The notes under the pieces were generated by a model. That model was given only the letters and a program-made list of their open reading frames with translations, was not told the DNA's origin and ran no database searches. DNA of 64,000 bases from contig NZ_JAAATY010000003.1 in NCBI RefSeq assembly GCF_013280595.1, positions 1 through 64,000 on the forward strand, written 5' to 3'. Shown here piece by piece: positions 1 through 64,000 of the stretch. The position numbers and the translations under genes were made by a program. Position 1 is the first letter of the stretch. Each line of letters starts with the position of its first letter. The stretch comes from Kibdelosporangium persicum (GTDB lineage Bacteria; Actinomycetota; Actinomycetes; Mycobacteriales; Pseudonocardiaceae).

Positions 1-19
1 GGGGTGCCTTGGTGGGTGG

Positions 20-1402
20 TCAATGCTGGAGTGGGGGTGGGGAGTGTGCCCGGTCGAACAGCAGTAGCCAGGCGTTGCGGTGGGGCCAGTGGGTGGGCAG
101 GCGCAGGGTGGTGCGGCGTGCTTGGCGGGTGAGTTGGGCGGCCACGGTGATCAGGGTGCGGCGCAGGGTGGTGGTGTGGGCGCGGGCGAAGCGTCCGGTG
201 GCCAGGCAGCCGGTGGCGCGCAGGAGGTTGTGGGTGATGGTGGCCAGGATCAGCCAGGCGGCGTTGGCGATGAAGGCGTGTGACGGGAAGTGGGTCAGGG
301 TGCTGGTGGCGAGTTGGCCCAGGACGTGTTCGATGCTGCCGGCTCGTTGGCGGTGGCAGGCCTCGGCTTGGGTCTTTTCGAGTGGGGAGTTGGTGAGGAT
401 GGCGTGGTAGCGGTAAGCGGGGAATAGTGGTTGTTGGTCGGTGTGCGGGGTGGTGATGGGCACGCGGCGCACGATCAGCCGGAGGGTGGCTGGTCCGGTG
501 GGGTGCCGGGTGATGTTGGTGAGAACGGTCAGGCTGGTCTCGGCGATCTCGGCGTGGGTGATCAGCTGCCCGGTGTCCTGGTCGCGGATGGGGGTGGCGA
601 AGGTGACCGGTTGCCAGTGTGGTTCGGGGATGTCGTGGATGGCGGCGGTGACGTTGCCGCTGTGGCGTGCGGTGATGGAAAACCATGCGCCGGCCGTGAT
701 CACCTCGGTGATGACCTCGCCGTTGAAGAACGCCGAGTCCATGCGTACCAGGATGGGGCCGGTCGCGCCGCAGGCTCGGGCGGTGGTCAGCGAGCGGCGC
801 AGCAGGCTGGCGGCGTTGCGGGCGGAGTGGGCGTTGCCGCCGCGTAGCCGGCTGTCGAGGATCACCGGAGCGGCCAGCGGGGTGCCCAGCGTGATGAGTT
901 GGTAGTCCAGGCCGAACAGGTTCTTGTGCCCGTACGCGGCACCTTGTTTCTTGCTGTGCACCTGCTGGGTTTTGGAATCCATGTCCACAAAGGCCAGCTG
1001 ATCGACGCCGGGCAGCAGCGGGGTCTGGGCGGCCAGCCTGACCAGCACCCCGTGAGCCACGTGCTGCAACTGGGTCAGGTGACCGATGCCGAAATACCGC
1101 AGGAAGCTGCCCAGCGTGGACGGTGCCCTGATACCGTCGAACAGCAGCGGCAGCCCGCCATGGCGGATCACGTCCAGATCGTCGATCGAGTCCGCGCCAC
1201 AGACCATGCCCGCCACGATCGACGCGATCTTCGCGCCGGCGTTGGCGCCGATCGAGCCACCCAGCCGGACATGCCTATCGGCCAGCTCAGACAGGCCCGC
1301 ATCCTGCGCTAATCGCATCGCCGGCACCAGCCCGGCCTGCGACACCAACGTCGGATGGTCGAACCTCGCGTCAATCCCACCACGGGTATGCGATGCTTTC
1401 AC
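20..1402 (-). CDS. IS1380-family DDE transposase
   Basis: 460-residue transposase that would catalyse cut-and-paste movement of the surrounding insertion sequence. The N-terminus (GGIDARFDHPTLVSQAGL) and the segment FVDMDSKTQQVHSKKQG are typical of actinobacterial IS1380 (DDE group 1) transposases. Candidate catalytic acidic residues are the Asp in FVDMDS, the Asp in VRMDSAFF and the Glu in the C-terminal third (AGSIEHVLGQL). The length is normal for the family and there is no internal stop or frameshift, so the gene may be functional. It is transcribed on the minus strand. The 12-bp inverted repeat just upstream could be part of the IS end or a hairpin limiting transposase expression. Confidence 0.93.
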   Translation of the reverse strand: MKASHTRGGIDARFDHPTLVSQAGLVPAMRLAQDAGLSELADRHVRLGGSIGANAGAKIASIVAGMVCGADSIDDLDVIRHGGLPLLFDGIRAPSTLGSFLRYFGIGHLTQLQHVAHGVLVRLAAQTPLLPGVDQLAFVDMDSKTQQVHSKKQGAAYGHKNLFGLDYQLITLGTPLAAPVILDSRLRGGNAHSARNAASLLRRSLTTARACGATGPILVRMDSAFFNGEVITEVITAGAWFSITARHSGNVTAAIHDIPEPHWQPVTFATPIRDQDTGQLITHAEIAETSLTVLTNITRHPTGPATLRLIVRRVPITTPHTDQQPLFPAYRYHAILTNSPLEKTQAEACHRQRAGSIEHVLGQLATSTLTHFPSHAFIANAAWLILATITHNLLRATGCLATGRFARAHTTTLRRTLITVAAQLTRQARRTTLRLPTHWPHRNAWLLLFDRAHSPPPLQH

Positions 1403-1406
1403 TTAA

Positions 1407-1474
1407 CAGGTGCCCTCTTCTGTGATGGCTTGTTCCCTAGACAAGAACAATCATCCCAGCTCAGAGGGCACCTG
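1407..1474. repeat. 12-bp inverted repeat upstream of the transposase
   Basis: CAGGTGCCCTCT at 1407-1418 is matched perfectly by AGAGGGCACCTG at 1463-1474, with a 44-base loop. It starts 5 bases upstream of the transposase start codon. It could be the inner and outer copies of an IS terminal repeat or a leader hairpin of the transposase transcript. The sequence does not decide between these. Confidence 0.6.
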
Positions 1475-1515
1475 CCCGTCTACGACATACCCACCACCAA
1501 CACATTCACCGGTGG

Positions 1516-1547
1516 ATCAGGGTTCTAACCCTGATAACCACTCACGA
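1516..1547. terminator. Palindromic terminator, copy 1 (one arm truncated)
   Basis: The right arm at 1527-1547 (beginning AACCCTGATAACC, ending CACTCACGA) matches the repeat family seen at 12635-12678 and 63218-63261. Only about 9 bases of the left arm (ATCAGGGTT, 1516-1524) remain before the sequence diverges on the IS side. It starts 1 base downstream of the stop codon of the Hsp70-like gene and probably terminates that transcript. There is no U-tract, as is usual for high-GC actinomycetes. Confidence 0.6.
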
Positions 1548-1548
1548 A

Positions 1549-4059
1549 TCAGAAGGTGGCGGTCCAGGTGGCCGCGTCGGTGGTGTTCCGCTCGCCTGCC
1601 TGGCCGAGCCCGACGACAACGAACTGCTTGCCCGGCAGGGGGAACAGCCCGTTGAGGAAGACGCCGCGCGGGGAACCCGGAGCGCTGGCGATGTTCCACC
1701 GTTCCCACTTCTGGTCCGCGGCCTGGGTCCAGCAGCTCAGCGGCGGCGGCTGCCCCGAGCCGATCGACCCGCACACCAGCAGTGTCCCGTCGGACAGCCG
1801 GGCGACGCCCTTCAGGTTCGGCGCGCCTTCCGGGATGTACGGCGACAGTTCCCACCGGACCCCGTCCTTGGACGTCCAGATCGCCGGCCCGTTCTTGGCG
1901 CCCTGCAACACCGAGCCCACGGCCACGTAACCGCCGCCCGCCGACTTGGTCACCTTCTCGATGTACTGCGGGCCGGTGCCGGACAACCCCGTCGTGTTGA
2001 CGTGATTCCACGTCGCCCCGTCCACCGAGGTGTAGACCGCCGCGTCGCCGTCGTTGCGGTCGTCGCGGAAGTCCCGGCCGAAGGCCAGCAACCTGTTCTC
2101 CGGCCCCAGGATCACCGCGTTGAGCTCCTTGACGGTGGACGTCGCGGTGAAATCCCCCTGCTGCGGCAGCAAAGACCAGTCCAGGCCGTCGGTTGACGTC
2201 CACACCGCCGGTCGCTTCTTCTGGCCGGTGCCCGTCCAGCCGACGGCGACCAGACCGGACCCCGCCGGGACGACGTCGAGCATCAGTCCCTGTCCGTCCT
2301 CGGACACCTTGGCCTGGACGAAATCGTCCTTGCCGCCCTTGCTCAGCCAGGCCCGGGGCTGCCGGTTCTGGGAGAACCCCACGGCGACCAGGTCACCGTT
2401 CGGACGCCCGGTCACCGCGGTCATCTCGTCTGTTCCGTCCGGTGCGATGACCAACGGCCGGCCGGTCAGCGTGATCCTGCCGACCGCGGGTGTCCCGATG
2501 GCCGCCTCGGACGTGTTCTGCTGGTTCGGTTGCTGCCCGGTGTTCTGCGACGACTGGTTGGTCACGTAGAAAATCAGCCCGGCGACCACGGCGACGATGA
2601 CGAGCACGACCGCCAGCGCGATCAGGCGCCCGCGGCGCTTGCCCGCCGAGTCGCCTGTCCGCACCGAGGCGATCTGCTCACCGCTGCGTGGCGGCGGTGT
2701 GATGGTCACCGGTTCGAGCGGCTGCATCGACTTGAGCACGGTACGGATGTCGGTGACGCCGGTCAGGCCGGAGCGGGCCAGGTCGACCTTCTCGACGACG
2801 GCGGGCGCGGGCTGTCCGGGCGGCTGCGGCGGGATCGATCCCATGCTGCGCTGCCCCGGTCCGGGGAACGCGGGCTGGGACCGCTGACCGGGTTGGTAGG
2901 CGGACGGCGGAGCCATCGGCCGCGAGCCCGTGGGGTTGTACAGCGGGTGCGGCGGACGCGCGGGCGGCGTGAACCCACCGGACGACCGGGTGCCGACAAA
3001 ACGCGGGGCCGCTGCGATCGCGGCCCCGAGGCTGACGGTGTACTTCGGGTGCGCGTCCACCGCCACCCGGATGCCCAGTTCGGCGGACAAGAGCTGACGC
3101 ACCAACGGAATCCGGCTCGACCCGCCGACCAGCAGCACTCCGTGCAGCTTCGCCGGATCCACTCCGGCACGCCGGACCACCTGGCCGAACACGCCGACCG
3201 TGCCGAGCACACGCTCCTTGATCAGGTCCTCGAACTCCGCGCGCGTGATCAGCACCTGACGGCTCACGCCGGGCAGCACGACCGGCACGACCACCTCAAC
3301 GTCGGCGGACAGTGCCTCCTTGGCCTCCACGACCGAGCTGAACAGCTGCGCCATCGCGCTGGACATCACCGGATCGGTGAAGTCGAGCTGGGTGACGTCC
3401 ACTCCCGCCGCGGTGCCGACGTGCCGGAACAAGGCGTGGTCGAAGTCGATGCCGCCGATCGAGTCGTCACCGCCGGCCTCGCCGTAGATCTCCACGCCGG
3501 TCGCGGTCTTGCGCACCACGCTGGCGTCGAACGTGCCGCCGCCGAAGTCGTAGATCCCGATCAACGACCCCGCTTCGATGCGCTCCTGCGCGGCGTACCA
3601 GGTGGCCGCCGCGACCGGTTCGGGCAACAGCCCGATCTCCCGCAGCCCGGCCTGTGTCGCGGCCTGCACGAGCAGGTTCTTGCGGTAGTCACCCCATGCC
3701 GCCGGATGGGTCAGCACCACGTGGTTCGGTTGCCCGCCCTGTAGTTCGGCCACCCGGGCCAGCGACCACTTCAGCACCTCGCCGGTCAGCTGGTGCGCGG
3801 TGTACCCCCGGCCACCGACCAGGATCGGGACGTCGTCACCCATCCGCCGTTTGAACTCGCGGGCCATCTTGTCCGGATCGGTGATCCCCCGCCGGGCGGC
3901 GGCCTCGCCGACCAGGAAGGTGCCGTCGTCACGCAGGAACAGCACAGACGGCACGGCGTTGGCGCGATTGCCCAGCGGCACGGTCTGCACCCGGCCGTCA
4001 CGCCACAACGCCGCCGCGGTGTATGTGGTCCCGATGTCGACACCCAGCGGATAGGTCAC
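1549..4059 (-). CDS. Membrane-spanning Hsp70-like protein with external six-bladed propeller
   Basis: 836 residues. Residues 1-355 form an Hsp70/actin-type ATPase: phosphate loop DIGTTYTAAAL near residue 8, phosphate 2 IYDFGGGTFDAS near 169, adenosine motif LLVGGSSRIPLV near 309. No Hsp70 substrate-binding domain follows. Instead there is a Pro-rich linker (about 356-475), one membrane helix (about 479-499) and a C-terminal part with six roughly 48-residue repeats of the pattern (V)AVG...P-A-(V/I)-W-T-S-x-D-G-x-x-W, resembling an Asp-box propeller. Predicted topology is cytoplasmic ATPase and extracellular propeller. The GTG start is chosen because a TATGTT -10-like hexamer lies 6 bases before it, so the mRNA may be leaderless. 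It is divergent from the MoxR operon and may sense or assemble envelope complexes; that role is inference. Confidence 0.88.
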   Translation of the reverse strand: MTYPLGVDIGTTYTAAALWRDGRVQTVPLGNRANAVPSVLFLRDDGTFLVGEAAARRGITDPDKMAREFKRRMGDDVPILVGGRGYTAHQLTGEVLKWSLARVAELQGGQPNHVVLTHPAAWGDYRKNLLVQAATQAGLREIGLLPEPVAAATWYAAQERIEAGSLIGIYDFGGGTFDASVVRKTATGVEIYGEAGGDDSIGGIDFDHALFRHVGTAAGVDVTQLDFTDPVMSSAMAQLFSSVVEAKEALSADVEVVVPVVLPGVSRQVLITRAEFEDLIKERVLGTVGVFGQVVRRAGVDPAKLHGVLLVGGSSRIPLVRQLLSAELGIRVAVDAHPKYTVSLGAAIAAAPRFVGTRSSGGFTPPARPPHPLYNPTGSRPMAPPSAYQPGQRSQPAFPGPGQRSMGSIPPQPPGQPAPAVVEKVDLARSGLTGVTDIRTVLKSMQPLEPVTITPPPRSGEQIASVRTGDSAGKRRGRLIALAVVLVIVAVVAGLIFYVTNQSSQNTGQQPNQQNTSEAAIGTPAVGRITLTGRPLVIAPDGTDEMTAVTGRPNGDLVAVGFSQNRQPRAWLSKGGKDDFVQAKVSEDGQGLMLDVVPAGSGLVAVGWTGTGQKKRPAVWTSTDGLDWSLLPQQGDFTATSTVKELNAVILGPENRLLAFGRDFRDDRNDGDAAVYTSVDGATWNHVNTTGLSGTGPQYIEKVTKSAGGGYVAVGSVLQGAKNGPAIWTSKDGVRWELSPYIPEGAPNLKGVARLSDGTLLVCGSIGSGQPPPLSCWTQAADQKWERWNIASAPGSPRGVFLNGLFPLPGKQFVVVGLGQAGERNTTDAATWTATF

Positions 4060-4074
4060 TCACCAAACATAGTG

Positions 4075-4087
4075 GTCACAGTGTGAC
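4075..4087. promoter_or_regulatory. Perfect 13-bp palindrome between divergent promoters
   Basis: GTCACAGTGTGAC lies 16 bases upstream of the Hsp70-like start and 138 bases upstream of the MoxR start. It is a plausible operator for a dimeric regulator controlling one or both directions. The half-sites resemble those of Crp/Fnr-like proteins but in inverted order, so no regulator is assigned. Confidence 0.4.
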
Positions 4088-4224
4088 GCTTGGCGTCGAT
4101 CCCCATGCCCGCACACTTCTCGTCACAGCGGGACGCCCGTATCGCTGCACTTTCGGGCAGGCCGCGCCCGGCCAATCGCAATAGTGTTTCCGCCACAGGA
4201 CTGCGTACTCGACTGGGAGCGGCG

Positions 4225-5205
4225 ATGACCTACGGCACTCAGCTCGCCGAGCGCGTCGGCTGGGTGCAGCGGCGCTGCAACGACCTGGTCCGCAACGTCG
4301 AGCACTTCATCCACGGCAAGACCAACGTGATCTGGAACGCCGTTGTCGGACTGCTCGCCGAAGGGCACCTCCTGATCGAGGACGTCCCCGGCGTGGCCAA
4401 GACCTCGCTGGCCAAGGCGATCGCGCACTCGATCGGCGGCTCGATGCGCCGGATCCAGTTCACCCCCGACCTGTTGCCGTCCGATGTGGTCGGTGTGCAG
4501 ATCTACGACACGCACAAGGGCGAGTTCTCCTTCAAGGAAGGGCCGGTGTTCGCCAACATCGTCCTCGGTGACGAGATCAACCGCGCCTCGCCGAAGACGC
4601 AGTCGGCGCTGCTCGAGGCGATGGCCGAGCGTCAGGTCACTGTGGACGGTGTGACGTACCCGCTGCCGCGGCCCAACTTCGTGATCGCCACCCAGAACCC
4701 GGTCGACCAGCAGGGCACGTACTCGTTGCCGGAAGCCCAACTGGACCGGTTCATGATGCTGCTGCGGATCGGTTACCCCACGCCGGAGCACGAGGTGCGC
4801 ATCGTCGGTGACGCGATCGCCCGCAGGCTGCCCGAGCAGTTGCAGCCGGTCTGCACGATCGACGACCTGCAGCAGATGATCGAGGTCGTGCGCGGGATCT
4901 ACGTCGCCCCGGCGCTGCAGGCCTTCATCGTCACGATCACCAACGCCACCAGGACGATCCCGCAGCTCAAGCTCGGCGCCAGCCCGCGTGCCAGCAACGC
5001 GCTGGCCAACGCCGCGCAGGCACGGGCCGCGGTGGACGGGCGCGCGTTCGTCACCGCCGACGACGTCAAGCAGATGGCCAAGCCTGTGCTGGCGCACCGG
5101 CTGGTGCTCACTCCCGAGGCCGCGGTGCAGGAGTTCAAGCCGGAGGGGATCGTGGACCGCATCCTCGCGGCGGTTCCGGTGCCCCAGGCACCCGTCGGGG
5201 CGTGA
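4225..5205 (+). CDS. MoxR-family AAA+ ATPase
   Basis: 326-residue MoxR-type AAA+ chaperone ATPase. The Walker A region is atypical, DVPGVAKTSLAKAI, with GVAKTS in place of GxxGxGKT; this variant is common in the MoxR family. Walker B is LGDEINRASPKTQSALLEAM, and the sensor region is FVIATQNPVDQQGTYSLPEAQ. ATG 4225 is chosen over an upstream in-frame ATG at 4090 because it has a GGGAG ribosome site at about 4215 and because conserved sequence begins here. MoxR proteins usually act with DUF58 proteins on periplasmic or secreted clients, and the DUF58 gene starts one base after this stop codon. It is the first gene of a five-gene operon that ends at 12613. Confidence 0.93.
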   Translation: MTYGTQLAERVGWVQRRCNDLVRNVEHFIHGKTNVIWNAVVGLLAEGHLLIEDVPGVAKTSLAKAIAHSIGGSMRRIQFTPDLLPSDVVGVQIYDTHKGEFSFKEGPVFANIVLGDEINRASPKTQSALLEAMAERQVTVDGVTYPLPRPNFVIATQNPVDQQGTYSLPEAQLDRFMMLLRIGYPTPEHEVRIVGDAIARRLPEQLQPVCTIDDLQQMIEVVRGIYVAPALQAFIVTITNATRTIPQLKLGASPRASNALANAAQARAAVDGRAFVTADDVKQMAKPVLAHRLVLTPEAAVQEFKPEGIVDRILAAVPVPQAPVGA

Positions 5206-5206
5206 G

Positions 5207-6352
5207 ATGCCGACCAGGTCCGGTGTGGCGACGGCCGTCTCGGCGGTCGTCCTGCTCGCGCTGGGCCGGCTCGCGGACTACCCCGAACTGATCGCGCTCG
5301 GCTTCGCGGCGCTGGCCGCGCTGGCCGTCGCGGGCGGGTGGATGGCCCTGCGCCCGGACCTCTCCGCCGTCCGTGAGGTCCGCCCCCAGCGGGTCGCCGA
5401 AGGCGAGAAGGCGATGGGGGTGATCACCCTGACCAACGAGTCGAAACGGCGCAGCCCGCCCATCCTGGCCACCGAGCAGATGGCCAACCGGCAGGTCCAG
5501 GTGCCCATCCCGAGCCTGGCCGGCGGCAGTGACCACACCACGACGTACTACCTGCCGACGAACCGGCGCGGTGTCTTCCAGGTCGGGCCGATGTCCGTCG
5601 GGCACACCGATCCCTTGCGGCTCATGCGCGTCGGCACGGTTTTCTCCGCGTTCTCGACGTTGTACGTGCATCCGCGGCTGCGGGACGTCGAACCTGTGCC
5701 GACCGGGCAGACCAGGGACATGGACGGGCCGACGTCCAGCTACTCGCCGCAGGGCGGGGTGGCGTTCCACAGCCTGCGTGAGTACGTCCCCGGCGACGAC
5801 TGGCGGCTCATCCACTGGAAGTCCACCGCCCGCACCGGCCAGATGATGGTGCGGCACAACGTCGTTCCCAATCAGCCGCGGCTCATGGTCGTGCTGGACG
5901 CCAACTCCCTCGGCTACTCCGAGGAGACGTTCGAGTCCGCGGTGAGCGCGGCCGCCTCGCTGGCGATGGCGGCGATTCGCGGCGGCTTTCCGCTGGAACT
6001 GCGCACGACCAGCGGTGGAGTCGCTGCCAGCGATCGGGCTTATGACGGTGCCGTGGCCGCGTTGGACCTGCTGGCGGCGGCCGAGGCGACGCGCGAAGAC
6101 CCTGGCCTGACGGCCTTGCCGAGCATGGTGTCGACGGATGACAGTGTGGCCTTGGGTGTCGTGACCGGAACGCCAGATCCACGGGTGCTGTCCGTGTTGC
6201 CGACGATCCGCAGGCACTTCCTCATGGTCAGCCTGATCCAGTTCTCCGGCCGGCTCAACACCCCGCCGGCACCGTTGAACGGTGTCGTGTCGCTGACCGT
6301 CCGGACAGCGGACGAGTTCGCCGACGCCTGGAACAAGCTGGTGCGCACGTGA
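5207..6352 (+). CDS. DUF58 domain membrane protein (MoxR partner)
   Basis: 381 residues. Two hydrophobic segments near the N-terminus (about 8-45) precede a DUF58 domain with the signature REYVPGDDWRLIHWKSTART near residues 190-210. The C-terminal half is vWA-like (LMVVLDANS). Proteins of this type pair with MoxR ATPases and transglutaminase-like membrane proteins. Start ATG 5207 lies one base after the MoxR stop, and the stop overlaps the next gene by 4 bases (GTGA), showing translational coupling. The partner client is unknown; the gene order suggests the envelope proteins encoded downstream. Confidence 0.92.
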   Translation: MPTRSGVATAVSAVVLLALGRLADYPELIALGFAALAALAVAGGWMALRPDLSAVREVRPQRVAEGEKAMGVITLTNESKRRSPPILATEQMANRQVQVPIPSLAGGSDHTTTYYLPTNRRGVFQVGPMSVGHTDPLRLMRVGTVFSAFSTLYVHPRLRDVEPVPTGQTRDMDGPTSSYSPQGGVAFHSLREYVPGDDWRLIHWKSTARTGQMMVRHNVVPNQPRLMVVLDANSLGYSEETFESAVSAAASLAMAAIRGGFPLELRTTSGGVAASDRAYDGAVAALDLLAAAEATREDPGLTALPSMVSTDDSVALGVVTGTPDPRVLSVLPTIRRHFLMVSLIQFSGRLNTPPAPLNGVVSLTVRTADEFADAWNKLVRT

Positions 6353-8736
6353 CAGCCATCCGTCCGCAGTCCCCGCCCGCCGGGCCCGCCAGCGCCGGTG
6401 GCGATGTCACGCACACCGTCAGCGTCACGCGGTCGGCCTTGCTCAGCCCGGATCCACCACCGAAGAAGACCAAGCGCGCGCGACAGCACATTCCCCAGGC
6501 GCAGCCACGGCTGAAGATGGGCTTCCCGGCGTATTCGCAGCTTGTGCTCGCCGGGGCCGCGATCGCCGTGTCGAGTCTGTTGTACTTGCGCTACTACAGT
6601 GGGCTGAGCTTTCTGATCTCGGTCCTGGCCGCCACCGCGGCCGGCATGCTGATCGGGACGGTCGCGGCTGTCCGGCGATGGCCGTTGCTCGTGACACTCG
6701 GCGCCAGCGTGCCCGGGTTTCTGCTCGTCGCGATCTTCGCGGTGTTCCGCGGCACGCTCAGCCGGGGCATTCCCACGTGGACGACACTGAAGTCACTGGG
6801 GTCCAGCCTGATCTCCGGCTGGGTGAAGATGCTGTCGGTGAACCTGCCCGCCGATCCCAGTGGCGAGCTGGAGCTCACGCCCGCGCTGGTGTGTTTCGCC
6901 GCCGCGGTCGTCTCGGCGGGCCTGATCCTGCGCACCAAGTACCTGCTCGCCCCGATTCTGCCGCCGGTGCTGGTGTTCCTGTTCGCGCTGCCGATCACCG
7001 CGCCCCGGTCCGCCGGCGGCCTGGTGCCCGTCGGCGTGCTTCTGGTCCTGGTGCTGCTGCTGACGTTGATCCGTGCGGGCGCGTCCGACCCGATGGCCCG
7101 CACCATCAACGCCCGGGCCGCGTGGGGCCGCTTCCTCTTCGGCGTGCCTGTCATCATCGTCGCTGTCGCCGCCGGACTGGCCGGAATGCGGTTCGTTCCG
7201 CTCGCTGACGGCGACAGGCGGTTCGACCTGCGGGAGGTGGTCGAACCGCCGCTGAACGTCGAAGACGTGATCAACCCGTTGGCACGGGTGAAAACCCAGC
7301 TCCGCAAGCCGGACGCGGACGTGTTCACGGTGCGGCTGACCGGCGACACCGAGGGCGTCGACCGGATCAGGACGGTGGCGCTGGACAAGTTCGACGGCGC
7401 GATGTGGACCACGCAGGACCAGTTCCTGCTCGCCGGCAGCACGTTGCCGGAGGACGAGTCGCTGGTCGCGCCGCGCCGGGTCACCCTGGATGTCCGGATC
7501 ACCGGCCTGCCGGGCCAGCATCTGCCCGAGGTCGGCGCGCCGGTGTCGATCACCGGCGCGCCCAGGGTCGGGTTCAGCAGGAACTCCGGCACGCTGGCCA
7601 CCGACCAGGCGACGACCGGCTGGAACTACCGGCTCGTCGCCGAGGTCGGCAGGCGCGAGGGAGTGCAGAAGAGCGTTCCGCACGTCTCGGACTCCGGCAG
7701 GTACACCGAGCTGCCCCGGGACGATCCGCGAATCCCGGACGTCATCCTGGCCAAGGGCAACGAGCTGGCCGCGGGGGTGGCCGAGCCGTACGCCAAACTC
7801 ATGGCGATCCAGAAGTACATGCAGTCCTTCCCGTACAATCTGGACACTCGGCCCGGGCACTCCTACGACGCGCTGAGCCGGTTGTTCGGACCGAACATCA
7901 CCGAGCAGGTCGGGTACGCCGAGCAGTTCGCCTCCGCGTTCGCGGTGCTGGCCCGCACCCAGGGCTTCCCGACCAGGGTCGCCGTCGGCTATCTGCTGGA
8001 CGAGGACCGCCGCAACGGTGACACCTATCAGGTCAAGTCGGGCGACGCGCACGCCTGGCCCGAGGTGAACCTGGCGGGGTACGGCTGGGTCGCGTTCGAG
8101 CCGACCGATCCGCAGCGGCGCCCGGCCACCGCGCCGAAGCCCCGGGACGCCGAGACGCCCGCGGACGAGAACCGGCCGGAGGAGAACGCGTCCGCCTCCC
8201 AGCCCGCCGAGGACCCGAATCTGCCCCGGCTCGGCGAAGGCGGGCTCACCGTGCTCGACTGGGCCCTGTACGTCCTCATCGGACTCGGCGTTCTCGTCGT
8301 GCTCACGCCGGTCGCCGTGGCGACCGAGAAGTTCCGCAGGCGCAGGCAACGGCGTTCCGGCAGCCGTGCGGCCCGGGTCATCGGCGCATGGCAGCAAGCC
8401 GCGGACCGGCTGATCGAGCACGGCGTCGCGGTAACGGCGTCGTCGACCGTGCAGGAGGTCAGTGACCAGGCACGGGACCGGATCGGCGAAGAGGGCACCG
8501 GATCACTCGCGGTCCTCGCCCCGCTCGTCACCAGGGCGATGTTCGAACCGGCCGAGCCGGACGACGAAGTCGTGCGGCAAGCGTGGGATCTGGAAACCCA
8601 ACTGCGCAGGGAGCTGCGCAAAGCGCACAGTCCACTGTCGACTGTCCGGGCATGGCTGGACCCGAGGCCGCTGTACGCACGCTGGCGTGACGAGCGACGG
8701 CGCAGGCGCGCGCTGGACAAGCTGACCAGAGGATGA
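6349..8736 (+). CDS. TgpA-like membrane protein with transglutaminase-like domain lacking its catalytic Cys
   Basis: 795 residues: about six to eight N-terminal membrane helices (residues 60-285), an extracytoplasmic transglutaminase-like domain (about 460-600), a further membrane helix near 635-660 and a basic cytoplasmic tail with a DUF4129-like region. In active members the core reads G-Y-C-x-Q-F. Here it reads VGYAEQFASAFAVLA, with Ala (codon 7918-7920, residue 524) in place of Cys. The His (GDAHAWPEV) and Asp (FEPTDP) of the triad remain. It is probably a binding scaffold rather than an enzyme, unless another Cys substitutes. GTG start overlaps the DUF58 stop. Confidence 0.88.
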   Translation: MTAIRPQSPPAGPASAGGDVTHTVSVTRSALLSPDPPPKKTKRARQHIPQAQPRLKMGFPAYSQLVLAGAAIAVSSLLYLRYYSGLSFLISVLAATAAGMLIGTVAAVRRWPLLVTLGASVPGFLLVAIFAVFRGTLSRGIPTWTTLKSLGSSLISGWVKMLSVNLPADPSGELELTPALVCFAAAVVSAGLILRTKYLLAPILPPVLVFLFALPITAPRSAGGLVPVGVLLVLVLLLTLIRAGASDPMARTINARAAWGRFLFGVPVIIVAVAAGLAGMRFVPLADGDRRFDLREVVEPPLNVEDVINPLARVKTQLRKPDADVFTVRLTGDTEGVDRIRTVALDKFDGAMWTTQDQFLLAGSTLPEDESLVAPRRVTLDVRITGLPGQHLPEVGAPVSITGAPRVGFSRNSGTLATDQATTGWNYRLVAEVGRREGVQKSVPHVSDSGRYTELPRDDPRIPDVILAKGNELAAGVAEPYAKLMAIQKYMQSFPYNLDTRPGHSYDALSRLFGPNITEQVGYAEQFASAFAVLARTQGFPTRVAVGYLLDEDRRNGDTYQVKSGDAHAWPEVNLAGYGWVAFEPTDPQRRPATAPKPRDAETPADENRPEENASASQPAEDPNLPRLGEGGLTVLDWALYVLIGLGVLVVLTPVAVATEKFRRRRQRRSGSRAARVIGAWQQAADRLIEHGVAVTASSTVQEVSDQARDRIGEEGTGSLAVLAPLVTRAMFEPAEPDDEVVRQAWDLETQLRRELRKAHSPLSTVRAWLDPRPLYARWRDERRRRRALDKLTRG

Positions 8737-8749
8737 CGGAGGTGGGGAT

Positions 8750-11095
8750 ATGACACGGTTGTCCCTGCGAAAGTCGTGGATGCGCAACGGGATCGCCACG
8801 GCAGGCGCCGTGGTGGCCGTCGGCGGCGTCGCTCTGGCCGGTGTGGACGGTGGGCACCAGGCGCAGGACGTCAGACTGCTGTCCGGCGCGGCCTGGCTGG
8901 CGTCCGGGCGGGTCGGCCAGCTCAGCCTGCTGGACGGGCCGTCGACCGAGGTCTCCGCGCAGGTCCAGGTGTCGGCGACGGGCGCGGTCCTCGACGTGGT
9001 GCAGGCCGGGCCGAACGCGTACGCGGTGGATCAGACATCGGGGACCATCAGGCGGATCGACGGGGCAACGTTCGAGGTCAGCGCGCCGGAGTCGCCCATA
9101 CCAGGCACTCGTGGCGGCCTCACCGCGTTCGCCGGCTCCGGCAAGCTGTACATCGTGGACACGCAACGCGGGCTGTTCACCAACGCCGACCCGCGCACCG
9201 GACGGGCGTTGAGCGAGCCGAAGAGCCTGGCGCCGCAGCTCGCGCCGGGCACCACCGGCATCGACAACGACGGACGGCTGTGGATCTCCGACAACGCCAC
9301 CGGTGACGTGCGCGTCGTCGCCGACGACGAGTCGGACGTGGTCGAGAAGGTGACTGGGCCGGGGCGCAGCATGTTGACCATCGTCAACGGCAGGCCCGTG
9401 GTCGTGGACGTCGCCGCCCGCAGGGCCAACGTGCTCAATCCCGTGACGAGGTCGGTCGAGAACACCATCGACCTCGACCTGCGGGAGAACGAGGAAATCC
9501 AGGTCAGTGGCTCGCCGTACGGCGACCGGCTCTACCTTGTCGCGCCGCGCGGCGTGCTGACGATCTGCGGGCTCGACGACGACACCTGCGCCGGCCCGGT
9601 GCCGTTGACCGGAGGCGAACTCGGTGCGGCGGTCGAGGCGCACAACCACTTGTTCGTGCCGGACTACACCACCGGCCAGGTCCGGATCGTGAACCTGGAC
9701 AAGCGAACCGTGCTCGCGCAACCGCAGGTGCTCAAGCCCGCACGGCAGTTCCAACTGGTGTCCCGGGACGGCGTGGTCTTCTTCAACGACCCGGAATCCG
9801 ACCAGGCCGGTGTGATCACACTGGACGGGACCGTGCTGAACGTCGCGAAGTACGACGCCAAGGACCCGGACAAGGGCCTCAACACCCCGATCAGGGGCGT
9901 TCCCCCACAGCCGGACGCTCCGCAGCAACCCGGGCGGCAACCCGGGCAGCACGATCCGACGCAGGCGCCCGTTCCCCCGGCGCAGAACCCGCCGACACAG
10001 GGCAGCCAACCGCCGCTTCCGCCCAACCAGCCGAATCCGCCGTATCAGCAACCCGCACCTCCGCCACCACCACCGCCCCCTCCTCCGCCACCACCGGCGC
10101 CCGCACCTCCGCCGTCGTCGCAGCAACCTCCTCCCACGCCGGAGAAGCCGGTCATCAAGATCACGCCGTCGAAGTCGAGCCCGGTGGTGAACGAACGCAT
10201 CACGCTGAAGGTCGACGACAGCAAGGGCACCGCGCCCACGCAGGCGCACTGGTCCTTCGGGGACTCGCAGAGCGGCAGCGGCGCCATGGTCGGCCACGCG
10301 TGGACGAAGACCGGGATGTACCAGGTCAGCGTGCAGGTGACGATGCCGGATGGACAGACCGCGACGACGTCACGCTCGCTGGAGGTCACCGAGGAGCCGG
10401 ACACCACAGTGCCTTCGGTGATCGGCAAGACCGAGGCCGCGGCGACCACTGAACTGACCAAGGCGAACCTGCGCACCACTGTCACGAAGGTCGCCAGCCA
10501 CTCGGTCGCGGCGGGACTCGTGATCTCGCAGAACCCCGCCGGTGGGAAGGTCGTGGCGCCGAAGACCATGGTGAGCCTCCAGGTGTCGAGCGGCAGACCG
10601 GCGGCTGTCGACCTGCTCGGCCGTGCTTCCGGCGCTTCGTGGCGAAGCGGCGCGGGAACGTTGCCGTACAACGGAAGCGATGTCGACGAAAAAGGTTTCG
10701 TCAAACCACGCAGCGGTTTGCTGCTGGAAGACGGATCTGCGCCCTCGTTCCTGGAGACGCATCCGCAGTGGGTCGGCAACGGCTTCATCGAAGGCACGTA
10801 CACCTTGCCGCGTGCGGTGGTGGCCGGTGACCGGTTCAAGGCCACGGTCGGTTTCATGGCGGTCGCCAGCCCGCCGTCGGCCGGTGGCGGCACGTTCGTC
10901 GTGAGCGTGGTCAAGAACGGTTCCCCGGTGACGGTCGCGACCGTGCCCGACTCCGCGTCGGACAAGGCGCTGCGGCAGATCAACGTCGACCTCACCCCGC
11001 ACGCGGGTGCCAACCAGATCCGGCTGCGGTTCAACGCCGGGCCGAAATCGGACCAGGACTGGGCTTCCTGGGTCGCACCACGAATCGAAGGATGA
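8750..11095 (+). CDS. Exported propeller / Pro-rich / PKD / PASTA multidomain protein
   Basis: 781 residues. An N-terminal hydrophobic segment (about 13-32) acts as a signal or anchor. Residues about 40-370 are repeats of a propeller type (GLTAFAGSGKLYIVDT, GNAYAVDQ-like strands). Residues 380-462 are Pro/Gln-rich with a poly-Pro run. Residues about 464-548 form a PKD domain (HWSFGDSQSGSG), and about 550-613 a PASTA domain (TVPSVIGKTEAAATTELTK), a peptidoglycan- or lactam-binding fold. The C-terminal 160 residues look like a beta-sandwich. A GGAGGTGG ribosome site precedes ATG 8750. It is likely a cell-wall contacting protein of the MoxR-DUF58 system next to the eCIS. Domain calls are by eye. 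Confidence 0.82.
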   Translation: MTRLSLRKSWMRNGIATAGAVVAVGGVALAGVDGGHQAQDVRLLSGAAWLASGRVGQLSLLDGPSTEVSAQVQVSATGAVLDVVQAGPNAYAVDQTSGTIRRIDGATFEVSAPESPIPGTRGGLTAFAGSGKLYIVDTQRGLFTNADPRTGRALSEPKSLAPQLAPGTTGIDNDGRLWISDNATGDVRVVADDESDVVEKVTGPGRSMLTIVNGRPVVVDVAARRANVLNPVTRSVENTIDLDLRENEEIQVSGSPYGDRLYLVAPRGVLTICGLDDDTCAGPVPLTGGELGAAVEAHNHLFVPDYTTGQVRIVNLDKRTVLAQPQVLKPARQFQLVSRDGVVFFNDPESDQAGVITLDGTVLNVAKYDAKDPDKGLNTPIRGVPPQPDAPQQPGRQPGQHDPTQAPVPPAQNPPTQGSQPPLPPNQPNPPYQQPAPPPPPPPPPPPPPAPAPPPSSQQPPPTPEKPVIKITPSKSSPVVNERITLKVDDSKGTAPTQAHWSFGDSQSGSGAMVGHAWTKTGMYQVSVQVTMPDGQTATTSRSLEVTEEPDTTVPSVIGKTEAAATTELTKANLRTTVTKVASHSVAAGLVISQNPAGGKVVAPKTMVSLQVSSGRPAAVDLLGRASGASWRSGAGTLPYNGSDVDEKGFVKPRSGLLLEDGSAPSFLETHPQWVGNGFIEGTYTLPRAVVAGDRFKATVGFMAVASPPSAGGGTFVVSVVKNGSPVTVATVPDSASDKALRQINVDLTPHAGANQIRLRFNAGPKSDQDWASWVAPRIEG

Positions 11096-11101
11096 TCGCC
11101 G

Positions 11102-12613
11102 ATGGCCATCGCGATGAAAGTGACCGTCAGCCCGGAGCGGATCTCGCTGGGCCCGGGCGAGTCGGCCGACGTCGAGGTGACGGTCCAGAACGCCAGCCAG
11201 GTGGTCGAGCACTTCGCGGGCCACATCGTCGGGCTGCCGAGCAACGACCTGTTCCGCTGTGAGCCGGACGTGGTGAAACTGCGCCCGAAGGAGGTCGGCA
11301 CGCTGCGGATGCAGATCACCGTGCCGGAACGCGGCGGGCTGGTGGCGGGTCCGTACATCCTGGGCCTCGTGGTCAAATCGCCGTACAGCCAGGAAGTCTC
11401 GCGCTGCGAGGAGCTCCCGCTCGACGTACGGCCGGCTCCCGCGCTGACGATGAACGTGCAGCCCGAGGTGGCGAACGGCGGCAAGATCGGCAACTACGTG
11501 GTCAATCTGGCCAACGAAGGCAACATGCCGATGGCTGTGACGCTGTCAGGCAGCGACCCGGAGAACCGGGTCGGCTTCAAGTTCGCGCCCCGTGAGCTCC
11601 GGCTCGAACCGGGGATGGTCGCGGGCGCGCAGGTGACGGTGAACTCGGACCAACCGCTGACCGGTCAGGAGAAGCGCCGCTCGGCGACGCTGCGCGCGAA
11701 CGCGGGCGACACCGTGGTGGAGAAGCCGGTCTCGTTCGTGCAACGGCCGAAGATCCGCGGCGGCTGGATGAAGTTCGCCGCCCTCGCCGCGGGGTTGGCC
11801 GTGCTCGGTGGCGCGACCGTGGGCGGCGCGCTGTTGTTGCGTGACATCAAGACACAGAATGCCGCTGCCACAGCACCCATGCAGCCGCCGCAGGCACAAC
11901 AACCCCAGCCTCAGCCCAACCCCCAGCTGCCGCCCGCCCAGCAGCCTTCGCAGGCACCAGCTCCGCCGAACGCGAGCTCGGCGGCCGCTCCCCCGCCGCC
12001 GAACTCCCCGGCACCCTCGCAGCCGCCGGCCCAGCCGTCCGGTGCGCCGCAACCGGTGGCAGTCACCGACAACATCGACTTCGAACAGGACCTGAGCGGC
12101 CAGTCCGTGTCCAGGGACGGGCCGATCGCCGCCAACCACTACGCCGACAAGGGCCTGACAGTCATCGCCCTGCCCGACCGCGGGCCGATCCAGTGCAAGA
12201 ACGCGACCCAGATGGCGCTGCGGATCAACCGGGCGAACCCGAACTCGACCAACCCCCTGGCGGGCGCGGGTGTCTATCTGACGTCGGGCATCCCGACGGA
12301 GATCCGGGAGTGCAACATCGTTCCGGTCCGGATGCAGTTCGACCGCCCGATCACGGCGGTGAACGTCTACTTCACCGGCCTGCCAGGCACCCGGTACACC
12401 GCGACGATGACGTTCCTCGACGGCACCCAGCAGGCCGTGCAGGGAACCGCGACCAAGATCGGCGAACGCGTCCCGATCGCCTTCCAGGTGCCGCAGGGAA
12501 AGCAGCCGATCAAGGACGTCGTCTTCGGCCTGAGCCCGGACGTCCAGCCGGACATCGGCGGCCGCACCAACATCCTGCTCAAGGGCGTCGGCTTCACCCG
12601 CGTGCCACAGTAG
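11102..12613 (+). CDS. Membrane protein with Ig-like repeats (COG1470-like, often annotated 'hydrolytic protein')
   Basis: 503 residues. Residues 1-215 carry two beta-sandwich repeats of the COG1470 kind (VSPERISLGPGESADVEVTV; LRPKEVGTLRMQITVP) and lack an obvious signal peptide. One membrane helix lies at about 224-246 (LAAGLAVLGGATVGGALLL), then a Pro/Gln/Ala-rich stretch (about 255-320) and a folded C-terminal domain (about 325-503) that would be extracellular. In Streptomyces, proteins of this style are, from memory, also encoded beside contractile injection genes. That makes it a candidate link between the eCIS particle and the membrane. It is the last gene of the plus-strand operon and converges on the eCIS operon. 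Confidence 0.8.
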   Translation: MAIAMKVTVSPERISLGPGESADVEVTVQNASQVVEHFAGHIVGLPSNDLFRCEPDVVKLRPKEVGTLRMQITVPERGGLVAGPYILGLVVKSPYSQEVSRCEELPLDVRPAPALTMNVQPEVANGGKIGNYVVNLANEGNMPMAVTLSGSDPENRVGFKFAPRELRLEPGMVAGAQVTVNSDQPLTGQEKRRSATLRANAGDTVVEKPVSFVQRPKIRGGWMKFAALAAGLAVLGGATVGGALLLRDIKTQNAAATAPMQPPQAQQPQPQPNPQLPPAQQPSQAPAPPNASSAAAPPPPNSPAPSQPPAQPSGAPQPVAVTDNIDFEQDLSGQSVSRDGPIAANHYADKGLTVIALPDRGPIQCKNATQMALRINRANPNSTNPLAGAGVYLTSGIPTEIRECNIVPVRMQFDRPITAVNVYFTGLPGTRYTATMTFLDGTQQAVQGTATKIGERVPIAFQVPQGKQPIKDVVFGLSPDVQPDIGGRTNILLKGVGFTRVPQ

Positions 12614-12634
12614 AGGACCAACGCCGAGGTGGGG

Positions 12635-12678
12635 TCGTGAGTGGTTATCGGCGTTCTAACGCCGATAACCACTCACGA
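12635..12678. terminator. Palindromic bidirectional terminator, copy 2 (perfect arms)
   Basis: Perfect inverted repeat with 21-bp arms (12635-12655 and 12658-12678) and a 2-base centre. Each arm contains GTGAGTGGTTATCGGCG or its complement. It sits 21 bases past the stop of the plus-strand operon and 22 bases past the stop of the minus-strand zinc ribbon gene, so it can serve both convergent transcripts. Confidence 0.8.
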
Positions 12679-12700
12679 GGGGCGACCAGCGGTGGTGGAG

Positions 12701-13195
12701 TCAGAGGAAGTAGGCCAACGCCCAGACCGTGCCCATGGCCACCAGGGGCAGGCCGATCAGCAGTGCCGTCTTCCACCACTGGCTCTTGCGTTTCGGGCCC
12801 GGGGCGACCGGAGGCGGCTCGGGCATCCATCGCGGCGGGAAAGCGGCACCAGGCCACAGCTCACACCCGCACACCTCACATCGCTTGCGGTGCGGAGGAT
12901 TCACGTGACGGCACTGCGGGCAGTGCGGTCCCAGTGCCCGCGGACGTTCGGGCCGCATGACTGGCTGGGGTGGTGGTTGGCGGGGAGGCGCGTAGGTGCG
13001 TCGTGGTGGCGGCGGGGCGTGGGGCATCTGGCCGGTGTAGCTCACGATGCCGTCTTCCACCGGTTTGTGGGTGACCTTCTGCGGCTGGGGTTCCACCTGT
13101 GCCGGTTTGTCCAGCAGCAGGGGGTAGCCGCAGTGCGCACAGAGTTTCGCGCCCTGTGGCGGGACGGGATGGCCGCACTCGGGGCAGTTCATCAT
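12701..13195 (-). CDS. Tail-anchored double zinc-ribbon protein
   Basis: 164 residues. The N-terminal zinc ribbon has CPECG and CAHCG pairs, a second one has CPQC and CEVCG pairs (about residues 90-115), and the two are joined by a Pro/Arg-rich linker. The C-terminal 23 residues are hydrophobic (ALLIGLPLVAMGTVWALAYFL) and preceded by KRKSQWWK, giving a tail anchor with the zinc ribbons in the cytoplasm. ATG 13195 overlaps the stop of tail protein I by 4 bases (ATGA), so it is the last gene of the eCIS operon. A possible role is tethering baseplates to the membrane; this is inferred from topology and position only. Confidence 0.85.
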   Translation of the reverse strand: MMNCPECGHPVPPQGAKLCAHCGYPLLLDKPAQVEPQPQKVTHKPVEDGIVSYTGQMPHAPPPPRRTYAPPRQPPPQPVMRPERPRALGPHCPQCRHVNPPHRKRCEVCGCELWPGAAFPPRWMPEPPPVAPGPKRKSQWWKTALLIGLPLVAMGTVWALAYFL

Positions 13196-13722
13196 TGCTC
13201 CTGCTTCTCCGACCGGACGATCAGGTCCACCCGGACGCCGATCGGCAGTTCCTCGGCCAGGAACGTCATCACCTGCTTCTTCGTCAGCAGGCCGGTGTGG
13301 TCCAGCTCCACGGTGACCACATGCGAGGGCTGCGGCACGTCGTCCCGAGGCCCGAACACGCCGCCCGAGTCGATCACGTCGACCCGGCTGTCGGTCAGTG
13401 CCTCGAGCAACAGTTCCAGGCCCCGGCTGGTGCCGCGCCACACGAGCGCCTCGCCCACCGCGCGGATCAGACGTCGTTGCGCGTCGCGCAGCCGGGCGTC
13501 CTCCGAGCCGAGCATGGCGGCGTCGACATCCACGCCGATCCAGGAGGCCATGTACGCCAGCATCTCCGGCGAGGCCAGGTTCACGTCGAGCTCGTACTCG
13601 ATGTCCGAGACCTGCTCACGGACCGAGTCGCCGATCTCCTCGAACGCCCGCACGAAACCGGCGATCACCCGGTCGCGGCGCATCGCCGCCGGAAGCTGGT
13701 CGACCAACCACCCGTGGTTCAT
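13192..13722 (-). CDS. eCIS tail protein I-like baseplate component (Afp12-like)
   Basis: 176 residues with the pattern of phage tail protein I (P2 gpI / Afp12). It starts with WLVDQLPAAMRRDRVIAGF and has ASWIGVDVDAAM and RLIRAVGEALVWRGTSRGLE. It would form part of the baseplate wedge with the J protein. ATG 13722 overlaps the stop of the baseplate J gene by 4 bases, and its own stop overlaps the zinc ribbon gene. The length is typical for eCIS members. Much longer open frames over this region are spurious extensions into antisense of the J gene. Confidence 0.88.
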   Translation of the reverse strand: MNHGWLVDQLPAAMRRDRVIAGFVRAFEEIGDSVREQVSDIEYELDVNLASPEMLAYMASWIGVDVDAAMLGSEDARLRDAQRRLIRAVGEALVWRGTSRGLELLLEALTDSRVDVIDSGGVFGPRDDVPQPSHVVTVELDHTGLLTKKQVMTFLAEELPIGVRVDLIVRSEKQEQ

Positions 13723-15680
13723 TGCCGGACCACCACCCGATGCGACACCGACATGAACAGCTCCTCCTTGGCCAGCCGGACCCGCTGGCCGACTTCCTCC
13801 GGCTGCTGCCTGCCACGCAGGTCCGCCAGGAACATGTGCACGGTCTCCGCCCGCGAAACCCCGGCGACACCGCGCAACACCGAGAAGATGTCCCCAATGG
13901 ACAGATCGGTGTCGAACGGCCAGCCGCGGCCGTCCGAGCCTCCCGTGACCGGGTTGACGAACTCGTACAACGCCCGCTCGGCGTCCTCCCGCACCTTCTC
14001 CGGCCGCACGGTCGGCGCCGCGTGCACCTCGGCGACGACCGTGATCCCCTGGTACGACGGCGTATCGATACGAACCTGGGTCGTCAACAGCCTGCGGCCG
14101 TCGAGGTAGCCCTTGATCTGGTCGACCAGGTCCGGTTTGAGGGCCAGGTCCTGCAGCTTCATCGTCTCCGGTGCCACGTCGACCCGCGGCACCACCAGCA
14201 GCCGCACGGGGTCGCCCGCCTTCAGCGGAGGCAGGCACCGCGCACGGGCAGCGCCGGGAGCCGCGGCCAACGTGAGCCGTTCGAAGTCCTTGCCGGTCAC
14301 CGCACGGTGCCCGCCACGCAGGTACAACGGCCCGCGAACCTTCGCGTTCTCCACGGTTTCCGCGTCGACACCACCGGTCGCCGGTTCGAGGTTGCGGACC
14401 GAGTCGACCGACTGGATGGCGCTCAGCGGCACGGTCAGCTTGCCCGCACCGACGTTGCCGCGCCTGCCGCCGCCGTAGCGGTAACCGGTCACCCAGATCT
14501 GCGAGTCTTCCTCGGGAATGGCGCCGTACTGCCGGATCCGGCCGTCGCGGCCGATCACCCGTGGCCCGAACCGGATCTCGCCGGTCGCACCGTTCCATGT
14601 GTACACACGGTCGTGCTCGGTCGCGTCGGTGAAGTCCGCCACCTCGGTCCACTGCACGGGATCCGGATCGACGCCGGGCTCGCGCCGCGGAGGAACGATC
14701 TCGACACGCTCGCGAGGACGACGAGGCAGCACCGGCGCGCGGCGCACCACGTGCACCTGGCCGGGTTCGCCGGTGCTGGTGCCGATCAGCTCCCGGGGAG
14801 CGGGCTCGGCGTGATGCGCGGGAACGGCACCGCCGAGACCGACCACGTTCACCGAGTCCAGCAACGGCGGCGTGTCGTAGGTCTGGCCCTCCACCGCCGG
14901 GTCGATCAGCTTGGCACGCACCCAATGTGCCCGCACCGGCCCGATCGCCAGGTTCTCGTGCCTTCCTTTGAGCAACATCGTGACTTCGCCGGAGGTGTTG
15001 AAGCCGTCGCTGGTGTCGGTCAGCACCTTGGCGTTCGACCAGTCCCGGCCGTTCCAGCTCTGCCACACGCGCGGCGGGTTGCGCGGGTCGATACCGCGGC
15101 CGGCCGCGCCGCTCACCTCGATGTCGACCCGGATCAGGTTGCCTTCGAGGCTTTCCTCGAAGCCCAGGTACATCGCGTCGTCCACGTGCAACGACGGGAA
15201 CACCGGGATCTGCGTGCCCTCCAGGCCGAGTTCCTCGGTCTTGTTCTCGAACCGGCCGTCGGTCCTGGTCAGCAGCGCGGTCAGCTTCGGCCTGACCAGC
15301 ATCAGGTCCGTGTCGGTCATGAAGACGATCTGGTCCTCGCCGTGCCCGCGCTCGGTGCCGACCTGGGTGCCGCCGGGCACACGGATCGACTGCTCGGGCG
15401 GCGCGGCCAGCGTGAACAGGATGTCGGTGCGGGCGGGCGACGCCGAGGCCAGCTCGATCCCGACCAGCTCGAGGAACTTCACGTACAGCCGGTCGGGCAC
15501 CTGGTTGAGCCGGTACAGGATCATCTCGGTCATCCAGGCGAACAACTCGATCAGCGCGACGCCGGGGTCCGACACGTTGTGGTCGGTCCATTCCGGACAG
15601 TGCCGGGCGATCCGCCGTTTGGCCTCGTCGACGATGTCCTGGAACCGGCGGTCGTCGAGATTCGGCGCGGGAAGGCTCAT
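13719..15680 (-). CDS. eCIS baseplate J-like assembly protein (Afp11-like)
   Basis: 653 residues. The N-terminus (CPEWTDHNVSDPGVALIELF followed by WMTEMILYRLNQVPDR) is diagnostic of the 'putative baseplate assembly protein' family related to P2 gpJ. The middle contains a less conserved insert (about residues 275-325), and the C-terminus returns to the J fold (AERALYEFVNPVTGG, GDIFSVLRGVAGV). It forms the baseplate wedge that triggers sheath contraction. A GGAGAG ribosome site precedes ATG 15680. It follows gp25 after a 76-base spacer that holds nothing else obvious. Confidence 0.92.
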   Translation of the reverse strand: MSLPAPNLDDRRFQDIVDEAKRRIARHCPEWTDHNVSDPGVALIELFAWMTEMILYRLNQVPDRLYVKFLELVGIELASASPARTDILFTLAAPPEQSIRVPGGTQVGTERGHGEDQIVFMTDTDLMLVRPKLTALLTRTDGRFENKTEELGLEGTQIPVFPSLHVDDAMYLGFEESLEGNLIRVDIEVSGAAGRGIDPRNPPRVWQSWNGRDWSNAKVLTDTSDGFNTSGEVTMLLKGRHENLAIGPVRAHWVRAKLIDPAVEGQTYDTPPLLDSVNVVGLGGAVPAHHAEPAPRELIGTSTGEPGQVHVVRRAPVLPRRPRERVEIVPPRREPGVDPDPVQWTEVADFTDATEHDRVYTWNGATGEIRFGPRVIGRDGRIRQYGAIPEEDSQIWVTGYRYGGGRRGNVGAGKLTVPLSAIQSVDSVRNLEPATGGVDAETVENAKVRGPLYLRGGHRAVTGKDFERLTLAAAPGAARARCLPPLKAGDPVRLLVVPRVDVAPETMKLQDLALKPDLVDQIKGYLDGRRLLTTQVRIDTPSYQGITVVAEVHAAPTVRPEKVREDAERALYEFVNPVTGGSDGRGWPFDTDLSIGDIFSVLRGVAGVSRAETVHMFLADLRGRQQPEEVGQRVRLAKEELFMSVSHRVVVRQ

Positions 15681-15756
15681 GAGCGCTCTCCGTGGTGACT
15701 CGCGTCCCGCCGCATCAGCCTGGGCGCTGTGGTGAATGGTTCGCTCGCAAGCTCGC

Positions 15757-16173
15757 TCACGGCGCCGGTTCCTCCTGAGGTATCACGTAGAACGGGTAGA
15801 CCAGGTTGCGGTGGTCGTTGGTCGCCTTCACCCGGTAGGCGATGTCGATGGAGATCATCGAGCCGTCGCCTTCCGGTTGCGCGCGCACCGTTTCGAGCTC
15901 GATCCGCGGTTCCCACCGCGTCACCGCCTCCCGCACGCTCTGTTCGATCAGGCCGATCGTGTTCGCGTTGACCGGCGCGAAGACCTGTTCCCACATCGCG
16001 CAGCCGAAGTCGGGGCGCATCACGCGTTCCCCGGGCGCGGTGGTCAGGATCATCCGCAGCGCGGCGTCGATCTCCTCGCCGCCCTCGACCAGACGAACAC
16101 TGCCGCCGGGCGTGATCTGACCGGGGAACGCCCAGCCGGAACCGATCAGGTCGCCGTTGCCCGGCTCGCTCAT
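15757..16173 (-). CDS. eCIS baseplate protein gp25/GPW family (Afp9-like)
   Basis: 138 residues. GPW/gp25 signatures are the N-terminal GSGWAFPGQIT, the segment ALRMILTTAPGERVMRPDFG and the conserved EPR motif in RWEPRIELETV. gp25 links the baseplate inner wedge to the first sheath ring. The length matches the family. ATG 16173 lies 16 bases after the VgrG-like stop. Confidence 0.94.
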   Translation of the reverse strand: MSEPGNGDLIGSGWAFPGQITPGGSVRLVEGGEEIDAALRMILTTAPGERVMRPDFGCAMWEQVFAPVNANTIGLIEQSVREAVTRWEPRIELETVRAQPEGDGSMISIDIAYRVKATNDHRNLVYPFYVIPQEEPAP

Positions 16174-16189
16174 CGCCTTACCCCCACCC

Positions 16190-17845
16190 CTAGTTCAGCT
16201 TGATCGGCCTGCCGGTCGCGGTGATCGCGCCCTGGGCCGTGATGTCGATCTTGGCCGCGTCCAGCTTCAACGAGTTGGCCGCCTTGACTTCGATGTCCTT
16301 GGCACTGATCACCAGCTTGGTCTCACCGGCCAGTGTGGACTCGTCCTTCTCCAGGGTCAGCTCGCACTCCGCGTCGCCGAGCTTGACCGTGATCCTGCTT
16401 TTCGGGTCGTCGGTCAGCACGATCCGGTGGTTCTTGCGGCTGGCCATCACCCGGTCCTTGACCTTGCCGTCCTGCGTCGGGTTGGGCTCCGGCGGCTTGT
16501 CCTTGCGCCCCCACAACCCGCCGAGCACGATCGGCCGCGACTTGTCGTCGTTCTCGAACCCGACGAGCACCTCGTCACCGACCTCGGGCAGCCATTCGAT
16601 GCCACGCGACGCGCCCGCGCCGATCGTCGCCACCCTGGCCCAGTGGCTCTCGTCGTCCGACAGCGTCGGGAACTTGATCTTGACCCGGGCCTGGCTTTCC
16701 TTGTCGTCGTTGTTCGTCACCACGCCGACGACCAGGCTTCCCCAGCCCCGGTGTTCCTGCCGGTTCGCCGTGCCGCCGCCACCGATGATGTCGACCAGGC
16801 TTTCCGCTTCCTTGGCGCCACAGGTGAATCGCGTGACGTACGGCCGGTCGGCGCCGTAGATGTGCTCGACCATGGTCACCCGGTACTTACCGCCGAGCCG
16901 TGCGCCGACCTTGTCCAGCGTCACGTCGTTGCCGGCGCCGATCCACGGATTGCCCACGGCCTCACCACGCATGACAACGCCGCCCCCGGAAGCCTTGGCC
17001 ATCAACGACTGCGCGCGAGCGTCCGCTTCGGACTGACTGGCCGCCGGGAACTGACCGGCCCGCCGTGTCACCTGACCGAACGCACGCTTGGCCGCCGAGG
17101 CCATCTGAGCCGCGGCCGGCGCGTCCGTGCCCGGGTCGGGCGTGTTGGCCCGGCCGGTGATCGTCTTCTTGTCGACCGGGTCCCACGCGGTGACCACGAC
17201 TTCGTCACACGCGTCGACCGAGGCGAACCGGACCTTGAAGCTGCGCAGGTTCTCGCCCCACGTGAGCTTCGGCGCCTGGCCACGGCCGCTCGGCTTGCGC
17301 TTGAAGTGGAACTTGTTCTCCGTGATCCAGAAGTCGAAGCCGATCGACGCCGCGATCCGCCGCAGGAACGCGTAGTCGGTCTCGTTGTGCTGCAACATGT
17401 GCGCCCGGACCTCGGAGGTGCCGTCGATGTTCGGGTCGAGGCCGTACTCCCCGGAGATCCGGCGGGCGATGTCCGCGTCGGTCATGTTGGTGAAGGCACG
17501 GGACTTGCCACCGCGGGCCATCCGGTGCGTGAGGTCCAGACCGGTCACGACCAGCTCGTGCCGTCCGGTCACACCCGGCTCCACCGACACCGCGGTGACC
17601 TCGCCGGACGTCACGACCACGGGCTCGCCCTCGGCGCGGAACGCGATCTGGATCTTCGTGCCCGGCCTGAACTTGTCCTCGTCGAACAGCTCGAAGTGCG
17701 GGTCGTCGAAGTGCAGCGAGAAGGAGTCCGGCAGCTGCACGGACTCCTCGACGTGCACGAGCATCAGCCTGGCGTACAGCTCGGTCCGCAGCGGCGAGCC
17801 GTCCACGGTCAGGATGACGCTGTCAAGACGCCGCTGCTCAGGCAT
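16190..17845 (-). CDS. eCIS spike/hub protein, VgrG-like (gp27-gp5 fusion, Afp8-like)
   Basis: 551 residues. The first 370 or so are gp27-like hub domains (GTKIQIAFRAEGEPVV; MLQHNETDYAFLRRIA). They are followed by an OB fold (SLVVGVVTNNDDKESQARV, GDEVLVGFENDD) and a C-terminal beta-helix needle with repeated Lys-Leu strands (EVKAANSLKLDAAKID). It makes the central spike at the tube tip. ATG 17845 is chosen because conserved sequence starts at MPEQRRLDSV; it overlaps the LysM gene by 8 bases. No PAAR tip gene is seen in the window, and no effector domain is fused to the needle. Confidence 0.92.
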   Translation of the reverse strand: MPEQRRLDSVILTVDGSPLRTELYARLMLVHVEESVQLPDSFSLHFDDPHFELFDEDKFRPGTKIQIAFRAEGEPVVVTSGEVTAVSVEPGVTGRHELVVTGLDLTHRMARGGKSRAFTNMTDADIARRISGEYGLDPNIDGTSEVRAHMLQHNETDYAFLRRIAASIGFDFWITENKFHFKRKPSGRGQAPKLTWGENLRSFKVRFASVDACDEVVVTAWDPVDKKTITGRANTPDPGTDAPAAAQMASAAKRAFGQVTRRAGQFPAASQSEADARAQSLMAKASGGGVVMRGEAVGNPWIGAGNDVTLDKVGARLGGKYRVTMVEHIYGADRPYVTRFTCGAKEAESLVDIIGGGGTANRQEHRGWGSLVVGVVTNNDDKESQARVKIKFPTLSDDESHWARVATIGAGASRGIEWLPEVGDEVLVGFENDDKSRPIVLGGLWGRKDKPPEPNPTQDGKVKDRVMASRKNHRIVLTDDPKSRITVKLGDAECELTLEKDESTLAGETKLVISAKDIEVKAANSLKLDAAKIDITAQGAITATGRPIKLN

Positions 17846-18512
17846 ACCGGCCGTCCCGGCGGCGGGTGCCCTGCTCCGGGATCGCCAGCTGCTTGCCCTT
17901 GGGCAACGCCAACGGGTCCAGGATGCCGTTGGCCTCGGCGATCTGCCGCCAGCGGGTCGAGTCGCCGTAGTGCGCGGCCGCCACCCGGTCGAGGGTCTCC
18001 CCTGGCCGCAACTGGTGCACCGTGTGCAGGGTCGGCGTCGAGGACGTCGGGTTCTGCAACGGCAGCTGGTCCTCGTCCTTCCACTGCTTGAGCGTGAGGT
18101 CCGCCTTGCACCGCAACGGTTTGCCCGAGCTGGCGAAGTACGTGAACCGGATCTGGACGCGTTCGACGATGCACTTGAACGACTTCGTCTCGCCCCAGTG
18201 GAACTCCACCCACGGCGGACGGGCCTTGTTGCGGCTCGAGTCCGCACCGGCCAGCGCCGGATCGACCTTCATCAGCTTGAGCAGCTTGTCGGTGTGGGTG
18301 GTGACCGGATCGCCGCTGCGGGTCGTGTCGAACGTCAGCGACATCGACATGGTGGCCGACTGACCGGACTGGAACCGCAGCTCGGGCGCGTTCTTGCCCT
18401 TCGCCTCGCCGCCCTGCCAGCTGTTGGACTTGCTGATGGTCAGCTCGGCCGGGTTGAACATGCAGTCGATCTGGTCCTTGCCCTCGGTCAGCAGGTACGC
18501 CTTCACCGCCAT
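17838..18512 (-). CDS. eCIS LysM hub adaptor (Afp7-like)
   Basis: 224 residues. The N-terminal part (MFNPAELTISKSNSWQGG) has a tube-like fold seen in Afp7/gp53-type proteins, and the C-terminal 50 residues are a LysM domain (HTVHQLRPGETLDRVAAAHY). These proteins connect the spike to the first tube ring; the LysM may also contact peptidoglycan. ATG 18512 directly follows the stop of the DUF4157 gene. Confidence 0.9.
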   Translation of the reverse strand: MAVKAYLLTEGKDQIDCMFNPAELTISKSNSWQGGEAKGKNAPELRFQSGQSATMSMSLTFDTTRSGDPVTTHTDKLLKLMKVDPALAGADSSRNKARPPWVEFHWGETKSFKCIVERVQIRFTYFASSGKPLRCKADLTLKQWKDEDQLPLQNPTSSTPTLHTVHQLRPGETLDRVAAAHYGDSTRWRQIAEANGILDPLALPKGKQLAIPEQGTRRRDGRYA

Positions 18513-20642
18513 CTAGAACACCCCCGCGTAGCGCCCGCCGCGGCGTTCGAGCTGGCGGAGCAGTCGTTCTTCCAACGCCTCGGCGATCCGGTCGAGGTCC
18601 ACACCGGACAGTGCCTGCCGGGCTCCGGGGCCGAGCACCTGGCCGGCCGCGCCCATGGCCTGGCCTGCCAGGCCGCCGACGGCGTTCTGGGCGTCGCCGA
18701 CCGCGCCCATCGCCTGGTTGCCGAGATCCTGCACGGCACCTGTCGCCTGCGTCATCGCACCGTTGACCCACTGGTTCGCCTGACCGGCAAGGCCGTTCAC
18801 GCCGTCGGTCGCCATTCCCTGTGCCTGGCTGACCATGCCCTGCGCGGCCTGGCTCATCTGGCTGACGGCCTGGTTCGCTTCGCTGATCGCGCCCTGAGTC
18901 GCCTCACGGACCGCGTTGTCCACGACGGTTCTGGCGATCTGCGAGACCGCGCCGACAACGCCGTTCGCCCCGCCGCCGACCGGCAGGCTGTCGATCAGAC
19001 CGGCCGAGACCGACCCGGCCTCCTCGCCCATCCGGTTGGCGAAACCCGATGCCGCACTGGAGAAACGTTCGCTCATGCCGCCGGCCGCGCTGCTCAGCTC
19101 GCTCGCGCCGGAGCCGATGGCCGACGTGGCGCTGTTCGCCAGGCCACCGGCCATCCCGGTCGCCTGGTTGGTCAAGCCGCCCACGCTGGGCAGCCCGCCG
19201 CCGAACAACCGCTGCACGCGCATGGGCGCGACGGATTCGAACTGTGAGCCGACGGTTCTGGCCTGGCGCTCGTCGGAATCCATCGAGCCGGTGTGGCTGT
19301 GCAGCATGAATCGCGGGCGGGTGACCGGCGAACGGGCGTGGGTGAGTTCGTGGGCCAGCACGCCGAGCGAAGCCGGGTCCTGGCTTGGCTGCTGGGCCAG
19401 GTGCACGACTTTGCCGGTGGTCGCGCCCAGCGCGCCCACTTCAGCGAGGGCTCGCCGCGTCGCGGGGCCAGTCGTGTAGGAGGCGCCGTCCGCGCTGCCC
19501 GTCAACTGCGCCACGAGGGGCCGCATGCTGGTCGGGAACGGCTTCGGCGATTCGAGCGGGACGGACGCGATGGCGGCACGCCAGCGCTGTTCCGGTGAAG
19601 CGGGCCGCTCGGCGACTTCGGCGGCGGCCAGGGATCGCGGTGCGGCCGTCGGCATGGACATCGGCGCGTGGGCGAAAGGCGGCTGGCCAAGGGCATCGGA
19701 TGCCTGAGCGGTCGCCAATGGCCTGCCAGGCAATGACATCGGCCCGGGCTGAGGCGACGCGGCGCGGCCTGCCACGGAACGAGCCGCGAACAGCGGCTGC
19801 ATCACTGACGGCTGTGCGGTTGGTGACGGCACCTTGGCCGGTTGAGCAGCGGACTGGCCAGGGATGGCCGGAGTCGACTGAGCGGCGACCGCGAGGCTCT
19901 GCGCCGCGGACAGCGGCCCGACCGACAGCGAGCCAACGGGCAGTGAGATCGGGGAAGGTGAGACCGGAGACATCGGACCGGGCGCCACTGTGCCTGCCGA
20001 CCAGAGGCCCGACGACAAAGGACTCGCAGGCGATCCGGCCGCCGATGCCGGACCCGCCGCCGTCTGCGCCGGCAGCTTCTGGGCCGACAACTTCTGGACC
20101 GATATCTTCTGGGCCGCCAGCGTGTGGGCCGCGGCCGTGATCGCGCCGGGCGAGTTCGCCACCGGACCGGAAACCGGTGCGCCAGCGGCTTTGCGGACAC
20201 CGCCACCGGAACCGGCCACGGTGGCCGGACGGACCAGGGGCCGCGCGGGCGGGACCACAATGGACGCCGCTTCCCGCTGGACCACGGCGGCCAGGCTCCC
20301 GGCCACACCCGGGGACGGAGCCATCACCAGGTGTTCGGTCGACCCGCCGATCACCTTGCCCTTGGCGTTGCCCGTCAACGGAACCCGCCGTGTCAACAAA
20401 GGACGCTCAGGCGGGTACGCCGGCTCGGCGGGCGCCTCACGGGCCGGGAAGCTGCCGGAACGGAATCCCGGCAGCAAACCGCCGACCAGCCGCTGGACGG
20501 CCATCCGCCACCACGGCGGACGCACGGCCAGCGACTTGACCGGCACCACGTCAGGAGCCTGCGGGGCCGCCGCCTGCCTGCGGCGGAACGGGATCAGGCC
20601 ACGCAGGCGGCCGCCGATGCTACTTCGCCGGTTTGAAGCCAC
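18513..20642 (-). CDS. eCIS-core DUF4157 (HEXXH) protein with disordered leader and helical Gly-zipper tail
   Basis: 709 residues in three parts. Residues 1-360 are Pro/Ala/Ser-rich and probably disordered. Residues about 370-440 form the DUF4157 eCIS-core domain with HELTH at 431-435, a potential zinc-metallopeptidase motif. Residues 455-680 are an unbroken low-complexity amphipathic helical region rich in Gly, Ala, Gln and Asn (units like GNQAMGAVGDAQNAVGG). The C-terminus is a charged short helix (DRIAEALEERLLRQLERR). DUF4157 marks proteins loaded or processed by eCIS particles. It lies between the second tube and LysM genes, where Afp has no equivalent. It could be cargo, a tube-filling or tape-like protein, or a protease. 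GTG 20642 overlaps the upstream gene by 23 bases; the start is uncertain. Confidence 0.85.
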   Translation of the reverse strand: MASNRRSSIGGRLRGLIPFRRRQAAAPQAPDVVPVKSLAVRPPWWRMAVQRLVGGLLPGFRSGSFPAREAPAEPAYPPERPLLTRRVPLTGNAKGKVIGGSTEHLVMAPSPGVAGSLAAVVQREAASIVVPPARPLVRPATVAGSGGGVRKAAGAPVSGPVANSPGAITAAAHTLAAQKISVQKLSAQKLPAQTAAGPASAAGSPASPLSSGLWSAGTVAPGPMSPVSPSPISLPVGSLSVGPLSAAQSLAVAAQSTPAIPGQSAAQPAKVPSPTAQPSVMQPLFAARSVAGRAASPQPGPMSLPGRPLATAQASDALGQPPFAHAPMSMPTAAPRSLAAAEVAERPASPEQRWRAAIASVPLESPKPFPTSMRPLVAQLTGSADGASYTTGPATRRALAEVGALGATTGKVVHLAQQPSQDPASLGVLAHELTHARSPVTRPRFMLHSHTGSMDSDERQARTVGSQFESVAPMRVQRLFGGGLPSVGGLTNQATGMAGGLANSATSAIGSGASELSSAAGGMSERFSSAASGFANRMGEEAGSVSAGLIDSLPVGGGANGVVGAVSQIARTVVDNAVREATQGAISEANQAVSQMSQAAQGMVSQAQGMATDGVNGLAGQANQWVNGAMTQATGAVQDLGNQAMGAVGDAQNAVGGLAGQAMGAAGQVLGPGARQALSGVDLDRIAEALEERLLRQLERRGGRYAGVF

Positions 20643-21084
20643 AGTGGCACACCTCCAGCTCCTCGGTGGCCAGATCCTTCGACGTGGCGGCCAGCTTGGG
20701 GCCGCTCCACTTGACCGGGAAGGCCTCGGTGAAGTCCCACCGGCGGACCACCTTGCCGGTCGAGTCCTTCAGCTGCACCGAACCGTGCCTGCGTTCGATC
20801 TTGTTGCCCGCCGACTCCAGGCCGTCACCCGAGCACTTGGCGAACCACTCGAACAGCGTGTCGGTGTCGGTGATCCCGCGCTTGAGCACGAGATTGGGCC
20901 ACTTCATCTGCTTGGGCAGTTTGTGCGTGAACTGGTTCTGCCCGCCCTCGACGACTTCCTCGGTGTCGATCTGCACCGACAACCCGGAAACCTCGAGGAA
21001 CGTGCCGATCGTCAGACCGTCCACCGTGAACACGAACTGGCCGGAGAACGGCGGGTCCATGGTCCGTGCCTGATTACTCGCCAT
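20620..21084 (-). CDS. eCIS inner tube protein 2 (gp19-like, Afp5-like)
   Basis: 154 residues of the T4 gp19-like tube family. It opens with SGQFVFTVDGLTIGTFLEVS, contains a typical TDTLFEWFAKC segment and ends in the strand ELEVCHCGFKPAK. It differs from tube 1 at 21600-22031 and probably forms the special ring(s) near the hub. ATG 21084 overlaps the preceding small gene by 11 bases. Confidence 0.92.
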   Translation of the reverse strand: MASNQARTMDPPFSGQFVFTVDGLTIGTFLEVSGLSVQIDTEEVVEGGQNQFTHKLPKQMKWPNLVLKRGITDTDTLFEWFAKCSGDGLESAGNKIERRHGSVQLKDSTGKVVRRWDFTEAFPVKWSGPKLAATSKDLATEELEVCHCGFKPAK

Positions 21085-21250
21085 CGCCGCCGATCCCCTG
21101 CCAGAAACGTTCGTTCAAGGTGCTGACTTCCTCCAGCAACGTGATGCGGTCGCCGTGTTCCAGATCGAGTAGCTGGTCCAACCCCCAGTGCAAGTGGTAG
21201 GCCAGATACGTGATCTCCCGCCACAACGTGGCGGCGGCGTAACGGGTCAG
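21074..21250 (-). CDS. Small DUF6760-family eCIS protein with probable CTG start
   Basis: 58 residues, below common gene-calling cut-offs. It reads LTRYAAATLWREITYLAY, then HLHWGLDQLLDLEHGDR, the conserved core of the short DUF6760 proteins that sit before the second tube gene in eCIS operons. No ATG, GTG or TTG lies at the expected position. Aligning with the usual start (M/V-T-x-Y) puts initiation at CTG 21250, which overlaps the upstream stop as CTGA, the same geometry as the ATGA overlaps elsewhere in this operon. An alternative is TTG at residue 9 (position 21226), which would lose conserved residues. Its role is unknown, probably assembly. Confidence 0.8.
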   Translation of the reverse strand: MTRYAAATLWREITYLAYHLHWGLDQLLDLEHGDRITLLEEVSTLNERFWQGIGGDGE

Positions 21251-21603
21251 CCCACTGCCGCCGCCTCCTCGGGGAAAGGGCTGCCCGGCTCCATGTTCTC
21301 CAGGATCGACGGATCCCCGAAGTTGATCACGCGGTAGAAGTCCTGGAGGTAGCGGTAGTCGCTGGCGAACAACCGCTCGATGGTCCTGGTGGTCACCCGG
21401 CCGGACGTGCCGAGCTCGGTGACCACCCTGGCCAGCACGATCACCGTCGCGTACGCCTCGTTGTCCTTGACGCGGTTGTCACGCAGAGGCTCGATCTCGT
21501 CGCGGGCCGTCGCCAGGCGCATCACGCCTTCGCGATGGATGACGCCCTCGTCGTCCACGTAGCCCTTGGGCAACGTGAAGGGGTACTCGGTGTTCAAACT
21601 CAT
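21247..21603 (-). CDS. eCIS tail assembly chaperone-like protein
   Basis: 118 residues. The sequence FTLPKGYVDDEGVIHREG, followed by VMRLATARDEIEPL, is the standard N-terminus of the small tail assembly proteins found between the two tube genes in actinobacterial eCIS operons. It probably helps tube or hub assembly and may not be part of the particle. ATG 21603 overlaps the tube 1 stop (ATGA). Confidence 0.85.
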   Translation of the reverse strand: MSLNTEYPFTLPKGYVDDEGVIHREGVMRLATARDEIEPLRDNRVKDNEAYATVIVLARVVTELGTSGRVTTRTIERLFASDYRYLQDFYRVINFGDPSILENMEPGSPFPEEAAAVG

Positions 21604-22031
21604 ACCCGCTCAAGACCTTCGTGCGTGATGGTGACCTTCTCGGTGCTCACCGAGTTGGCGTCGGCGGACAGCTCCGAGCCCTCCCACTTGGAGATCCACG
21701 CGTTGGTGAAGTTCCACCGCGCGACCTCCTCCATCTTGGAGTTCTTGGCCACGATGGAGCCGTTGCGGCGAGCCTTGGTGATGTCGCCGTTGATGATCTC
21801 CTTGCGCCACTCCCAGAGGCCGGTGTCGTTGTCGACCCGGCGTTCGAGGGTGATGTCCGACCACTTGAGGGCACCGATGGTCTTGATGATCATCATCCGG
21901 CCCTCCTTGTTGAGCTCCTTGTGCTCGATGACCTCGGACTCGTTGACGACGCCGCTGCACTTCATGAACGTGCCGAGTTCGATGCCGTCCGCCTCGATCA
22001 CGAAGATGTTCGTGGCTGTCACGTCTGACAT
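21600..22031 (-). CDS. eCIS inner tube protein 1 (gp19-like, Afp1-like)
   Basis: 143 residues: gp19-like tube fold with FVIEADGIELGTFMKCSGV, the DNDTGLWEWRKEII loop and RWNFTNAWISKWEGSEL near the C-terminus. It is the probable major tube subunit because it is encoded right after the sheath. A GGGAG ribosome site precedes ATG 22031. The gap to the sheath stop is 32 bases. Confidence 0.93.
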   Translation of the reverse strand: MSDVTATNIFVIEADGIELGTFMKCSGVVNESEVIEHKELNKEGRMMIIKTIGALKWSDITLERRVDNDTGLWEWRKEIINGDITKARRNGSIVAKNSKMEEVARWNFTNAWISKWEGSELSADANSVSTEKVTITHEGLERV

Positions 22032-22063
22032 AGCGTCTGCTCCCTATTCCCTCGTCGCCCTGC

Positions 22064-23653
22064 TCAGTCCGAAGTCTCCGCGCCGCCCTGCCACTGGCTG
22101 AGGCGGAAGATCACGAACTCGGCCGGCTTGACCGGCGCGAGCCCGACGTCGACGATCAGCTTTCCTTCGTCCACAGAGGACGCCGGGTTGTTGCTCTCGT
22201 CGCACAGGACGTAGAAGGCCTGCTCAGGCGTGCTGCCGACAAGAGCGCCCTGCATCCACAGGTTGCGCAGGAACGCGTTGATGGTGCGCTTCACCCTGGC
22301 CCACAGGTCGGCGTCGTTCGGCTCGAACACGACCCACTGGGTGCCCTGGCGGATGGTCTCCTCGATGAAGTTGAACAGCCGCCGGACGTTGATGTAGCGC
22401 CAGCTCTGGTCGGTCGCCGCGAGCGTGCGGGCGCCCCAGACACGGATGCCGTTGGCACCGAAGGACCGGATGCAGTTGACCTGCTGCGGATTGAGCAGGT
22501 CCTGCTCGCCGGTGGTCACGTCGGACTCGAGCCGCGCGATGCCGCGGACGACCTCGTTCGCGGGCGCCTTCCACACGCCGCGGCCTGCGTCGGTCCGCGC
22601 CCACACACCGGCGACGTGGCCGGACGGCGGCACAGTCAGGAACTTCTCGCCATTGGTCGCACCGGGACGCGCCAACGGGTTCTGCACGACGAGATGCGGG
22701 TAGTACGCGGCACCGAAGGCACTGTCCTTGCCGAGCGCGGCACGCCACTCCAGCGCCTGCTGGGCGTTGAGCCCGGGCGGGGAGTCGAGGATCGCCATCT
22801 TGGTGTGGCTGCGCTCGCACCAGTCGACCAGTTTGCCCTGCGCGGCAAGGTATCTCTCGGTGTCGAAGGTGCCGTCCTCGCGGGTGGCCACGGTGATCAG
22901 GTCCGGGATCGCCACCATGGTGACGTCCTCGGCGATGGCGAGTCCCTCGTAGCCGGTACGGGTGACCTCGGAGCCCTCGAACTCGGTCGCGGAGACGGAG
23001 TTCGTCGCCGGTGCGGTGGCCTGGATGGCGTACCGGCCCGGCGCGGGCGCACGCTCGGCGACCGACAGGCCCTGGGCGCTCTTGACCTCGACGCGGATCA
23101 GCTTGGAGCGCTCGTTGATCGTCTTCTCGACGCTCTTCGGGCCGCGTCCGAGGTGGACGTTCGGGAACTCCTCGCGGACCTGGCCGTTGTCCATGACCTT
23201 GAGCGTGAACTCCTGGCTGGCCTCCCCCTCGGCGGCCGGAACAGGTTCCACGACGACGTCATACGTGGCGGACGGGTCGATGGCCTCGACATTGAGCGTC
23301 TCGATCTCCTGGCGGCCGGACGCGGGCAGCGCGCGCTGCGCCTTGCCCTGCCCGTTGCCGCTCGGAATCCGCACGATGTAGGCGATGCCGCCGCCGTTCT
23401 CGAAGAAACCCTTGACCGAGTGCGGCAACAGGATGCCCGGCGCGAAGCCGCCGTAGATGCGTTCGTACTGCGGCCAGCTGGTGACCAGCTGCGGCTTGAC
23501 GCCGTCCGGGTCGGTCGGGTCGCCCGCGTCGGCGTTGTAGGTCGCGGTGAAACCCACGAACGCCGCGACGGCCGTGCCCACACCTTGCAGCGGCATCGAA
23601 CCGCTGGGTCGCTCCTCGATGTAGACGCCTGGGGCGCCGTAAGTCGCCGCCAT
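22064..23653 (-). CDS. eCIS contractile sheath protein (Afp2-4-like)
   Basis: 529 residues. The N-terminus (YGAPGVYIEERPSGS) and C-terminus (GLAPVKPAEFVIFRLSQWQG) are the donor-strand arms typical of contractile sheaths. The core contains LVDWCERSHTKMAILDSPPG and the GVWKAPANE and VWGARTLA motifs of phage tail sheath domains. A single sheath gene is present where Afp has three. An AAGGAG ribosome site precedes ATG 23653. It is the first structural gene of the minus-strand eCIS operon. Confidence 0.96.
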   Translation of the reverse strand: MAATYGAPGVYIEERPSGSMPLQGVGTAVAAFVGFTATYNADAGDPTDPDGVKPQLVTSWPQYERIYGGFAPGILLPHSVKGFFENGGGIAYIVRIPSGNGQGKAQRALPASGRQEIETLNVEAIDPSATYDVVVEPVPAAEGEASQEFTLKVMDNGQVREEFPNVHLGRGPKSVEKTINERSKLIRVEVKSAQGLSVAERAPAPGRYAIQATAPATNSVSATEFEGSEVTRTGYEGLAIAEDVTMVAIPDLITVATREDGTFDTERYLAAQGKLVDWCERSHTKMAILDSPPGLNAQQALEWRAALGKDSAFGAAYYPHLVVQNPLARPGATNGEKFLTVPPSGHVAGVWARTDAGRGVWKAPANEVVRGIARLESDVTTGEQDLLNPQQVNCIRSFGANGIRVWGARTLAATDQSWRYINVRRLFNFIEETIRQGTQWVVFEPNDADLWARVKRTINAFLRNLWMQGALVGSTPEQAFYVLCDESNNPASSVDEGKLIVDVGLAPVKPAEFVIFRLSQWQGGAETSD

Positions 23654-23718
23654 GAAGTGCTCCTTCTGCCTCGGCTTGGCTCGGCCTTTAGGTTCTCGCG
23701 CGCGCTACAGATCAACAC

Positions 23719-23732
23719 CGCCCTTTCGGGCG
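23719..23732 (-). terminator. Short GNRA-loop hairpin between NACHT gene and sheath gene
   Basis: On the minus strand CGCCC-GAAA-GGGCG makes a 5-bp stem with a GAAA tetraloop, 43 bases after the NACHT-like stop codon and 66 bases before the sheath start. It lacks a U-tract. It may attenuate read-through into the eCIS operon or stabilise an RNA end. Confidence 0.4.
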
Positions 23733-23775
23733 ACTATCGGTGCGGACCTGCGGGTTGCACGGGCGAACGCCGGAC

Positions 23776-26700
23776 TCAACCGGCTCGGAGCACGGTGTCC
23801 AGTTCGGTCAGGATCACCGAAGTCGCTTCCGGTACCGTCCGGATCAGCGGGCGCACGGAAAGGTGCCACTCACCAAGCCTGAGCGCCTCGGCCACGGTTC
23901 TCGTCGTGCGCTCGGCAAGATCGCCGGGTAGGTCGCCCATCGTGTCGGCGATCGCCACCAACGCCTTCGCCCGTCCGGCGGGGTCGGCGATCGAACGGGC
24001 CACGTCCTCGGCACGGTCGATCATGGCGACGGCCCAGTCGTCGCAGCCTGTCGCGATGGCCGCGTTGGCGACCGCCACCAACGCATCGGCCTGCCTGGCG
24101 CTGTCACCGAGGGAACCGGCGAGTTCCGCGGCGCGTTCCAGTTGACCGGCTGCCACGGCGTATTCGGCAACGGCCAGCACCGCATCGGCTTGTCGTTCTT
24201 CGGCATCGCTGATGGACCGGGCGACCAGCACGGCGTGGTCGAAGTGGCCCGCCTGCGCGGCGGCCCTGGCGACGGCTGTCAGCGCACCCCCGTGCGAAGC
24301 CTCCGGTCCGCCGAAATCGATGATCCTTTCGGCTCGATCCCATTCGCCCGTCACCGCGACAGCCCGGGCGACCTCATCCAGCGCCAGAAGGCGCGTGAAC
24401 GCCTCCGTCGTCGAGCGAGCCGCTTTCTCGGCACGGTCGAAGAGGGCGAGCACCCGGTCCCGGCAACCGGCCTGGGCGGCTGCTTCCGCGACCGCCACCA
24501 GCGCGTACACCTGACTGAGAACATCAGGGACAGAGCGAGCCGTCACTTCGGCTCGGTCGATGACGGCGGCGGCACGATCCATGTCACGTGCTTCGATGGC
24601 CATCTTGGCGACCGCGGCGAGCGCATTCGCCTTTCGATCAGAGTCTGGTATCGACTCGCTGGCTTTCCCGGCGTGGCCGGTGAGGGCGATGGCCCGCCGC
24701 ACCTCGCCCGCTTCAACGGCTGCTCTGGCGACCGCCACCAGTGCCCACGCCTGGGTGTTGACGTCGGTGACGCGCCGGACGACACGCTCGGCATCGTCGA
24801 TGTGGCCGAACTGTGCGGCCGCCGCGCCGACCTCCATCAGCGCATGGTCCTGCCGGCGCTGGTCCGCGATGGAACGGGCGATGCGCTCCGCACGGTCGAT
24901 ATGACCGATTCTCGCCGCGACCTTGGCCACTGCCGTCAATGCTTGCTGTCGCGTGTACTCGTCTGTGATGGAGTGAGCAACCGTTGCCGCGCGGTCGACG
25001 ATGGAGGCGGCGCGATCCGCGTCGCCTGCTTCGATGGCAGCGTCGGCAACCGCTACGAGCGCACGCACCCTTCGCTCGAAGTCTACTGTGGATCGAGCTG
25101 TTTTCTCGCTGTCCTCGATGAAGGTCACGGCACGGTCCACGTCACCCGCTGCGATCGCCGCCTCGGCGATCGTCACCAGCGCTGCCGCCTGCGCGGAGGC
25201 GTCGGTGATGGAGCGAGCGACCTGTTCGGCGTGGTCGAACTGGCCAGCTTTGGCAGCGGCTCTGAAAACGTAGGACAGTGCTGCCTGTCGCATGGACACG
25301 TCCTGGATGGAACGCGCGAGCGTCTCGGCGCGCTCACTCTCGCCCGCCGAGGCCAACTCACCGGCGATCAGAGCGAGCACATTCTGGCGCTCATGGTAGG
25401 TCGTGATGGTGTGAGCCAGTCGTTCGGCGCGGTCGACCTGTCCGGCCTTGGCGAGGGCGGCGCAGAGCATCACCAGCGCCCATGCCCGCTCGTCCGGGTC
25501 GGTGATGGAGTGGGTCAGCTTCTCGGCGTGATCGTAGTGCCCGGTTGCCGCGGCCACTTCGGCGATCGTCCGCACCGCGGATGACCGGTACTCGCCGGGA
25601 ACAGAATGGGCCAGCTTCTCAGCGCGATCGAAGTGACCGGCCTTTGCCGCGACAACGACGATCGCCGCCCATGCACTCTCCGGCTCCTGCCAAGGACGGA
25701 GCAGGTTCGCGGCGTGCTCGGCATCCTCGATGGCTCTGTCCGCTCTGTCCATCCGGCCGGCGCTGATGGCCGCCCCAGCGATCTCCACCAGTGCCGATAT
25801 CCGCTGCCGGTGGTCGGTGCAGGAACCAGCCACCTGCTCGGCCCGGTCGATGAGGCTGCTTGCCCGGTCCGGGTGACCAGCGCCGGCGGCCACCACGGCG
25901 ATCCCTGCCAACGCGGACACCCGGTGGAATCCGTCGAGGATCGAACGGGCTGTTGTCTCGGCACGGTCGAACTGACCGGTTTCCGCGATGGCGCGGGCCA
26001 CCTTCGCCAGGGCAGGCCCTCTCCGGTCAAGGTCGCTGACGGCACGAGCCAGTTGCTCCGCACGGTCGAACTGACCTGCCGCGACAGCGGCTTCGGCGAC
26101 CATCACCATCGCGGTGGCCCGCTTGCTTCGGTCGGCGATGGAATGTGCTGTCTCCTCGGCACGGCCGACGATCGTGACTGTTTGCCCGGCGTCGTCCACT
26201 GCTTCGGCGATCCGTGCCAGCGCCTGGACGCGGTTCACCGGATCGGTGATCGACTCGGCGATCGATCTCGCCCGGTTGATCCGGCCCGCCCGCACCCACA
26301 CCGCGGGCAGTTCGACGGGGATATGACGATTGCGGTCGGCGAGATGATCACGATGGACGGCCAGCCGCACCATCGCGGTCAGGTCAGGCCGCTTCTGGGC
26401 CGCGATCACCGCCTGCGCGGCGGTGATCTCCGCCAACGCGGCGCCATCGCCGCCGGACAGGTCAAGCAACCGGTCCTGCCGGGCCGGGTCCGTGGCGCAA
26501 GCGACCATTCGCTGTACCTCACCGGTCGCCATGAGCATCCGGAAGTACCCTCGCAGCAGGTATTCCGGAGTGCCGGGCGGCCATTGCCGCTGCTGGTGGC
26601 GCTGGAACCAGTCGTGCAGCCGCTCGCGGTACCCGGCCAACCGGCTCGGGCCGAGCATGTCCAGTGCGGCCAGTTGGAGTTCCTCGTGGCCGAGGAGGTA

Positions 26701-27660
26701 GACCTCCGGTCCGTCGGGCCGGAAGTGACTGCCGCGGGTCGAGAAGCTGCGTCCGGCCACGGTTCGCAGGTGGTCGTTGACCTGCCAGCGGGACAACCCG
26801 GTCAGTTCGGCCAGGTCCCCGGCCGACAACCCGCCGCCCGCCGCGGCCACCAGACCGAGCAGGTCCTGCTCGTCAGCGCTCCCGCCGACCAGCCGCCGGA
26901 GCTCGCGCTCCATCTGCGCCCGGACCAGCTGCGCTCCGGCGAAGGGCGTCAACGTTCGCACGTTTTCCCCGCGCAGCAAGGGATGGTGGGCGGGTACGTC
27001 CGCCGGGACGGGCGGGTTCGGGCGGCCTGCGACGATCACCCGCATCCCGGCTGGGGGCGCCACAGGCAGGAGCGCGGCGATGCTGTGTGAGTCTGGGCCG
27101 TCGTGGACACCGCGATCTTCGTCCAGTCCGTCCACCAGCAGCACGAACTGCTCACCGCGGTCCCGGCAAGCCTCGGCGGCTTCGGACAGCAGGCCCAGCA
27201 GGTGCGCTTCGCGGGTCGTTTCGGTGAGGAACGGCGGCAGTTGCCGACCCAGCAGCGCGAGTAACTGCTCCAGGAGGTTGTCGATGAAGGCGACGCGGTC
27301 GTTCTGGCTGGCCAGTCGCGCGGTGATGAAGAACGAGACCACTCGCACCCCGGCGGGCGGGTGCAACACGAACCAGGACAACAACGCCGACTTGCCCGAC
27401 CACGCTCCGGCTCGCCACCACTGGTACTGCCCAGCGGTCGAGGGCGATATGCAGAACTCCGCCAGCTCGGCGAGTTCGACGTCGCGGTCGAGCAGTTCAG
27501 CCGGCGCGATCCGCTGCACCTGCTGGCGATACCGCGTGGTGACGGGTGTTCCGGTGTGCAGGTTGACATCACCGAGGACGACACCCGAGACGGCGACTCC
27601 GGCCGGCGCGCTCGCCGCGCCGCTGCCGGCGTTCGTGAGCCTCCGGATCCGTTCCTTCAT
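23776..27660 (-). CDS. Large NACHT/STAND-type P-loop ATPase with about 20 helical repeats
   Basis: 1294 residues. After a short N-terminus (VAVSGVVLGDVNLHTG) comes a P-loop NTPase: Walker A AGAWSGKS (about 84-91), Walker B FVLLVDGLDED (about 172-182), and a sensor-like VIVAGRPNPP. A winged-helix-like part follows (about 275-345). From about residue 460 to the end are roughly 20 or more repeats of 33-37 residues, pattern R-A-x-A-L-x-x-V-A-x-A-A-x-x-A-G-x-x-D-R-A-E, TPR-like alpha solenoids. This is the layout of bacterial NACHT sensors used in defence or signalling. It is preceded by a small TM protein gene (8-base gap) and followed by the eCIS operon. Confidence 0.88.
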   Translation of the reverse strand: MKERIRRLTNAGSGAASAPAGVAVSGVVLGDVNLHTGTPVTTRYRQQVQRIAPAELLDRDVELAELAEFCISPSTAGQYQWWRAGAWSGKSALLSWFVLHPPAGVRVVSFFITARLASQNDRVAFIDNLLEQLLALLGRQLPPFLTETTREAHLLGLLSEAAEACRDRGEQFVLLVDGLDEDRGVHDGPDSHSIAALLPVAPPAGMRVIVAGRPNPPVPADVPAHHPLLRGENVRTLTPFAGAQLVRAQMERELRRLVGGSADEQDLLGLVAAAGGGLSAGDLAELTGLSRWQVNDHLRTVAGRSFSTRGSHFRPDGPEVYLLGHEELQLAALDMLGPSRLAGYRERLHDWFQRHQQRQWPPGTPEYLLRGYFRMLMATGEVQRMVACATDPARQDRLLDLSGGDGAALAEITAAQAVIAAQKRPDLTAMVRLAVHRDHLADRNRHIPVELPAVWVRAGRINRARSIAESITDPVNRVQALARIAEAVDDAGQTVTIVGRAEETAHSIADRSKRATAMVMVAEAAVAAGQFDRAEQLARAVSDLDRRGPALAKVARAIAETGQFDRAETTARSILDGFHRVSALAGIAVVAAGAGHPDRASSLIDRAEQVAGSCTDHRQRISALVEIAGAAISAGRMDRADRAIEDAEHAANLLRPWQEPESAWAAIVVVAAKAGHFDRAEKLAHSVPGEYRSSAVRTIAEVAAATGHYDHAEKLTHSITDPDERAWALVMLCAALAKAGQVDRAERLAHTITTYHERQNVLALIAGELASAGESERAETLARSIQDVSMRQAALSYVFRAAAKAGQFDHAEQVARSITDASAQAAALVTIAEAAIAAGDVDRAVTFIEDSEKTARSTVDFERRVRALVAVADAAIEAGDADRAASIVDRAATVAHSITDEYTRQQALTAVAKVAARIGHIDRAERIARSIADQRRQDHALMEVGAAAAQFGHIDDAERVVRRVTDVNTQAWALVAVARAAVEAGEVRRAIALTGHAGKASESIPDSDRKANALAAVAKMAIEARDMDRAAAVIDRAEVTARSVPDVLSQVYALVAVAEAAAQAGCRDRVLALFDRAEKAARSTTEAFTRLLALDEVARAVAVTGEWDRAERIIDFGGPEASHGGALTAVARAAAQAGHFDHAVLVARSISDAEERQADAVLAVAEYAVAAGQLERAAELAGSLGDSARQADALVAVANAAIATGCDDWAVAMIDRAEDVARSIADPAGRAKALVAIADTMGDLPGDLAERTTRTVAEALRLGEWHLSVRPLIRTVPEATSVILTELDTVLRAG

Positions 27661-27668
27661 TCCCGTGC

Positions 27669-28019
27669 TCAGTCCAGTTGAGCGCCCGACACGGCGTCTC
27701 CCCCGCCCGACGCCTTCGCGTCACCCGTTCGCGTGACGCGCACGTGGCCCGCGTTGCCGACGACTCCCGTGATGGCCCGGCCGCCGGAATCCGCGGTCGC
27801 GTCACCGGTGTTCGAGACCTTCACGGACTTCCGAGCTGGTGGCGTCCGCAGGGCCGCCCAGACCGCGACGCCGACCGCCGCGACCGCTCCCAGCGCCGAG
27901 GCGGCCGTCGCGATCTTGTTCGCGTCCTCCCACCGGACCACCGCGAACCACACCCCGAGCCCGGCGACCAGCAAGCAACTGACGATCAGGACGATCCGCC
28001 CGGCGTTCACGCCGAACAT
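27669..28019 (-). CDS. Small two-TM protein with Gly/Thr-rich tail, partner of the NACHT ATPase
   Basis: 116 residues starting MFGVNAGRIVLIVSCLL. There are two membrane helices (about 8-27 and 38-57), then a basic loop (RTPPARKSVKV) and a C-terminal region with alternating Gly/Asp/Thr strands (NTGDATADSGG, RTGDAKASGGG) suggesting a short beta repeat. No known domain is recognised. The 8-base gap to the NACHT-like gene implies co-expression. It could anchor the ATPase or be a membrane effector. The in-frame extension upstream to 28187 has no conserved look and is left out. Confidence 0.7.
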   Translation of the reverse strand: MFGVNAGRIVLIVSCLLVAGLGVWFAVVRWEDANKIATAASALGAVAAVGVAVWAALRTPPARKSVKVSNTGDATADSGGRAITGVVGNAGHVRVTRTGDAKASGGGDAVSGAQLD

Positions 28020-28388
28020 TGTCGCACCCACCCGGCTTTCGGCGGACGCACGTGGGGTATCGACGCAGATTATGCCCCAGGGCCGGCCGCCCATGGTGGA
28101 TCTACGGCCAGATTCCGGGCCGGCGCTGGGTGCGGCAGACAGTCCGCGAATGCCGAGTGACCCCAGGCCCGCGCACTCTCCCAACATCGTCCACTGGCCT
28201 TCGCGGCGACGTTTTCCTTAGGGGCGTTGGCGAATTGACCGGTGGCTGGATGAACCTGCCGACATCGCCACGTGGCCGACTTACCTGCGACACGTGTACC
28301 GCTCCACATCAGACAATCAGCTGCCACTTCGCAGGAAGGGCCTTCCGGTGGTGTCTGGGGTGCCGCCGCTGTGGACACGCGCCGGGAT
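28020..28388. other. Intergenic stretch with no recognised feature
   Basis: 369 bases between the DUF6228 gene and the small TM protein gene, both on the minus strand. It must hold the promoter for the TM protein/NACHT pair, but no convincing -35/-10, operator, hairpin or short ORF with a ribosome site stood out. Confidence 0.5.
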
Positions 28389-28850
28389 TCAGGCGGGCGG
28401 CCGGTGGAGGAAGTCGCGGATGTCCGCGGCGAGCGCCTTCATCTGCTCGCCTGCTTCCTGCCAGGTCTCGATCGAGACTTCCCATGCGTCCGCGAGCGTG
28501 GCGCCCCGCAACGTCCATTTGAGACAGACATGGCCGCGGGAACGGAACACCGCACTGAGTTCGACGCGGTTCGCCTGCCAGACGCGTGCACCTTCCCAGC
28601 CACGGAAATCAGCCGCCAGACCTTCGACGAAGTGCGTGAGGTCGTCGTACCACTCCGCGACGACCGTGTCGGTTCGGGCGCACAGGCCTTCTGCCTGAAC
28701 CTCGACACGGAACGCGAGGCGGTACTCGTCCAGCGGATGGCAGTCGGTGAGCCGCACGAAGACACCGGGATCTTCCTGGCATCGCACGACAACCTCAGTA
28801 CCGTCTTCCCTCACCCTCCGCATGCTAGATCGAGCGACCACTCCTGCCAT
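28389..28850 (-). CDS. DUF6228 family protein
   Basis: 153 residues. The core reads DTVVAEWYDDLTHFVEGLAA, then DFRGWEGARVWQANRVELS, then HVCLKWTLRG, the pattern of DUF6228, a small actinobacterial family of unknown function often found near other accessory genes. The start is uncertain: ATG 28850 or ATG 28823 are both possible, and neither has a strong ribosome site. It stands alone, with about 180 bases to the next gene upstream. Confidence 0.75.
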   Translation of the reverse strand: MAGVVARSSMRRVREDGTEVVVRCQEDPGVFVRLTDCHPLDEYRLAFRVEVQAEGLCARTDTVVAEWYDDLTHFVEGLAADFRGWEGARVWQANRVELSAVFRSRGHVCLKWTLRGATLADAWEVSIETWQEAGEQMKALAADIRDFLHRPPA

Positions 28851-29029
28851 CCCATTTCCGTGCCTGGCCGAACCGATGGCGTTGGCAAGCGACAGTTCGA
28901 CGTGGGCGCTGTCGCGCAAGGTCAGCACACCAGGCCCCACCAGGCACACCTGCTCACCGCCAGCCGGTTCACGTACGGCGCGGGGTGCTCGATGGACGGA
29001 CGACGTTGGCCGTCCATCGAGGCCGTGGG

Positions 29030-29725
29030 TCAGCCCGCGGCGCGCAGGGTGGGGGCGTCGGCCCCCGGTGGGTTGAGGTCGACGCTGCGGTCGACCACGG
29101 ATTCCTCCCCGACTTCGGCGTTGTGGACACGGTCGAGCAGGAACCCGCGAGGTGCGTCGCGCAGCCGGCACCAGGCGAGCAGGTACCAGCCGCGTGGACC
29201 GTGTAAGAGGCCCATGGGTTCGACGGTGCGGTCGGTCATCTTGTCGTTGCCGTCGCGGTAGCGGATGTGCAGGACGCGGCCCGCTTCGAGGGCGCGCTGG
29301 ATCGGCCGCGGCACCGTCGAACGTGGCCCGGGCGGTGCGCTGACCGGGCGGACCCGGTCGACGAGCTGTTCGGCGCGGGCCAGATCCTGTTCCGGCATCA
29401 TGGATTTCAGCTTCGCCAGTGCCGAGCGTGCCGCCGCCTCGAAGGGAGCACCACGTAACTCCCGCAGGGCGACGGAGACGGCCATGGCCTCCTCGGTCGT
29501 CATGGTCAACATGGGCAAGGTGCGGTCCTTGTCCAGTACGTAGCCCCCACGTCGTCCCCGGTCTCCGTACACCGGGAGGCCTGACTCCTGCAGCGCAGCC
29601 AGGTCACGCTCGATCGTGCGGATCGAGACGTTGAGACGATCTGCCAGCCACCGTGCCGCGCGCGGTTCGGGCGCGGCCGCGCGAAGCTCCTCCACCAGGG
29701 CGAACTGTCGATCGGTTCTGTTCAT
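29030..29725 (-). CDS. YafY-type HTH/WYL transcriptional regulator
   Basis: 231 residues. The N-terminal winged helix (RWLADRLNVSIRTIERDLAA) is followed by a WYL domain (GRVLHIRYRDGND; MGLLHGPRGWYLLAWCRLRD). These regulators sense small ligands or nucleic acid ends through the WYL domain. ATG 29725 is used because the conserved HTH begins 4 residues later; a longer in-frame extension lacks conservation. The 124 bases between it and the downstream methyltransferase stop at 29850 are AT-richer and may carry its promoter. Confidence 0.9.
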   Translation of the reverse strand: MNRTDRQFALVEELRAAAPEPRAARWLADRLNVSIRTIERDLAALQESGLPVYGDRGRRGGYVLDKDRTLPMLTMTTEEAMAVSVALRELRGAPFEAAARSALAKLKSMMPEQDLARAEQLVDRVRPVSAPPGPRSTVPRPIQRALEAGRVLHIRYRDGNDKMTDRTVEPMGLLHGPRGWYLLAWCRLRDAPRGFLLDRVHNAEVGEESVVDRSVDLNPPGADAPTLRAAG

Positions 29726-29849
29726 ACCGAGCAAGCTACCGAAGGGGTCCGACATTTTTGAGGTCGTCGCACGGCTGTTCGTCACCCGTTCGGCGTACTG
29801 GAGCGACAAAAACCCTGGTCACAGCTTCGAACATTTGTTCGAATTTTTT

Positions 29850-30668
29850 CTAGAAGCGGTAGCGCAGGATCCGTCCGGCGTCCCGCAGGCCCGGGATCTT
29901 CGAGATGACCTTCAGGCCCAGTCGGCCGCCGAGCGGCAGCTTCTCCAGGCCGGGCATGTCGACGCTGCGCAGCGCGTCCAGGCACTTCAGCCCCGGATGC
30001 CAGCCCTCCACCTCACGCGGGTCGTCGAGTCCCCAGTGCAGGGTCGCCCCCGCGTTGCGGACGGCGGGCACGAGCTTCTGCAGCTTGATCCCCGTCGACC
30101 CGTAGCAGTCGAACAGCAGCTGCCCCGTGGGGAAGCGACCAGTGATCCGTTCGATCAGGCGCTTGCCGTCCTCTTTATGGAGGTACATCGACAGGCCTTC
30201 GAACACGGCGACAGTGGGCCGGTCGGCAGGGACCTCGTCGAGCCACGAGCCGGACGTGACCGACGCGCCGACCAAGCGGTAGTCGCCGCCCGGCGGGATG
30301 ATCAGCCGCGAGCGCAACGCCACCACGTCGGGAAGATCCAGGTCCACCCAGCGCACGGTGCCGGGCGGCGCGATCCGTTGTGCGCGCGTGTCCAGGCCGC
30401 ACGCGAGGTGCAGGACGGTCGCGGAGGGATAGGCCGCGATGAACTCCCGCGTCCAGTCGTCGAGGACCTTGGCACGGATGGCCACGCCGACCGCGCTGGT
30501 GCCTTTCATCCTGGTCTTGCGGAAGTCGTAGTCGATCCGCGACACCGCACGGGCCGCCTCGACGTCGTTCAGCACGGAGTTCGGCCTGCGACTGTCCAGC
30601 GCCCGTCCGTAGAGCGTGGCGAGCATGGTCTCCGGCGCACCGGTCAGCGTGATCTTCTCCCGCTCCAC
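29850..30668 (-). CDS. Class I SAM-dependent methyltransferase, LCM/Ppm1-like (PF04072)
   Basis: 272 residues. The SAM-binding motif is VLHLACGLDTRAQRI (about 90-104), followed by VRWVDLDLPDVVALR and FEGLSMYLHKEDGKRLI, all typical of the leucine carboxyl methyltransferase-like family common in actinomycetes, often with small-molecule substrates. GTG start 30668. No biosynthetic neighbours are present, so the substrate is unknown. Confidence 0.88.
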   Translation of the reverse strand: MEREKITLTGAPETMLATLYGRALDSRRPNSVLNDVEAARAVSRIDYDFRKTRMKGTSAVGVAIRAKVLDDWTREFIAAYPSATVLHLACGLDTRAQRIAPPGTVRWVDLDLPDVVALRSRLIIPPGGDYRLVGASVTSGSWLDEVPADRPTVAVFEGLSMYLHKEDGKRLIERITGRFPTGQLLFDCYGSTGIKLQKLVPAVRNAGATLHWGLDDPREVEGWHPGLKCLDALRSVDMPGLEKLPLGGRLGLKVISKIPGLRDAGRILRYRF

Positions 30669-30815
30669 GGCTCCATCGTGGCACCGGTTCCCCCGACGAA
30701 ACCGGTGCCACCCCCGTCACTACGGATTTTTAACGCCATTCGCGCGTGCCGGGGGCAGGAAGAGGAGGGGCGTGCGGACGCGGGGGCAGCAGACGCACGC
30801 CCGGGACCTGGGGAC

Positions 30816-31190
30816 TCACCCGGAGTTGGCGGGGACCCACTTGGCACGGTTGCGGCCGGTGTGGATCCAGTGGCCGTTGGCCGACGGCATCTCGATCATC
30901 TCCGCGGTGACATCGGGCAGGTTGAGCATGTCGTCCAGCACGCGCGGCGCCGGGCCCGCCGAACGCCAGCTGTGTCGCTGGGGGGCCAGCACGTCCGCGG
31001 TGTCGCCTGCCAGGCGCAGCGCCACCGCGTCGTCCTCGGTGCGCAGCTGGACGACGTCGATCACGTTGTGGTGCGGGCGGACACCGACGATCGCGGTGAT
31101 GTGACCGGATTCGTCGCGGGGATGGACGAATTTGAATCCGCGCGCGATCAGTTCTCTCAGTCGTTCTTCGGTGACTTCGGCGGCGTTCAT
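30816..31190 (-). CDS. Conserved-looking hypothetical protein of a DUF397/XRE module
   Basis: 124 residues, start ATG 31190 overlapping the DUF397 stop (TGATG). It begins AAEVTEERLRELIARGFKFV and contains an anti-parallel strand pattern (HITAIVGVRPHHNVIDVV). No recognised domain, signal peptide or membrane helix. Overlap with DUF397 and the XRE gene indicates a three-gene operon. It could be the effector or antitoxin-like partner of the module, but this is only positional inference. Confidence 0.75.
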   Translation of the reverse strand: MNAAEVTEERLRELIARGFKFVHPRDESGHITAIVGVRPHHNVIDVVQLRTEDDAVALRLAGDTADVLAPQRHSWRSAGPAPRVLDDMLNLPDVTAEMIEMPSANGHWIHTGRNRAKWVPANSG

Positions 31191-31396
31191 CACACGCTCC
31201 GCTGTTTTATCCGGGCGACCAGTGAGGTGAGCACGCTCGGCGGACAGATCAACACCGCGCCTTGGGGACTACGGGAGTTACGCACCGCCACTGTGCCGTC
31301 CTCCAGCCAGGCGAGTTCCACGCAGTTGCCGTTCTTTCCACTGCGACTGCTCTTTCGCCACGACAGATCAGCGGCCAAGGACGCGGTTGTCAGCAT
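31190..31396 (-). CDS. DUF397 domain protein
   Basis: 68 residues with the DUF397 hallmark WRKSSRSGKNGNCVELAWLE and VAVRNSRSPQGAVL. DUF397 proteins accompany XRE-DUF5753 regulators in actinomycetes (as in BldB/WhiJ-like loci) and are thought to modulate them. ATG 31396 has an AGGAGG ribosome site, which decides against a longer in-frame start at 31462. Confidence 0.9.
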   Translation of the reverse strand: MLTTASLAADLSWRKSSRSGKNGNCVELAWLEDGTVAVRNSRSPQGAVLICPPSVLTSLVARIKQRSV

Positions 31397-31497
31397 CGCC
31401 GATCCTCCTGTCGACCTTGACGCAAATGCAATTGCATCCGAGATTGCGGTCAACCGTAGCACGCGCGACTCCGAGAGCTAGGGCTAACAGGGTGACG

Positions 31498-32403
31498 TCA
31501 GAGCGCCGCGCGGGCCTTCATCAATAACTGCCGGGTCTCCCGAGGTGTGTACGCGTCCACGGTCACCTGATCGAAAACCCGGCTGTATCGCTCGAAGTCG
31601 TCGCGCTTGTCGAGGTAGAACGCACCGGTGAGGTGTTCGATGTAGACGATGTCGGGCAGTTCCGGTTCGGCGAACCGCAGCATCGTGAACGCGCCCTCGG
31701 CGGCGTATCCGCTCAGTGACAACGGCATCACCTGCAGTGTCACGTGCGGCAGCGTGGTCAGTTCCAGCAGGTGGTCGACCTGGTCGAGCAGGACGTCCCG
31801 GCCGCCGAGTGGACGGTGCAGCACGGACTCGTCGATCACCGCCCACAGCTTCGGCGGCGACGGCCGGTGCAGCACTTTCTGCCTGCGCATCCGCAGGGTC
31901 ACCCGCCACTCGGCGTCCTCTGTGGCCAGTTCCGGGTGGCCGCTCGTGGCGATCGCGCGGGCGTACTGTTCGGTCTGCATCAGACCCGGCACGAACTGCA
32001 CCTCACACGTCAGGATGCGCGACGCGGCCTCCTCCAGGCCGACGAAGTCCTGGAACCACTCGGGCATCAGATCGGCGAAGCGGTACCACCAGCCCGGCTC
32101 GTTCGACTGCCGCACCATCGACAGAAACTGCTCACGGTCACTCGAATCGGTGACACCGTAAAGTGTGAGTAGGTCGGCTACATCTCGTTCCTTGAGCCCG
32201 ACCCGGCCGAGTTCCAGTCTGCTGATCTTCGAAGTCGATCCCCGGATGGCCTGACTGGCCTGGACCGGTGAGATTTCGGCGGCCTCGCGCAACCTGCGCA
32301 ACTGGATCCCGAGAATGATCCGCAATGCGGTGGGCCCGGCCGGACGAGCGGCGCCGCCGTCGGAACTCGCGCGATCACCACCGGGACGGCCTTCTGCGGG
32401 CAA
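31498..32403 (-). CDS. XRE-family regulator with DUF5753 ligand domain
   Basis: 301 residues. HTH_31-type helix-turn-helix (LRRLREAAEISPVQASQAIR; SKISRLELGRVG) in residues 30-85, then DUF5753 (MPEWFQDFVGLEEAAS; VPGLMQTEQYARAI). The TTG start at 32403 is preceded by GGGGAG. It belongs to the WhiJ-like family that works with a DUF397 partner, encoded 101 bases downstream. Divergent from the PF04672 methyltransferase gene across a 189-base promoter region. Confidence 0.92.
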   Translation of the reverse strand: MPAEGRPGGDRASSDGGAARPAGPTALRIILGIQLRRLREAAEISPVQASQAIRGSTSKISRLELGRVGLKERDVADLLTLYGVTDSSDREQFLSMVRQSNEPGWWYRFADLMPEWFQDFVGLEEAASRILTCEVQFVPGLMQTEQYARAIATSGHPELATEDAEWRVTLRMRRQKVLHRPSPPKLWAVIDESVLHRPLGGRDVLLDQVDHLLELTTLPHVTLQVMPLSLSGYAAEGAFTMLRFAEPELPDIVYIEHLTGAFYLDKRDDFERYSRVFDQVTVDAYTPRETRQLLMKARAAL

Positions 32404-32592
32404 TCCAACGCTCCCCTCACCCGATGCAGTTTTCGAAATCGACTCATGGTAATCGTCACCAGATCAAAAAAGACGCCTGCGTCACCTGATCGGACCAGAA
32501 CGACACGATAGCCAGCCGGACATGCCGATGACAAAGTGGGGTGCCGAGACGCGCAACCCCCGACTTCGTCTCTTTCCGGCTGAGAGGATCGA

Positions 32593-33411
32593 ATGTCTCA
32601 GAAGGTAGTGCCCACACATATCGACACGACAAAGGCGAGCATCGCCCGGGTCTACGACGCCTTTCTGAACGGGAAGGACAACTACGAGGTCGACCGCGAG
32701 GTCCTGCGCCGGGTACAGAGCGTGGCGCCCGAGGCCACCCAACTGGCGATCGACAACCGCGCCTTCCTGATCCGCGTCACCCGCTTCATCGCGATGGAGA
32801 CCGGCGTGACGCAGTACCTCGACCTCGGCTCCGGCCTGCCCACCGCGGAGAACACCCATCAAGTGGCGCAACGCATCCAGCCGGACTCGCGGGTCGTCTA
32901 CGTGGACAACGACCCGGTGGTCCTCGCCCACGGCCGCGCCCTGCTCGAGGAGAACGAGCAGACCTTCCTGGCCGGCGCCGACATCTTCGACCCGCGCGAG
33001 GTGCTCAACGACCCGATCGTCCAGCAGCAGTTGGACTTCTCCGAACCGATCGCACTGTTCCAGCTGGGCACGATCCACCACTACGACGGCGAACGCCCAC
33101 CACAGTCGATCATGCGGGAGTACATCGACGCCCTTCCTTCCGGCTCGTACGTGGGCATCAGTCACTTCCTCGACCCGCAGACCGAGGAACACAGCGAGCT
33201 GGCCAGGCGGATGGAGGACATGTTCCTGCACAGTCCGATGGGCACCGGCCTGTTCCGCACCCGCGACGAGATCATGGGCATGTTCCCCGGTCTCGAACTG
33301 GTCGACCCCGGCCTGGTGCTGTGCACCGACTGGTGGCCGGACGGCCCGAGGATCAAGCCGCCCACCCAGGTCTCGTACTGCATCTGCGGCGCTGTCGGCC
33401 GCAAGCCGTAA
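32593..33411 (+). CDS. PF04672-type SAM-dependent methyltransferase (DUF574)
   Basis: 272 residues. ARVYDAFLNGKDNYEVDRE near the N-terminus, motif I YLDLGSGLPTAENTH, and DSRVVYVDNDPVVLAHGRAL are diagnostic for the actinobacterial PF04672 methyltransferase family, whose targets are unknown. GAGAGG precedes ATG 32593. PF04672 genes commonly sit beside XRE-DUF5753/DUF397 regulators, as here, and may be their regulatory targets. Confidence 0.93.
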   Translation: MSQKVVPTHIDTTKASIARVYDAFLNGKDNYEVDREVLRRVQSVAPEATQLAIDNRAFLIRVTRFIAMETGVTQYLDLGSGLPTAENTHQVAQRIQPDSRVVYVDNDPVVLAHGRALLEENEQTFLAGADIFDPREVLNDPIVQQQLDFSEPIALFQLGTIHHYDGERPPQSIMREYIDALPSGSYVGISHFLDPQTEEHSELARRMEDMFLHSPMGTGLFRTRDEIMGMFPGLELVDPGLVLCTDWWPDGPRIKPPTQVSYCICGAVGRKP

Positions 33412-33417
33412 AACGCA

Positions 33418-33479
33418 CTAGTGCACTAGGCGGGAAACGTAGGACACTTCAGGCAAAGGATTTCGCGTACGATGTACGC
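33418..33479 (+). promoter_or_regulatory. Two palindromes at the P450 promoter; probable leaderless start
   Basis: CTAGTGCACTAG (33418-33429) is a perfect 12-bp palindrome. GCGTAC-GAT-GTACGC (33465-33479) is a second inverted repeat ending at the base before the P450 ATG. TACGAT within it (33468-33473) fits an actinomycete -10 hexamer, which would place transcription start at about the ATG, giving a leaderless mRNA. A repressor bound to the second palindrome would cover the -10. No P450-flanking regulator gene is present. Confidence 0.45.
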
Positions 33480-34610
33480 ATGACTGATGCGCTTCCGATC
33501 GCGAGGACCTGTCCGTTCAGCCCGCCCGCCGAGTTGCGGGACCGCCCGGCGGTCAGCAGGTTGCGGTTCGCCGACGGCACACTCGGCTGGATGGTGACCA
33601 CACACGCGGAAAGCAGGCAACTGCTGGCCGATCCGCGGTTCAGCGCCCGCGGGGAGCTCGTGCGGTCACCGATCCGGCCGACCACGCAACCCGCCGCGCC
33701 CGGTGCGTTCGCCTTCACCGACCCGCCGGAGCACACGCGCTACCGCAAGCTGCTGACCGGCCAGTTCACCGTCCGGCGGATGCGGCTGCTGGAACCGAGG
33801 ATCGAGCAGATCGCGAAGGAGCTGCTCGACGCCATGACGCCACCGGCCGATCTGGTGCACGCGTTCGCGCTTCCGCTGGCGTCCCGGGTGATCTGCGAGC
33901 TGCTCGGTGTGCCGTACTCGCACCACGAGTTCTTCGAACGGCATTCGCACGACATGGTCGACCCCACGACCACCCCGGAGGTCCGGGCCGCAGCCGGTGA
34001 CTCGCTGTTCGGATACCTGTACGACCTGGTGCAGAGCAGGCGTTTCGCCGAGGGCGACAACCTGATCCGTGGTCTCACCGAAACCGGCCTCGAAGAGGTC
34101 GAGATCACCGGGATCGCGATCATGCTGTTGTTCGCCGGGCACGAGACGACCGCGAACATGCTGGCGCTGGGCACGTTCGCGCTGCTGCGGCACCCCGAGC
34201 AGTTGGCGAAGTTCCTCGGCGACGTCGAGAACGGCGTCGAGGAACTGTTGCGGTACCTCAGCGTCGTCCAGTTCGAGGTCAACCGGACCGCGCTGGAGGA
34301 CGTCGAACTCGGCGGCGAGGTGATCAAGCAGGGCGAGACCGTGCTGGTGTCGCTGCCCGCGGCCAACCGGGACAGGTTCGACCGGCCGGACGAGCTGGAC
34401 GTCACCCGGCCGACCGCGGGACACCTGGCGTTCGGCCACGGCGTGCACCAGTGCCTCGGCCAGCAGCTGGCCCGGATCGAGATGCGCATCGGCTTCTCGC
34501 AGCTGTTCGCCCGGTTCCCGGGGCTGGACCTCGCCGTGGCACCGGACGAGGTCCCGCTGAACGTCGAACGCGGGATCTACGGCGTGGCAAGCCTTCCCGT
34601 CACGTGGTGA
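33480..34610 (+). CDS. Cytochrome P450 monooxygenase
   Basis: 376 residues, slightly shorter than the usual 400 of actinomycete soluble P450s because the N-terminus is short. I-helix motif LLFAGHETTANM, K-helix EELLR (E-x-x-R), heme-binding loop FGHGVHQCLGQQLAR with the Cys ligand, and the A-G-H-E-T-T oxygen-activation motif are all intact. ATG 33480 fits a leaderless transcript. No ferredoxin or biosynthetic partner is adjacent. Its stop directly abuts the stop of the convergent metal exporter. The substrate cannot be predicted. Confidence 0.95.
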   Translation: MTDALPIARTCPFSPPAELRDRPAVSRLRFADGTLGWMVTTHAESRQLLADPRFSARGELVRSPIRPTTQPAAPGAFAFTDPPEHTRYRKLLTGQFTVRRMRLLEPRIEQIAKELLDAMTPPADLVHAFALPLASRVICELLGVPYSHHEFFERHSHDMVDPTTTPEVRAAAGDSLFGYLYDLVQSRRFAEGDNLIRGLTETGLEEVEITGIAIMLLFAGHETTANMLALGTFALLRHPEQLAKFLGDVENGVEELLRYLSVVQFEVNRTALEDVELGGEVIKQGETVLVSLPAANRDRFDRPDELDVTRPTAGHLAFGHGVHQCLGQQLARIEMRIGFSQLFARFPGLDLAVAPDEVPLNVERGIYGVASLPVTW

Positions 34611-35993
34611 TCAGCCGAGCACCGCTCGGACGGTCAGTCCCATCCCCACCACCAGCACCATCCCGGCGGTGATCGCGGGGGCGGCCGCGATCACCCGTCG
34701 CATCCCGAACCGCTCGGACCAGCCTTCGAGCCGGCCGGAGAACCTGACGAGCAGCAACCCGGCAGCGGTCAGCATCGCGGCCATCCCCAGCCCGTAGGCC
34801 AGCACCAGCAGAACGCCGAACCACGTGCGTCCCAAGGCGACCGCACCGAGCAGGACAATGAGGGCGGACGGGCTGGGCACCAGGCCACCGGCCACCCCCA
34901 TCCCGATCAGACTGCCTTTGCCGAAACGCGGGCCGTGACCGTGCCCATGTCCATGACCGTGCCCGTGGCTGTGCCCATGTCCGTGACCGTGCCCGGCGAG
35001 GGCAGGCTCACGGTTCCGCGCGGCTGAACGCAGCAACACCACACCGATCCCGGCGATCAGCAGCCCACTGGCGATCCCCAGCCAGCGCAACACGCTCTCC
35101 CCCGCCAGCGCACTGGAAAGACTCAACAACAGCCCCAGCACCAGAACACCGGCAGTGTGCGTCAACGTCACTGTCGCCCCAACGACAACAGCGTCCCGGG
35201 CGGTCCCCCGCCGCCCGACCAGGTACGCGGCGATCACCGTCTTGCCGTGCCCAGGCAGGGCGGCATGCGACGCTCCAAGCACGAGCGACAGAAGCACAGC
35301 GAGCAGGCCGATCAACGGAGTCAGCTCCTGCCTGCCGACGAAGTCCGCCAGCGCAAGCGAAGCGCGGTCGAGCACCCCGACATCACCGCCGGTCGGAGCT
35401 GGTGCCGTGACCGGCGTCCCCTCCCCTGGCCGCGCCTTGAGGCTGACCGTCCGCACGTCCAACGGCCTGGCCAGCAGATCCTCGGGATACTGCCGCAACT
35501 CGTCGCTGACGCTCCGCGCCGGCACGGGCGAATCCAGTGCGATCCCCGAGCCGGCCGCGGTGATCTCCCGCCAGCCGAGCCGGTCGGGCCGGAACGAGTC
35601 GCTGAACGACACCGTGACCGGGCCGCGGATCCGCGCGGGCGCGGACAGCTCGCACGTCAGCCGGGTCGTGGCCAGATCCGCCTGTCCCTTCGGATACTCC
35701 ACGTGCGACGAGCGGACCGACCAAACCAGCTCCTCCGAGTCCACAGTAGACCGAACGGACGCCGCGAGCGCTCCGCACTCGCGGGCGGCGTCCATCGACT
35801 TCTCCTGCAACGTCGGGATCTCCGCGAGGTCCACGACGGACTTCAGGTCGACCCGGTCGGGATGCAGGTGCAGCCCGTTGTAGTGGTTGACGCTGAAGTT
35901 GCCGAGCGGATGCGCGTCCGCGTGTCCCGTTGCCAGCAGGAAGGCAGGCACAGCGGCAACGACGACCAGACCGGCCCTGACCAACGCCTTCAT
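34611..35993 (-). CDS. Nickel/cobalt-type metal exporter with His-rich loop
   Basis: 460 residues. Signal-like N-terminus, an extracytoplasmic domain (about 25-250; AHPLGNFSVNHYNGL start), then about six membrane helices of the NicO/RcnA/HupE type (GASHAALPGHGKTVIAAYLV is the conserved metal motif). A cytoplasmic loop contains some ten His alternating with Gly or Ser. The AHPLGNF N-terminal domain is typical of HoxN/HupE-like exporters in actinomycetes. ATG 35993 overlaps the TPR gene stop (ATGA). It is the last gene of a three-gene operon with DUF4331 and TPR proteins. Confidence 0.9.
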   Translation of the reverse strand: MKALVRAGLVVVAAVPAFLLATGHADAHPLGNFSVNHYNGLHLHPDRVDLKSVVDLAEIPTLQEKSMDAARECGALAASVRSTVDSEELVWSVRSSHVEYPKGQADLATTRLTCELSAPARIRGPVTVSFSDSFRPDRLGWREITAAGSGIALDSPVPARSVSDELRQYPEDLLARPLDVRTVSLKARPGEGTPVTAPAPTGGDVGVLDRASLALADFVGRQELTPLIGLLAVLLSLVLGASHAALPGHGKTVIAAYLVGRRGTARDAVVVGATVTLTHTAGVLVLGLLLSLSSALAGESVLRWLGIASGLLIAGIGVVLLRSAARNREPALAGHGHGHGHSHGHGHGHGHGHGPRFGKGSLIGMGVAGGLVPSPSALIVLLGAVALGRTWFGVLLVLAYGLGMAAMLTAAGLLLVRFSGRLEGWSERFGMRRVIAAAPAITAGMVLVVGMGLTVRAVLG

Positions 35994-37381
35994 CGGCCGC
36001 TCCGCAGTTCGGCCAGCTTCCTGACCGCGATCGGCGCGTGCCGCACGGAGAAGTGCGGATTGGTCCGCACCGCCCGCGCCAGGTACTTCTCGGCGTCGGT
36101 GAGCTGCCCCAGCGCCAAGTGGATCATTCCACGGTGGTAGGCGAACATCGCGTTGTCCCACCCGGATGCCATCGCTTTCTCCATGTACGGCAACGCCTCG
36201 GCGTGCCTGCCGTTGACGTGCAACGCCCACGCCAGCGCGTCGGCGACCAGGACGTTCCGCCGACGCCCCCATTCGGCCTCGGCCCGGCGCAGCGCCTCGG
36301 CCTTGTCGCCGTGGTCGGCCAGCATCAGCGCCGCGGCGAGGTCGTCGGTGGCGCCCTGCGCCTCCATCAGCTTGTGTTGCCGGGCGAGGATTTCGAACTG
36401 CGCCGCGGCCTCGTCTGCCCGTCCCGCGGCGTCGAGCAACTCGCCGTATTCCATGATGTACTGCGGCAACGGTGCCCGCGTGACGAGTTTCCGGTACCCG
36501 TCCAACGCCTTGTCCACGTCACCTCGCGCGGCGGCCACCTTGGCCTGGCCCTGCAGCAAGGTCTGGTCCTGCACCACGGCAAGCCCTTGTGAGTACTGCT
36601 TTTCCGCCTCGTCCAGATCGCCGGAGCCGAACGCGAGCTCCCCCAGGTGGTACCGGCAGAACGCGATCTCGTCGGGCGCTCCGGCCGCCGCGAGCGCCCG
36701 GTCCAGTGCCATCCGGGCGTCGTCCGGACGGCCGTGTGTCTCGAAGAAGTAGGAAGCACGCGTGAACGAGGCCACGTTCGGCTTCAGGTCGAGCATGTTC
36801 TGCACGGCATCCATGGCTCCGACCTCGTCGCCCAGTTGCGTGTACGCGTCGGCCAGCACGCCGTACACCTCAGCGGAGCGTGGCTGGACGGCCAGCGCCT
36901 TCAATCCCCAGTCCTTCGCGGCGGCGAAGTCGTGCCGCGCGTTGGCCAGCGCGCCCATACCGAGCATCGCGGGCCCGTTGCCGGCGGGCCGCAGGGCCAG
37001 CGACTTGTCCAACGCGCCCTGTGCTTTGGCGTAGTACGAAGCGTCGGCCGTGATCCTGGCCAGTTCCACATAGGACGTTCCGAGCTGTGCCCAGCCCAGC
37101 GCGTCGTCGGGCAACCGGTGCAGCCTGCCCTGCAACGACGTCACCGTCTGCTGAATCCGGCTCTGCTGCGTCGGATTCGGTGACGCGGCAGCAGTGACCG
37201 GCTCGGAGTAGCCGGTGAACACCGACAGCACAACGGCCAGCCCGACGACCAGTGCCGCCAACGGCCACCAGCGCAGGACTTCTGGCTGTTCGGGTTCGAG
37301 AAATGACTGCACGCCAATGCCTCCCGGATCGCCGGAGGCGCGATCACGGTCGCGCCTCCGGGCATCGATGCGGACACTCAC
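35990..37381 (-). CDS. Membrane-anchored tetratricopeptide repeat protein
   Basis: 463 residues. An N-terminal membrane anchor (about residues 37-57: WWPLAALVVGLAVVLSVF) is followed by about ten TPR motifs (ALGWAQLGTSYVELARI, EVYGVLADAYTQLGDEVGA, PQYIMEYGELLDAAGRADEA). The GTG at 37381 overlaps the DUF4331 stop by 4 bases; an in-frame ATG farther upstream is rejected for that reason. Likely an extracytoplasmic scaffold for the DUF4331 protein and exporter. Confidence 0.88.
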   Translation of the reverse strand: MSVRIDARRRDRDRASGDPGGIGVQSFLEPEQPEVLRWWPLAALVVGLAVVLSVFTGYSEPVTAAASPNPTQQSRIQQTVTSLQGRLHRLPDDALGWAQLGTSYVELARITADASYYAKAQGALDKSLALRPAGNGPAMLGMGALANARHDFAAAKDWGLKALAVQPRSAEVYGVLADAYTQLGDEVGAMDAVQNMLDLKPNVASFTRASYFFETHGRPDDARMALDRALAAAGAPDEIAFCRYHLGELAFGSGDLDEAEKQYSQGLAVVQDQTLLQGQAKVAAARGDVDKALDGYRKLVTRAPLPQYIMEYGELLDAAGRADEAAAQFEILARQHKLMEAQGATDDLAAALMLADHGDKAEALRRAEAEWGRRRNVLVADALAWALHVNGRHAEALPYMEKAMASGWDNAMFAYHRGMIHLALGQLTDAEKYLARAVRTNPHFSVRHAPIAVRKLAELRSGR

Positions 37382-38970
37382 CAGGGACGGGTACTGCGGT
37401 GACGGGCTTTGGTCGGCCGCTTGCGCCACAGGTAGACCGTGCCGCCGAGCAGGACGAGCGCGCCGATCGCGCCACCGATCAGCGCACCGGCGGGCAGGTC
37501 GCCGAGGACACTCGACTTGGTCTCCACCTTCTCGGCGACCGCCGAGTTCACCGCGGCGTCGCTGGGCACCGCCACGTACGGGAACCGCTGCTCGAACGCG
37601 ACGTCGTTGGCGTCGACCTTGTCGCCGGCGGCAAGGGCCTCGACCAGCGCACCGGACTGCGCGGCGCCTTCGACGGCCTGGATGGAGATGTCGATGACGT
37701 CGTCGGTCAGCCTGCGGCCGTTCGGGAAGCCCTGCAGGTCACCGCCGAGCACACCGAGCCGGTTGGGTTCGGCCGTCGGCGGGACCGCCATGTTCAGCCG
37801 CAGCATCTCGGACGGGACGAACATGTGCGCCATCACGTCGGCGTTGTTCAGCTGCGAGTTCAGATCGGCCTTGATCGGGCCACCGGCCTTGGTGGTGACG
37901 CCGGTCAGGAAGATCTCCACGAGGTCCTGCCGCGGACCGGCGGGTGCCTTGATCTGGTAGATCTGCTCGATCAGCTTGGGCAGTTCCGGGTCGGTCACCC
38001 GGTCGAGCAGGGCCTTGACCTTGCCGTCCTGGTCCGGGGTCAGGCCGTTGAACGCGTCCTTCAGGCCCGCGGGCGCGACCACCTCGTTGACCAGCGGGTT
38101 GCCCAGCCGGGACACCTGCACGAAGTCCCCCTCGGCCTTGGCCTTGCCGGGCGAGAGCTTGATCGACTGGCGTTCGGTGTCGGCCCAGATGCCGACCACC
38201 GGGTTGCGCTTGGCGTCCCCCTTCAGCGCCAGCAGGTGCGTGGGGATCTGCAACGCGATGGTGTTGACGTTGAAACCACGCAACGTGTCCTGGCCGGTCT
38301 CACTGAGGTCGCCGCCGTAGAGCAGGTCGAACACCCGCAGGTCGGCGAAGAACGAGTCCTCGGCGGGGCCGGCGTAGCTCAGCCCGCCACCGGGGATCTG
38401 GGCGATCGCCTGGTCGCGGATGGTGCGGAAGTCCGGCATCGACGCCGCGCCGGTGTTCGACGGCGCCGAGCGGGCGTTCCTGATCAGCACCTTGCCGCCG
38501 CCGTGCCGGTCGATCAGTTCGAGCTTGTAGTTCTGCCGGAACAACAGGTTCTCGTCGTTGATCGACGTCACCGCACCGTTGTTGTACAAGAACGTAGCGT
38601 TCCTGCGCCGGTCGTCGGTGGCGAAGGTGTACCGGAAGGTCAGGTCCGCCTTGGCGTCGCCGTCGTTGTCGATGTTGATGTCGTACCGGGCGTTCTCGGC
38701 CCACGGGTAGAAGTTCGGGCCGCCGGTGGGTTCCTGGAACCCGAAGTAGTTGGCCACGATCGTCACGGTGTCCGGCCGGTCCGGGCTGACGAACGCGTAC
38801 AGATCCGTGTTGTCCACGGTCGGGTCGGCGGCGATCAGCGGCGCTTCGCGGTGGCTGGAGGCGGTGGCCGGGCCGGGCACCAACCCTCCGGCCAGCGCCG
38901 CGCCCACCGCCAACAGCGCCGCGGTAGCACGTGACCTGCGTGGAGCACGCACGGTATGGGGTTGTGGCAT
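37378..38970 (-). CDS. Exported, membrane-anchored DUF4331 protein
   Basis: 530 residues. Signal peptide (RRSRATAALLAVGAALAGG), mature start ASSHREAPLIAADPTVDNTD, which is the DUF4331 hallmark, conserved along the protein (NARYDINIDNDGDAKADLTF; LLRNARSA-like segments), and a C-terminal membrane helix (LIGGAIGALVLLGGTVYLW) with a basic tail. DUF4331 function is unknown. The His/Asp-rich N-terminus and the adjacent metal exporter hint at metal or halide binding. ATG 38970 is preceded by AAGGA. Confidence 0.9.
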   Translation of the reverse strand: MPQPHTVRAPRRSRATAALLAVGAALAGGLVPGPATASSHREAPLIAADPTVDNTDLYAFVSPDRPDTVTIVANYFGFQEPTGGPNFYPWAENARYDINIDNDGDAKADLTFRYTFATDDRRRNATFLYNNGAVTSINDENLLFRQNYKLELIDRHGGGKVLIRNARSAPSNTGAASMPDFRTIRDQAIAQIPGGGLSYAGPAEDSFFADLRVFDLLYGGDLSETGQDTLRGFNVNTIALQIPTHLLALKGDAKRNPVVGIWADTERQSIKLSPGKAKAEGDFVQVSRLGNPLVNEVVAPAGLKDAFNGLTPDQDGKVKALLDRVTDPELPKLIEQIYQIKAPAGPRQDLVEIFLTGVTTKAGGPIKADLNSQLNNADVMAHMFVPSEMLRLNMAVPPTAEPNRLGVLGGDLQGFPNGRRLTDDVIDISIQAVEGAAQSGALVEALAAGDKVDANDVAFEQRFPYVAVPSDAAVNSAVAEKVETKSSVLGDLPAGALIGGAIGALVLLGGTVYLWRKRPTKARHRSTRPW

Positions 38971-39156
38971 AACCAATCCTTCGGGTCGGTCATGCGCCTC
39001 GTCCTCCCTGGACATCTTCTATACGGAGCCGCCGAAGATCCGGATCGGTGGCCGATCGGATTTTTTCCGCCGAACGGGGGTACACGTCCGGGAGGAGCGC
39101 TTCCGCGCCTGCGGGAGGGTTACCGTGGGGCACCCGGAACGAGGGAAGTGGTCTCG

Positions 39157-40173
39157 ATGGCACCGCGGCACCGCGACGTGATCGTGGTGGGCGCTTCGGC
39201 GGGCGGGGTCGAGACTCTTCGGACGCTGGTGGCCGGCATGCCGCCGGACCTGGACGCCGCCGTGGCCGTGGTGCTGCACCTGCCGGCGGGCGGAACCAGT
39301 GCGCTGTCACAGATCCTGCGCCGCGTCGGCACCCTTCCCACGGTCACCGCCGCCAGTGGCATGCCGCTGCGCCGGGGTGTGATCCACACCGCGCCGCCGG
39401 ATCACCACCTGCTGATCATCGAGGACCAGCTCGCCCTGTCCCACGGACCGACCGAGAACGGCCACCGGCCGGCGATCGACGCCCTGTTCCGGTCCGCCGC
39501 GCAGAGCAGGGGGCCGCGGGTGATCGGCGTGCAGCTCTCCGGGGTGCTGGACGACGGTGTCGCCGGGCTGGTCGCGGTCAAGGCCCAAGGCGGCCTGGTC
39601 GTCGTGCAGGACCCCGCCGACGCCCTCTACCCGGAGATGCCGGAGAACGCCTTGCGGCACGTCCAGGCCGATCACGTCCTGCCGGCGGCGGACATCGGCC
39701 CGCTGCTGGCGAAGCTGACGGCGGAACGGGAGATCGGGCCGGCCCTGCCCACACCGCCCCTGCTGGCGCTGGAGAACGAGATAGCGCGCGATCGGCGGAC
39801 GGCGATGGACTACCAGTCGGACGGCATGGGGGTCCCGAGCACCTTCTCGTGCCCGGACTGCCAGGGCGTGCTGACCGAGATATCCCCGGACGAAGGACGT
39901 TTCCGGTGCCAGGTCGGGCACGCGTGGTCGGCCGAGGCCCTGCTGGAGGCGCAGGGTGACAGCATCGAGCGGGCGATGTGGACCGCGGTGCGCGCGCTGG
40001 ACGAGCGGGCGACCATGGCCGACCGGATGCGTCGTCACGCCGAACGTGGGGGCAACGACCGTGTCGTCGAGCGGTACACCAGGATGGCGGACGAGGCGCG
40101 TGAGGCGGCTGACCTGCTGCGCGGCCGTCTGACCACGATACCGCTGCGAGCTGAGCACGAGGCCGGGCCATGA
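39157..40173 (+). CDS. Stand-alone CheB-type methylesterase
   Basis: 338 residues. The CheB catalytic domain is at residues 5-195 with Ser in VGASAGG, His in VVLHLPAGG and Asp in GVLDDGVAGL. There is no response-receiver domain. The C-terminal part has a zinc-ribbon-like CPDCQGVLTEI/RCQVGHAW motif and a helical end. GAGGGA lies upstream of ATG 39157. It is coupled (ATGA) to a STAS-HATPase gene and followed by CheR. In organisms without MCP receptors such CheB/CheR proteins regulate other sensor systems. Confidence 0.92.
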   Translation: MAPRHRDVIVVGASAGGVETLRTLVAGMPPDLDAAVAVVLHLPAGGTSALSQILRRVGTLPTVTAASGMPLRRGVIHTAPPDHHLLIIEDQLALSHGPTENGHRPAIDALFRSAAQSRGPRVIGVQLSGVLDDGVAGLVAVKAQGGLVVVQDPADALYPEMPENALRHVQADHVLPAADIGPLLAKLTAEREIGPALPTPPLLALENEIARDRRTAMDYQSDGMGVPSTFSCPDCQGVLTEISPDEGRFRCQVGHAWSAEALLEAQGDSIERAMWTAVRALDERATMADRMRRHAERGGNDRVVERYTRMADEAREAADLLRGRLTTIPLRAEHEAGP

Positions 40174-40916
40174 GGATCTCCGAGCTGCGCGTCCCGGTGC
40201 GCTACATCGGCGGGATAGCCATCGCCCATCCGGTCGGCACGCTGGACGTGACAACGTACCCCGTCTTACGGGACACGCTGCTCAAGCACGCGGCGGAGCA
40301 ACCTGACGGGCTGGTGGTCGAACTGGACGAGCTCACCATGCCGATCGCACCGACCCTCTCGGTGTTCTCACTGGTGTCGATGCGGGTCGCGGACTGGCCC
40401 GGCCTGCCGTTCATGCTCGTCGCGACCGGCCAGGAGAAGCGGTGCATGCTCGCGGCGAGCACGATCAGCCGGTTCGTCACGGTGCACGACTCGGTCGACA
40501 CCGCCGTGTCGGCCATGGCCAAGCCCCCGATCCGGCAGCGCGCGATCATGGAGCTGCCGCCTTCGCCGATGAGCACGCGCCGCGCCCGGTACTTCGTTCG
40601 GATGAACTGCACACGGTGGCGCGTCGACGAGCTGATCACCGACGCGATGACCGTGGCCACCGCGTTCGTGGAGAACACTCTCTCGCATACCAGTTCGGCC
40701 GCGTTCCTGCGGTTGGAGATGCGCCAGGGCATGCTCACCATCGCGGTGACCGACGACGACCCGCGCCCCGCGGTGCTGCATGAACGCGCCGAAGGTGGTG
40801 TGTCGCCGTCCGGGTTGTTGCTCGTTTCGGGGATCACGAAGGTGTGGGGGTGCACGCCGGCCATGACCGGCGGCAAGACCGTCTGGGCGGTGCTGAAGGT
40901 GCCGCACGGCGTGTGA
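40170..40916 (+). CDS. STAS - HATPase fusion (anti-sigma antagonist joined to RsbW-like kinase)
   Basis: 248 residues. Residues 1-115 fit a STAS fold (VRYIGGIAIAHPVGTLDVTT) but lack the usual phosphorylatable Ser motif. Residues 125-248 are an RsbW-type ATPase: N-box AFVENTLSHTSS, G1 VTDDDPRPAV, G2 SPSGLLLVSGITKVWG. Fusing an antagonist-like domain to a kinase domain suggests self-regulation or a decoy. ATG 40170 overlaps the CheB stop. A role in tying CheB/CheR input to sigma-factor control is inference. Confidence 0.82.
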   Translation: MRISELRVPVRYIGGIAIAHPVGTLDVTTYPVLRDTLLKHAAEQPDGLVVELDELTMPIAPTLSVFSLVSMRVADWPGLPFMLVATGQEKRCMLAASTISRFVTVHDSVDTAVSAMAKPPIRQRAIMELPPSPMSTRRARYFVRMNCTRWRVDELITDAMTVATAFVENTLSHTSSAAFLRLEMRQGMLTIAVTDDDPRPAVLHERAEGGVSPSGLLLVSGITKVWGCTPAMTGGKTVWAVLKVPHGV

Positions 40917-40959
40917 CATTTCGGCTGACCGGGCTGGGCACGGAGTACCGTGCCGGATT

Positions 40960-42822
40960 GTGGACGTGACTCCGCCGGCCGAACCGAACGGCCAGTTCGA
41001 AGCCGTGCTGACGTACCTGAGGGAATCCCGGGGGTTCGACTTCACCGGCTACAAGCGGACGAGCCTGGCCAGGCGGGTCCGGCGGCGGATGAGCCAGGTG
41101 GGCGTCGAGGACTTCGGCGAGTACATCGACCTGCTGCAGGTCGACTCCGAGGAGTTCGGCGCGCTGTTCACCACGATCCTGATCAACGTCACCAGCTTCC
41201 TGCGCGACCGGGAGACCTGGGACTACCTGCGCAGCGACATCGTGCCGACGATACTGGCCGAACGCGGCCCGGACGACCCGGTGCGGATCTGGAGCGCGGG
41301 CTGCGCCTCCGGCCAGGAGGCCTACAGCCTGGCCATGGTGTTCGCCGACGCACTCGGCGCCGAGCGATTCCGCCAGCGCGTCAAGATCTACGCGACCGAT
41401 GTGGACGACGAAGCCCTGAACCAAGCCAGGCACGCCGCCTACAGCGGCGCGGAACTGGACAACCTCGCCGAGGACCAGATCAGGCAGTACTTCGAGCAGC
41501 ACGGCAACAAGTACGTGTTCCGCAAGGACCTGCGCCGCTCGGTCATCTTCGGCCGCAACGACCTGGTGCAGGACGCACCGATCTCCCGGATCGACCTGCT
41601 GGCGTGCCGCAACACGCTGATGTACTTCAACGCCGAGACGCAGGCCAAGGTCCTCGGCCGGTTCCACTTCGCCCTCGCCCCGCGCGGCGTGCTGTTCCTC
41701 GGCAAGGCCGAGATGCTGCTGTCGCACAGCAGGATCTTCGACCCGGTCGATTTCAAACGGCGGTTCTTCCGCAAGACACCGGGTAACCCGACCGGCCTCG
41801 GCAACCTGGTCTCGCACGCGTACGCGCACCGCCACAGTGAGGTCGGCGGCCTGGACGAGCTGCGCGAGCACGCCTTCTCCACCAGCCCGGTCGCCCAGGT
41901 GGTGGTGACCGGCGAGGACATCGTGGCACTGGTCAACCAGCATGCCGAGGTGGTCTTCGGCCTCTCCGCCCGCGACGTCGGCAGGCCACTGCGGGACCTG
42001 GAGATCGCCTACCGGCCGGTGGAACTGCGGTCCTACGTCGAGCAGGCGAGAGTCGAACGCAGGGCGCTGCGGATCAAGGAGGTGGAGTGGCAACGGCTCC
42101 CGGGCGACTCGGCGTGGTTCGAGATCCACGTCAACCCGTTGGTCAGCAACGACAACGGACTGCTGGGCGTGTCGATCGTGTTCCACGACGTCAGCGCGGC
42201 CCGCAAGCTGCTCGACGAACTCGAGCACACCAACCGCCAGCTGGAGTCGGCCTACGAGGAACTGCAATCCACCAACGAGGAACTCGAGACGACCAACGAG
42301 GAACTGCAATCCACCGTGGAGGAACTGGAGACCACGAACGAGGAACTCCAGTCCACCAACGAGGAACTGGAGACGATGAACGAGGAACTCCAGTCCACCA
42401 ACGACGAACTGCAGACGATCAACGACACGCTGCGCGAGCGCAGCGCCGAGCTCAACGACGTGAACGACTTCCTCGAATCGATCATGACGTCGGTGCGGTA
42501 CGGCGTGATCGTGGTGGACCAGGAGATGCGGATCCTGGTGTGGAACCGTGGCGCCGAAGACCTCTGGGGCCTGCGGCGGGACGAGGCCTCCAGCGAGCAC
42601 CTGCTCAACCTCGACATCGGCCTGCCGGTCGCGGATCTGCGCACGTCCGTGCGCAACGCGATGTCCGACGCGTCGTTCGAGGAAGTCCTCCTGCTCGACG
42701 CGGTCAACCGGCGCGGCAGGAAAACCAAGGTCCGCGTCATCGTCAGCGCCCTGCACGGTCCGAACGGCGCAAACACCGAGGGCGCGATCCTGACGATGGA
42801 ACCGGCCGGCGACTCGGGCTGA
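40960..42822 (+). CDS. CheR methyltransferase fused to PAS domains through a heptad coiled coil
   Basis: 620 residues. CheR N-terminal helical domain (YKRTSLARRVRRRMSQVGV) and SAM-binding domain (RIWSAGCASGQEAYSLAM; LLACRNTLMYFN) occupy residues 10-275. A PAS domain follows (about 305-415), then a coiled coil of ten or more E-E-L-(Q/E)-(S/T)-(T/M)-N heptads (about 420-500), and a second PAS (about 505-610). This matches the CheR part of hybrid CheB-CheR-PAS proteins; here CheB is a separate gene upstream. GTG 40960 has no ribosome site, but TACCGT at 40946 fits a -10, so the message may be leaderless. The target of methylation is unknown. Confidence 0.92.
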   Translation: MDVTPPAEPNGQFEAVLTYLRESRGFDFTGYKRTSLARRVRRRMSQVGVEDFGEYIDLLQVDSEEFGALFTTILINVTSFLRDRETWDYLRSDIVPTILAERGPDDPVRIWSAGCASGQEAYSLAMVFADALGAERFRQRVKIYATDVDDEALNQARHAAYSGAELDNLAEDQIRQYFEQHGNKYVFRKDLRRSVIFGRNDLVQDAPISRIDLLACRNTLMYFNAETQAKVLGRFHFALAPRGVLFLGKAEMLLSHSRIFDPVDFKRRFFRKTPGNPTGLGNLVSHAYAHRHSEVGGLDELREHAFSTSPVAQVVVTGEDIVALVNQHAEVVFGLSARDVGRPLRDLEIAYRPVELRSYVEQARVERRALRIKEVEWQRLPGDSAWFEIHVNPLVSNDNGLLGVSIVFHDVSAARKLLDELEHTNRQLESAYEELQSTNEELETTNEELQSTVEELETTNEELQSTNEELETMNEELQSTNDELQTINDTLRERSAELNDVNDFLESIMTSVRYGVIVVDQEMRILVWNRGAEDLWGLRRDEASSEHLLNLDIGLPVADLRTSVRNAMSDASFEEVLLLDAVNRRGRKTKVRVIVSALHGPNGANTEGAILTMEPAGDSG

Positions 42823-42929
42823 CTCCACCGGACAGACGAAAGCGCCGGTTCATCGCGCGTCGTTCGAGGCGTCCTTCGTGGACGTTCTCGCATTCGGCGC
42901 GGTCAACCGGCGCGGACCCGGCGGCGGAC

Positions 42930-43421
42930 CTACGGGGTACGCGGCCGCGTCGGCCGGTGGGCCCGGCTCGTCCGCGGGTCCCTGGCCCGTTCGCCCTGGT
43001 GTTCCGCGGGATTCGCGATCGGCAACGCCGAGGCGGCGATCAGGACCACGGCCGTGATGGCGTGCAGCCACGCGTCGGCGGTGTTGACCGCCAACGGATC
43101 GGTGCCCTGCCGCACCATCATCGAGATGATGTCGTAGGCGAACAACGCGACGAACGCGCCCGCCATGGTCCACGACACCAGTTTGGAGCGGTCGATCAGG
43201 AATCCGGCGATGATCGTCAACGCACCGAACAGGAAATGGATGAAGTTCAACACGGTCGTCACGCCGAACAGGTTCCACAACAAGTCGGGGTCGTTGCCGC
43301 CCCTCAGGCCACCACCGACGTTGGTGTCGTCACTGATCGACGCGAACCCGGAGATCGCCAGCACGACGTAGAAGACACCGATCGCCAGGACCAGCAGCCG
43401 TACCATTTTACGGGCAGACAT
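42930..43421 (-). CDS. DUF4383 four-TM membrane protein
   Basis: 163 residues with four membrane helices (MVRLLVLAIGVFYVVLAISG; LNFIHFLFGALTIIAGFLI; WTMAGAFVALFAYDII; AITAVVLIAASALPIA) and the GVTTVLNFIHFLFG motif of DUF4383. The basic C-terminal tail is cytoplasmic. ATG 43421 has an AAGGGAG ribosome site. Function unknown; such proteins are often part of stress (sigma B/F-like) regulons. Confidence 0.88.
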   Translation of the reverse strand: MSARKMVRLLVLAIGVFYVVLAISGFASISDDTNVGGGLRGGNDPDLLWNLFGVTTVLNFIHFLFGALTIIAGFLIDRSKLVSWTMAGAFVALFAYDIISMMVRQGTDPLAVNTADAWLHAITAVVLIAASALPIANPAEHQGERARDPRTSRAHRPTRPRTP

Positions 43422-43605
43422 GAGTTCTCCCTTCCGACTGGGGACTACCCTCGGGCGAGCCACGTCACACCCGTGTCCGGAACACCACGGCCGTCCGGCG
43501 AGTTAATCTCAGTGACTGGTGCGGAACGAGTCCCCGGGCCTCACCCAAAGCCATCGGGGAATACCGGGTCAAGCCGGAGCCCCCATGCGCCACTCGCCGC
43601 GAGGC

Positions 43606-44020
43606 GACCGCCGCACCGGTCAGCCCACCCCTCGGCTCGCGTACTCCCCCCTCCGCGAGCCGGGGGTGGCCTGAGCGAACGAAAGAGACCTGTCCCCCAC
43701 GGGCGGCCGACCCCCAGGGCCGCCCGGCGACCTCTGGCCGGCGTTCCCCCCTCCACCGGCCAGGGGTCGGCTGAAAAGGGTGAGCCGCCGCAACGGCCGC
43801 CCTCGCACCTCTGGCCCGTGTATCCCCCCTCAGGCGGGCCAGAGGTGCGGCAAAGCCTGACTGTCCACCACGAATGGGTGACCCGCCCGGAGTGTCACCC
43901 GCACCCCTGGCTCGTATTTCCCGCGCTGCGGCCAGGGGTGCCTCGATCCCCATGGATGAGCGGCGACCCCGACGCCGCTCGCACCCCTGGCTCGCGTACC
44001 CCCAGGCGAGGCAGGGGTGC
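43606..44020. repeat. Array of five paired hairpins (structured non-coding region)
   Basis: Five tandem units, each a small hairpin followed within 0-3 bases by a large one. Large stems: 43625-43641/43654-43669; 43728-43741/43756-43769; 43805-43817/43836-43848 (perfect 13 bp); 43901-43911/43931-43941 (perfect 11 bp); 43981-43995/44006-44020. Small stems: 43606-43610/43617-43621; 43701-43708/43718-43725; 43777-43803; 43876-43882/43894-43900; 43958-43965/43973-43980. Large stems share CACC(C/T)CTGGC, and loops share G4-6 then TAC on the minus strand. Upstream, 43513-43524 pairs with 43611-43622. The last unit ends 1 base from the udgX stop. No coding frame explains it. Confidence 0.85.
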
Positions 44021-44021
44021 T

Positions 44022-44651
44022 TTACTTCCCTTTCACGGCACCGGATGCCGTCTTCAGGTCGGCGACGAACGCGGAGTACGCCGCGTCCCTGTCCGGCGCG
44101 CGCAGGATCGCCGAGGGATGCACCGTCGCCGTGATTCGCGCGACACCGCTTTTCCCGGTGTTCTCAGGAAATTCCAAGATTTCGCCGCGGTGCCGGGTCA
44201 GCCTGAAGGACGGTCCCAGTAACGACTTCGCGGCCGTCGCACCAAGGCAGACAACAAGTTCCGGCTGTACTCGATCGAGTTCGGCCAGTAGCCATGGCTT
44301 GCAGGCGACCACTTCGGTACGGGACGGCGTCTGGTGGATCCGGCGCTTGCCGCGTTCGGCCGGTTTGAACTTGAAGTGCTTGACGGCGTTGGTCATGTAG
44401 ACGTCCTGCCGGTCGATCCCGGCGTCCGCCAACGCTTTGTCCAGCAACCGGCCTGCCGGGCCGACGAACGGCTCACCCGCCCGGTCCTCCTGGTCGCCTG
44501 GCTGCTCGCCGACCATCATCACGGCCGCATTGGACGGTCCGGCACCGAAAACGGTCTGCGTGGCGTCCTGGTAGAGGTCACATCCATGGCACTGGCAGGC
44601 CGCTTCGCGCAACTGGTCCAGATCGGCGTTGTCAGGTGGGTCAGCCGTCAT
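44022..44651 (-). CDS. udgX: UdgX-type uracil-DNA glycosylase (family 4-like)
   Basis: 209 residues. Motifs: CHGCDLYQDATQTVFGAG with the Fe-S cysteines, GEQPGDQEDRAGEPFVGPAG (active-site motif A with Gln-Pro-Gly-Asp-Gln), and HPSAILRAP. The insertion KRRIHQTPSR is the UdgX signature; in characterised UdgX the His in R-I-H covalently captures the uracil site. It is therefore expected to form a covalent complex with uracil-containing DNA rather than act as a simple glycosylase. ATG 44651 overlaps the stop of a 40-residue ORF (ATGA). The 3' end runs straight into the hairpin array. Confidence 0.93.
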   Translation of the reverse strand: MTADPPDNADLDQLREAACQCHGCDLYQDATQTVFGAGPSNAAVMMVGEQPGDQEDRAGEPFVGPAGRLLDKALADAGIDRQDVYMTNAVKHFKFKPAERGKRRIHQTPSRTEVVACKPWLLAELDRVQPELVVCLGATAAKSLLGPSFRLTRHRGEILEFPENTGKSGVARITATVHPSAILRAPDRDAAYSAFVADLKTASGAVKGK

Positions 44652-44770
44652 TCAAGCCCTCGCACGATCGTCGGCTCGAACTCGAACTCGGTCTCCTCGG
44701 TGGCTTCACGCGGAGCGGGCAGTTGTTCGTCCTGCTTGTCGAGAAGTTGTTCTTCCTGTGTGGTGGGCAT
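44648..44770 (-). CDS. Small acidic protein coupled to udgX
   Basis: 40 residues: starts MPTTQEEQLLDKQDEQL, ends EFEFEPTIVRGLE. Strongly acidic, no signal peptide or membrane helix. A good ribosome site (CAGGAGACACGCA-ATG) and a 4-base ATGA overlap with udgX support it as a real gene. An in-frame ATG 48 bases upstream would give 56 residues. It is too short for most gene callers. No homologue is recognised; the acidity suggests a DNA mimic or a regulator of the coupled glycosylase, which is speculation. Confidence 0.65.
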   Translation of the reverse strand: MPTTQEEQLLDKQDEQLPAPREATEETEFEFEPTIVRGLE

Positions 44771-44846
44771 TGCGTGTCTCCTGTCCCCGCGTCGCGGGCG
44801 CGCAAACGTGTCCTCCATCGCATACCCGGCGGGCAGGGCGGCAAAC

Positions 44847-45002
44847 TCAGGCGGGGTCCATCCCGCTCAGTCCATCCGGGACGGATTCGTCCTCGCCCTG
44901 CGGGTCCTCGTCGGCGTACGTCGGCTTGGTGTGCTCCTCGGCGAAGTCGCTGTCCTCTTCCATGCTCCTGGCGGTCTGCGGGTCGATCTCAGGTGTGCTC
45001 AT
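44847..45002 (-). CDS. Small acidic protein (51 residues)
   Basis: Begins MSTPEIDPQTARSMEEDSD, continues with HTKPTYADEDPQGEDE and ends SGMDPA. About a quarter of residues are Asp or Glu. Codon third positions are GC-rich like those of real genes here. It lies upstream of and in the same direction as the 40-residue ORF and udgX, and is divergent from the nitroreductase gene with 42 bases between starts. It may be the first gene of the udgX transcript. Function unknown. Confidence 0.6.
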   Translation of the reverse strand: MSTPEIDPQTARSMEEDSDFAEEHTKPTYADEDPQGEDESVPDGLSGMDPA

Positions 45003-45044
45003 GACCGGTGGCTACCCAGAATCACCGCCAATAAGATCCGCGGG

Positions 45045-45653
45045 ATGGAGTACTCCGAGGTGATCAGGCGCCGCCGGATGGTCAGGCATTTCACCGACCG
45101 GCCGCTCGCGCCGGAGATGGTCGGGAAGGTCCTGAGGAGCGCGTTGCGCGCACCATCCGCGGGCTTCTCCCAGGGCTGGGCGTTCCTGTCGTTGACCGCT
45201 TCGGCGGACCGGGCCCGGTTCTGGCCGGTCGCCGCGCCCTGGGTCACCGAGAACTGGCAGTCAGTGGCCCAGGCGCCCCTGATCGTCGTGCCCCTGTCGC
45301 ACAAGAAGGCGTACTTGGAGCGATACGCCGAGGACGACAAGGGCTGGGAGGACCGCGCGGAGGCACGGTGGCCGGTGCCGTACTGGCACATCGACACCGG
45401 CATGGCCGCGTTGCTGATGTTGCTGACAGCTGTCGACGAAGGCCTGGGCGGATTCTTCTTCGGCATCGCCCCGGAGTACCTCGGCGGATTCCGGGCGGAG
45501 TTCGCGGTGCCGGAGGAGTACACCCCGATCGGCGCCGTGGTCGTCGGCTACCGCGCCGAGGAGCAACCCGTCGAAGGTTCGGCCGCGACCAGGAAACGCC
45601 GGGGCACGGACGAGGTCGTCCACCACGGCCAGTGGGGCAGGCTCACTCCGTGA
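45045..45653 (+). CDS. Nitroreductase-family FMN-dependent oxidoreductase
   Basis: 202 residues. The N-terminus EVIRRRRMVRHFTDRPL is the FMN-phosphate-binding RRR-V-R segment of nitroreductases, followed by LRAPSAGFSQGWAFL, APLIVVPLSHKKAY, and LLMLLTAVDEGLGGFFFGI near the dimer-side FMN site. ATG 45045 begins the conserved region; the frame remains open far upstream without conservation. It could reduce flavins, quinones or nitro compounds. Monocistronic, convergent with the MarR gene. Confidence 0.9.
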   Translation: MEYSEVIRRRRMVRHFTDRPLAPEMVGKVLRSALRAPSAGFSQGWAFLSLTASADRARFWPVAAPWVTENWQSVAQAPLIVVPLSHKKAYLERYAEDDKGWEDRAEARWPVPYWHIDTGMAALLMLLTAVDEGLGGFFFGIAPEYLGGFRAEFAVPEEYTPIGAVVVGYRAEEQPVEGSAATRKRRGTDEVVHHGQWGRLTP

Positions 45654-45663
45654 GCGCGGCGGA

Positions 45664-46122
45664 TCAGGCCTGGGCCGGGCTGATCGGCAGCCGCGCCAAC
45701 GCGTCCACCAGCGGCGCGAGCTCGGGGAGCTTCTGTGCCTGCCGGAGCGCCTCGGCCAGCGTCACGTCGTGTAGCGGCCGGGCCTTCGCCAACAGGTCGT
45801 GTCCGGCCTGCGTGACTTCGGTGTAGATGCCGCGGCGGTCGGTCGGGCAGAGATAGCGTTGCAGCAGTCCGCGGTTCTCCATGCGCGTGACCAACCGTGT
45901 GGTCGCCGACTGGCTGAGCACGACCGCCCTCGACAGCTGATTCATCCGCATGTGCCAGCCGTCTTGCCGGGCCAGCACGTCAAGGACGCTGTACTCACTG
46001 ACGGACAGGTCGTGTTCGCGCTGCAGTGCGCGTTCGAGCGCGTCTTCCAGGGACGCGTGCAGAGCCGCGAGTGTGCGCCATCCCTGTGCGCGAGCCTCGG
46101 CGGCGTCGTCGTCCAGTGACAT
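45664..46122 (-). CDS. MarR-family transcriptional regulator
   Basis: 152 residues. MarR winged helix: LSVSEYSVLDVLARQDG, MNQLSRAVVLSQSATTRLV (recognition helix), ENRGLLQRYLCPTDRRG with the conserved D-R-R wing. A GGAGG lies upstream of ATG 46122 (a GTG two codons earlier is possible). It converges on the nitroreductase gene with 10 bases between stops. The 212-base upstream region is AT-richer and probably contains its own operator. Confidence 0.92.
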   Translation of the reverse strand: MSLDDDAAEARAQGWRTLAALHASLEDALERALQREHDLSVSEYSVLDVLARQDGWHMRMNQLSRAVVLSQSATTRLVTRMENRGLLQRYLCPTDRRGIYTEVTQAGHDLLAKARPLHDVTLAEALRQAQKLPELAPLVDALARLPISPAQA

Positions 46123-46334
46123 GGTCACCACTCCTCCGTTTACGCGGCGGCTGCAATTTTCGCGGAAGCAGATAATTGCAACTGCTGGCAACAACTGTAC
46201 TGGAGTGCGGAACCTTCCCTCTGAACCCGACACCACCGCGTCACGCGCACGCTACGCCTGGCGTGCCGCCGTACCAGCGGACTGGCAGGCACCTGCCAGG
46301 CTCGCGCAACCTCACGGCCGCCGTGACGCGCTCC

Positions 46335-46598
46335 TCATCGCGTTGATGGACCGACCCAAACGATGTCCTTGACGACGTCCGGCTCGTCGCGGACGTAGTT
46401 CAGCGCGTTCTCGGCCGCCGCGAGGAAGTACTGGTTCCTGCCGTCGGCCGAGACCATGTACGCGCTGTCCTCGAACTGCATGCCCCAGCCGATGACCGTG
46501 CTGTGGACGTTCTTGTGGACCACGGCGGCGAACAGCCGGGGCGCCTGGCCCGCGACCAGGGCAGCGGCGCGCTCTTCCAGTTCGGTTTGATCAGTCAT
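46335..46598 (-). CDS. Hypothetical protein divergent from XRE regulator
   Basis: 87 residues starting [20 protein letters not shown]. It has a beta-strand/helix pattern ([37 protein letters not shown]) and no known domain, signal or membrane segment. ATG 46598 is 77 bases from the start of the divergent XRE-DUF5753 gene. A longer in-frame extension overlaps that gene and is rejected. Possibly the regulated partner of the XRE/DUF397 pair. Confidence 0.7.
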
Positions 46599-46674
46599 GG
46601 TTGAAACATACAACGTATTGTTACCAAATAACCCTACACGATTGGGTGACACATTGTGACGGTACGATAGCCGT

Positions 46675-47496
46675 ATGCCAAAACCGTCCAGTCCGACAAT
46701 GCGAAAACGAGCCCTCGGCAAGGAACTCCGCAAGCTGCGCGAGGCCGCCAACGTGCGGGTGGAAACCGCGGCCGAGGAACTCGACTGCTCAGTGGCGAAG
46801 GTCAGACACATCGAAGGTGGTCGCAATGTCGTCAAGAAAACCGAACTTTCCGCCCTGGTCCGGCTCTACCGGGCCGACGACAGGCTGCCGGTCCTGGAAG
46901 AGATCCGGCGGGAGGCGTCGAAGCCGGGATGGTGGTCGACCGCCAAGCTACCGCCGTACATGCAGACCTACGTGGGAGCGGAGTCCGACGCCAGGTCAAT
47001 GAGCGTGTTCACCCTCGAACTCATCCCCGGCCTGCTCCAGATCGAGGACTACACGCGCGATCTCAACAGAGTCTTCGGCATCACCGACGTCGACAACATC
47101 ATCAAGGTCCGCACGCGGCGTCAGCATCGCCTCCTCGACGATGACCCCCTGACCCTCCATGCGATCTGCTCGGCAGCGGCGCTGCAACGACTCGCGTCCG
47201 CGCCCTACGCCGAAGCCCAGCTCGCCCACCTGATGGCGATGAGCCTGCAGCCGAACGTGACCGTGCAAATCCTTCCCTTCGACGCGGGTCTCCATCCCGC
47301 GGTGATGGGCGGTTTTGTCCTGCTCGACTTCGACCCGGAAATCTCGCTTCCGGCCGTCTACTTTGAGAACGTGGTAGCCGGAGACTTCGTCGACGATGCC
47401 AGGATCGTCAGCGAGGTGGCCGCGTCGTTCGCCACGCTGCGCGAGTCGGCGATGTCGGCGGCCGAGAGCATCCGCTACATCAAGGAGTTGATGTAG
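46675..47496 (+). CDS. XRE-family regulator with DUF5753 domain (second module)
   Basis: 273 residues. [23 protein letters not shown] and [15 protein letters not shown]5753: [41 protein letters not shown] (46663-46668) 6 bases upstream of ATG fits a -10, so the mRNA is probably leaderless. DUF397 follows after 18 bases. The divergent upstream region contains ACAACGTATTGT, a possible autoregulatory site. Confidence 0.92.
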
Positions 47497-47514
47497 ACGG
47501 TAGACGGGAGGCAC

Positions 47515-47697
47515 ATGAATCTTCACTTAAGGCCGTGGTCGACATGGCGGAAGTCGAGTTTCAGCGGCGCGGGCCAGAGCGAGTGCGTTGAGGTCGCCCC
47601 CTGGGGCGAGGTCCGCGACTCCAAGAACCCGGACTCCTCCTTCACCATCCCCACTACCAGCTGGCGGTACTTCACCGTCGTCCTGAAATCCCAGTAG
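47515..47697 (+). CDS. DUF397 domain protein (second module)
   Basis: 60 residues: WRKSSFSGAGQSECVEVA and VRDSKNPDSSFTIPTTSW match DUF397, ending with the usual aromatic-rich strand (WRYFTVVL). It is the partner of the XRE-DUF5753 regulator just upstream. A strong terminator follows 10 bases after the stop. Confidence 0.92.
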   Translation: MNLHLRPWSTWRKSSFSGAGQSECVEVAPWGEVRDSKNPDSSFTIPTTSWRYFTVVLKSQ

Positions 47698-47707
47698 CGC
47701 TACTTCC

Positions 47708-47743
47708 GACGGCCCCGGCATCACCCGTGATGCCGGGGCCGTC
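47708..47743 (+). terminator. Strong intrinsic terminator hairpin
   Basis: A perfect 16-bp stem (GACGGCCCCGGCATCA at 47708-47723 with 47728-47743) and a CCCG loop, 10 bases after the DUF397 stop. It ends the XRE/DUF397 transcript before the MFS gene. No U-tract. Confidence 0.85.
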
Positions 47744-47859
47744 GTCGTACCGGCCGGCGTGATCGGGTTCACCGCCGAACCGCTTGCCTCCACTCCATGC
47801 ACACCGCAGTATTAGGCACGAGCAATTACCCGCGTGTGCAACTATCTGGGGTGAACACC

Positions 47860-49026
47860 ATGCCTGCTGCGCTTCTGGCGCTGGCAATCGGTGCCTTCGG
47901 GATCGGGACGACCGAGTTCGTCATCATGGGGCTGCTGCCCGAAGTCGCCGCCACCTACTCCGTCACCATCCCCTCGGCCGGGTTGCTGATCTCCGGTTAC
48001 GCCCTCGGCGTCGTGGTCGGCGCACCGCTGCTGACCGCGGTCGGGTCCCGCTGGTCGCGCAAGCGCTTGTTGATCGCGTTGATGGCGCTTTTCATCGCAG
48101 GCAACGTGCTCGGTGCGATCGCCCCGACCTACGGCCTGCTGATGACCGGCCGGATCGTCGCCGCTCTGTCCCACGGCGCGTTCTTCGGCGTCGGCGCCGT
48201 TGTCGCCGCGAGCCTGGTCGCACCCGCCAAACAGGCCAGCGCGATCGCCATGATGTTCACCGGACTGACCGTCGCCAACGTGCTCGGCGTTCCCCTGGGC
48301 ACGGCTCTGGGCCAGGCGCTGGGGTGGCGTTCGACGTTCTGGGCCGTCGCCGTCCTCGGCGTGATCGGCCTGGTCGGCATCATCGCGCTCGTCCCCGAAC
48401 TGCCCAGGGACACCCAGACCGACCTGCGGCACGAACTGGCGGTGTTCAAGCGTCCGCAGGTCTGGCTGGCACTGGCGATGACCGCGCTCGGCTTCGCGGG
48501 CGTGTTCGCGTCGTTCACCTACATCGCGCCGATGATGACCGAGGTCGCCGGGTTCTCGTCCGGCATGGTCACCTGGCTGCTCGTGCTGTTCGGCGTCGGC
48601 CTGGTCGCCGGGAACCTGTTCGGCGGCAAGGCGGCCGACAAGTCCCTGATGCCCAGCCTCTACGGCATCCTGGCGGCGCTCGCGGCCGTCCTCTTCGTCT
48701 TCACGTTCACAGCGCACAGCCAGATCGCCGCCGCGATCACGATCCTGCTGTTCGGCGCGGCCGGGTTCGCCACCGTCGCCCCGTTGCAGGCCCGCGTGAT
48801 GGACAAGGCCGAAGGCGCGCCCGCACTGGCCTCAGCCGCCAACATCGCCGCGTTCAACCTGGGCAACGCCGGTGGCGCCTGGCTGGGCGGCCTGGCCATC
48901 GAACACGGCCTCGGCTACACCGCGCCGAACTGGATCGGCGCGGTGCTGGCGATCGCCGGTCTCGGCGTGGCCGTCTACTCCGGACTGCTCGACCGCAGGA
49001 AGCGGGTGCTTGTTCAGAGCCGGTAG
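47860..49026 (+). CDS. MFS transporter, DHA1/AraJ-like sugar or drug efflux
   Basis: 388 residues with 12 predicted membrane helices. The N-terminus ALAIGAFGIGTTEFVIMGLL is diagnostic of the AraJ/YdhP-type MFS family, and motif A-like loops are present (GSRWSRKRLL). ATG 47860 is preferred; an in-frame GTG lies 9 bases upstream. The gene ends 13 bases inside the convergent lactonase gene. Its substrate is unknown; export of sugars, sugar acids or drugs is typical, so it might relieve excess fucose-pathway intermediates. Confidence 0.9.
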   Translation: MPAALLALAIGAFGIGTTEFVIMGLLPEVAATYSVTIPSAGLLISGYALGVVVGAPLLTAVGSRWSRKRLLIALMALFIAGNVLGAIAPTYGLLMTGRIVAALSHGAFFGVGAVVAASLVAPAKQASAIAMMFTGLTVANVLGVPLGTALGQALGWRSTFWAVAVLGVIGLVGIIALVPELPRDTQTDLRHELAVFKRPQVWLALAMTALGFAGVFASFTYIAPMMTEVAGFSSGMVTWLLVLFGVGLVAGNLFGGKAADKSLMPSLYGILAALAAVLFVFTFTAHSQIAAAITILLFGAAGFATVAPLQARVMDKAEGAPALASAANIAAFNLGNAGGAWLGGLAIEHGLGYTAPNWIGAVLAIAGLGVAVYSGLLDRRKRVLVQSR

Positions 49027-49847
49027 GCCCTGACCGCCGTACCCCCGAAGACCTGATCCCGGTCCGCTGGCGAAAGGCCCGAGGTCAGGTCTTCGGCCGC
49101 GCCGACCACCTCCGCGTACGACCCGGCCAGCAGGCACACCGGCCAGTCGGACCCGAACATCACCCGCGAGGGCCCGAACGCCTCGAGCACGACGTCGGCG
49201 TACGGGCGCAGATCCTCCACTGTCCACTGTGCCCAGTCAGCCTCGGTGACCAGGCCGGACAGCTTGCACGTCACGTTGCCGAAGCCCGCGAGCTCCCGGA
49301 TCGACGACGCCCAGGGCTCCAGCGAACCACTGGCGATCGGCGGTTTCGCGCAGTGGTCCAGGACGAACGGTTCGTCCGGGAACGCCGCCACGGTCTCGAT
49401 CGACGCTTCAAGCTGGTGCGGCAGCACCAGCAGGTCGTACACCAGGCCCGCGTCGAACACCGCTCGCAGCCCGCGCCGCACGTCGTCACGACACAGCCAC
49501 CGTGGATCGGCTTCGCCCTGGACCTGGTGCCGGATTCCGCGCAACCACGTTCCACCCGGACCCGACCGCAGCTCGGCCAGGTCGTCCACGACCGACGGCG
49601 CGGTCAGGTCGACCCAGCCGACGACCGCGCCGATCAGGTCCGTCTGCGACGCGATCGCCAGGAACTCCGGGGTCTCCTCCGGCACGGTGATCGTCTGCAC
49701 GAGCACGGTCCGGTCGAACCCGGTGGCCGCCGCACGCAGGTCCGTGACGTCGAAGTCCCGCCGGATCGCGGACATCGTCGCCGCGTCTATCCAGTCCTGG
49801 GCCCGGACCGACAGGTCCCAGAGGTGGTGGTGCGCGTCGACCCTCAT
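49014..49847 (-). CDS. Amidohydrolase-2 family L-fucono-lactonase (predicted)
   Basis: 277 residues. Metal motifs of the amidohydrolase-2 family: RVDAHHHLWDL at the N-terminus, FVLDHCAKPPI, MFGSDWPVCLLAG near the C-terminus. This is the layout of L-fuconolactonases that open L-fucono-1,5-lactone to L-fuconate. GTG/ATG context: ATG 49847 overlaps the aldo/keto reductase stop by 4 bases. It is the last gene of the nine-gene fucose operon. Confidence 0.88.
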   Translation of the reverse strand: MRVDAHHHLWDLSVRAQDWIDAATMSAIRRDFDVTDLRAAATGFDRTVLVQTITVPEETPEFLAIASQTDLIGAVVGWVDLTAPSVVDDLAELRSGPGGTWLRGIRHQVQGEADPRWLCRDDVRRGLRAVFDAGLVYDLLVLPHQLEASIETVAAFPDEPFVLDHCAKPPIASGSLEPWASSIRELAGFGNVTCKLSGLVTEADWAQWTVEDLRPYADVVLEAFGPSRVMFGSDWPVCLLAGSYAEVVGAAEDLTSGLSPADRDQVFGGTAVRAYRL

Positions 49848-50788
49848 CCGAGCAAGCCCTCCGCACGCAGGTCGTCCCAGAGCTCGTCCGGCACCGGCTC
49901 GGCGAACAGGCCCGCGTTGCGGACCGCCTGCTCAGCCGACTTCACGCCGAGCACGACCGACGTCACGGCCGGATGACGCAGAACGAACTGTACGGCTGCC
50001 TGCGGCAAGGTCGCACCGTGCCGCTCGCAGACCCACGCGATCCGTTGCGCACGTACGATCAGTTCACGCGGCGCTGATTCGTAGTTGTACTTCGCATCGT
50101 CAGGAACTCGGGCACGCGCGAGCAGGCCGGAGTTGAAAACGCCCGCCGCGAAAACGGACACCCCGCGCTGCTCGCACAGCGGCAGGAACTCGCTGGCCGC
50201 GGTTTGCTCCAGCAGGGTGTACCGGCCCGCCAGCATCACCACGTCGATCGACGTCTCCCGGACGAACCGCGCGGGCATCTGCCACTGGTTCATCCCGACG
50301 CCGATCGCCCCGGCCGCACCCTGCGAGCGCAACTCGTCCAGCGCCGGGAAACCCTCCCGCGAAGCCTGTTCCCAGTGGTCGTCCGGGTCGTGCAGCAACA
50401 GGATGTCGACCCGGTCGAGGCCGAGGCGTTCCAAAGAGGACTCGACCGAGCGGCGGACGCCGTCCGCACTGAAGTCCCAGACGCGCCGGTACTTCTTCGG
50501 CACGGCGAAGCCGTTGTCCAGGTCCAGCCCTTCCTCGTCATCCGGTTCGAGAAGCCGTCCCACTTTTGTCGATACGACGTACTCGTCGCGCGGCAGCCCG
50601 GCGAGGAACTTGCCCAACCGGCGCTCGGACAGGCCCAGTCCGTAGTGCGGTGCCGTGTCGAAGTACCGGACACCGGCGTCCCAGGCCGCCTGCAACGCCG
50701 CTTCGGCGTCCGCGTCGGACACTTCGGTGTACAGGTTGCCGATCCCGGCCGCGCCGAACCCGAACTTCGTCACTGTGACACCGTTCAT
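49844..50788 (-). CDS. Aldo/keto reductase, predicted L-fucose dehydrogenase
   Basis: 314 residues. AKR catalytic residues: Asp and Tyr in YFDTAPHYGLGLSERRLG, Lys in YVVSTKVGRLL, His in VDILLLHDPDDH. The family includes the NAD(P)-dependent L-fucose (6-deoxy-L-galactose) dehydrogenase that makes L-fuconolactone. ATG 50788 overlaps the mutarotase stop (ATGA). The flanking mutarotase and lactonase support the role, though related AKRs act on L-galactose, D-arabinose or L-rhamnose. Confidence 0.88.
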   Translation of the reverse strand: MNGVTVTKFGFGAAGIGNLYTEVSDADAEAALQAAWDAGVRYFDTAPHYGLGLSERRLGKFLAGLPRDEYVVSTKVGRLLEPDDEEGLDLDNGFAVPKKYRRVWDFSADGVRRSVESSLERLGLDRVDILLLHDPDDHWEQASREGFPALDELRSQGAAGAIGVGMNQWQMPARFVRETSIDVVMLAGRYTLLEQTAASEFLPLCEQRGVSVFAAGVFNSGLLARARVPDDAKYNYESAPRELIVRAQRIAWVCERHGATLPQAAVQFVLRHPAVTSVVLGVKSAEQAVRNAGLFAEPVPDELWDDLRAEGLLG

Positions 50789-51096
50789 GGCAGCTCCCAG
50801 ACCTTCCGCACGTCCGGTCGCGCGCCGGAGTAGTCGTCCCCGGCCTCCAGCAGGTCCGCCATCCGGGCCTGCCACGGGATGTTGGCCGGGTGGTCCCGTA
50901 ACCGCTCGCGCATCCGGCCGTAGTCGTCGACCTCGACCAGGTGGAACAGATCCCGGCCGCTGCGCCAGATCCGCCACGAGTGCACCCCGGCCTCCCGCAG
51001 CGCGGTGTCCAATTCGGCCGGGATCACCGCGTGCTCCCGGTCGTAGTCGGCTTCCTTGCCCGGTTTGAGCCGGGTGTGCAACGCCACCGTCTCCAT
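50785..51096 (-). CDS. L-rhamnose/L-fucose mutarotase family protein (PF05336)
   Basis: 103 residues with HTRLKPGKEADYDREHAVI, HSWRIWRSGRDLFHLVEV and MADLLEAGDDYSG, the conserved pattern of RhaM-type mutarotases. These interconvert alpha and beta anomers and in this operon would supply the dehydrogenase with the right anomer of L-fucose. It is separated from the permease stop by 7 bases. Confidence 0.9.
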   Translation of the reverse strand: METVALHTRLKPGKEADYDREHAVIPAELDTALREAGVHSWRIWRSGRDLFHLVEVDDYGRMRERLRDHPANIPWQARMADLLEAGDDYSGARPDVRKVWELP

Positions 51097-51103
51097 AAGG
51101 CGG

Positions 51104-52135
51104 TTACTCCTGAGCCTTGCCGGTCGTCAGTCGGGACAGCACAAGCGCGATGAGGATGATGACACCGTTGATCGCGCCGAACCAGTGGCCGTCCACGCTC
51201 ATCAGGGTCAGCAGGTTCTGGATCAGGCCGAGCATCAGCACGCCGCACAGGGCGCCGAACAGCGTGCCCTTGCCGCCGTTCAGGCTGATCCCGCCGATCA
51301 CCGCGGCCGCGAACACCGTGAAGATCATGCCCTCACCCATGTTCGCGCCGATCGCACCGAGCCGTCCGGTCTCCAGGATGCCCGCCAGCGCGGCGAGCAC
51401 GCCGCCGAGCACCAGCACGGTCCAGACCACCGCGTTGGTCCGGATACCGGCCGCCTTCGCGGCGTCCACGTTGCCGCCGATGGCGTACAGCGAGCGGCCC
51501 TGGCGGAAGTACGACAGCACGATGATGCCGATGACAAAGGCGATCAGCGCGATCCACACGGAAGCCGCGAGGCCACCCCACTTCTCGAACCCGAGGTACA
51601 TGAACGACGGCGGCAGCTGGAACAGGCTGCTGCCGCCGGACACGCCGACGTGCAGACCGCGCACGGTGATCAGCATGCCCAGGGTCACGATGAACGCCGA
51701 CAGCTGGAACTTCAGGATCAGCAGGCCGTTCAGCCCGCCGATCGCGGCACCGATCAGCAGGCACAGCGGGATCGCCATCCACTGCGGCCACTCGGTGCCC
51801 AGGCCGTGCGCCTGGTCGGTGGCCGGGACGACCAGCGCGATCGCCAGCACCGGCGCGAACCCGATGGTGGACTCCAGCGACAGGTCGAACTTGCCGGCGA
51901 TCAGGATCATCGCCTCGGCCAGCACCAGCAGCGCCAACGCGCTCTGCTGCTGAAGCACGTCGGTCAGGTTGCCGATGGTCAGGAACGTCGGGCTGACGAT
52001 CGCGCCGATGATGATCAGCACGATGATCGCCGGAACCAGTGCCAGGTCCCGGAATCTGGCGAACCGGATCGGCTGGCGCCGTCCGGAGGCGGGAGCCGGC
52101 GTCGTGGCCGTCTCCGGCGAGAGCGTCTTGGTCAT
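51104..52135 (-). CDS. Sugar ABC transporter permease (RbsC-like)
   Basis: 343 residues, about ten membrane helices. RbsC-type signatures: AGKFDLSLESTIG (the family's G-x-x-D-L-S-x-x-S motif) and YAIGGNVDAAKAAGIRTN. It forms the membrane channel of the importer with the ATPase and binding protein encoded upstream. ATG 52135 shares one base with the ATPase stop (TGATG). Confidence 0.94.
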   Translation of the reverse strand: MTKTLSPETATTPAPASGRRQPIRFARFRDLALVPAIIVLIIIGAIVSPTFLTIGNLTDVLQQQSALALLVLAEAMILIAGKFDLSLESTIGFAPVLAIALVVPATDQAHGLGTEWPQWMAIPLCLLIGAAIGGLNGLLILKFQLSAFIVTLGMLITVRGLHVGVSGGSSLFQLPPSFMYLGFEKWGGLAASVWIALIAFVIGIIVLSYFRQGRSLYAIGGNVDAAKAAGIRTNAVVWTVLVLGGVLAALAGILETGRLGAIGANMGEGMIFTVFAAAVIGGISLNGGKGTLFGALCGVLMLGLIQNLLTLMSVDGHWFGAINGVIILIALVLSRLTTGKAQE

Positions 52136-53655
52136 CACTCGGTCACTCCCTCGATGGACGCGACGAGCTCCTGCTCGCTCCAGTCCCGGCCGAACTGCGC
52201 GGCCACCTGGCCGTGGAACATCACCAGCACGCGGTCGCACACCCGCAGGTCGTCCAGTTCGTCGGACACCACGATCACCGCCGTGCCCGCCCGTGCCACC
52301 CGGTCGACCACGCCGAGCAGCGACTCCTTCGACTTCACGTCGACACCCGCGGTCGGGTTGATCAGCACCAGCACGTCCGGGTCGCCGGCCAGTGCCCGTG
52401 CCATCACGACCTTCTGCTGGTTGCCGCCGGACAGGTCCGACACCGGCTGGCCGGCGCCGGACGTGACGATGTCGTAGGACTCGATCGCCGTGCGGCCGAC
52501 CTGCGCCAGCCGCCCCGGCGCGACCAGACCGGCGGGGCCGAGCCTGTTCATGACGGTCATCGCGGCGTTCTCCGCGACGCTCAAGCCGAGCACCAGCCCT
52601 TGGTGGTGGCGATCCCTTGGCACGCACCCGATCCCGTGCCTGAGCGCGTCGAGCACCGAGCCCGGCTTGAGCTTCTCGCCGCTCACCCGGATCGTGCCGG
52701 CCGACGCTTTGCGCAGGCCGTAGACGGTTTCCGCGAGCTGGTGCTTGCCGCTGGAGGCACTGCCCGCGAGGCCGATCACCTCGCCCTTGCGCACGCGCAG
52801 GGTCACGTCGCGGAACGAGTCCCCGGTCAGGTTCTCGACGCTCAGCGCGACTTCCGAGTCCTCGCCGACGTCGGGGCGGTCCGCGGCGCCCGGCACGGAC
52901 AGGCCGCCCGGTTCGCCGGTCATCGCGTCCACCAGTTCGGCCCGGCCGAGCTCGGCCACCGGCGCGGTGAGGATGTGCCTGGCGTCGCGGAAGACCGTGA
53001 CGGTCTGGCACACCTCGTAGATCTCTTCCAGGTGGTGCGAGATGAACATGAACGCGATTCCGTTGTCCTGCAACGCCCGCAGCCGATCGAACAAGCGCTC
53101 GATCGCCGGGCCGTCCAGCTGCGCGGTCGGCTCGTCGAGGATGATGAACTTGGCGCCGACCGACAACGCGCGGGCGATCTCGACCAGCTGGCGCTGCTCC
53201 ACCGTCAGGTCCGAGGCGGGCTTGGTGACGTCGACGTCCACGCCGAACGACTCCAGCAGCTCGTTCGCCTGCCTGCGCAGCTTCGGCCAGCTGATCAGCC
53301 CCTTGCCCTGGCGGTTGATGAACAGGTTCTCCGCCACCGACAACGCGGGCATGATCGTCGACCGCTGGTACACGCAGGCCACGTTGCGGCGCCACGCTTC
53401 CCGGTCGCTCAGCGCGGGCGCCGGCTCGCCGAAGAAGCTGACCTCGCCGCTGTCGGCCGCCTGCAGTCCGGTGAGGATGGACACCAAAGTGGACTTGCCG
53501 GCGCCGTTGCGGCCCACCAGGGCATGCGACTCACCGTCGCGGATCTCGATGCCCACGTCGTCGAGTGCCACCGTCCTGCCGAAGCGCTTGGTGACGTCGC
53601 GCGCCACGGCGGCGAGCCGCACACCCGCCGCCGGCTGAGCCTGAGCACTCATCAT
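52135..53655 (-). CDS. Sugar ABC transporter ATP-binding protein (two ATPase domains, RbsA-like)
   Basis: 506 residues with two ABC domains. First: Walker A VGRNGAGKST, signature-like VEQRQLVEIARAL, Walker B FIILDEPTA. Second: degenerate Walker A GSASSGKHQLAE, signature LSGGNQQKVVMARAL, Walker B LVLINPTAG. This asymmetry is standard for RbsA/MglA-type proteins. ATG 53655 overlaps the binding protein stop by 4 bases (ATGA); an in-frame upstream start is rejected for that reason. Confidence 0.94.
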   Translation of the reverse strand: MMSAQAQPAAGVRLAAVARDVTKRFGRTVALDDVGIEIRDGESHALVGRNGAGKSTLVSILTGLQAADSGEVSFFGEPAPALSDREAWRRNVACVYQRSTIMPALSVAENLFINRQGKGLISWPKLRRQANELLESFGVDVDVTKPASDLTVEQRQLVEIARALSVGAKFIILDEPTAQLDGPAIERLFDRLRALQDNGIAFMFISHHLEEIYEVCQTVTVFRDARHILTAPVAELGRAELVDAMTGEPGGLSVPGAADRPDVGEDSEVALSVENLTGDSFRDVTLRVRKGEVIGLAGSASSGKHQLAETVYGLRKASAGTIRVSGEKLKPGSVLDALRHGIGCVPRDRHHQGLVLGLSVAENAAMTVMNRLGPAGLVAPGRLAQVGRTAIESYDIVTSGAGQPVSDLSGGNQQKVVMARALAGDPDVLVLINPTAGVDVKSKESLLGVVDRVARAGTAVIVVSDELDDLRVCDRVLVMFHGQVAAQFGRDWSEQELVASIEGVTE

Positions 53656-54710
53656 TGCCCGATCTGGTTGCCCCACAACGCCTTGTCATCGACGTTGTCC
53701 TTGGTCACGAGCGGTGCGGGCAGCTGGTCCTCGAGGTTGCCGTTGCCCACGTCCACAATGGTCGAACCGTGGTCGGTCGGGCCGGGCTGGAACGTCTTGC
53801 CCTCCAGCGCCGCCTTGGCGTAGTACAGCGCCCACTTGGCGTACATGTCCGCGGGCTGGGAGACGGTCGCGTCGATCTCGCCCTTGCGGATCGACGCCAA
53901 CTCCTGCGGGATGCCGTCGTTGGAGACGATGAAGATGTGGTTCGGGTCGTCCGGCGGCAGCAGGTGGTTGGTCGACCGCAGCACCTGCAGGGTCGGCGCC
54001 AGGAACGCGCCGCCGGCCTGCATGTAGATGCCCTTGATGTCCGGGTGCTGGTTGAGCCGGGTCTGCAGGGCCGCGCTGGCCTTGCCGCCCTCCCAGTCGG
54101 TCGGCTCCTCGAACACCGTGACGCCCGGGTAGTTCTGCTTCATGCAGGACGCGAACGCCTCGGAACGGTCCCGGCCGTTGATGCTGGACAGCGCACCCTG
54201 GAACTCGACGACCTTGCCCTTGCCGCCGAGCTTGTCCCCGAGGAACTTGCAGGCCTTCTCGCCGTACGCCTTGTTGTCCGCGCGCACGACCATGTACACC
54301 TTGCCGTTGTCCGGCCGGGTGTCCACAGTGACCACGGGGATCTTCTGCTGTTCCAGGCGTTGCAGCGTGGTGGCGATCGCGCCGGTGTCCTGCGGCGCCA
54401 TCACGATCGCCTTGGCGCCCTGGCCGGTCAGCGTCTGCACGTTCGCCACGAGGGTCTCGACCTTGTTCTGCGAGTTGGTCGGGTCCATCATGTTGACGTT
54501 CAGCTCTTTGGCGAACCGTGGGACGTACTGGATGTACGAGTTCCAGAAGTCCGAGTCGGCACGCGGGAAGTCCACGCCCACCTTGGCGTTCGGGTCACCT
54601 GCCGCCCCGCCCGGGGCCGAGCCGGGTGACGACTCGCCGCACGCGCTGGCGGCCAGCACCACCGCGGCCGCGACGGCGATGGTCTTGACTGATCTGCGGA
54701 CGGGCACCAC
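53652..54710 (-). CDS. Sugar ABC transporter substrate-binding lipoprotein (RbsB-like)
   Basis: 352 residues. Lipoprotein signal with lipobox LAASAC. The mature part has the periplasmic-binding fold of the CUT2 class (KVGVDFPRADSDFWNSYIQY; IVMAPQDTGAIATTLQRL; VSNDGIPQELASIRKGEIDA). It captures the sugar, predicted L-fucose, outside the membrane. Two adjacent GTG codons could start it, with AAGGAGG 4 bases upstream of the first. The SDR gene ends 45 bases upstream. Confidence 0.93.
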   Translation of the reverse strand: MVPVRRSVKTIAVAAAVVLAASACGESSPGSAPGGAAGDPNAKVGVDFPRADSDFWNSYIQYVPRFAKELNVNMMDPTNSQNKVETLVANVQTLTGQGAKAIVMAPQDTGAIATTLQRLEQQKIPVVTVDTRPDNGKVYMVVRADNKAYGEKACKFLGDKLGGKGKVVEFQGALSSINGRDRSEAFASCMKQNYPGVTVFEEPTDWEGGKASAALQTRLNQHPDIKGIYMQAGGAFLAPTLQVLRSTNHLLPPDDPNHIFIVSNDGIPQELASIRKGEIDATVSQPADMYAKWALYYAKAALEGKTFQPGPTDHGSTIVDVGNGNLEDQLPAPLVTKDNVDDKALWGNQIGQ

Positions 54711-54755
54711 AGGTCCTCCTTGACGGCGGTGTCTACTTGGGAGCGTTCGTCGGTT

Positions 54756-55517
54756 CTACTGCTGGGCGGGCGGCCGCAGCCGCAAGCCGTGCATGCCGCC
54801 GTCCACGGCAAGCACCGTTCCCACCGTCGCGCCCGACAACGGGCTGGCCAGGTAGGCGATCGCGTTCGCGACCTCGTCGGCCGACACCAGCCGGCCCGTG
54901 GGTTGACGCGCGTTCAGTGCGGCCCGTTCGGCCGCGGGATCCTCTGCCTGGTCGAGCAACCTGTTCACCCATGGCGTGTCCGCGGTGCCGGGGGCTACGC
55001 AGTTGACCCGGATGCCCTCACGCACATGATCGGCCGCCATGGCCAGCGTGAGCGCGTACACCGCTCCCTTGCTGGCCGAATACAACGCGCGCTGCGGCAG
55101 GCCCGCCCACGCGGCGACCGAGCACGTGTTGACGATCGCGGCCGACGGGGACTTACGCAGGTGCGGCAGGGCATGCCGGGCGACACGGGCCATGCCGACC
55201 ACGTTCACGTCCAGCACCCGCAGCCACTCGTCGTCACCGTTCGCCGCGACATCCCCGATCGCGCCGATTCCGGCGTTGTTCACCACGACGTCCAACCGGC
55301 CGAAGCGCTCGACGACCGCGTCGATTGCCGAGCGGACCTGGGCGTCGTCGGTGACGTCGGCCTCGAAGCCGGCGATGTCGCCAGGCAGGCCCTCGGGCCT
55401 GCGATCCAGGGACGCGACCTGGGCGCCCCGGCTGGTCAGCAGTTTCGCGGTGGCCAGGCCGATTCCCGAGGAACCGCCGGTGACGATCGCGACCAGTCCG
55501 TCGAAGTCCCCGCTCAC
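54756..55517 (-). CDS. SDR oxidoreductase, predicted 2-keto-3-deoxy-L-fuconate dehydrogenase
   Basis: 253 residues. Rossmann motif [28 protein letters not shown], catalytic Ser/Tyr/Lys ([21 protein letters not shown]). Fucose operons with a dehydratase and an FAH hydrolase use this enzyme to oxidise 2-keto-3-deoxy-L-fuconate to the 2,4-diketo acid. GTG 55517 overlaps the dehydratase stop by 4 bases, which is preferred to the ATG at 55535. Confidence 0.87.
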
Positions 55518-56815
55518 GAGTTCTCTCCTGTCCACTCCGGACCGTCAGGGAAGCGGTAACGGCGCAGTGTGGCGTCGTGCATGCGCGCCGAGAAGCCGGG
55601 TTTGCGGGGCGCGAGGTAGTACCCGCCCCGCACCACCGCCGGGTCGGTGAAGTGCTCGTGCAGGTGATCGACCCACTCGATGGCCCGGCCGGCCTGACTG
55701 CCGGACACCGAGACGTAGTCGAACATCGACAGGTGCCGGACCAGTTCGCACAGTCCCACGCCGCCGGCGTGCGGGCAGACCGGGACGCCGAACTTGGCCG
55801 CCAGCAACAGGATCGCCACGTTCTCGTTGACGCCGCCGACCCTGGCGGCGTCCAGTTGCAGCACCGAGATCGCCTCGGCCTGCAGCATCTGCTTGAACAC
55901 CACCCGGTTCTGCACGTGCTCACCGGACGCGACCTTGATCGGCGCGATCCGGCGGGCGATCGCCTGGTGGCCGAGCACGTCGTCCGGTGACGTCGGCTCC
56001 TCGATCCAGTACGGGTCGAACGGCGCCAGCGCCCGCATCCACTCGACCGCGACCGAGACGTCCCAGCGCTGGTTGGCGTCCACCGCGATCCGGATCTCGT
56101 CGCCGACCGCGGCCCGGGCCAGCCGCAGCCGCCGGATGTCGTCGTCGAGGTCGCCGCCGACCTTGAGCTTGATCATGTCGAAGCCGTCCGCGACGGCCTG
56201 CTTGGCCAGCCGGACCAGCTTGTCGTCGGAGTAGCCGAGCCAGCCGGGCGACGTCGTGTACGCGCGGTATCCGTTCGCCAGCACGTTCTGCACGCGCTCG
56301 GCCTTGCCTTCCTGGGCTTTGACCAGGATCTCGTACGCCTCGTCCGGCGTGATCGCGTCCGTCAGGTACCGGAAGTCGACGAGCCCGACGATCTCCTCGG
56401 GCGTCATGTCGCTCAGGAACTGCCAGACCGGCTTGTCCGCACGCCGCGCGGCCAGGTCCCATGCCGCGTTGACGACCGCGCCGACCGCCATGTGCGCGAC
56501 GCCCTTCTCCGGGCCGAGCCAGCGCAGTTGCGAGTCACCGACCAACTGCCTGCTCAGGTCCGCCAGTGCCGCGGCGTCCTCGGGAACTCGTAACCCTACG
56601 ACGTGACCTTCCAAAGCCCGGATGGCGGCGGCCTGGACGTCGTTGCCGCGGCCGATGGTGAACGCGAAGCCGTACCCGTCCGGGCCTTCGTCGGCGTGCA
56701 GCACGACGTAGGCGGCCGAGTAGTCCGGGTCCGGGTTCATCGCGTCCGAGCCGTCCAGCTCACGGGATGTGGGGAACCGGACGTCGAGGACGTCCATACC
56801 GACGATATGAGCCAT
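55514..56815 (-). CDS. Enolase-superfamily L-fuconate dehydratase
   Basis: 433 residues. N-terminal capping domain ([20 protein letters not shown]) is characteristic of L-fuconate dehydratases. The barrel carries Lys-x-Lys in [10 protein letters not shown], metal ligands in [19 protein letters not shown] and VASGEHVQN, and the catalytic His in [10 protein letters not shown]. It removes water from L-fuconate to give 2-keto-3-deoxy-L-fuconate. ATG 56815 lies 1 base after the FAH-family stop. Length and motifs match the family well. Confidence 0.95.
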
Positions 56816-56816
56816 G

Positions 56817-57674
56817 TCAGGCCTGCCCGACGGTCTGCCGCTGGCGGCCCAGACCTTCGATCTCGAGGTCGACCACGTCCCCCGCCCGCAGGTACGGCTT
56901 GGGCTCCGGCTGGCCGAGCGCGACCCCCTGCGGTGTGCCGGTGTTGATGACGTCGCCGGGGCGCAGCACCATGTACTGGCTGAGGTGGTGCACGATCGCG
57001 GCGACCGGGAAGATCATGTCCTTGGTGCTGGAGTCCTGCTTGAGTTCGCCGTTGACCCAGAGCCTGAGCGCCAGATTCTGCGGGTCCGGCACCTCGCTCG
57101 CGGGCCGCAGCCACGGGCCGAGCGGGTTGAACGTCTCACACGACTTGCCCTTGTCCCACTGGCCGCCGGGCCGTTCGAGCTGCCACGCGCGCTCGGAGAC
57201 GTCATTGGAAATCGTGTACCCGGCGACGTGCTTGATCGCGTCCTGCGGCGAGTCGACGTAACGTGCGGTCTTGCCGATTACGATGGCGAGTTCCACTTCC
57301 CAGTCGGTCTTGGTCGACTTCCTGGGGACGAGCACGTCGTCGTACGGTCCGACCACGCAGTCCGGGGCCTTCATGAAGACGACAGGCTCGGACGGGGGCT
57401 CCGCACCGGACTCCGCGGCGTGCGCGCGGTAGTTCATGCCGATACAGACGACCTTGGTGGGCAGCGCGACCGGCGCGCCGACGCGCAGCCCGGTACCGTC
57501 GATCACCGGCAGGCTCGCGGTGTCCAGTGCGTCAGCGACTCGCTGGATTCCGTCGCCGGCAAGAAAAGCACCATCGATGTCGCCGGTCAGCCCACTGATG
57601 TCGTACAGCGTTCCATCGTCGGCGCGCACGGCGGGCCTCTCCTCGCCGATCGCGCCGAGGCGCATCAGGTGCAT
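56817..57674 (-). CDS. FAH-family hydrolase, predicted 2,4-diketo-3-deoxy-L-fuconate hydrolase
   Basis: 285 residues. Fumarylacetoacetate hydrolase fold: [16 protein letters not shown], metal-binding acids in [28 protein letters not shown], and [15 protein letters not shown]. In the non-phosphorylative fucose pathway this enzyme cleaves the diketo acid to pyruvate and L-lactate, or to equivalent products. It is the first gene of the operon; ATG 57674 is 39 bases downstream of the -10 of the proposed promoter. Confidence 0.92.
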
Positions 57675-57704
57675 GTCGGTTTCCCTTCGTCCCCGCACGG
57701 CAAG

Positions 57705-57742
57705 ACATCCGATGTATAGCGCCTGGAAGGCAGTCCCGTCCA
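57705..57742 (-). promoter_or_regulatory. Promoter with overlapping palindromic operator for the fucose operon
   Basis: On the minus strand TGGACG (complement of 57737-57742) and TATACA (complement of 57713-57718) form -35 and -10 boxes with an 18-base spacer. The near-perfect palindrome ACATC-C-GATGT (57705-57715) overlaps the -10, as expected for repression. A related half-site (AGTCCGATGAC) occurs about 55 bases farther upstream. The style resembles GntR-type operators; the regulator gene is not identified in the window. Confidence 0.5.
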
Positions 57743-57885
57743 GAGGTGTGATCGCATCGAAAGTTGAGAAGTCCGATGACTGCCTGGGGATACAGGCTTC
57801 CTGCGGGGAACGAACACGAGCTGTCGATGCGCGGCTCCAGGGGCCGGCTCGGCCCATTGCGCTGCGGAAAGAGATGTCTCCGTCG

Positions 57886-58053
57886 CTAGGTCGTGTTTCA
57901 AATGCCCGATCGCGATAGCCGGGCCGGATGCGGTCCCTGGCGCCACCGCGGGACCGCCCAAAGACAACCAGTATTCGCGGCGATCCCGCGGCGACGCCAG
58001 GAACCGCCCCGATCCCGACTCTCATCGACCGGGACATTCGAAACACGACCTAG
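57886..58053. mobile_element. 160-bp fold-back MITE with CTAG target duplication
   Basis: Terminal repeats GTCGTGTTTC (57890-57899) and GAAACACGAC (58040-58049) are perfect inverted copies; with an indel the match extends to about 22 bases (…CAAATGCCCGAT). CTAG flanks both ends (57886-57889, 58050-58053), fitting the 4-bp duplication of IS5-type transposases. The interior is also an imperfect palindrome: the GCGGTCCCTGGCG segment at about 57930 recurs in complement at about 57990-58005, so the element folds into one long hairpin with a roughly 20-base loop. It encodes no protein. Confidence 0.85.
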
Positions 58054-58709
58054 TCGACGGCTGGACCGTAGATCGAGCGCAGCCAGATCGTGGTCAGCGC
58101 GTCCACGATCTCCGCGTCCCAGAGGTCCGAGCTGGCGGCCATCGACTGGTGGTAGCAGGTGTTCTCGTTCATCAGCACCAGCACCCGGGCCAGCGCCCTC
58201 GCCGACGGCGGGCCCGGCAGGGCCAGCCCGGCCCGGCGCTCGCTCTCGATCTGCACGGCCGTCGACCGAACGAACCGCCGAGCGGCCTCTTCCCACAACT
58301 CAGCCAGCCGCGGGTCGGTCTCCCGGCCACGTACCGTCGCCCGCATCACCGGACCGTGCTTGCGCCACAACGCCACTGCCGCGGTCAACGCACGGCGGAC
58401 CGCGACGCCGGGCGGCTCGTCACTGCGACGGAACCAGACGCTCCCCGAGGCGTAGATCTCCCGCAGCACCCGTTCGGACAACGCGTACAGAACCGCGTCA
58501 CGGGATTCGAAGTGGAAGTAGAAGGTCGACCGGGACACGCCCGCGCCCGCGGCCAGTTCGTCGATGCCGATCTCGCGCAGGGACCGCTCGGCCAGCAGCC
58601 GTTCCGCGGTGTCCAGAATGGCCTGCGAGGTCAGGTCGCCCTTGCCCGGCCTGCGGGCCTCATCACATTCGCCCGCTCCAGTGACGTCAGGGCGGCGACG
58701 GACCGTCAT
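58050..58709 (-). CDS. TetR/AcrR-family regulator (EthR-like) ending in MITE target site
   Basis: 219 residues. TetR HTH: ILDTAERLLAERSLREIGID, AGVSRSTFYFHFESRDAVLY. The ligand domain (about 75-219) resembles EthR-type regulators (RALARVLVLMNENTCYHQ). The TAG stop lies in the CTAG duplicated by the MITE, so the insertion happened right at the stop codon and the original stop was kept. The gene is divergent from the RsbW gene with 41 bases between. It may regulate the fucose operon across the MITE, but its target is unknown. Confidence 0.92.
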   Translation of the reverse strand: MTVRRRPDVTGAGECDEARRPGKGDLTSQAILDTAERLLAERSLREIGIDELAAGAGVSRSTFYFHFESRDAVLYALSERVLREIYASGSVWFRRSDEPPGVAVRRALTAAVALWRKHGPVMRATVRGRETDPRLAELWEEAARRFVRSTAVQIESERRAGLALPGPPSARALARVLVLMNENTCYHQSMAASSDLWDAEIVDALTTIWLRSIYGPAVD

Positions 58710-58750
58710 GCCGACATTGTCGCAAACGGCCGGAGTACTACTGTTGTGGC

Positions 58751-59173
58751 GTGACGAAGCCTGAGCAGCCAGATCCGTCCGGCGACGAGATCGAGGTCCG
58801 GATCGCGGCCGACGCCGCGCAGCTGCCGATGCTGCGCGCGATCACCTCAGCGGTGGCCATGCGGCAGGACTACGACCTCGACTCGATCGCGGACCTGAAG
58901 ATGGCGGTCGACGAGGCCTGTTCGATGCTCGTGCTGCGGGCCATCACGGGCTCGCTCCTGACCGTGCGCTTCACCCCGAAGTCCGAGATCAGGGTGGTCG
59001 CCACCGTGCTGTCGGACAGCGACGACTGGCCGGACACCGGCGCGTTCTCGTGGCACGTGCTGTCCACGCTGACCGACTCGCTCGAGGCGGGCGTGTCCCA
59101 GGGCGCCGCGGACCCCGGCGGTCACGTGCTGTGGATCGAACTCACCAAACGCAACGCACTGGGTGACGAGTGA
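58751..59173 (+). CDS. RsbW-like anti-sigma factor (serine kinase-type ATPase)
   Basis: 140 residues. HATPase features: IADLKMAVDEACSMLV (N-box) and a reduced G box region (DSLEAGVSQGAADPGGHVLW). GTG 58751; its stop overlaps the sigma factor start by 4 bases (GTGA). This is the typical rsbW-sigF order. It should bind and hold the sigma factor until released by an antagonist, which is not encoded next to it. Confidence 0.92.
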   Translation: MTKPEQPDPSGDEIEVRIAADAAQLPMLRAITSAVAMRQDYDLDSIADLKMAVDEACSMLVLRAITGSLLTVRFTPKSEIRVVATVLSDSDDWPDTGAFSWHVLSTLTDSLEAGVSQGAADPGGHVLWIELTKRNALGDE

Positions 59174-59937
59174 ACCCGCGCGGCGGCTACGACCACCTCG
59201 CTCCGCTGTTCGAACAGTTCGCCTCCCTGCCGAAGGACAGCCCCGAGCACGCCCAGCTGCGGGAGCGGCTCGTCACCGAGCACCTGCCGGTCGCCGAGCA
59301 CATCGCGCGCCGGTTCAGCCACCAGGGCGCCCCGCTGGAGGACCTGGCGCAGGTCGCCAGGATCGGCCTGATCAACGCGGTCGACCGGTTCGACCCGGCA
59401 CACGGGTCGGACTTCATGTCGTACGCGGTGCCCACGATCATGGGCGAGGTCCGCAGGCACATCCGGGACACCAGCTGGGCGGTGCACGTCCCGCGCCGGC
59501 TCAAGGAGCTGCGGCTGTCGATCGGCGGCGCGGTGACCGAACTGTCGCAGCGGCTCGGCCGTGCGCCGACACCCAGCCAGATCGCCGAGCACCTGGGCCT
59601 CAGCCGGGAGGAGGTGTTCGAAGGCCTGGAAGCGACCAACGCGCACCACTCGCTGTCGCTGGACTACCTGCTCACCGACGACCCGGACTCGGCATCGCTG
59701 GCGGACACGCTCGGCGCGGACGACCCGGAACTGAGCGTGGTGGACGCCCGTGAGGCGCTGTATCCGCTGATCAAGCGCCTGCCGGAACGCCAGCAGAAGA
59801 TCATCACGCTGCGCTTCTTCGGCAACCTCACCCAGACGCAGATCGCCGACCGGCTCGGGATCAGCCAGATGCACGTGTCGCGGCTGCTCGCCAAGAGCCT
59901 CGACACCCTGCGGGCAAGCCTGTCCAGCGACGGCTGA
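59170..59937 (+). CDS. SigB/SigF-family RNA polymerase sigma factor
   Basis: 255 residues with all regions: region 2 (LEDLAQVARIGLINAVDRFD; FMSYAVPTIMGEVRRHIRD), region 3 (LSQRLGRAPTPSQIAEHLGL), region 4 (LPERQQKIITLRFFGNLTQT; GISQMHVSRLLAKSL). It belongs to the group 3 stress/differentiation sigma factors of actinobacteria. GTG 59170 overlaps the anti-sigma gene. Confidence 0.96.
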   Translation: MNPRGGYDHLAPLFEQFASLPKDSPEHAQLRERLVTEHLPVAEHIARRFSHQGAPLEDLAQVARIGLINAVDRFDPAHGSDFMSYAVPTIMGEVRRHIRDTSWAVHVPRRLKELRLSIGGAVTELSQRLGRAPTPSQIAEHLGLSREEVFEGLEATNAHHSLSLDYLLTDDPDSASLADTLGADDPELSVVDAREALYPLIKRLPERQQKIITLRFFGNLTQTQIADRLGISQMHVSRLLAKSLDTLRASLSSDG

Positions 59938-59960
59938 CCTGCGGCTATTTAGTCCATTGG

Positions 59961-59989
59961 GGTTGCGAAACGGGCTGAAGATCGGTACC
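59961..59989 (+). promoter_or_regulatory. Possible SigB/F-type promoter upstream of ku
   Basis: GGTTGC (59961-59966) and GGTACC (59984-59989) with a 17-base spacer loosely match the GGTTT / GGGTAT pattern of SigB/SigF promoters. Transcription would then start just before the Ku ATG at 59998. The match is imperfect and the spacer slightly long. Confidence 0.3.
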
Positions 59990-59997
59990 AAGCCACT

Positions 59998-60837
59998 ATG
60001 AGACCCGTCTGGCGAGGTGCCATCTCATTCGGGCTGGTGACCATCGCCGTCCGGATGTTCGGCTCGACCGAGGAGCACGACTTCCGGTTCCACCAGGTCC
60101 ACCCCGAGGACGGGGGCCGGATCCGGTACAAGCGCGTGTGCGAGATCTGCGGCAACGAGATCGAATACCGCGACATCGCCAAGGGGTACGAGCTGGAGGA
60201 CGGCCGGGTCGTCATCCTCACGGACGAGGATTTCGACAAACTGCCGGTCTCCACCGACAAGTCGATCCAGGTCCTGGAGTTCGTGCCGACCCAGGAGGTC
60301 GACCCGATCTTCTTCCAGAAGACGTACTACCTCGAGCCCGACAAAACCGCGGGCCGCCCGTACGTGCTGCTTCGCCAGGCCCTCGAGGACACCGACCGGC
60401 ACGCGGTCGTGAAGATCACCGTCCGGCAGCGTGAGTCGCTGGCGATCCTGCGGGCCCGGGACGACGTGCTCGTTCTGCACACGATCTTCTGGCCGGACGA
60501 GATCAGGAAACCCGATTTCGGATTCCTTGATCAAGATCTCGAGGTGCGGCCGCAGGAGCTGAAGATGGCCACCTCGTTGATCGACAACATGGCGGGTTCG
60601 TTCAAACCGGAGCAGTTCACCGACGAATACCGGGACGCGATGGCCGAACTGGTCGCGGCCAAGGCCGACGGCGCCGAGCTGCCGGAACGGCCGGAAGAGG
60701 AAGACCAGGGCGACGTGATCGACCTGATGACGGCATTGGAACGCAGCGTCGAACAGACCCGCGCGAAGACCGCCACGCCCGAGCCCGCGAAGAAGAAGAG
60801 CACTTCGAAGAGCAAGTCCGGTAAGCGAACAGCCTGA
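59998..60837 (+). CDS. ku: Ku DNA end-binding protein (NHEJ)
   Basis: 279 residues. The start RPVWRGAISFGLVTIAVRMF and GGRIRYKRVCEICGNEI, then IFFQKTYYLEPDKTAGRPYV, are the bacterial Ku core that threads double-strand breaks and recruits LigD. The Lys/Ser-rich C-terminal tail (about 255-279) is typical of actinobacterial Ku. ATG 60000-region: ATG 59998 directly follows the sigma factor gene with 60 bases between. No ligD is seen in the window. Confidence 0.97.
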   Translation: MRPVWRGAISFGLVTIAVRMFGSTEEHDFRFHQVHPEDGGRIRYKRVCEICGNEIEYRDIAKGYELEDGRVVILTDEDFDKLPVSTDKSIQVLEFVPTQEVDPIFFQKTYYLEPDKTAGRPYVLLRQALEDTDRHAVVKITVRQRESLAILRARDDVLVLHTIFWPDEIRKPDFGFLDQDLEVRPQELKMATSLIDNMAGSFKPEQFTDEYRDAMAELVAAKADGAELPERPEEEDQGDVIDLMTALERSVEQTRAKTATPEPAKKKSTSKSKSGKRTA

Positions 60838-60901
60838 CATCGACCTAATTGAGTGCGAGCCCCATTCCGCGCCGAGTACCTCGGCATGGAAGAGTAAAGG
60901 C

Positions 60902-61516
60902 ATGAGTTCTGCTTCCGAACCACGCTGGCGACGACTCGAACCAGACGCTCGTCGGGAACAGATCCTCGTCTGTGCTATCCGCCTATTCGGTGAACGCCCG
61001 TACCCGTCCGTGTCGACAACCGACATCGCACAGGAAGCGGGCGTCGCCCGAGGCCTGATCAACCACTATTTCGGCACGAAACGCGATCTTTATCTGGAAG
61101 TCGTCCGCCGAATGGTGACCATTCCCAGTTCGGCGCCGCAGGCGTTGGCGCAGGGCACTTTGGAGGAGCGGATCGACGCGAGCGTGAGCTGGTTCCTGGA
61201 CCGGGTACTGCGGCACAGCAAAACGTGGCTGGTCGCGGTCGGCGGCGTCGGGCATGACCCGGACGTCGAGCGGATCCTGGCCGAGGCCGACGAGCACGCC
61301 GCCGACCGGGTGCTGGAATTCGTCGGCCTCACCGACGTCCACGAACACCGCGAGCAGTTGCGCGCGATGGTCAGGGCGTACGCGGCCATGGTGAAAGCAG
61401 CCGGACGGGAGTGGGTGATGCGCAACCACCTCAGCCGCGACCAGGTCCACCTGCTGCTCACCCACACGCTGCGCACCCTGGTGCGGGAAACGTTCCCGCA
61501 GGTCAGGGCAAAGTGA
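60902..61516 (+). CDS. TetR-family regulator
   Basis: 204 residues. HTH: ILVCAIRLFGERPYPSVSTT, AGVARGLINHYFGTKRDLYL. The C-terminal domain (about 75-204) has the usual helical dimer layout. AAAGG precedes ATG 60902. It overlaps the 3' end of the convergent FabH-like gene by 14 bases, so mutual interference is possible. Target unknown. Confidence 0.93.
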   Translation: MSSASEPRWRRLEPDARREQILVCAIRLFGERPYPSVSTTDIAQEAGVARGLINHYFGTKRDLYLEVVRRMVTIPSSAPQALAQGTLEERIDASVSWFLDRVLRHSKTWLVAVGGVGHDPDVERILAEADEHAADRVLEFVGLTDVHEHREQLRAMVRAYAAMVKAAGREWVMRNHLSRDQVHLLLTHTLRTLVRETFPQVRAK

Positions 61517-62492
61517 CCACCTGGGCCGCGTAGCTGAGCCCCGCGCCGAAGCCGACCAGCAGGGCTAACGAGTCCTTGTCGACCGCCTTGGCCTCGATCA
61601 GCCGTTGCAGGGCGAGCGGGATCGACGCGGCCGACGTGTTGCCCGACCGCACGACATCCTGGGCCACGATGGCCTCCGGCGCGCCGATCTTCTTGGCCAT
61701 CGCGTGGATGATCCGCAGGTTGGCCTGGTGCGGCACGATCGCGGCCAGGTCGCCGGGTGTCACCCCGGCCCGTTCACACGCCGCCAGGGCGATCGGGTGG
61801 ACCTCGGAAGTGGCCCACCGGAAGACGGCCTGGCCTTCCATGTGCATCCGGCGGGCGAAATCGGGGATGCGGATCAGGTCGGCGCCCTGACCGTCACTGC
61901 CCCAGACCACCGGGCCGATCCCCGGCTGGGGTGACGGGCCCACCACGGCCGCGCCCGCGCCGTCCCCGAAAATGATCGAGGTACCGAGATCGGCCGGATC
62001 GACCCATGCCGTCATCCTTTCGGTTCCGACGACGAGAACGTATTCGGCGGAACCGTTGCGCACCGCGTCCGCCGCGACTGTCAGCGCGTAACAGAAACCC
62101 GCGCACGCCGCGTTCAGGTCGAACGCGCCCGCCGTCCGCGCACCGATTCCGTGTGCCACCTCCGACGCGACGTCCGGCGCCCGCCGTTCGGCGCTGCAAC
62201 TGGCGACGATCACCAGACCGATCCGGGACGCCTGGACACCGGCGTTGTCCAGCGCCTGGCGCCCGGCCGCGACGGCCATCTGCTGCACAGTCTCGGACTC
62301 GCTGGCCTTGCGCAGCGACACGATGCCGGTGCGTCCCCGGACCCACTCCCCCGTACGGCCGAACCGCTTGGCCGTCTCCTCGCTCGTGACCACAGTCGAC
62401 GGTTGGTAGGCGCCGAACCCGATGATCCGGGCACCGGCCACCGGCGTGGCCTGCCGAAGACGAGAAATTTTCACTGCGGAAACTCCACCCAT
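61503..62492 (-). CDS. 3-oxoacyl-ACP synthase III-like (FabH family)
   Basis: 329 residues. Thiolase-fold KAS III with catalytic Cys in LNAACAGFCYAL, His in IVPHQANLRII and Asn in RSGNTSAASIP; substrate-gate region WVRGRTGIVSLR at the N-terminus. It lies alone, away from other fatty acid genes and between two tetR genes, so it may prime a specialised acyl chain rather than housekeeping synthesis. ATG 62492 has AGGA upstream. Confidence 0.93.
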   Translation of the reverse strand: MGGVSAVKISRLRQATPVAGARIIGFGAYQPSTVVTSEETAKRFGRTGEWVRGRTGIVSLRKASESETVQQMAVAAGRQALDNAGVQASRIGLVIVASCSAERRAPDVASEVAHGIGARTAGAFDLNAACAGFCYALTVAADAVRNGSAEYVLVVGTERMTAWVDPADLGTSIIFGDGAGAAVVGPSPQPGIGPVVWGSDGQGADLIRIPDFARRMHMEGQAVFRWATSEVHPIALAACERAGVTPGDLAAIVPHQANLRIIHAMAKKIGAPEAIVAQDVVRSGNTSAASIPLALQRLIEAKAVDKDSLALLVGFGAGLSYAAQVVTLP

Positions 62493-62538
62493 GGGCACAT
62501 CCTGATGGCTACCAATGAGTAAGAGATCATCCTCAGGT

Positions 62539-63189
62539 CTATGTTTCCGGCGACACTCCACCTGGCCCCATCAATACTGCCAGGTAACTTATCGCGAATG
62601 CGCGAACCGACTCGTCGTCGTCCAACGGAATGCAACTGTCCGGAGTGAGCGTGAACGAGATGGCCAGCCGGACGAAAAGCTCCGCGACACCGGCAGGCTC
62701 CCGCCCGGCAACCGGCTTGTCACCATCCGGCAGCGCCTGCGCCTGACCGACCAGGAAATCGCGGGCCACGGCGACCACGAGCCCGCCATTGACCGTGAGA
62801 TACGGCAACAACGCTTCCGGGTCGGTGGACAGAAGCCGGGACAACAACGGGTCACGACGGGTATACCGCATGCCCACCACAAAGCCTTCGACCAGCCGTT
62901 CCCGCGCCGTCGGCAACTGGGCGACGGCGTCGGCGACACTGCCGAAGAACCGGCGGCACTCACGGACGAGAACAGCCTGGACAAGAACGTCCTTGTTCTC
63001 GAAACGACGGTAGACGGTGGCCCGGGAGACCCCGGCGCGCCTGGCGACCGAGTCGACGCTCGCGCGGCGCAGGCCGTAGTCGAGGAACTCGGCGAGCGCG
63101 GCGTCCAGAATGGATTCGCCGACCGGATCGGGTGCACGCCCAGCCGCCAGCACGAGCTCGAGCAACGCATTCGGCTCAGCGGGCTTCAC
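62539..63189 (-). CDS. TetR-family regulator
   Basis: 216 residues. HTH: ILDAALAEFLDYGLRRASVD, AGVSRATVYRRFENKDVLV. The GTG at 63189 is chosen because the ATG at 63255 would translate through the palindromic terminator (63218-63261). It lies 46 bases upstream of the FabH-like gene and in the same direction, so it may control that gene. Confidence 0.9.
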   Translation of the reverse strand: MKPAEPNALLELVLAAGRAPDPVGESILDAALAEFLDYGLRRASVDSVARRAGVSRATVYRRFENKDVLVQAVLVRECRRFFGSVADAVAQLPTARERLVEGFVVGMRYTRRDPLLSRLLSTDPEALLPYLTVNGGLVVAVARDFLVGQAQALPDGDKPVAGREPAGVAELFVRLAISFTLTPDSCIPLDDDESVRAFAISYLAVLMGPGGVSPET

Positions 63190-63217
63190 ACCGCCCAGCC
63201 TATGCCCAGCCAAAACC

Positions 63218-63261
63218 TCGTGAGTGGTTATCAGGGTTAGAACACCGATAAACACTCACGA
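63218..63261. terminator. Palindromic terminator, copy 3 (imperfect arms)
   Basis: Arms 63218-63238 and 63241-63261, same family as 12635-12678 (TCGTGAGTGGTTATC core), with three mismatches between the arms. It begins 7 bases past the stop of the 3-hydroxyacyl-CoA dehydrogenase gene on the minus strand, before the TetR gene. Confidence 0.75.
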
Positions 63262-63268
63262 GGGGGTT

Positions 63269-64000
63269 TCAGTACTGGAAGAAACCGCGGCCGCTCTTCT
63301 TGCCCAGCAGACCCGCGTCCACCATGCGCAGCAGCAACGGCGGCGGGGAGTACAGCGGCTCCTTGAACTCGGCGTACATCGACTCCGCGATGGCCTTCGT
63401 GGTGTCCAGGCCGATCAGGTCCGTCAGGTGCAACGGCCCCATCGGGTGGGCACAGCCCAGGACCATGCCGTTGTCGATGTCCTCCGGGGAGGCGAACCCG
63501 GACTCCAGCATCCGGATCGCCGACAACAGGTACGGGACCAGCAACGCGTTCACCACGAAGCCCGCCCGGTCCTGCGACCTGATGACCTGCTTGCCCAGCA
63601 CGGACGTCACGAACGCGTCCGCCCGCGACTGCGTTTCCTGCCCGGTCAGCAGCGACGGCACCAGCTCGACCAGCCGCAGCACCGGAACCGGATTGAAGAA
63701 GTGCACCCCGATGACCTGCTCGGGCCGCGACGTCGCCATGCCCAGCTTCATGATCGGAATCGAGGACGTGTTCGACGCGAAGATCGCCGCCGGGTCCTCC
63801 ACGACCTTGTCCAGTGCCGTGAAGACGTCCGTCTTGACCTGCTCGTTCTCGGCGACCGCCTCGACGGTGAACTGCCGGTCGGCCAGGTCACCGATGTCGG
63901 TCGAGAACGTGATCCGGCCGAACGCGGCCTCCCGGTCCCCGGCGGTGAGCTTGCCGTTGCGCACACCCCGGTCGAGCGACTTCTCGATCCGGCCCCTGCC
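63269..64000 (-). CDS. 3-hydroxyacyl(butyryl)-CoA dehydrogenase, 5' end outside the window
   Basis: C-terminal 243 residues visible; the frame stays open to the window edge (GRGRIEKSLDRG...). Family features: IFASNTSSIPIMKLGMATSR, VIGVHFFNPVPVLRLVELV, the helical C-terminal domain DRAGFVVNALLVPYLLSAIR and MVLGCAHPMGPLHLTDLIGL, ending KKSGRGFFQY. It oxidises 3-hydroxyacyl-CoA with NAD in beta-oxidation or butyrate/PHB metabolism. The missing part should hold the NAD-binding Rossmann motif. Confidence 0.95.
   Translation of the reverse strand, partial: GRGRIEKSLDRGVRNGKLTAGDREAAFGRITFSTDIGDLADRQFTVEAVAENEQVKTDVFTALDKVVEDPAAIFASNTSSIPIMKLGMATSRPEQVIGVHFFNPVPVLRLVELVPSLLTGQETQSRADAFVTSVLGKQVIRSQDRAGFVVNALLVPYLLSAIRMLESGFASPEDIDNGMVLGCAHPMGPLHLTDLIGLDTTKAIAESMYAEFKEPLYSPPPLLLRMVDAGLLGKKSGRGFFQY

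Follow-up and report, generated by a model that had tools for sequence, protein, structure and literature searches.

The hairpin array lies between two genes read on the minus strand, in the intergenic gap bounded by the start codon side of one, encoding a DUF4383 protein (PF14325; start at 43421), and by the stop of the other, udgX (44022). The latter gene was assigned to UdgX by TIGR03914 (264.1 bits, cut-off 189.95), and the position right after its stop, as given in the original prediction, holds for this genome. The window, by which we mean the whole 64,000-nt stretch of DNA analyzed, also contains an Rfam match to the actinobacterial sRNA Ms_IGR-7 (1405–1521, plus strand, 56.2 bits). The features of the locus are collected in Table 1.

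Table 1. Coordinates of the putative promoter, the head domain and the hairpin array in the window.
Feature	Position	Strand	Basis
ECF-sigma-type promoter motif: -35 GGAAC (43479–43483), 18-nt spacer, -10 GTT (43502–43504)	43479–43504	+	
Head domain, 110 nt	43514–43623	+	model R1, 109 bits; covariation in P1 and P3
P1, closing stem of head	43514–43524 / 43611–43621	+	alignment, covariation
Conserved CCCCGGGC in head	~43532–43539	+	alignment
P3, inner stem of head	~43556–43559 / 43580–43583	+	alignment, covariation
GNRA hairpin CGCC-GCGA-GGCG of head	43595–43606	+	alignment
Large hairpin 1, loop TACTCCCCCCTC	43629–43666	+	hairpin folding
Small hairpin, unit 2, loop GACCCCCAG	43700–43726	+	folding; within R2 match 43701–43769
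Large hairpin 2, loop containing TTCCCCCCTC	43728–43769	+	folding; R2 match
Small hairpin, unit 3, loop without C run	43778–43802	+	R2 match; end by eye
Large hairpin 3, loop containing TATCCCCCCTC	43803–43850	+	folding; R2 match
Small hairpin, unit 4, CCC at most in loop	43876–43900	+	folding; R2 match
Large hairpin 4, CCC at most in loop	43901–43941	+	folding; R2 match
Small hairpin, unit 5, loop with GACCCCG (by eye)	43958–43980	+	folding; R2 match
Large hairpin 5, loop GTACCCCCAG; possible terminator	43981–44020	+	hairpin folding
Pyrimidine-rich tail TTTACTTCCCTTT; possible terminator tail	44021–44033	+	sequence

The array comprises five large hairpins, four of which have a small hairpin 0–1 base 5′ of them. 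The original prediction had described five units, each a short hairpin followed within 0–3 bases by a longer one. The five large hairpins and four of the pairs stand, but unit 1 is no such pair, because its presumed small hairpin (~43606–43621) more plausibly forms the 3′ arm of P1, the closing stem of a separate head domain. Likewise, the arm CACC(C/T)CTGGC said to be shared by the large stems is exact in units 3–5 but only approximate in units 1 and 2. The minus-strand loops that had been quoted are present, but on the plus strand a run of at least four C occurs in only six of the nine loops (by eye); the fourth large loop (CCC) and two small loops without a long run fall short, and units 2 and 5 are the only ones in which both loops carry such runs (by eye).

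Region 43560–44025 folds 8.5 sd below its dinucleotide shuffles on the plus strand and 5.7 sd below them on the minus strand; for neither strand did any of 100 shuffles fold as low. The 64-kb window has 40 strong hairpins, four of them within the 0.4 kb of the array, and these four are among the only five with a C4 loop; G4 loops are absent from all 40. The sole other C4-loop hairpin found in the window, with a CCCCC loop, lies outside the array at 30678–30711. These data confirm that the array in the window is real and more than a product of chance.

The units also covary, as the original prediction had supposed for the array, and they do so across relatives. In a set of 13 chosen units, aligned by MAFFT without structure and with window units 3 and 4 left out, 15 of 25 stem pairs were changed on both sides, and the covariation score of 0.355 (0.210 when shuffled) was reached by 0 of 500 shuffles; on one of the five measures, that of further pair types, 75 of 500 shuffles did as well. 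Pairing was 100% in 13 distinct small hairpins and 91.8% in 23 distinct large ones, compared with 66.8 and 51.3%, respectively, with re-dealt arms, figures that are inflated because the hairpins were chosen by pairing, so that the MAFFT unit alignment is the fairer comparison. For all such shuffle counts and binomial tests, here and below, the relatedness of the sequences overstates independence.

From these units we built a plus-strand model, R2, which includes window units 2 and 5 and leaves out units 3 and 4. In the window it matched unit 2 (43701–43769, 71.4 bits) and unit 5 (43958–44020, 51.5 bits), both among the model's own sequences, as well as unit 3 (43778–43848, 45.2 bits) and unit 4 (43876–43941, 40.1 bits), which lie outside them.

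Directly 5′ of the array lies the head domain. Its model, R1, was derived from an alignment of 31 copies, the window copy among them, in which 97.3% of the stem cells were paired (32–45% for slid structures) and 10 of 23 pairs were changed on both sides. On none of five covariation measures did any of 500 shuffles score as high. Covariation is uninformative on the GNRA-capped hairpin, since that hairpin is invariant.

The head extends well beyond the array locus. DNA of the region was matched in 8 of 8 genomes of the window's genus, and its most similar part is the stretch 5′ of the array on the plus strand; this head stretch was recovered by DNA search in 88 of 200 family genomes, often in several copies and sometimes within a few hundred bases. 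With R1, matches were obtained in 171 of the 298 order genomes searched and in 71 of the 296 from the class; a draw from the phylum gave 9 of 246, all of them from the own group, the same order or the same class. Stricter filters were used in the searches over more than 40 genomes (R1 in order, class and phylum; R2 in the family), at the cost of weak matches. A head pattern scan of named genomes gave at least 118 stretches, 61 of the 80 listed being taken forward; among the matches listed are Streptomyces, Micromonospora, Actinomadura, Nonomuraea, Microbispora, Saccharothrix, and others. One exact match to the pattern, also among those listed, comes from L179, a sequence whose title names a Bacillota metagenome bin. 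In L100 (twice, 1591–1676 and 1773–1858), L102 and L099 the head has a short form of 84–86 nt.

The window's own genome has a second head copy (G000:C2:317208–317321), and a search of the 110 nt behind it gave no strong hairpin. Rfam 15 gave no match over the head, either in the window at E values up to 10 or in 35 other head loci scanned at E-value limits of 5, 1 and 0.5; the sole overlap was 3 bases of a chance-level miRNA hit in the window. A known riboswitch was considered, as a cobalamin-like core was suspected by eye, and rejected for want of any such Rfam match in the window (E ≤ 10) or the other loci. No conserved neighbor gene of the head was apparent among the listed loci (25 queried), and our literature search found no publication title describing this head or array. 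Together, these results show that the head recurs in many actinomycetes, covaries and was not found in the RNA-family library tested; we take it to be a conserved part of an RNA family widespread among actinomycetes.

Upstream of the head lies a motif of the form GGAAC/T-N18-GTT, which we take to be that of SigR/SigH-type (SigR/SigH/SigE-like) ECF promoters. Searched as GGAAN-N16–20-GTT within 60 bases before the head, it was found at 117 of 126 distinct heads and was absent in nine; heads with identical bodies or too little upstream sequence had been dropped, untallied, before the count. In control windows displaced by 300–700 bases the motif occurred in 6 of 991, and behind the head on the reverse strand in 2 of 126. 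The spacer measured 18 nt in 108 of the 117 motifs, 19 in seven and 17 in two, and the -35 element read GGAAC in 87, GGAAT in 18, GGAAA in seven and GGAAG in five. Two of the loci with short heads, L100 and L102, keep the motif; L099 is among the nine without it. As the motif by itself occurs in the 64-kb window at least as often as expected by chance (3 found, 1.4 expected), the promoter statistics rest on the relatives. GTT starts 10–18 nt 5′ of the head model, which would put the start of the RNA at or just before P1. Thus, the window motif and its counterparts in relatives agree in placing an ECF-type promoter form at a set distance before the RNA, and the promoter motif is tied to the head.

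Several observations bear on the strand. G-U pairs are tolerated in RNA, and the opposite strand would show A-C in their place. In P1 we counted 61 G-U and 12 A-C pairs over 69 of 91 arm pairs, the other 22, with fewer than seven Watson-Crick pairs, being left out; the array hairpins gave 14 G-U and 4 A-C (p = 0.03, from observations that are not independent). This excess of G-U over A-C indicates an RNA strand bias to plus. R2 scored 35–71 bits on the plus strand of the window and at most 24.3 on the minus strand, as may be weighed against its construction from plus-strand sequence. The original prediction had read the RNA on the minus strand, with G-rich loops, a reading that we reject on the promoter, the G-U/A-C counts and the loop composition. 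The RNA strand of the array is therefore probably plus, which makes the loops C-rich, and on the sequence features we regard a non-coding RNA on this strand as very likely. A separate structured RNA, one of the options first proposed, is the best reading of the locus and is backed by both structure and covariation.

C-rich loops are enriched behind the head. Of 110 distinct hairpins within 110 nt after it, C4 loops were seen in 50 and G4 loops in 0, compared with 10 and 8, respectively, of 377 hairpins elsewhere within 1.5 kb. With loops of at least 5 bases only, which leaves out short-loop terminators, the C4 counts were 50 of 75 after heads and 10 of 287 elsewhere. The first hairpin after the head had a C4 loop in 52 of 108 cases, and behind 18 of 126 heads there was no such hairpin. 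By group, the first loop was of the C4 kind in 7 of 7 loci of the window's genus, in 13 of 20 others that we label, by our own assignment, Pseudonocardiaceae, and in 32 of 81 elsewhere, mostly yes in Streptomyces and no in the Micromonospora loci shown. Given the 32 of 81 outside the family and the 18 heads without a hairpin, a C loop is no constant feature of this RNA family.

In the window's genus the tail takes another form, with 5, 4, 4, 2, 1, 3, 3 and 3 large hairpins at loci L001–L008, respectively. R2 gave 24 matches in 7 of the 8 genus genomes, every one at the array locus; the remaining genome (G007, locus L005) has the head and one large hairpin and no R2 match. The DNA of the region has a single match in its own genome. 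These data show that the tail is expanded in one genus at one locus, and the lack of dispersed copies led us to reject a mobile repeat, the case in which the units would occur only as random mobile elements.

A covariance model of the units, proposed as a check along with the original prediction, thus found the genus matches at the array locus, but not these alone: among 200 family genomes, R2 also detected ten single double hairpins outside the genus (L238–L247, ~1501–1575). No head was found near them at E values up to 0.01, the one hit obtained being at chance level (13.1 bits, E 0.91), and no 6C match to these double hairpins was obtained at the same limit. Nine of the ten, all except L243, have loops that closely resemble GACCCCCAG and CUCCCCCCUC. 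The L241 double hairpin also aligned to the Pseudomon-1/ErsA model with 35.5 bits, under the cut-off of 50. Such head-less double hairpins with loops similar to those of the units are what might be expected if the array were a polycistronic sRNA precursor, from which cleavage between units, by RNase E or RNase III for instance, would release separate 6C-like double-hairpin sRNAs. Where inspected by eye, however, no ECF motif precedes the stand-alone double hairpins, so that these may represent a different RNA with the same architecture, and we consider processing of this kind unlikely.

The neighboring genes separate the array from udgX. Six of seven relatives have udgX (71–77% identical) at places away from the array. 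Since the array stays where udgX lies elsewhere, it is no long 3′ UTR of udgX, as had been suggested from its position. Besides such a UTR, a recombination-site array or a mobile repeat would account for an array adjoining the udgX stop in the window's genome, yet in relatives the array keeps other neighbors, and the confinement of all 24 unit matches, from 7 of 8 genus genomes, to the array locus speaks against recombination sites as it does against mobility; the chance that any of these three is correct seems negligible. DUF4383 lies beside the array in five relatives (L002, L004, L006, L007, and L008) and a nitroreductase (PF00881) near it in four (L002, L003, L006, and L007, within the fetched stretches). 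In L005 neither of these nor the small peptide gene described next was seen, and the head precedes a gene read by eye as DUF4331. Two genes for acidic peptides were noticed in this part of the window. The gene at 44648–44770 (minus strand) specifies 40 aa with the end EFEFEPTIVRGLE and has relatives beside the array in L002, L004, L006, L007, and L008 and, weakly, in L003 (E 0.022); the 51-aa peptide at 44847–45002 was not matched in any of the relatives' loci that were searched.

Tandem terminators that insulate convergent genes, the hairpins only stopping transcription from both sides, would fit the last hairpin, which lies just past the udgX stop in the window's genome and could end both transcripts. 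A single hairpin would suffice for that purpose, however, and the head, the promoter and the C-rich loops on one strand would be left unexplained. Furthermore, a scan of 43300–44200 for sigma-70 promoters and terminators found none of either, a U-tailed terminator included. This explanation is accordingly very improbable.

The reading that we prefer is a non-coding RNA of ~0.5 kb, transcribed on the plus strand from the ECF-sigma-type promoter, with the array as its 3′ tail. It would start at ~43511–43514, at the base of P1, and end at or after the last hairpin, ~44020–44033. In relatives, the head is usually followed by a terminator-like hairpin, C-rich in its loop in about half; in the window's genus, this tail has been multiplied into a hairpin series with several 6C-like pairs. 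The RNA would accumulate under whichever stress activates the sigma factor. Its C-rich loops could then pair with several mRNAs, at G-rich Shine-Dalgarno regions or at G tracts, and thereby block translation and favor decay, as in 6C/B11. Several loops per molecule might provide high dosage or serve many targets. By analogy with these RNAs, we infer a trans-acting repressor role for the array RNA; transcription, the sigma factor, termination, targets and repression are likewise parts of the model that we infer. The whole mechanism, a stress-induced plus-strand RNA with mRNA-pairing C-rich loops, appears to us somewhat probable.

A protein sponge would offer another use for the same loops. By analogy with CsrB-type RNAs, an RNA that titrates a protein would be expected to repeat a similar loop on stems that vary, as the array does, and the C-rich loops might titrate a protein that binds single-stranded C, such as Rho. 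Against this, the loops resemble those of 6C/B11, which are reported to pair with mRNA (PMC10470900, PMC12395582), and we judge a sponge to be improbable.

Returning to the mRNA-pairing model, we searched for the complement of the large loop before start codons and obtained six sites, compared with three for a reversed-pattern control. One of the six precedes a convincing gene, encoding a 201-aa response regulator with PF00072 and PF00196 (LuxR-type) domains (L250). It is only a candidate target, a lead and not evidence.

Whether the head represents an undescribed ECF-sigma-controlled RNA class across Actinomycetia, and the genus tail a multivalent 6C-like concatemer, we regard as evenly balanced. 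If true, one stress promoter would deliver several mRNA-pairing loops per molecule. What is known of actinomycete stress responses concerns mainly proteins; a non-coding RNA that is conserved, seems to belong to an ECF sigma regulon and occurs in Streptomyces too could add a repressive arm that is testable by ordinary genetics. With between one and five large hairpins each, the eight genomes of the genus constitute a natural dosage series with which the role of repeated C-rich loops could be probed.

Three known systems invite comparison. With the sRNAs of ECF sigma regulons (SigR/SigH/SigE), the locus shares the promoter form GGAAC/T-N18-GTT; our literature search gave no title that describes this head. 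Sponge RNAs of the CsrB/RsmZ type have many hairpins sharing one loop motif, GGA. The array similarly consists of many hairpins with a similar loop motif, but on the likely RNA strand its loops are C-rich and not GGA.

The closest likeness is to 6C/B11. According to PMC4046766, 6C was named after two stem-loops with six C each. For B11, the 6C RNA of mycobacteria, C-rich loops have been reported to pair with ribosome-binding sites and G tracts (PMC10470900, PMC12395582), the C-rich loop of its terminator has been described as the pairing region (PMC12395582), and its promoter is described as having a SigA-like -10 (PMC12395582), in contrast to the ECF-type promoter of the array. The Rfam 6C model (RF01066) aligned to the plus strand of window units with 22.7 (unit 5, E 1.3) and 20.9 bits (E 2.7), neither significant. 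Units of relatives gave 43.7 bits (L002, E 0.002) and 34.9 bits (L003, E 0.76), and at E values up to 1 the model did not match L001, L004, L005 or L006. The gathering cut-off of 47 bits was thus reached by no unit of the window or the relatives, the best being 43.7. The genuine 6C RNA of the window's genome lies elsewhere and scores 72.6 bits. The original statement that no named element has this form calls for correction: the two-hairpin layout with C loops is that of 6C, to which the units align below threshold. The shared traits are an adjacent hairpin pair, loops of the GACCCCC and UCCCCCC kind and an actinomycete host. The small-large alternation of the array disagrees with 6C, whose stems are nearly equal (12 and 13 pairs in the Rfam model), and, unlike 6C, the array units stand in tandem behind a separate head. 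We do not claim that the array units are 6C, but they look like 6C and may work like it.
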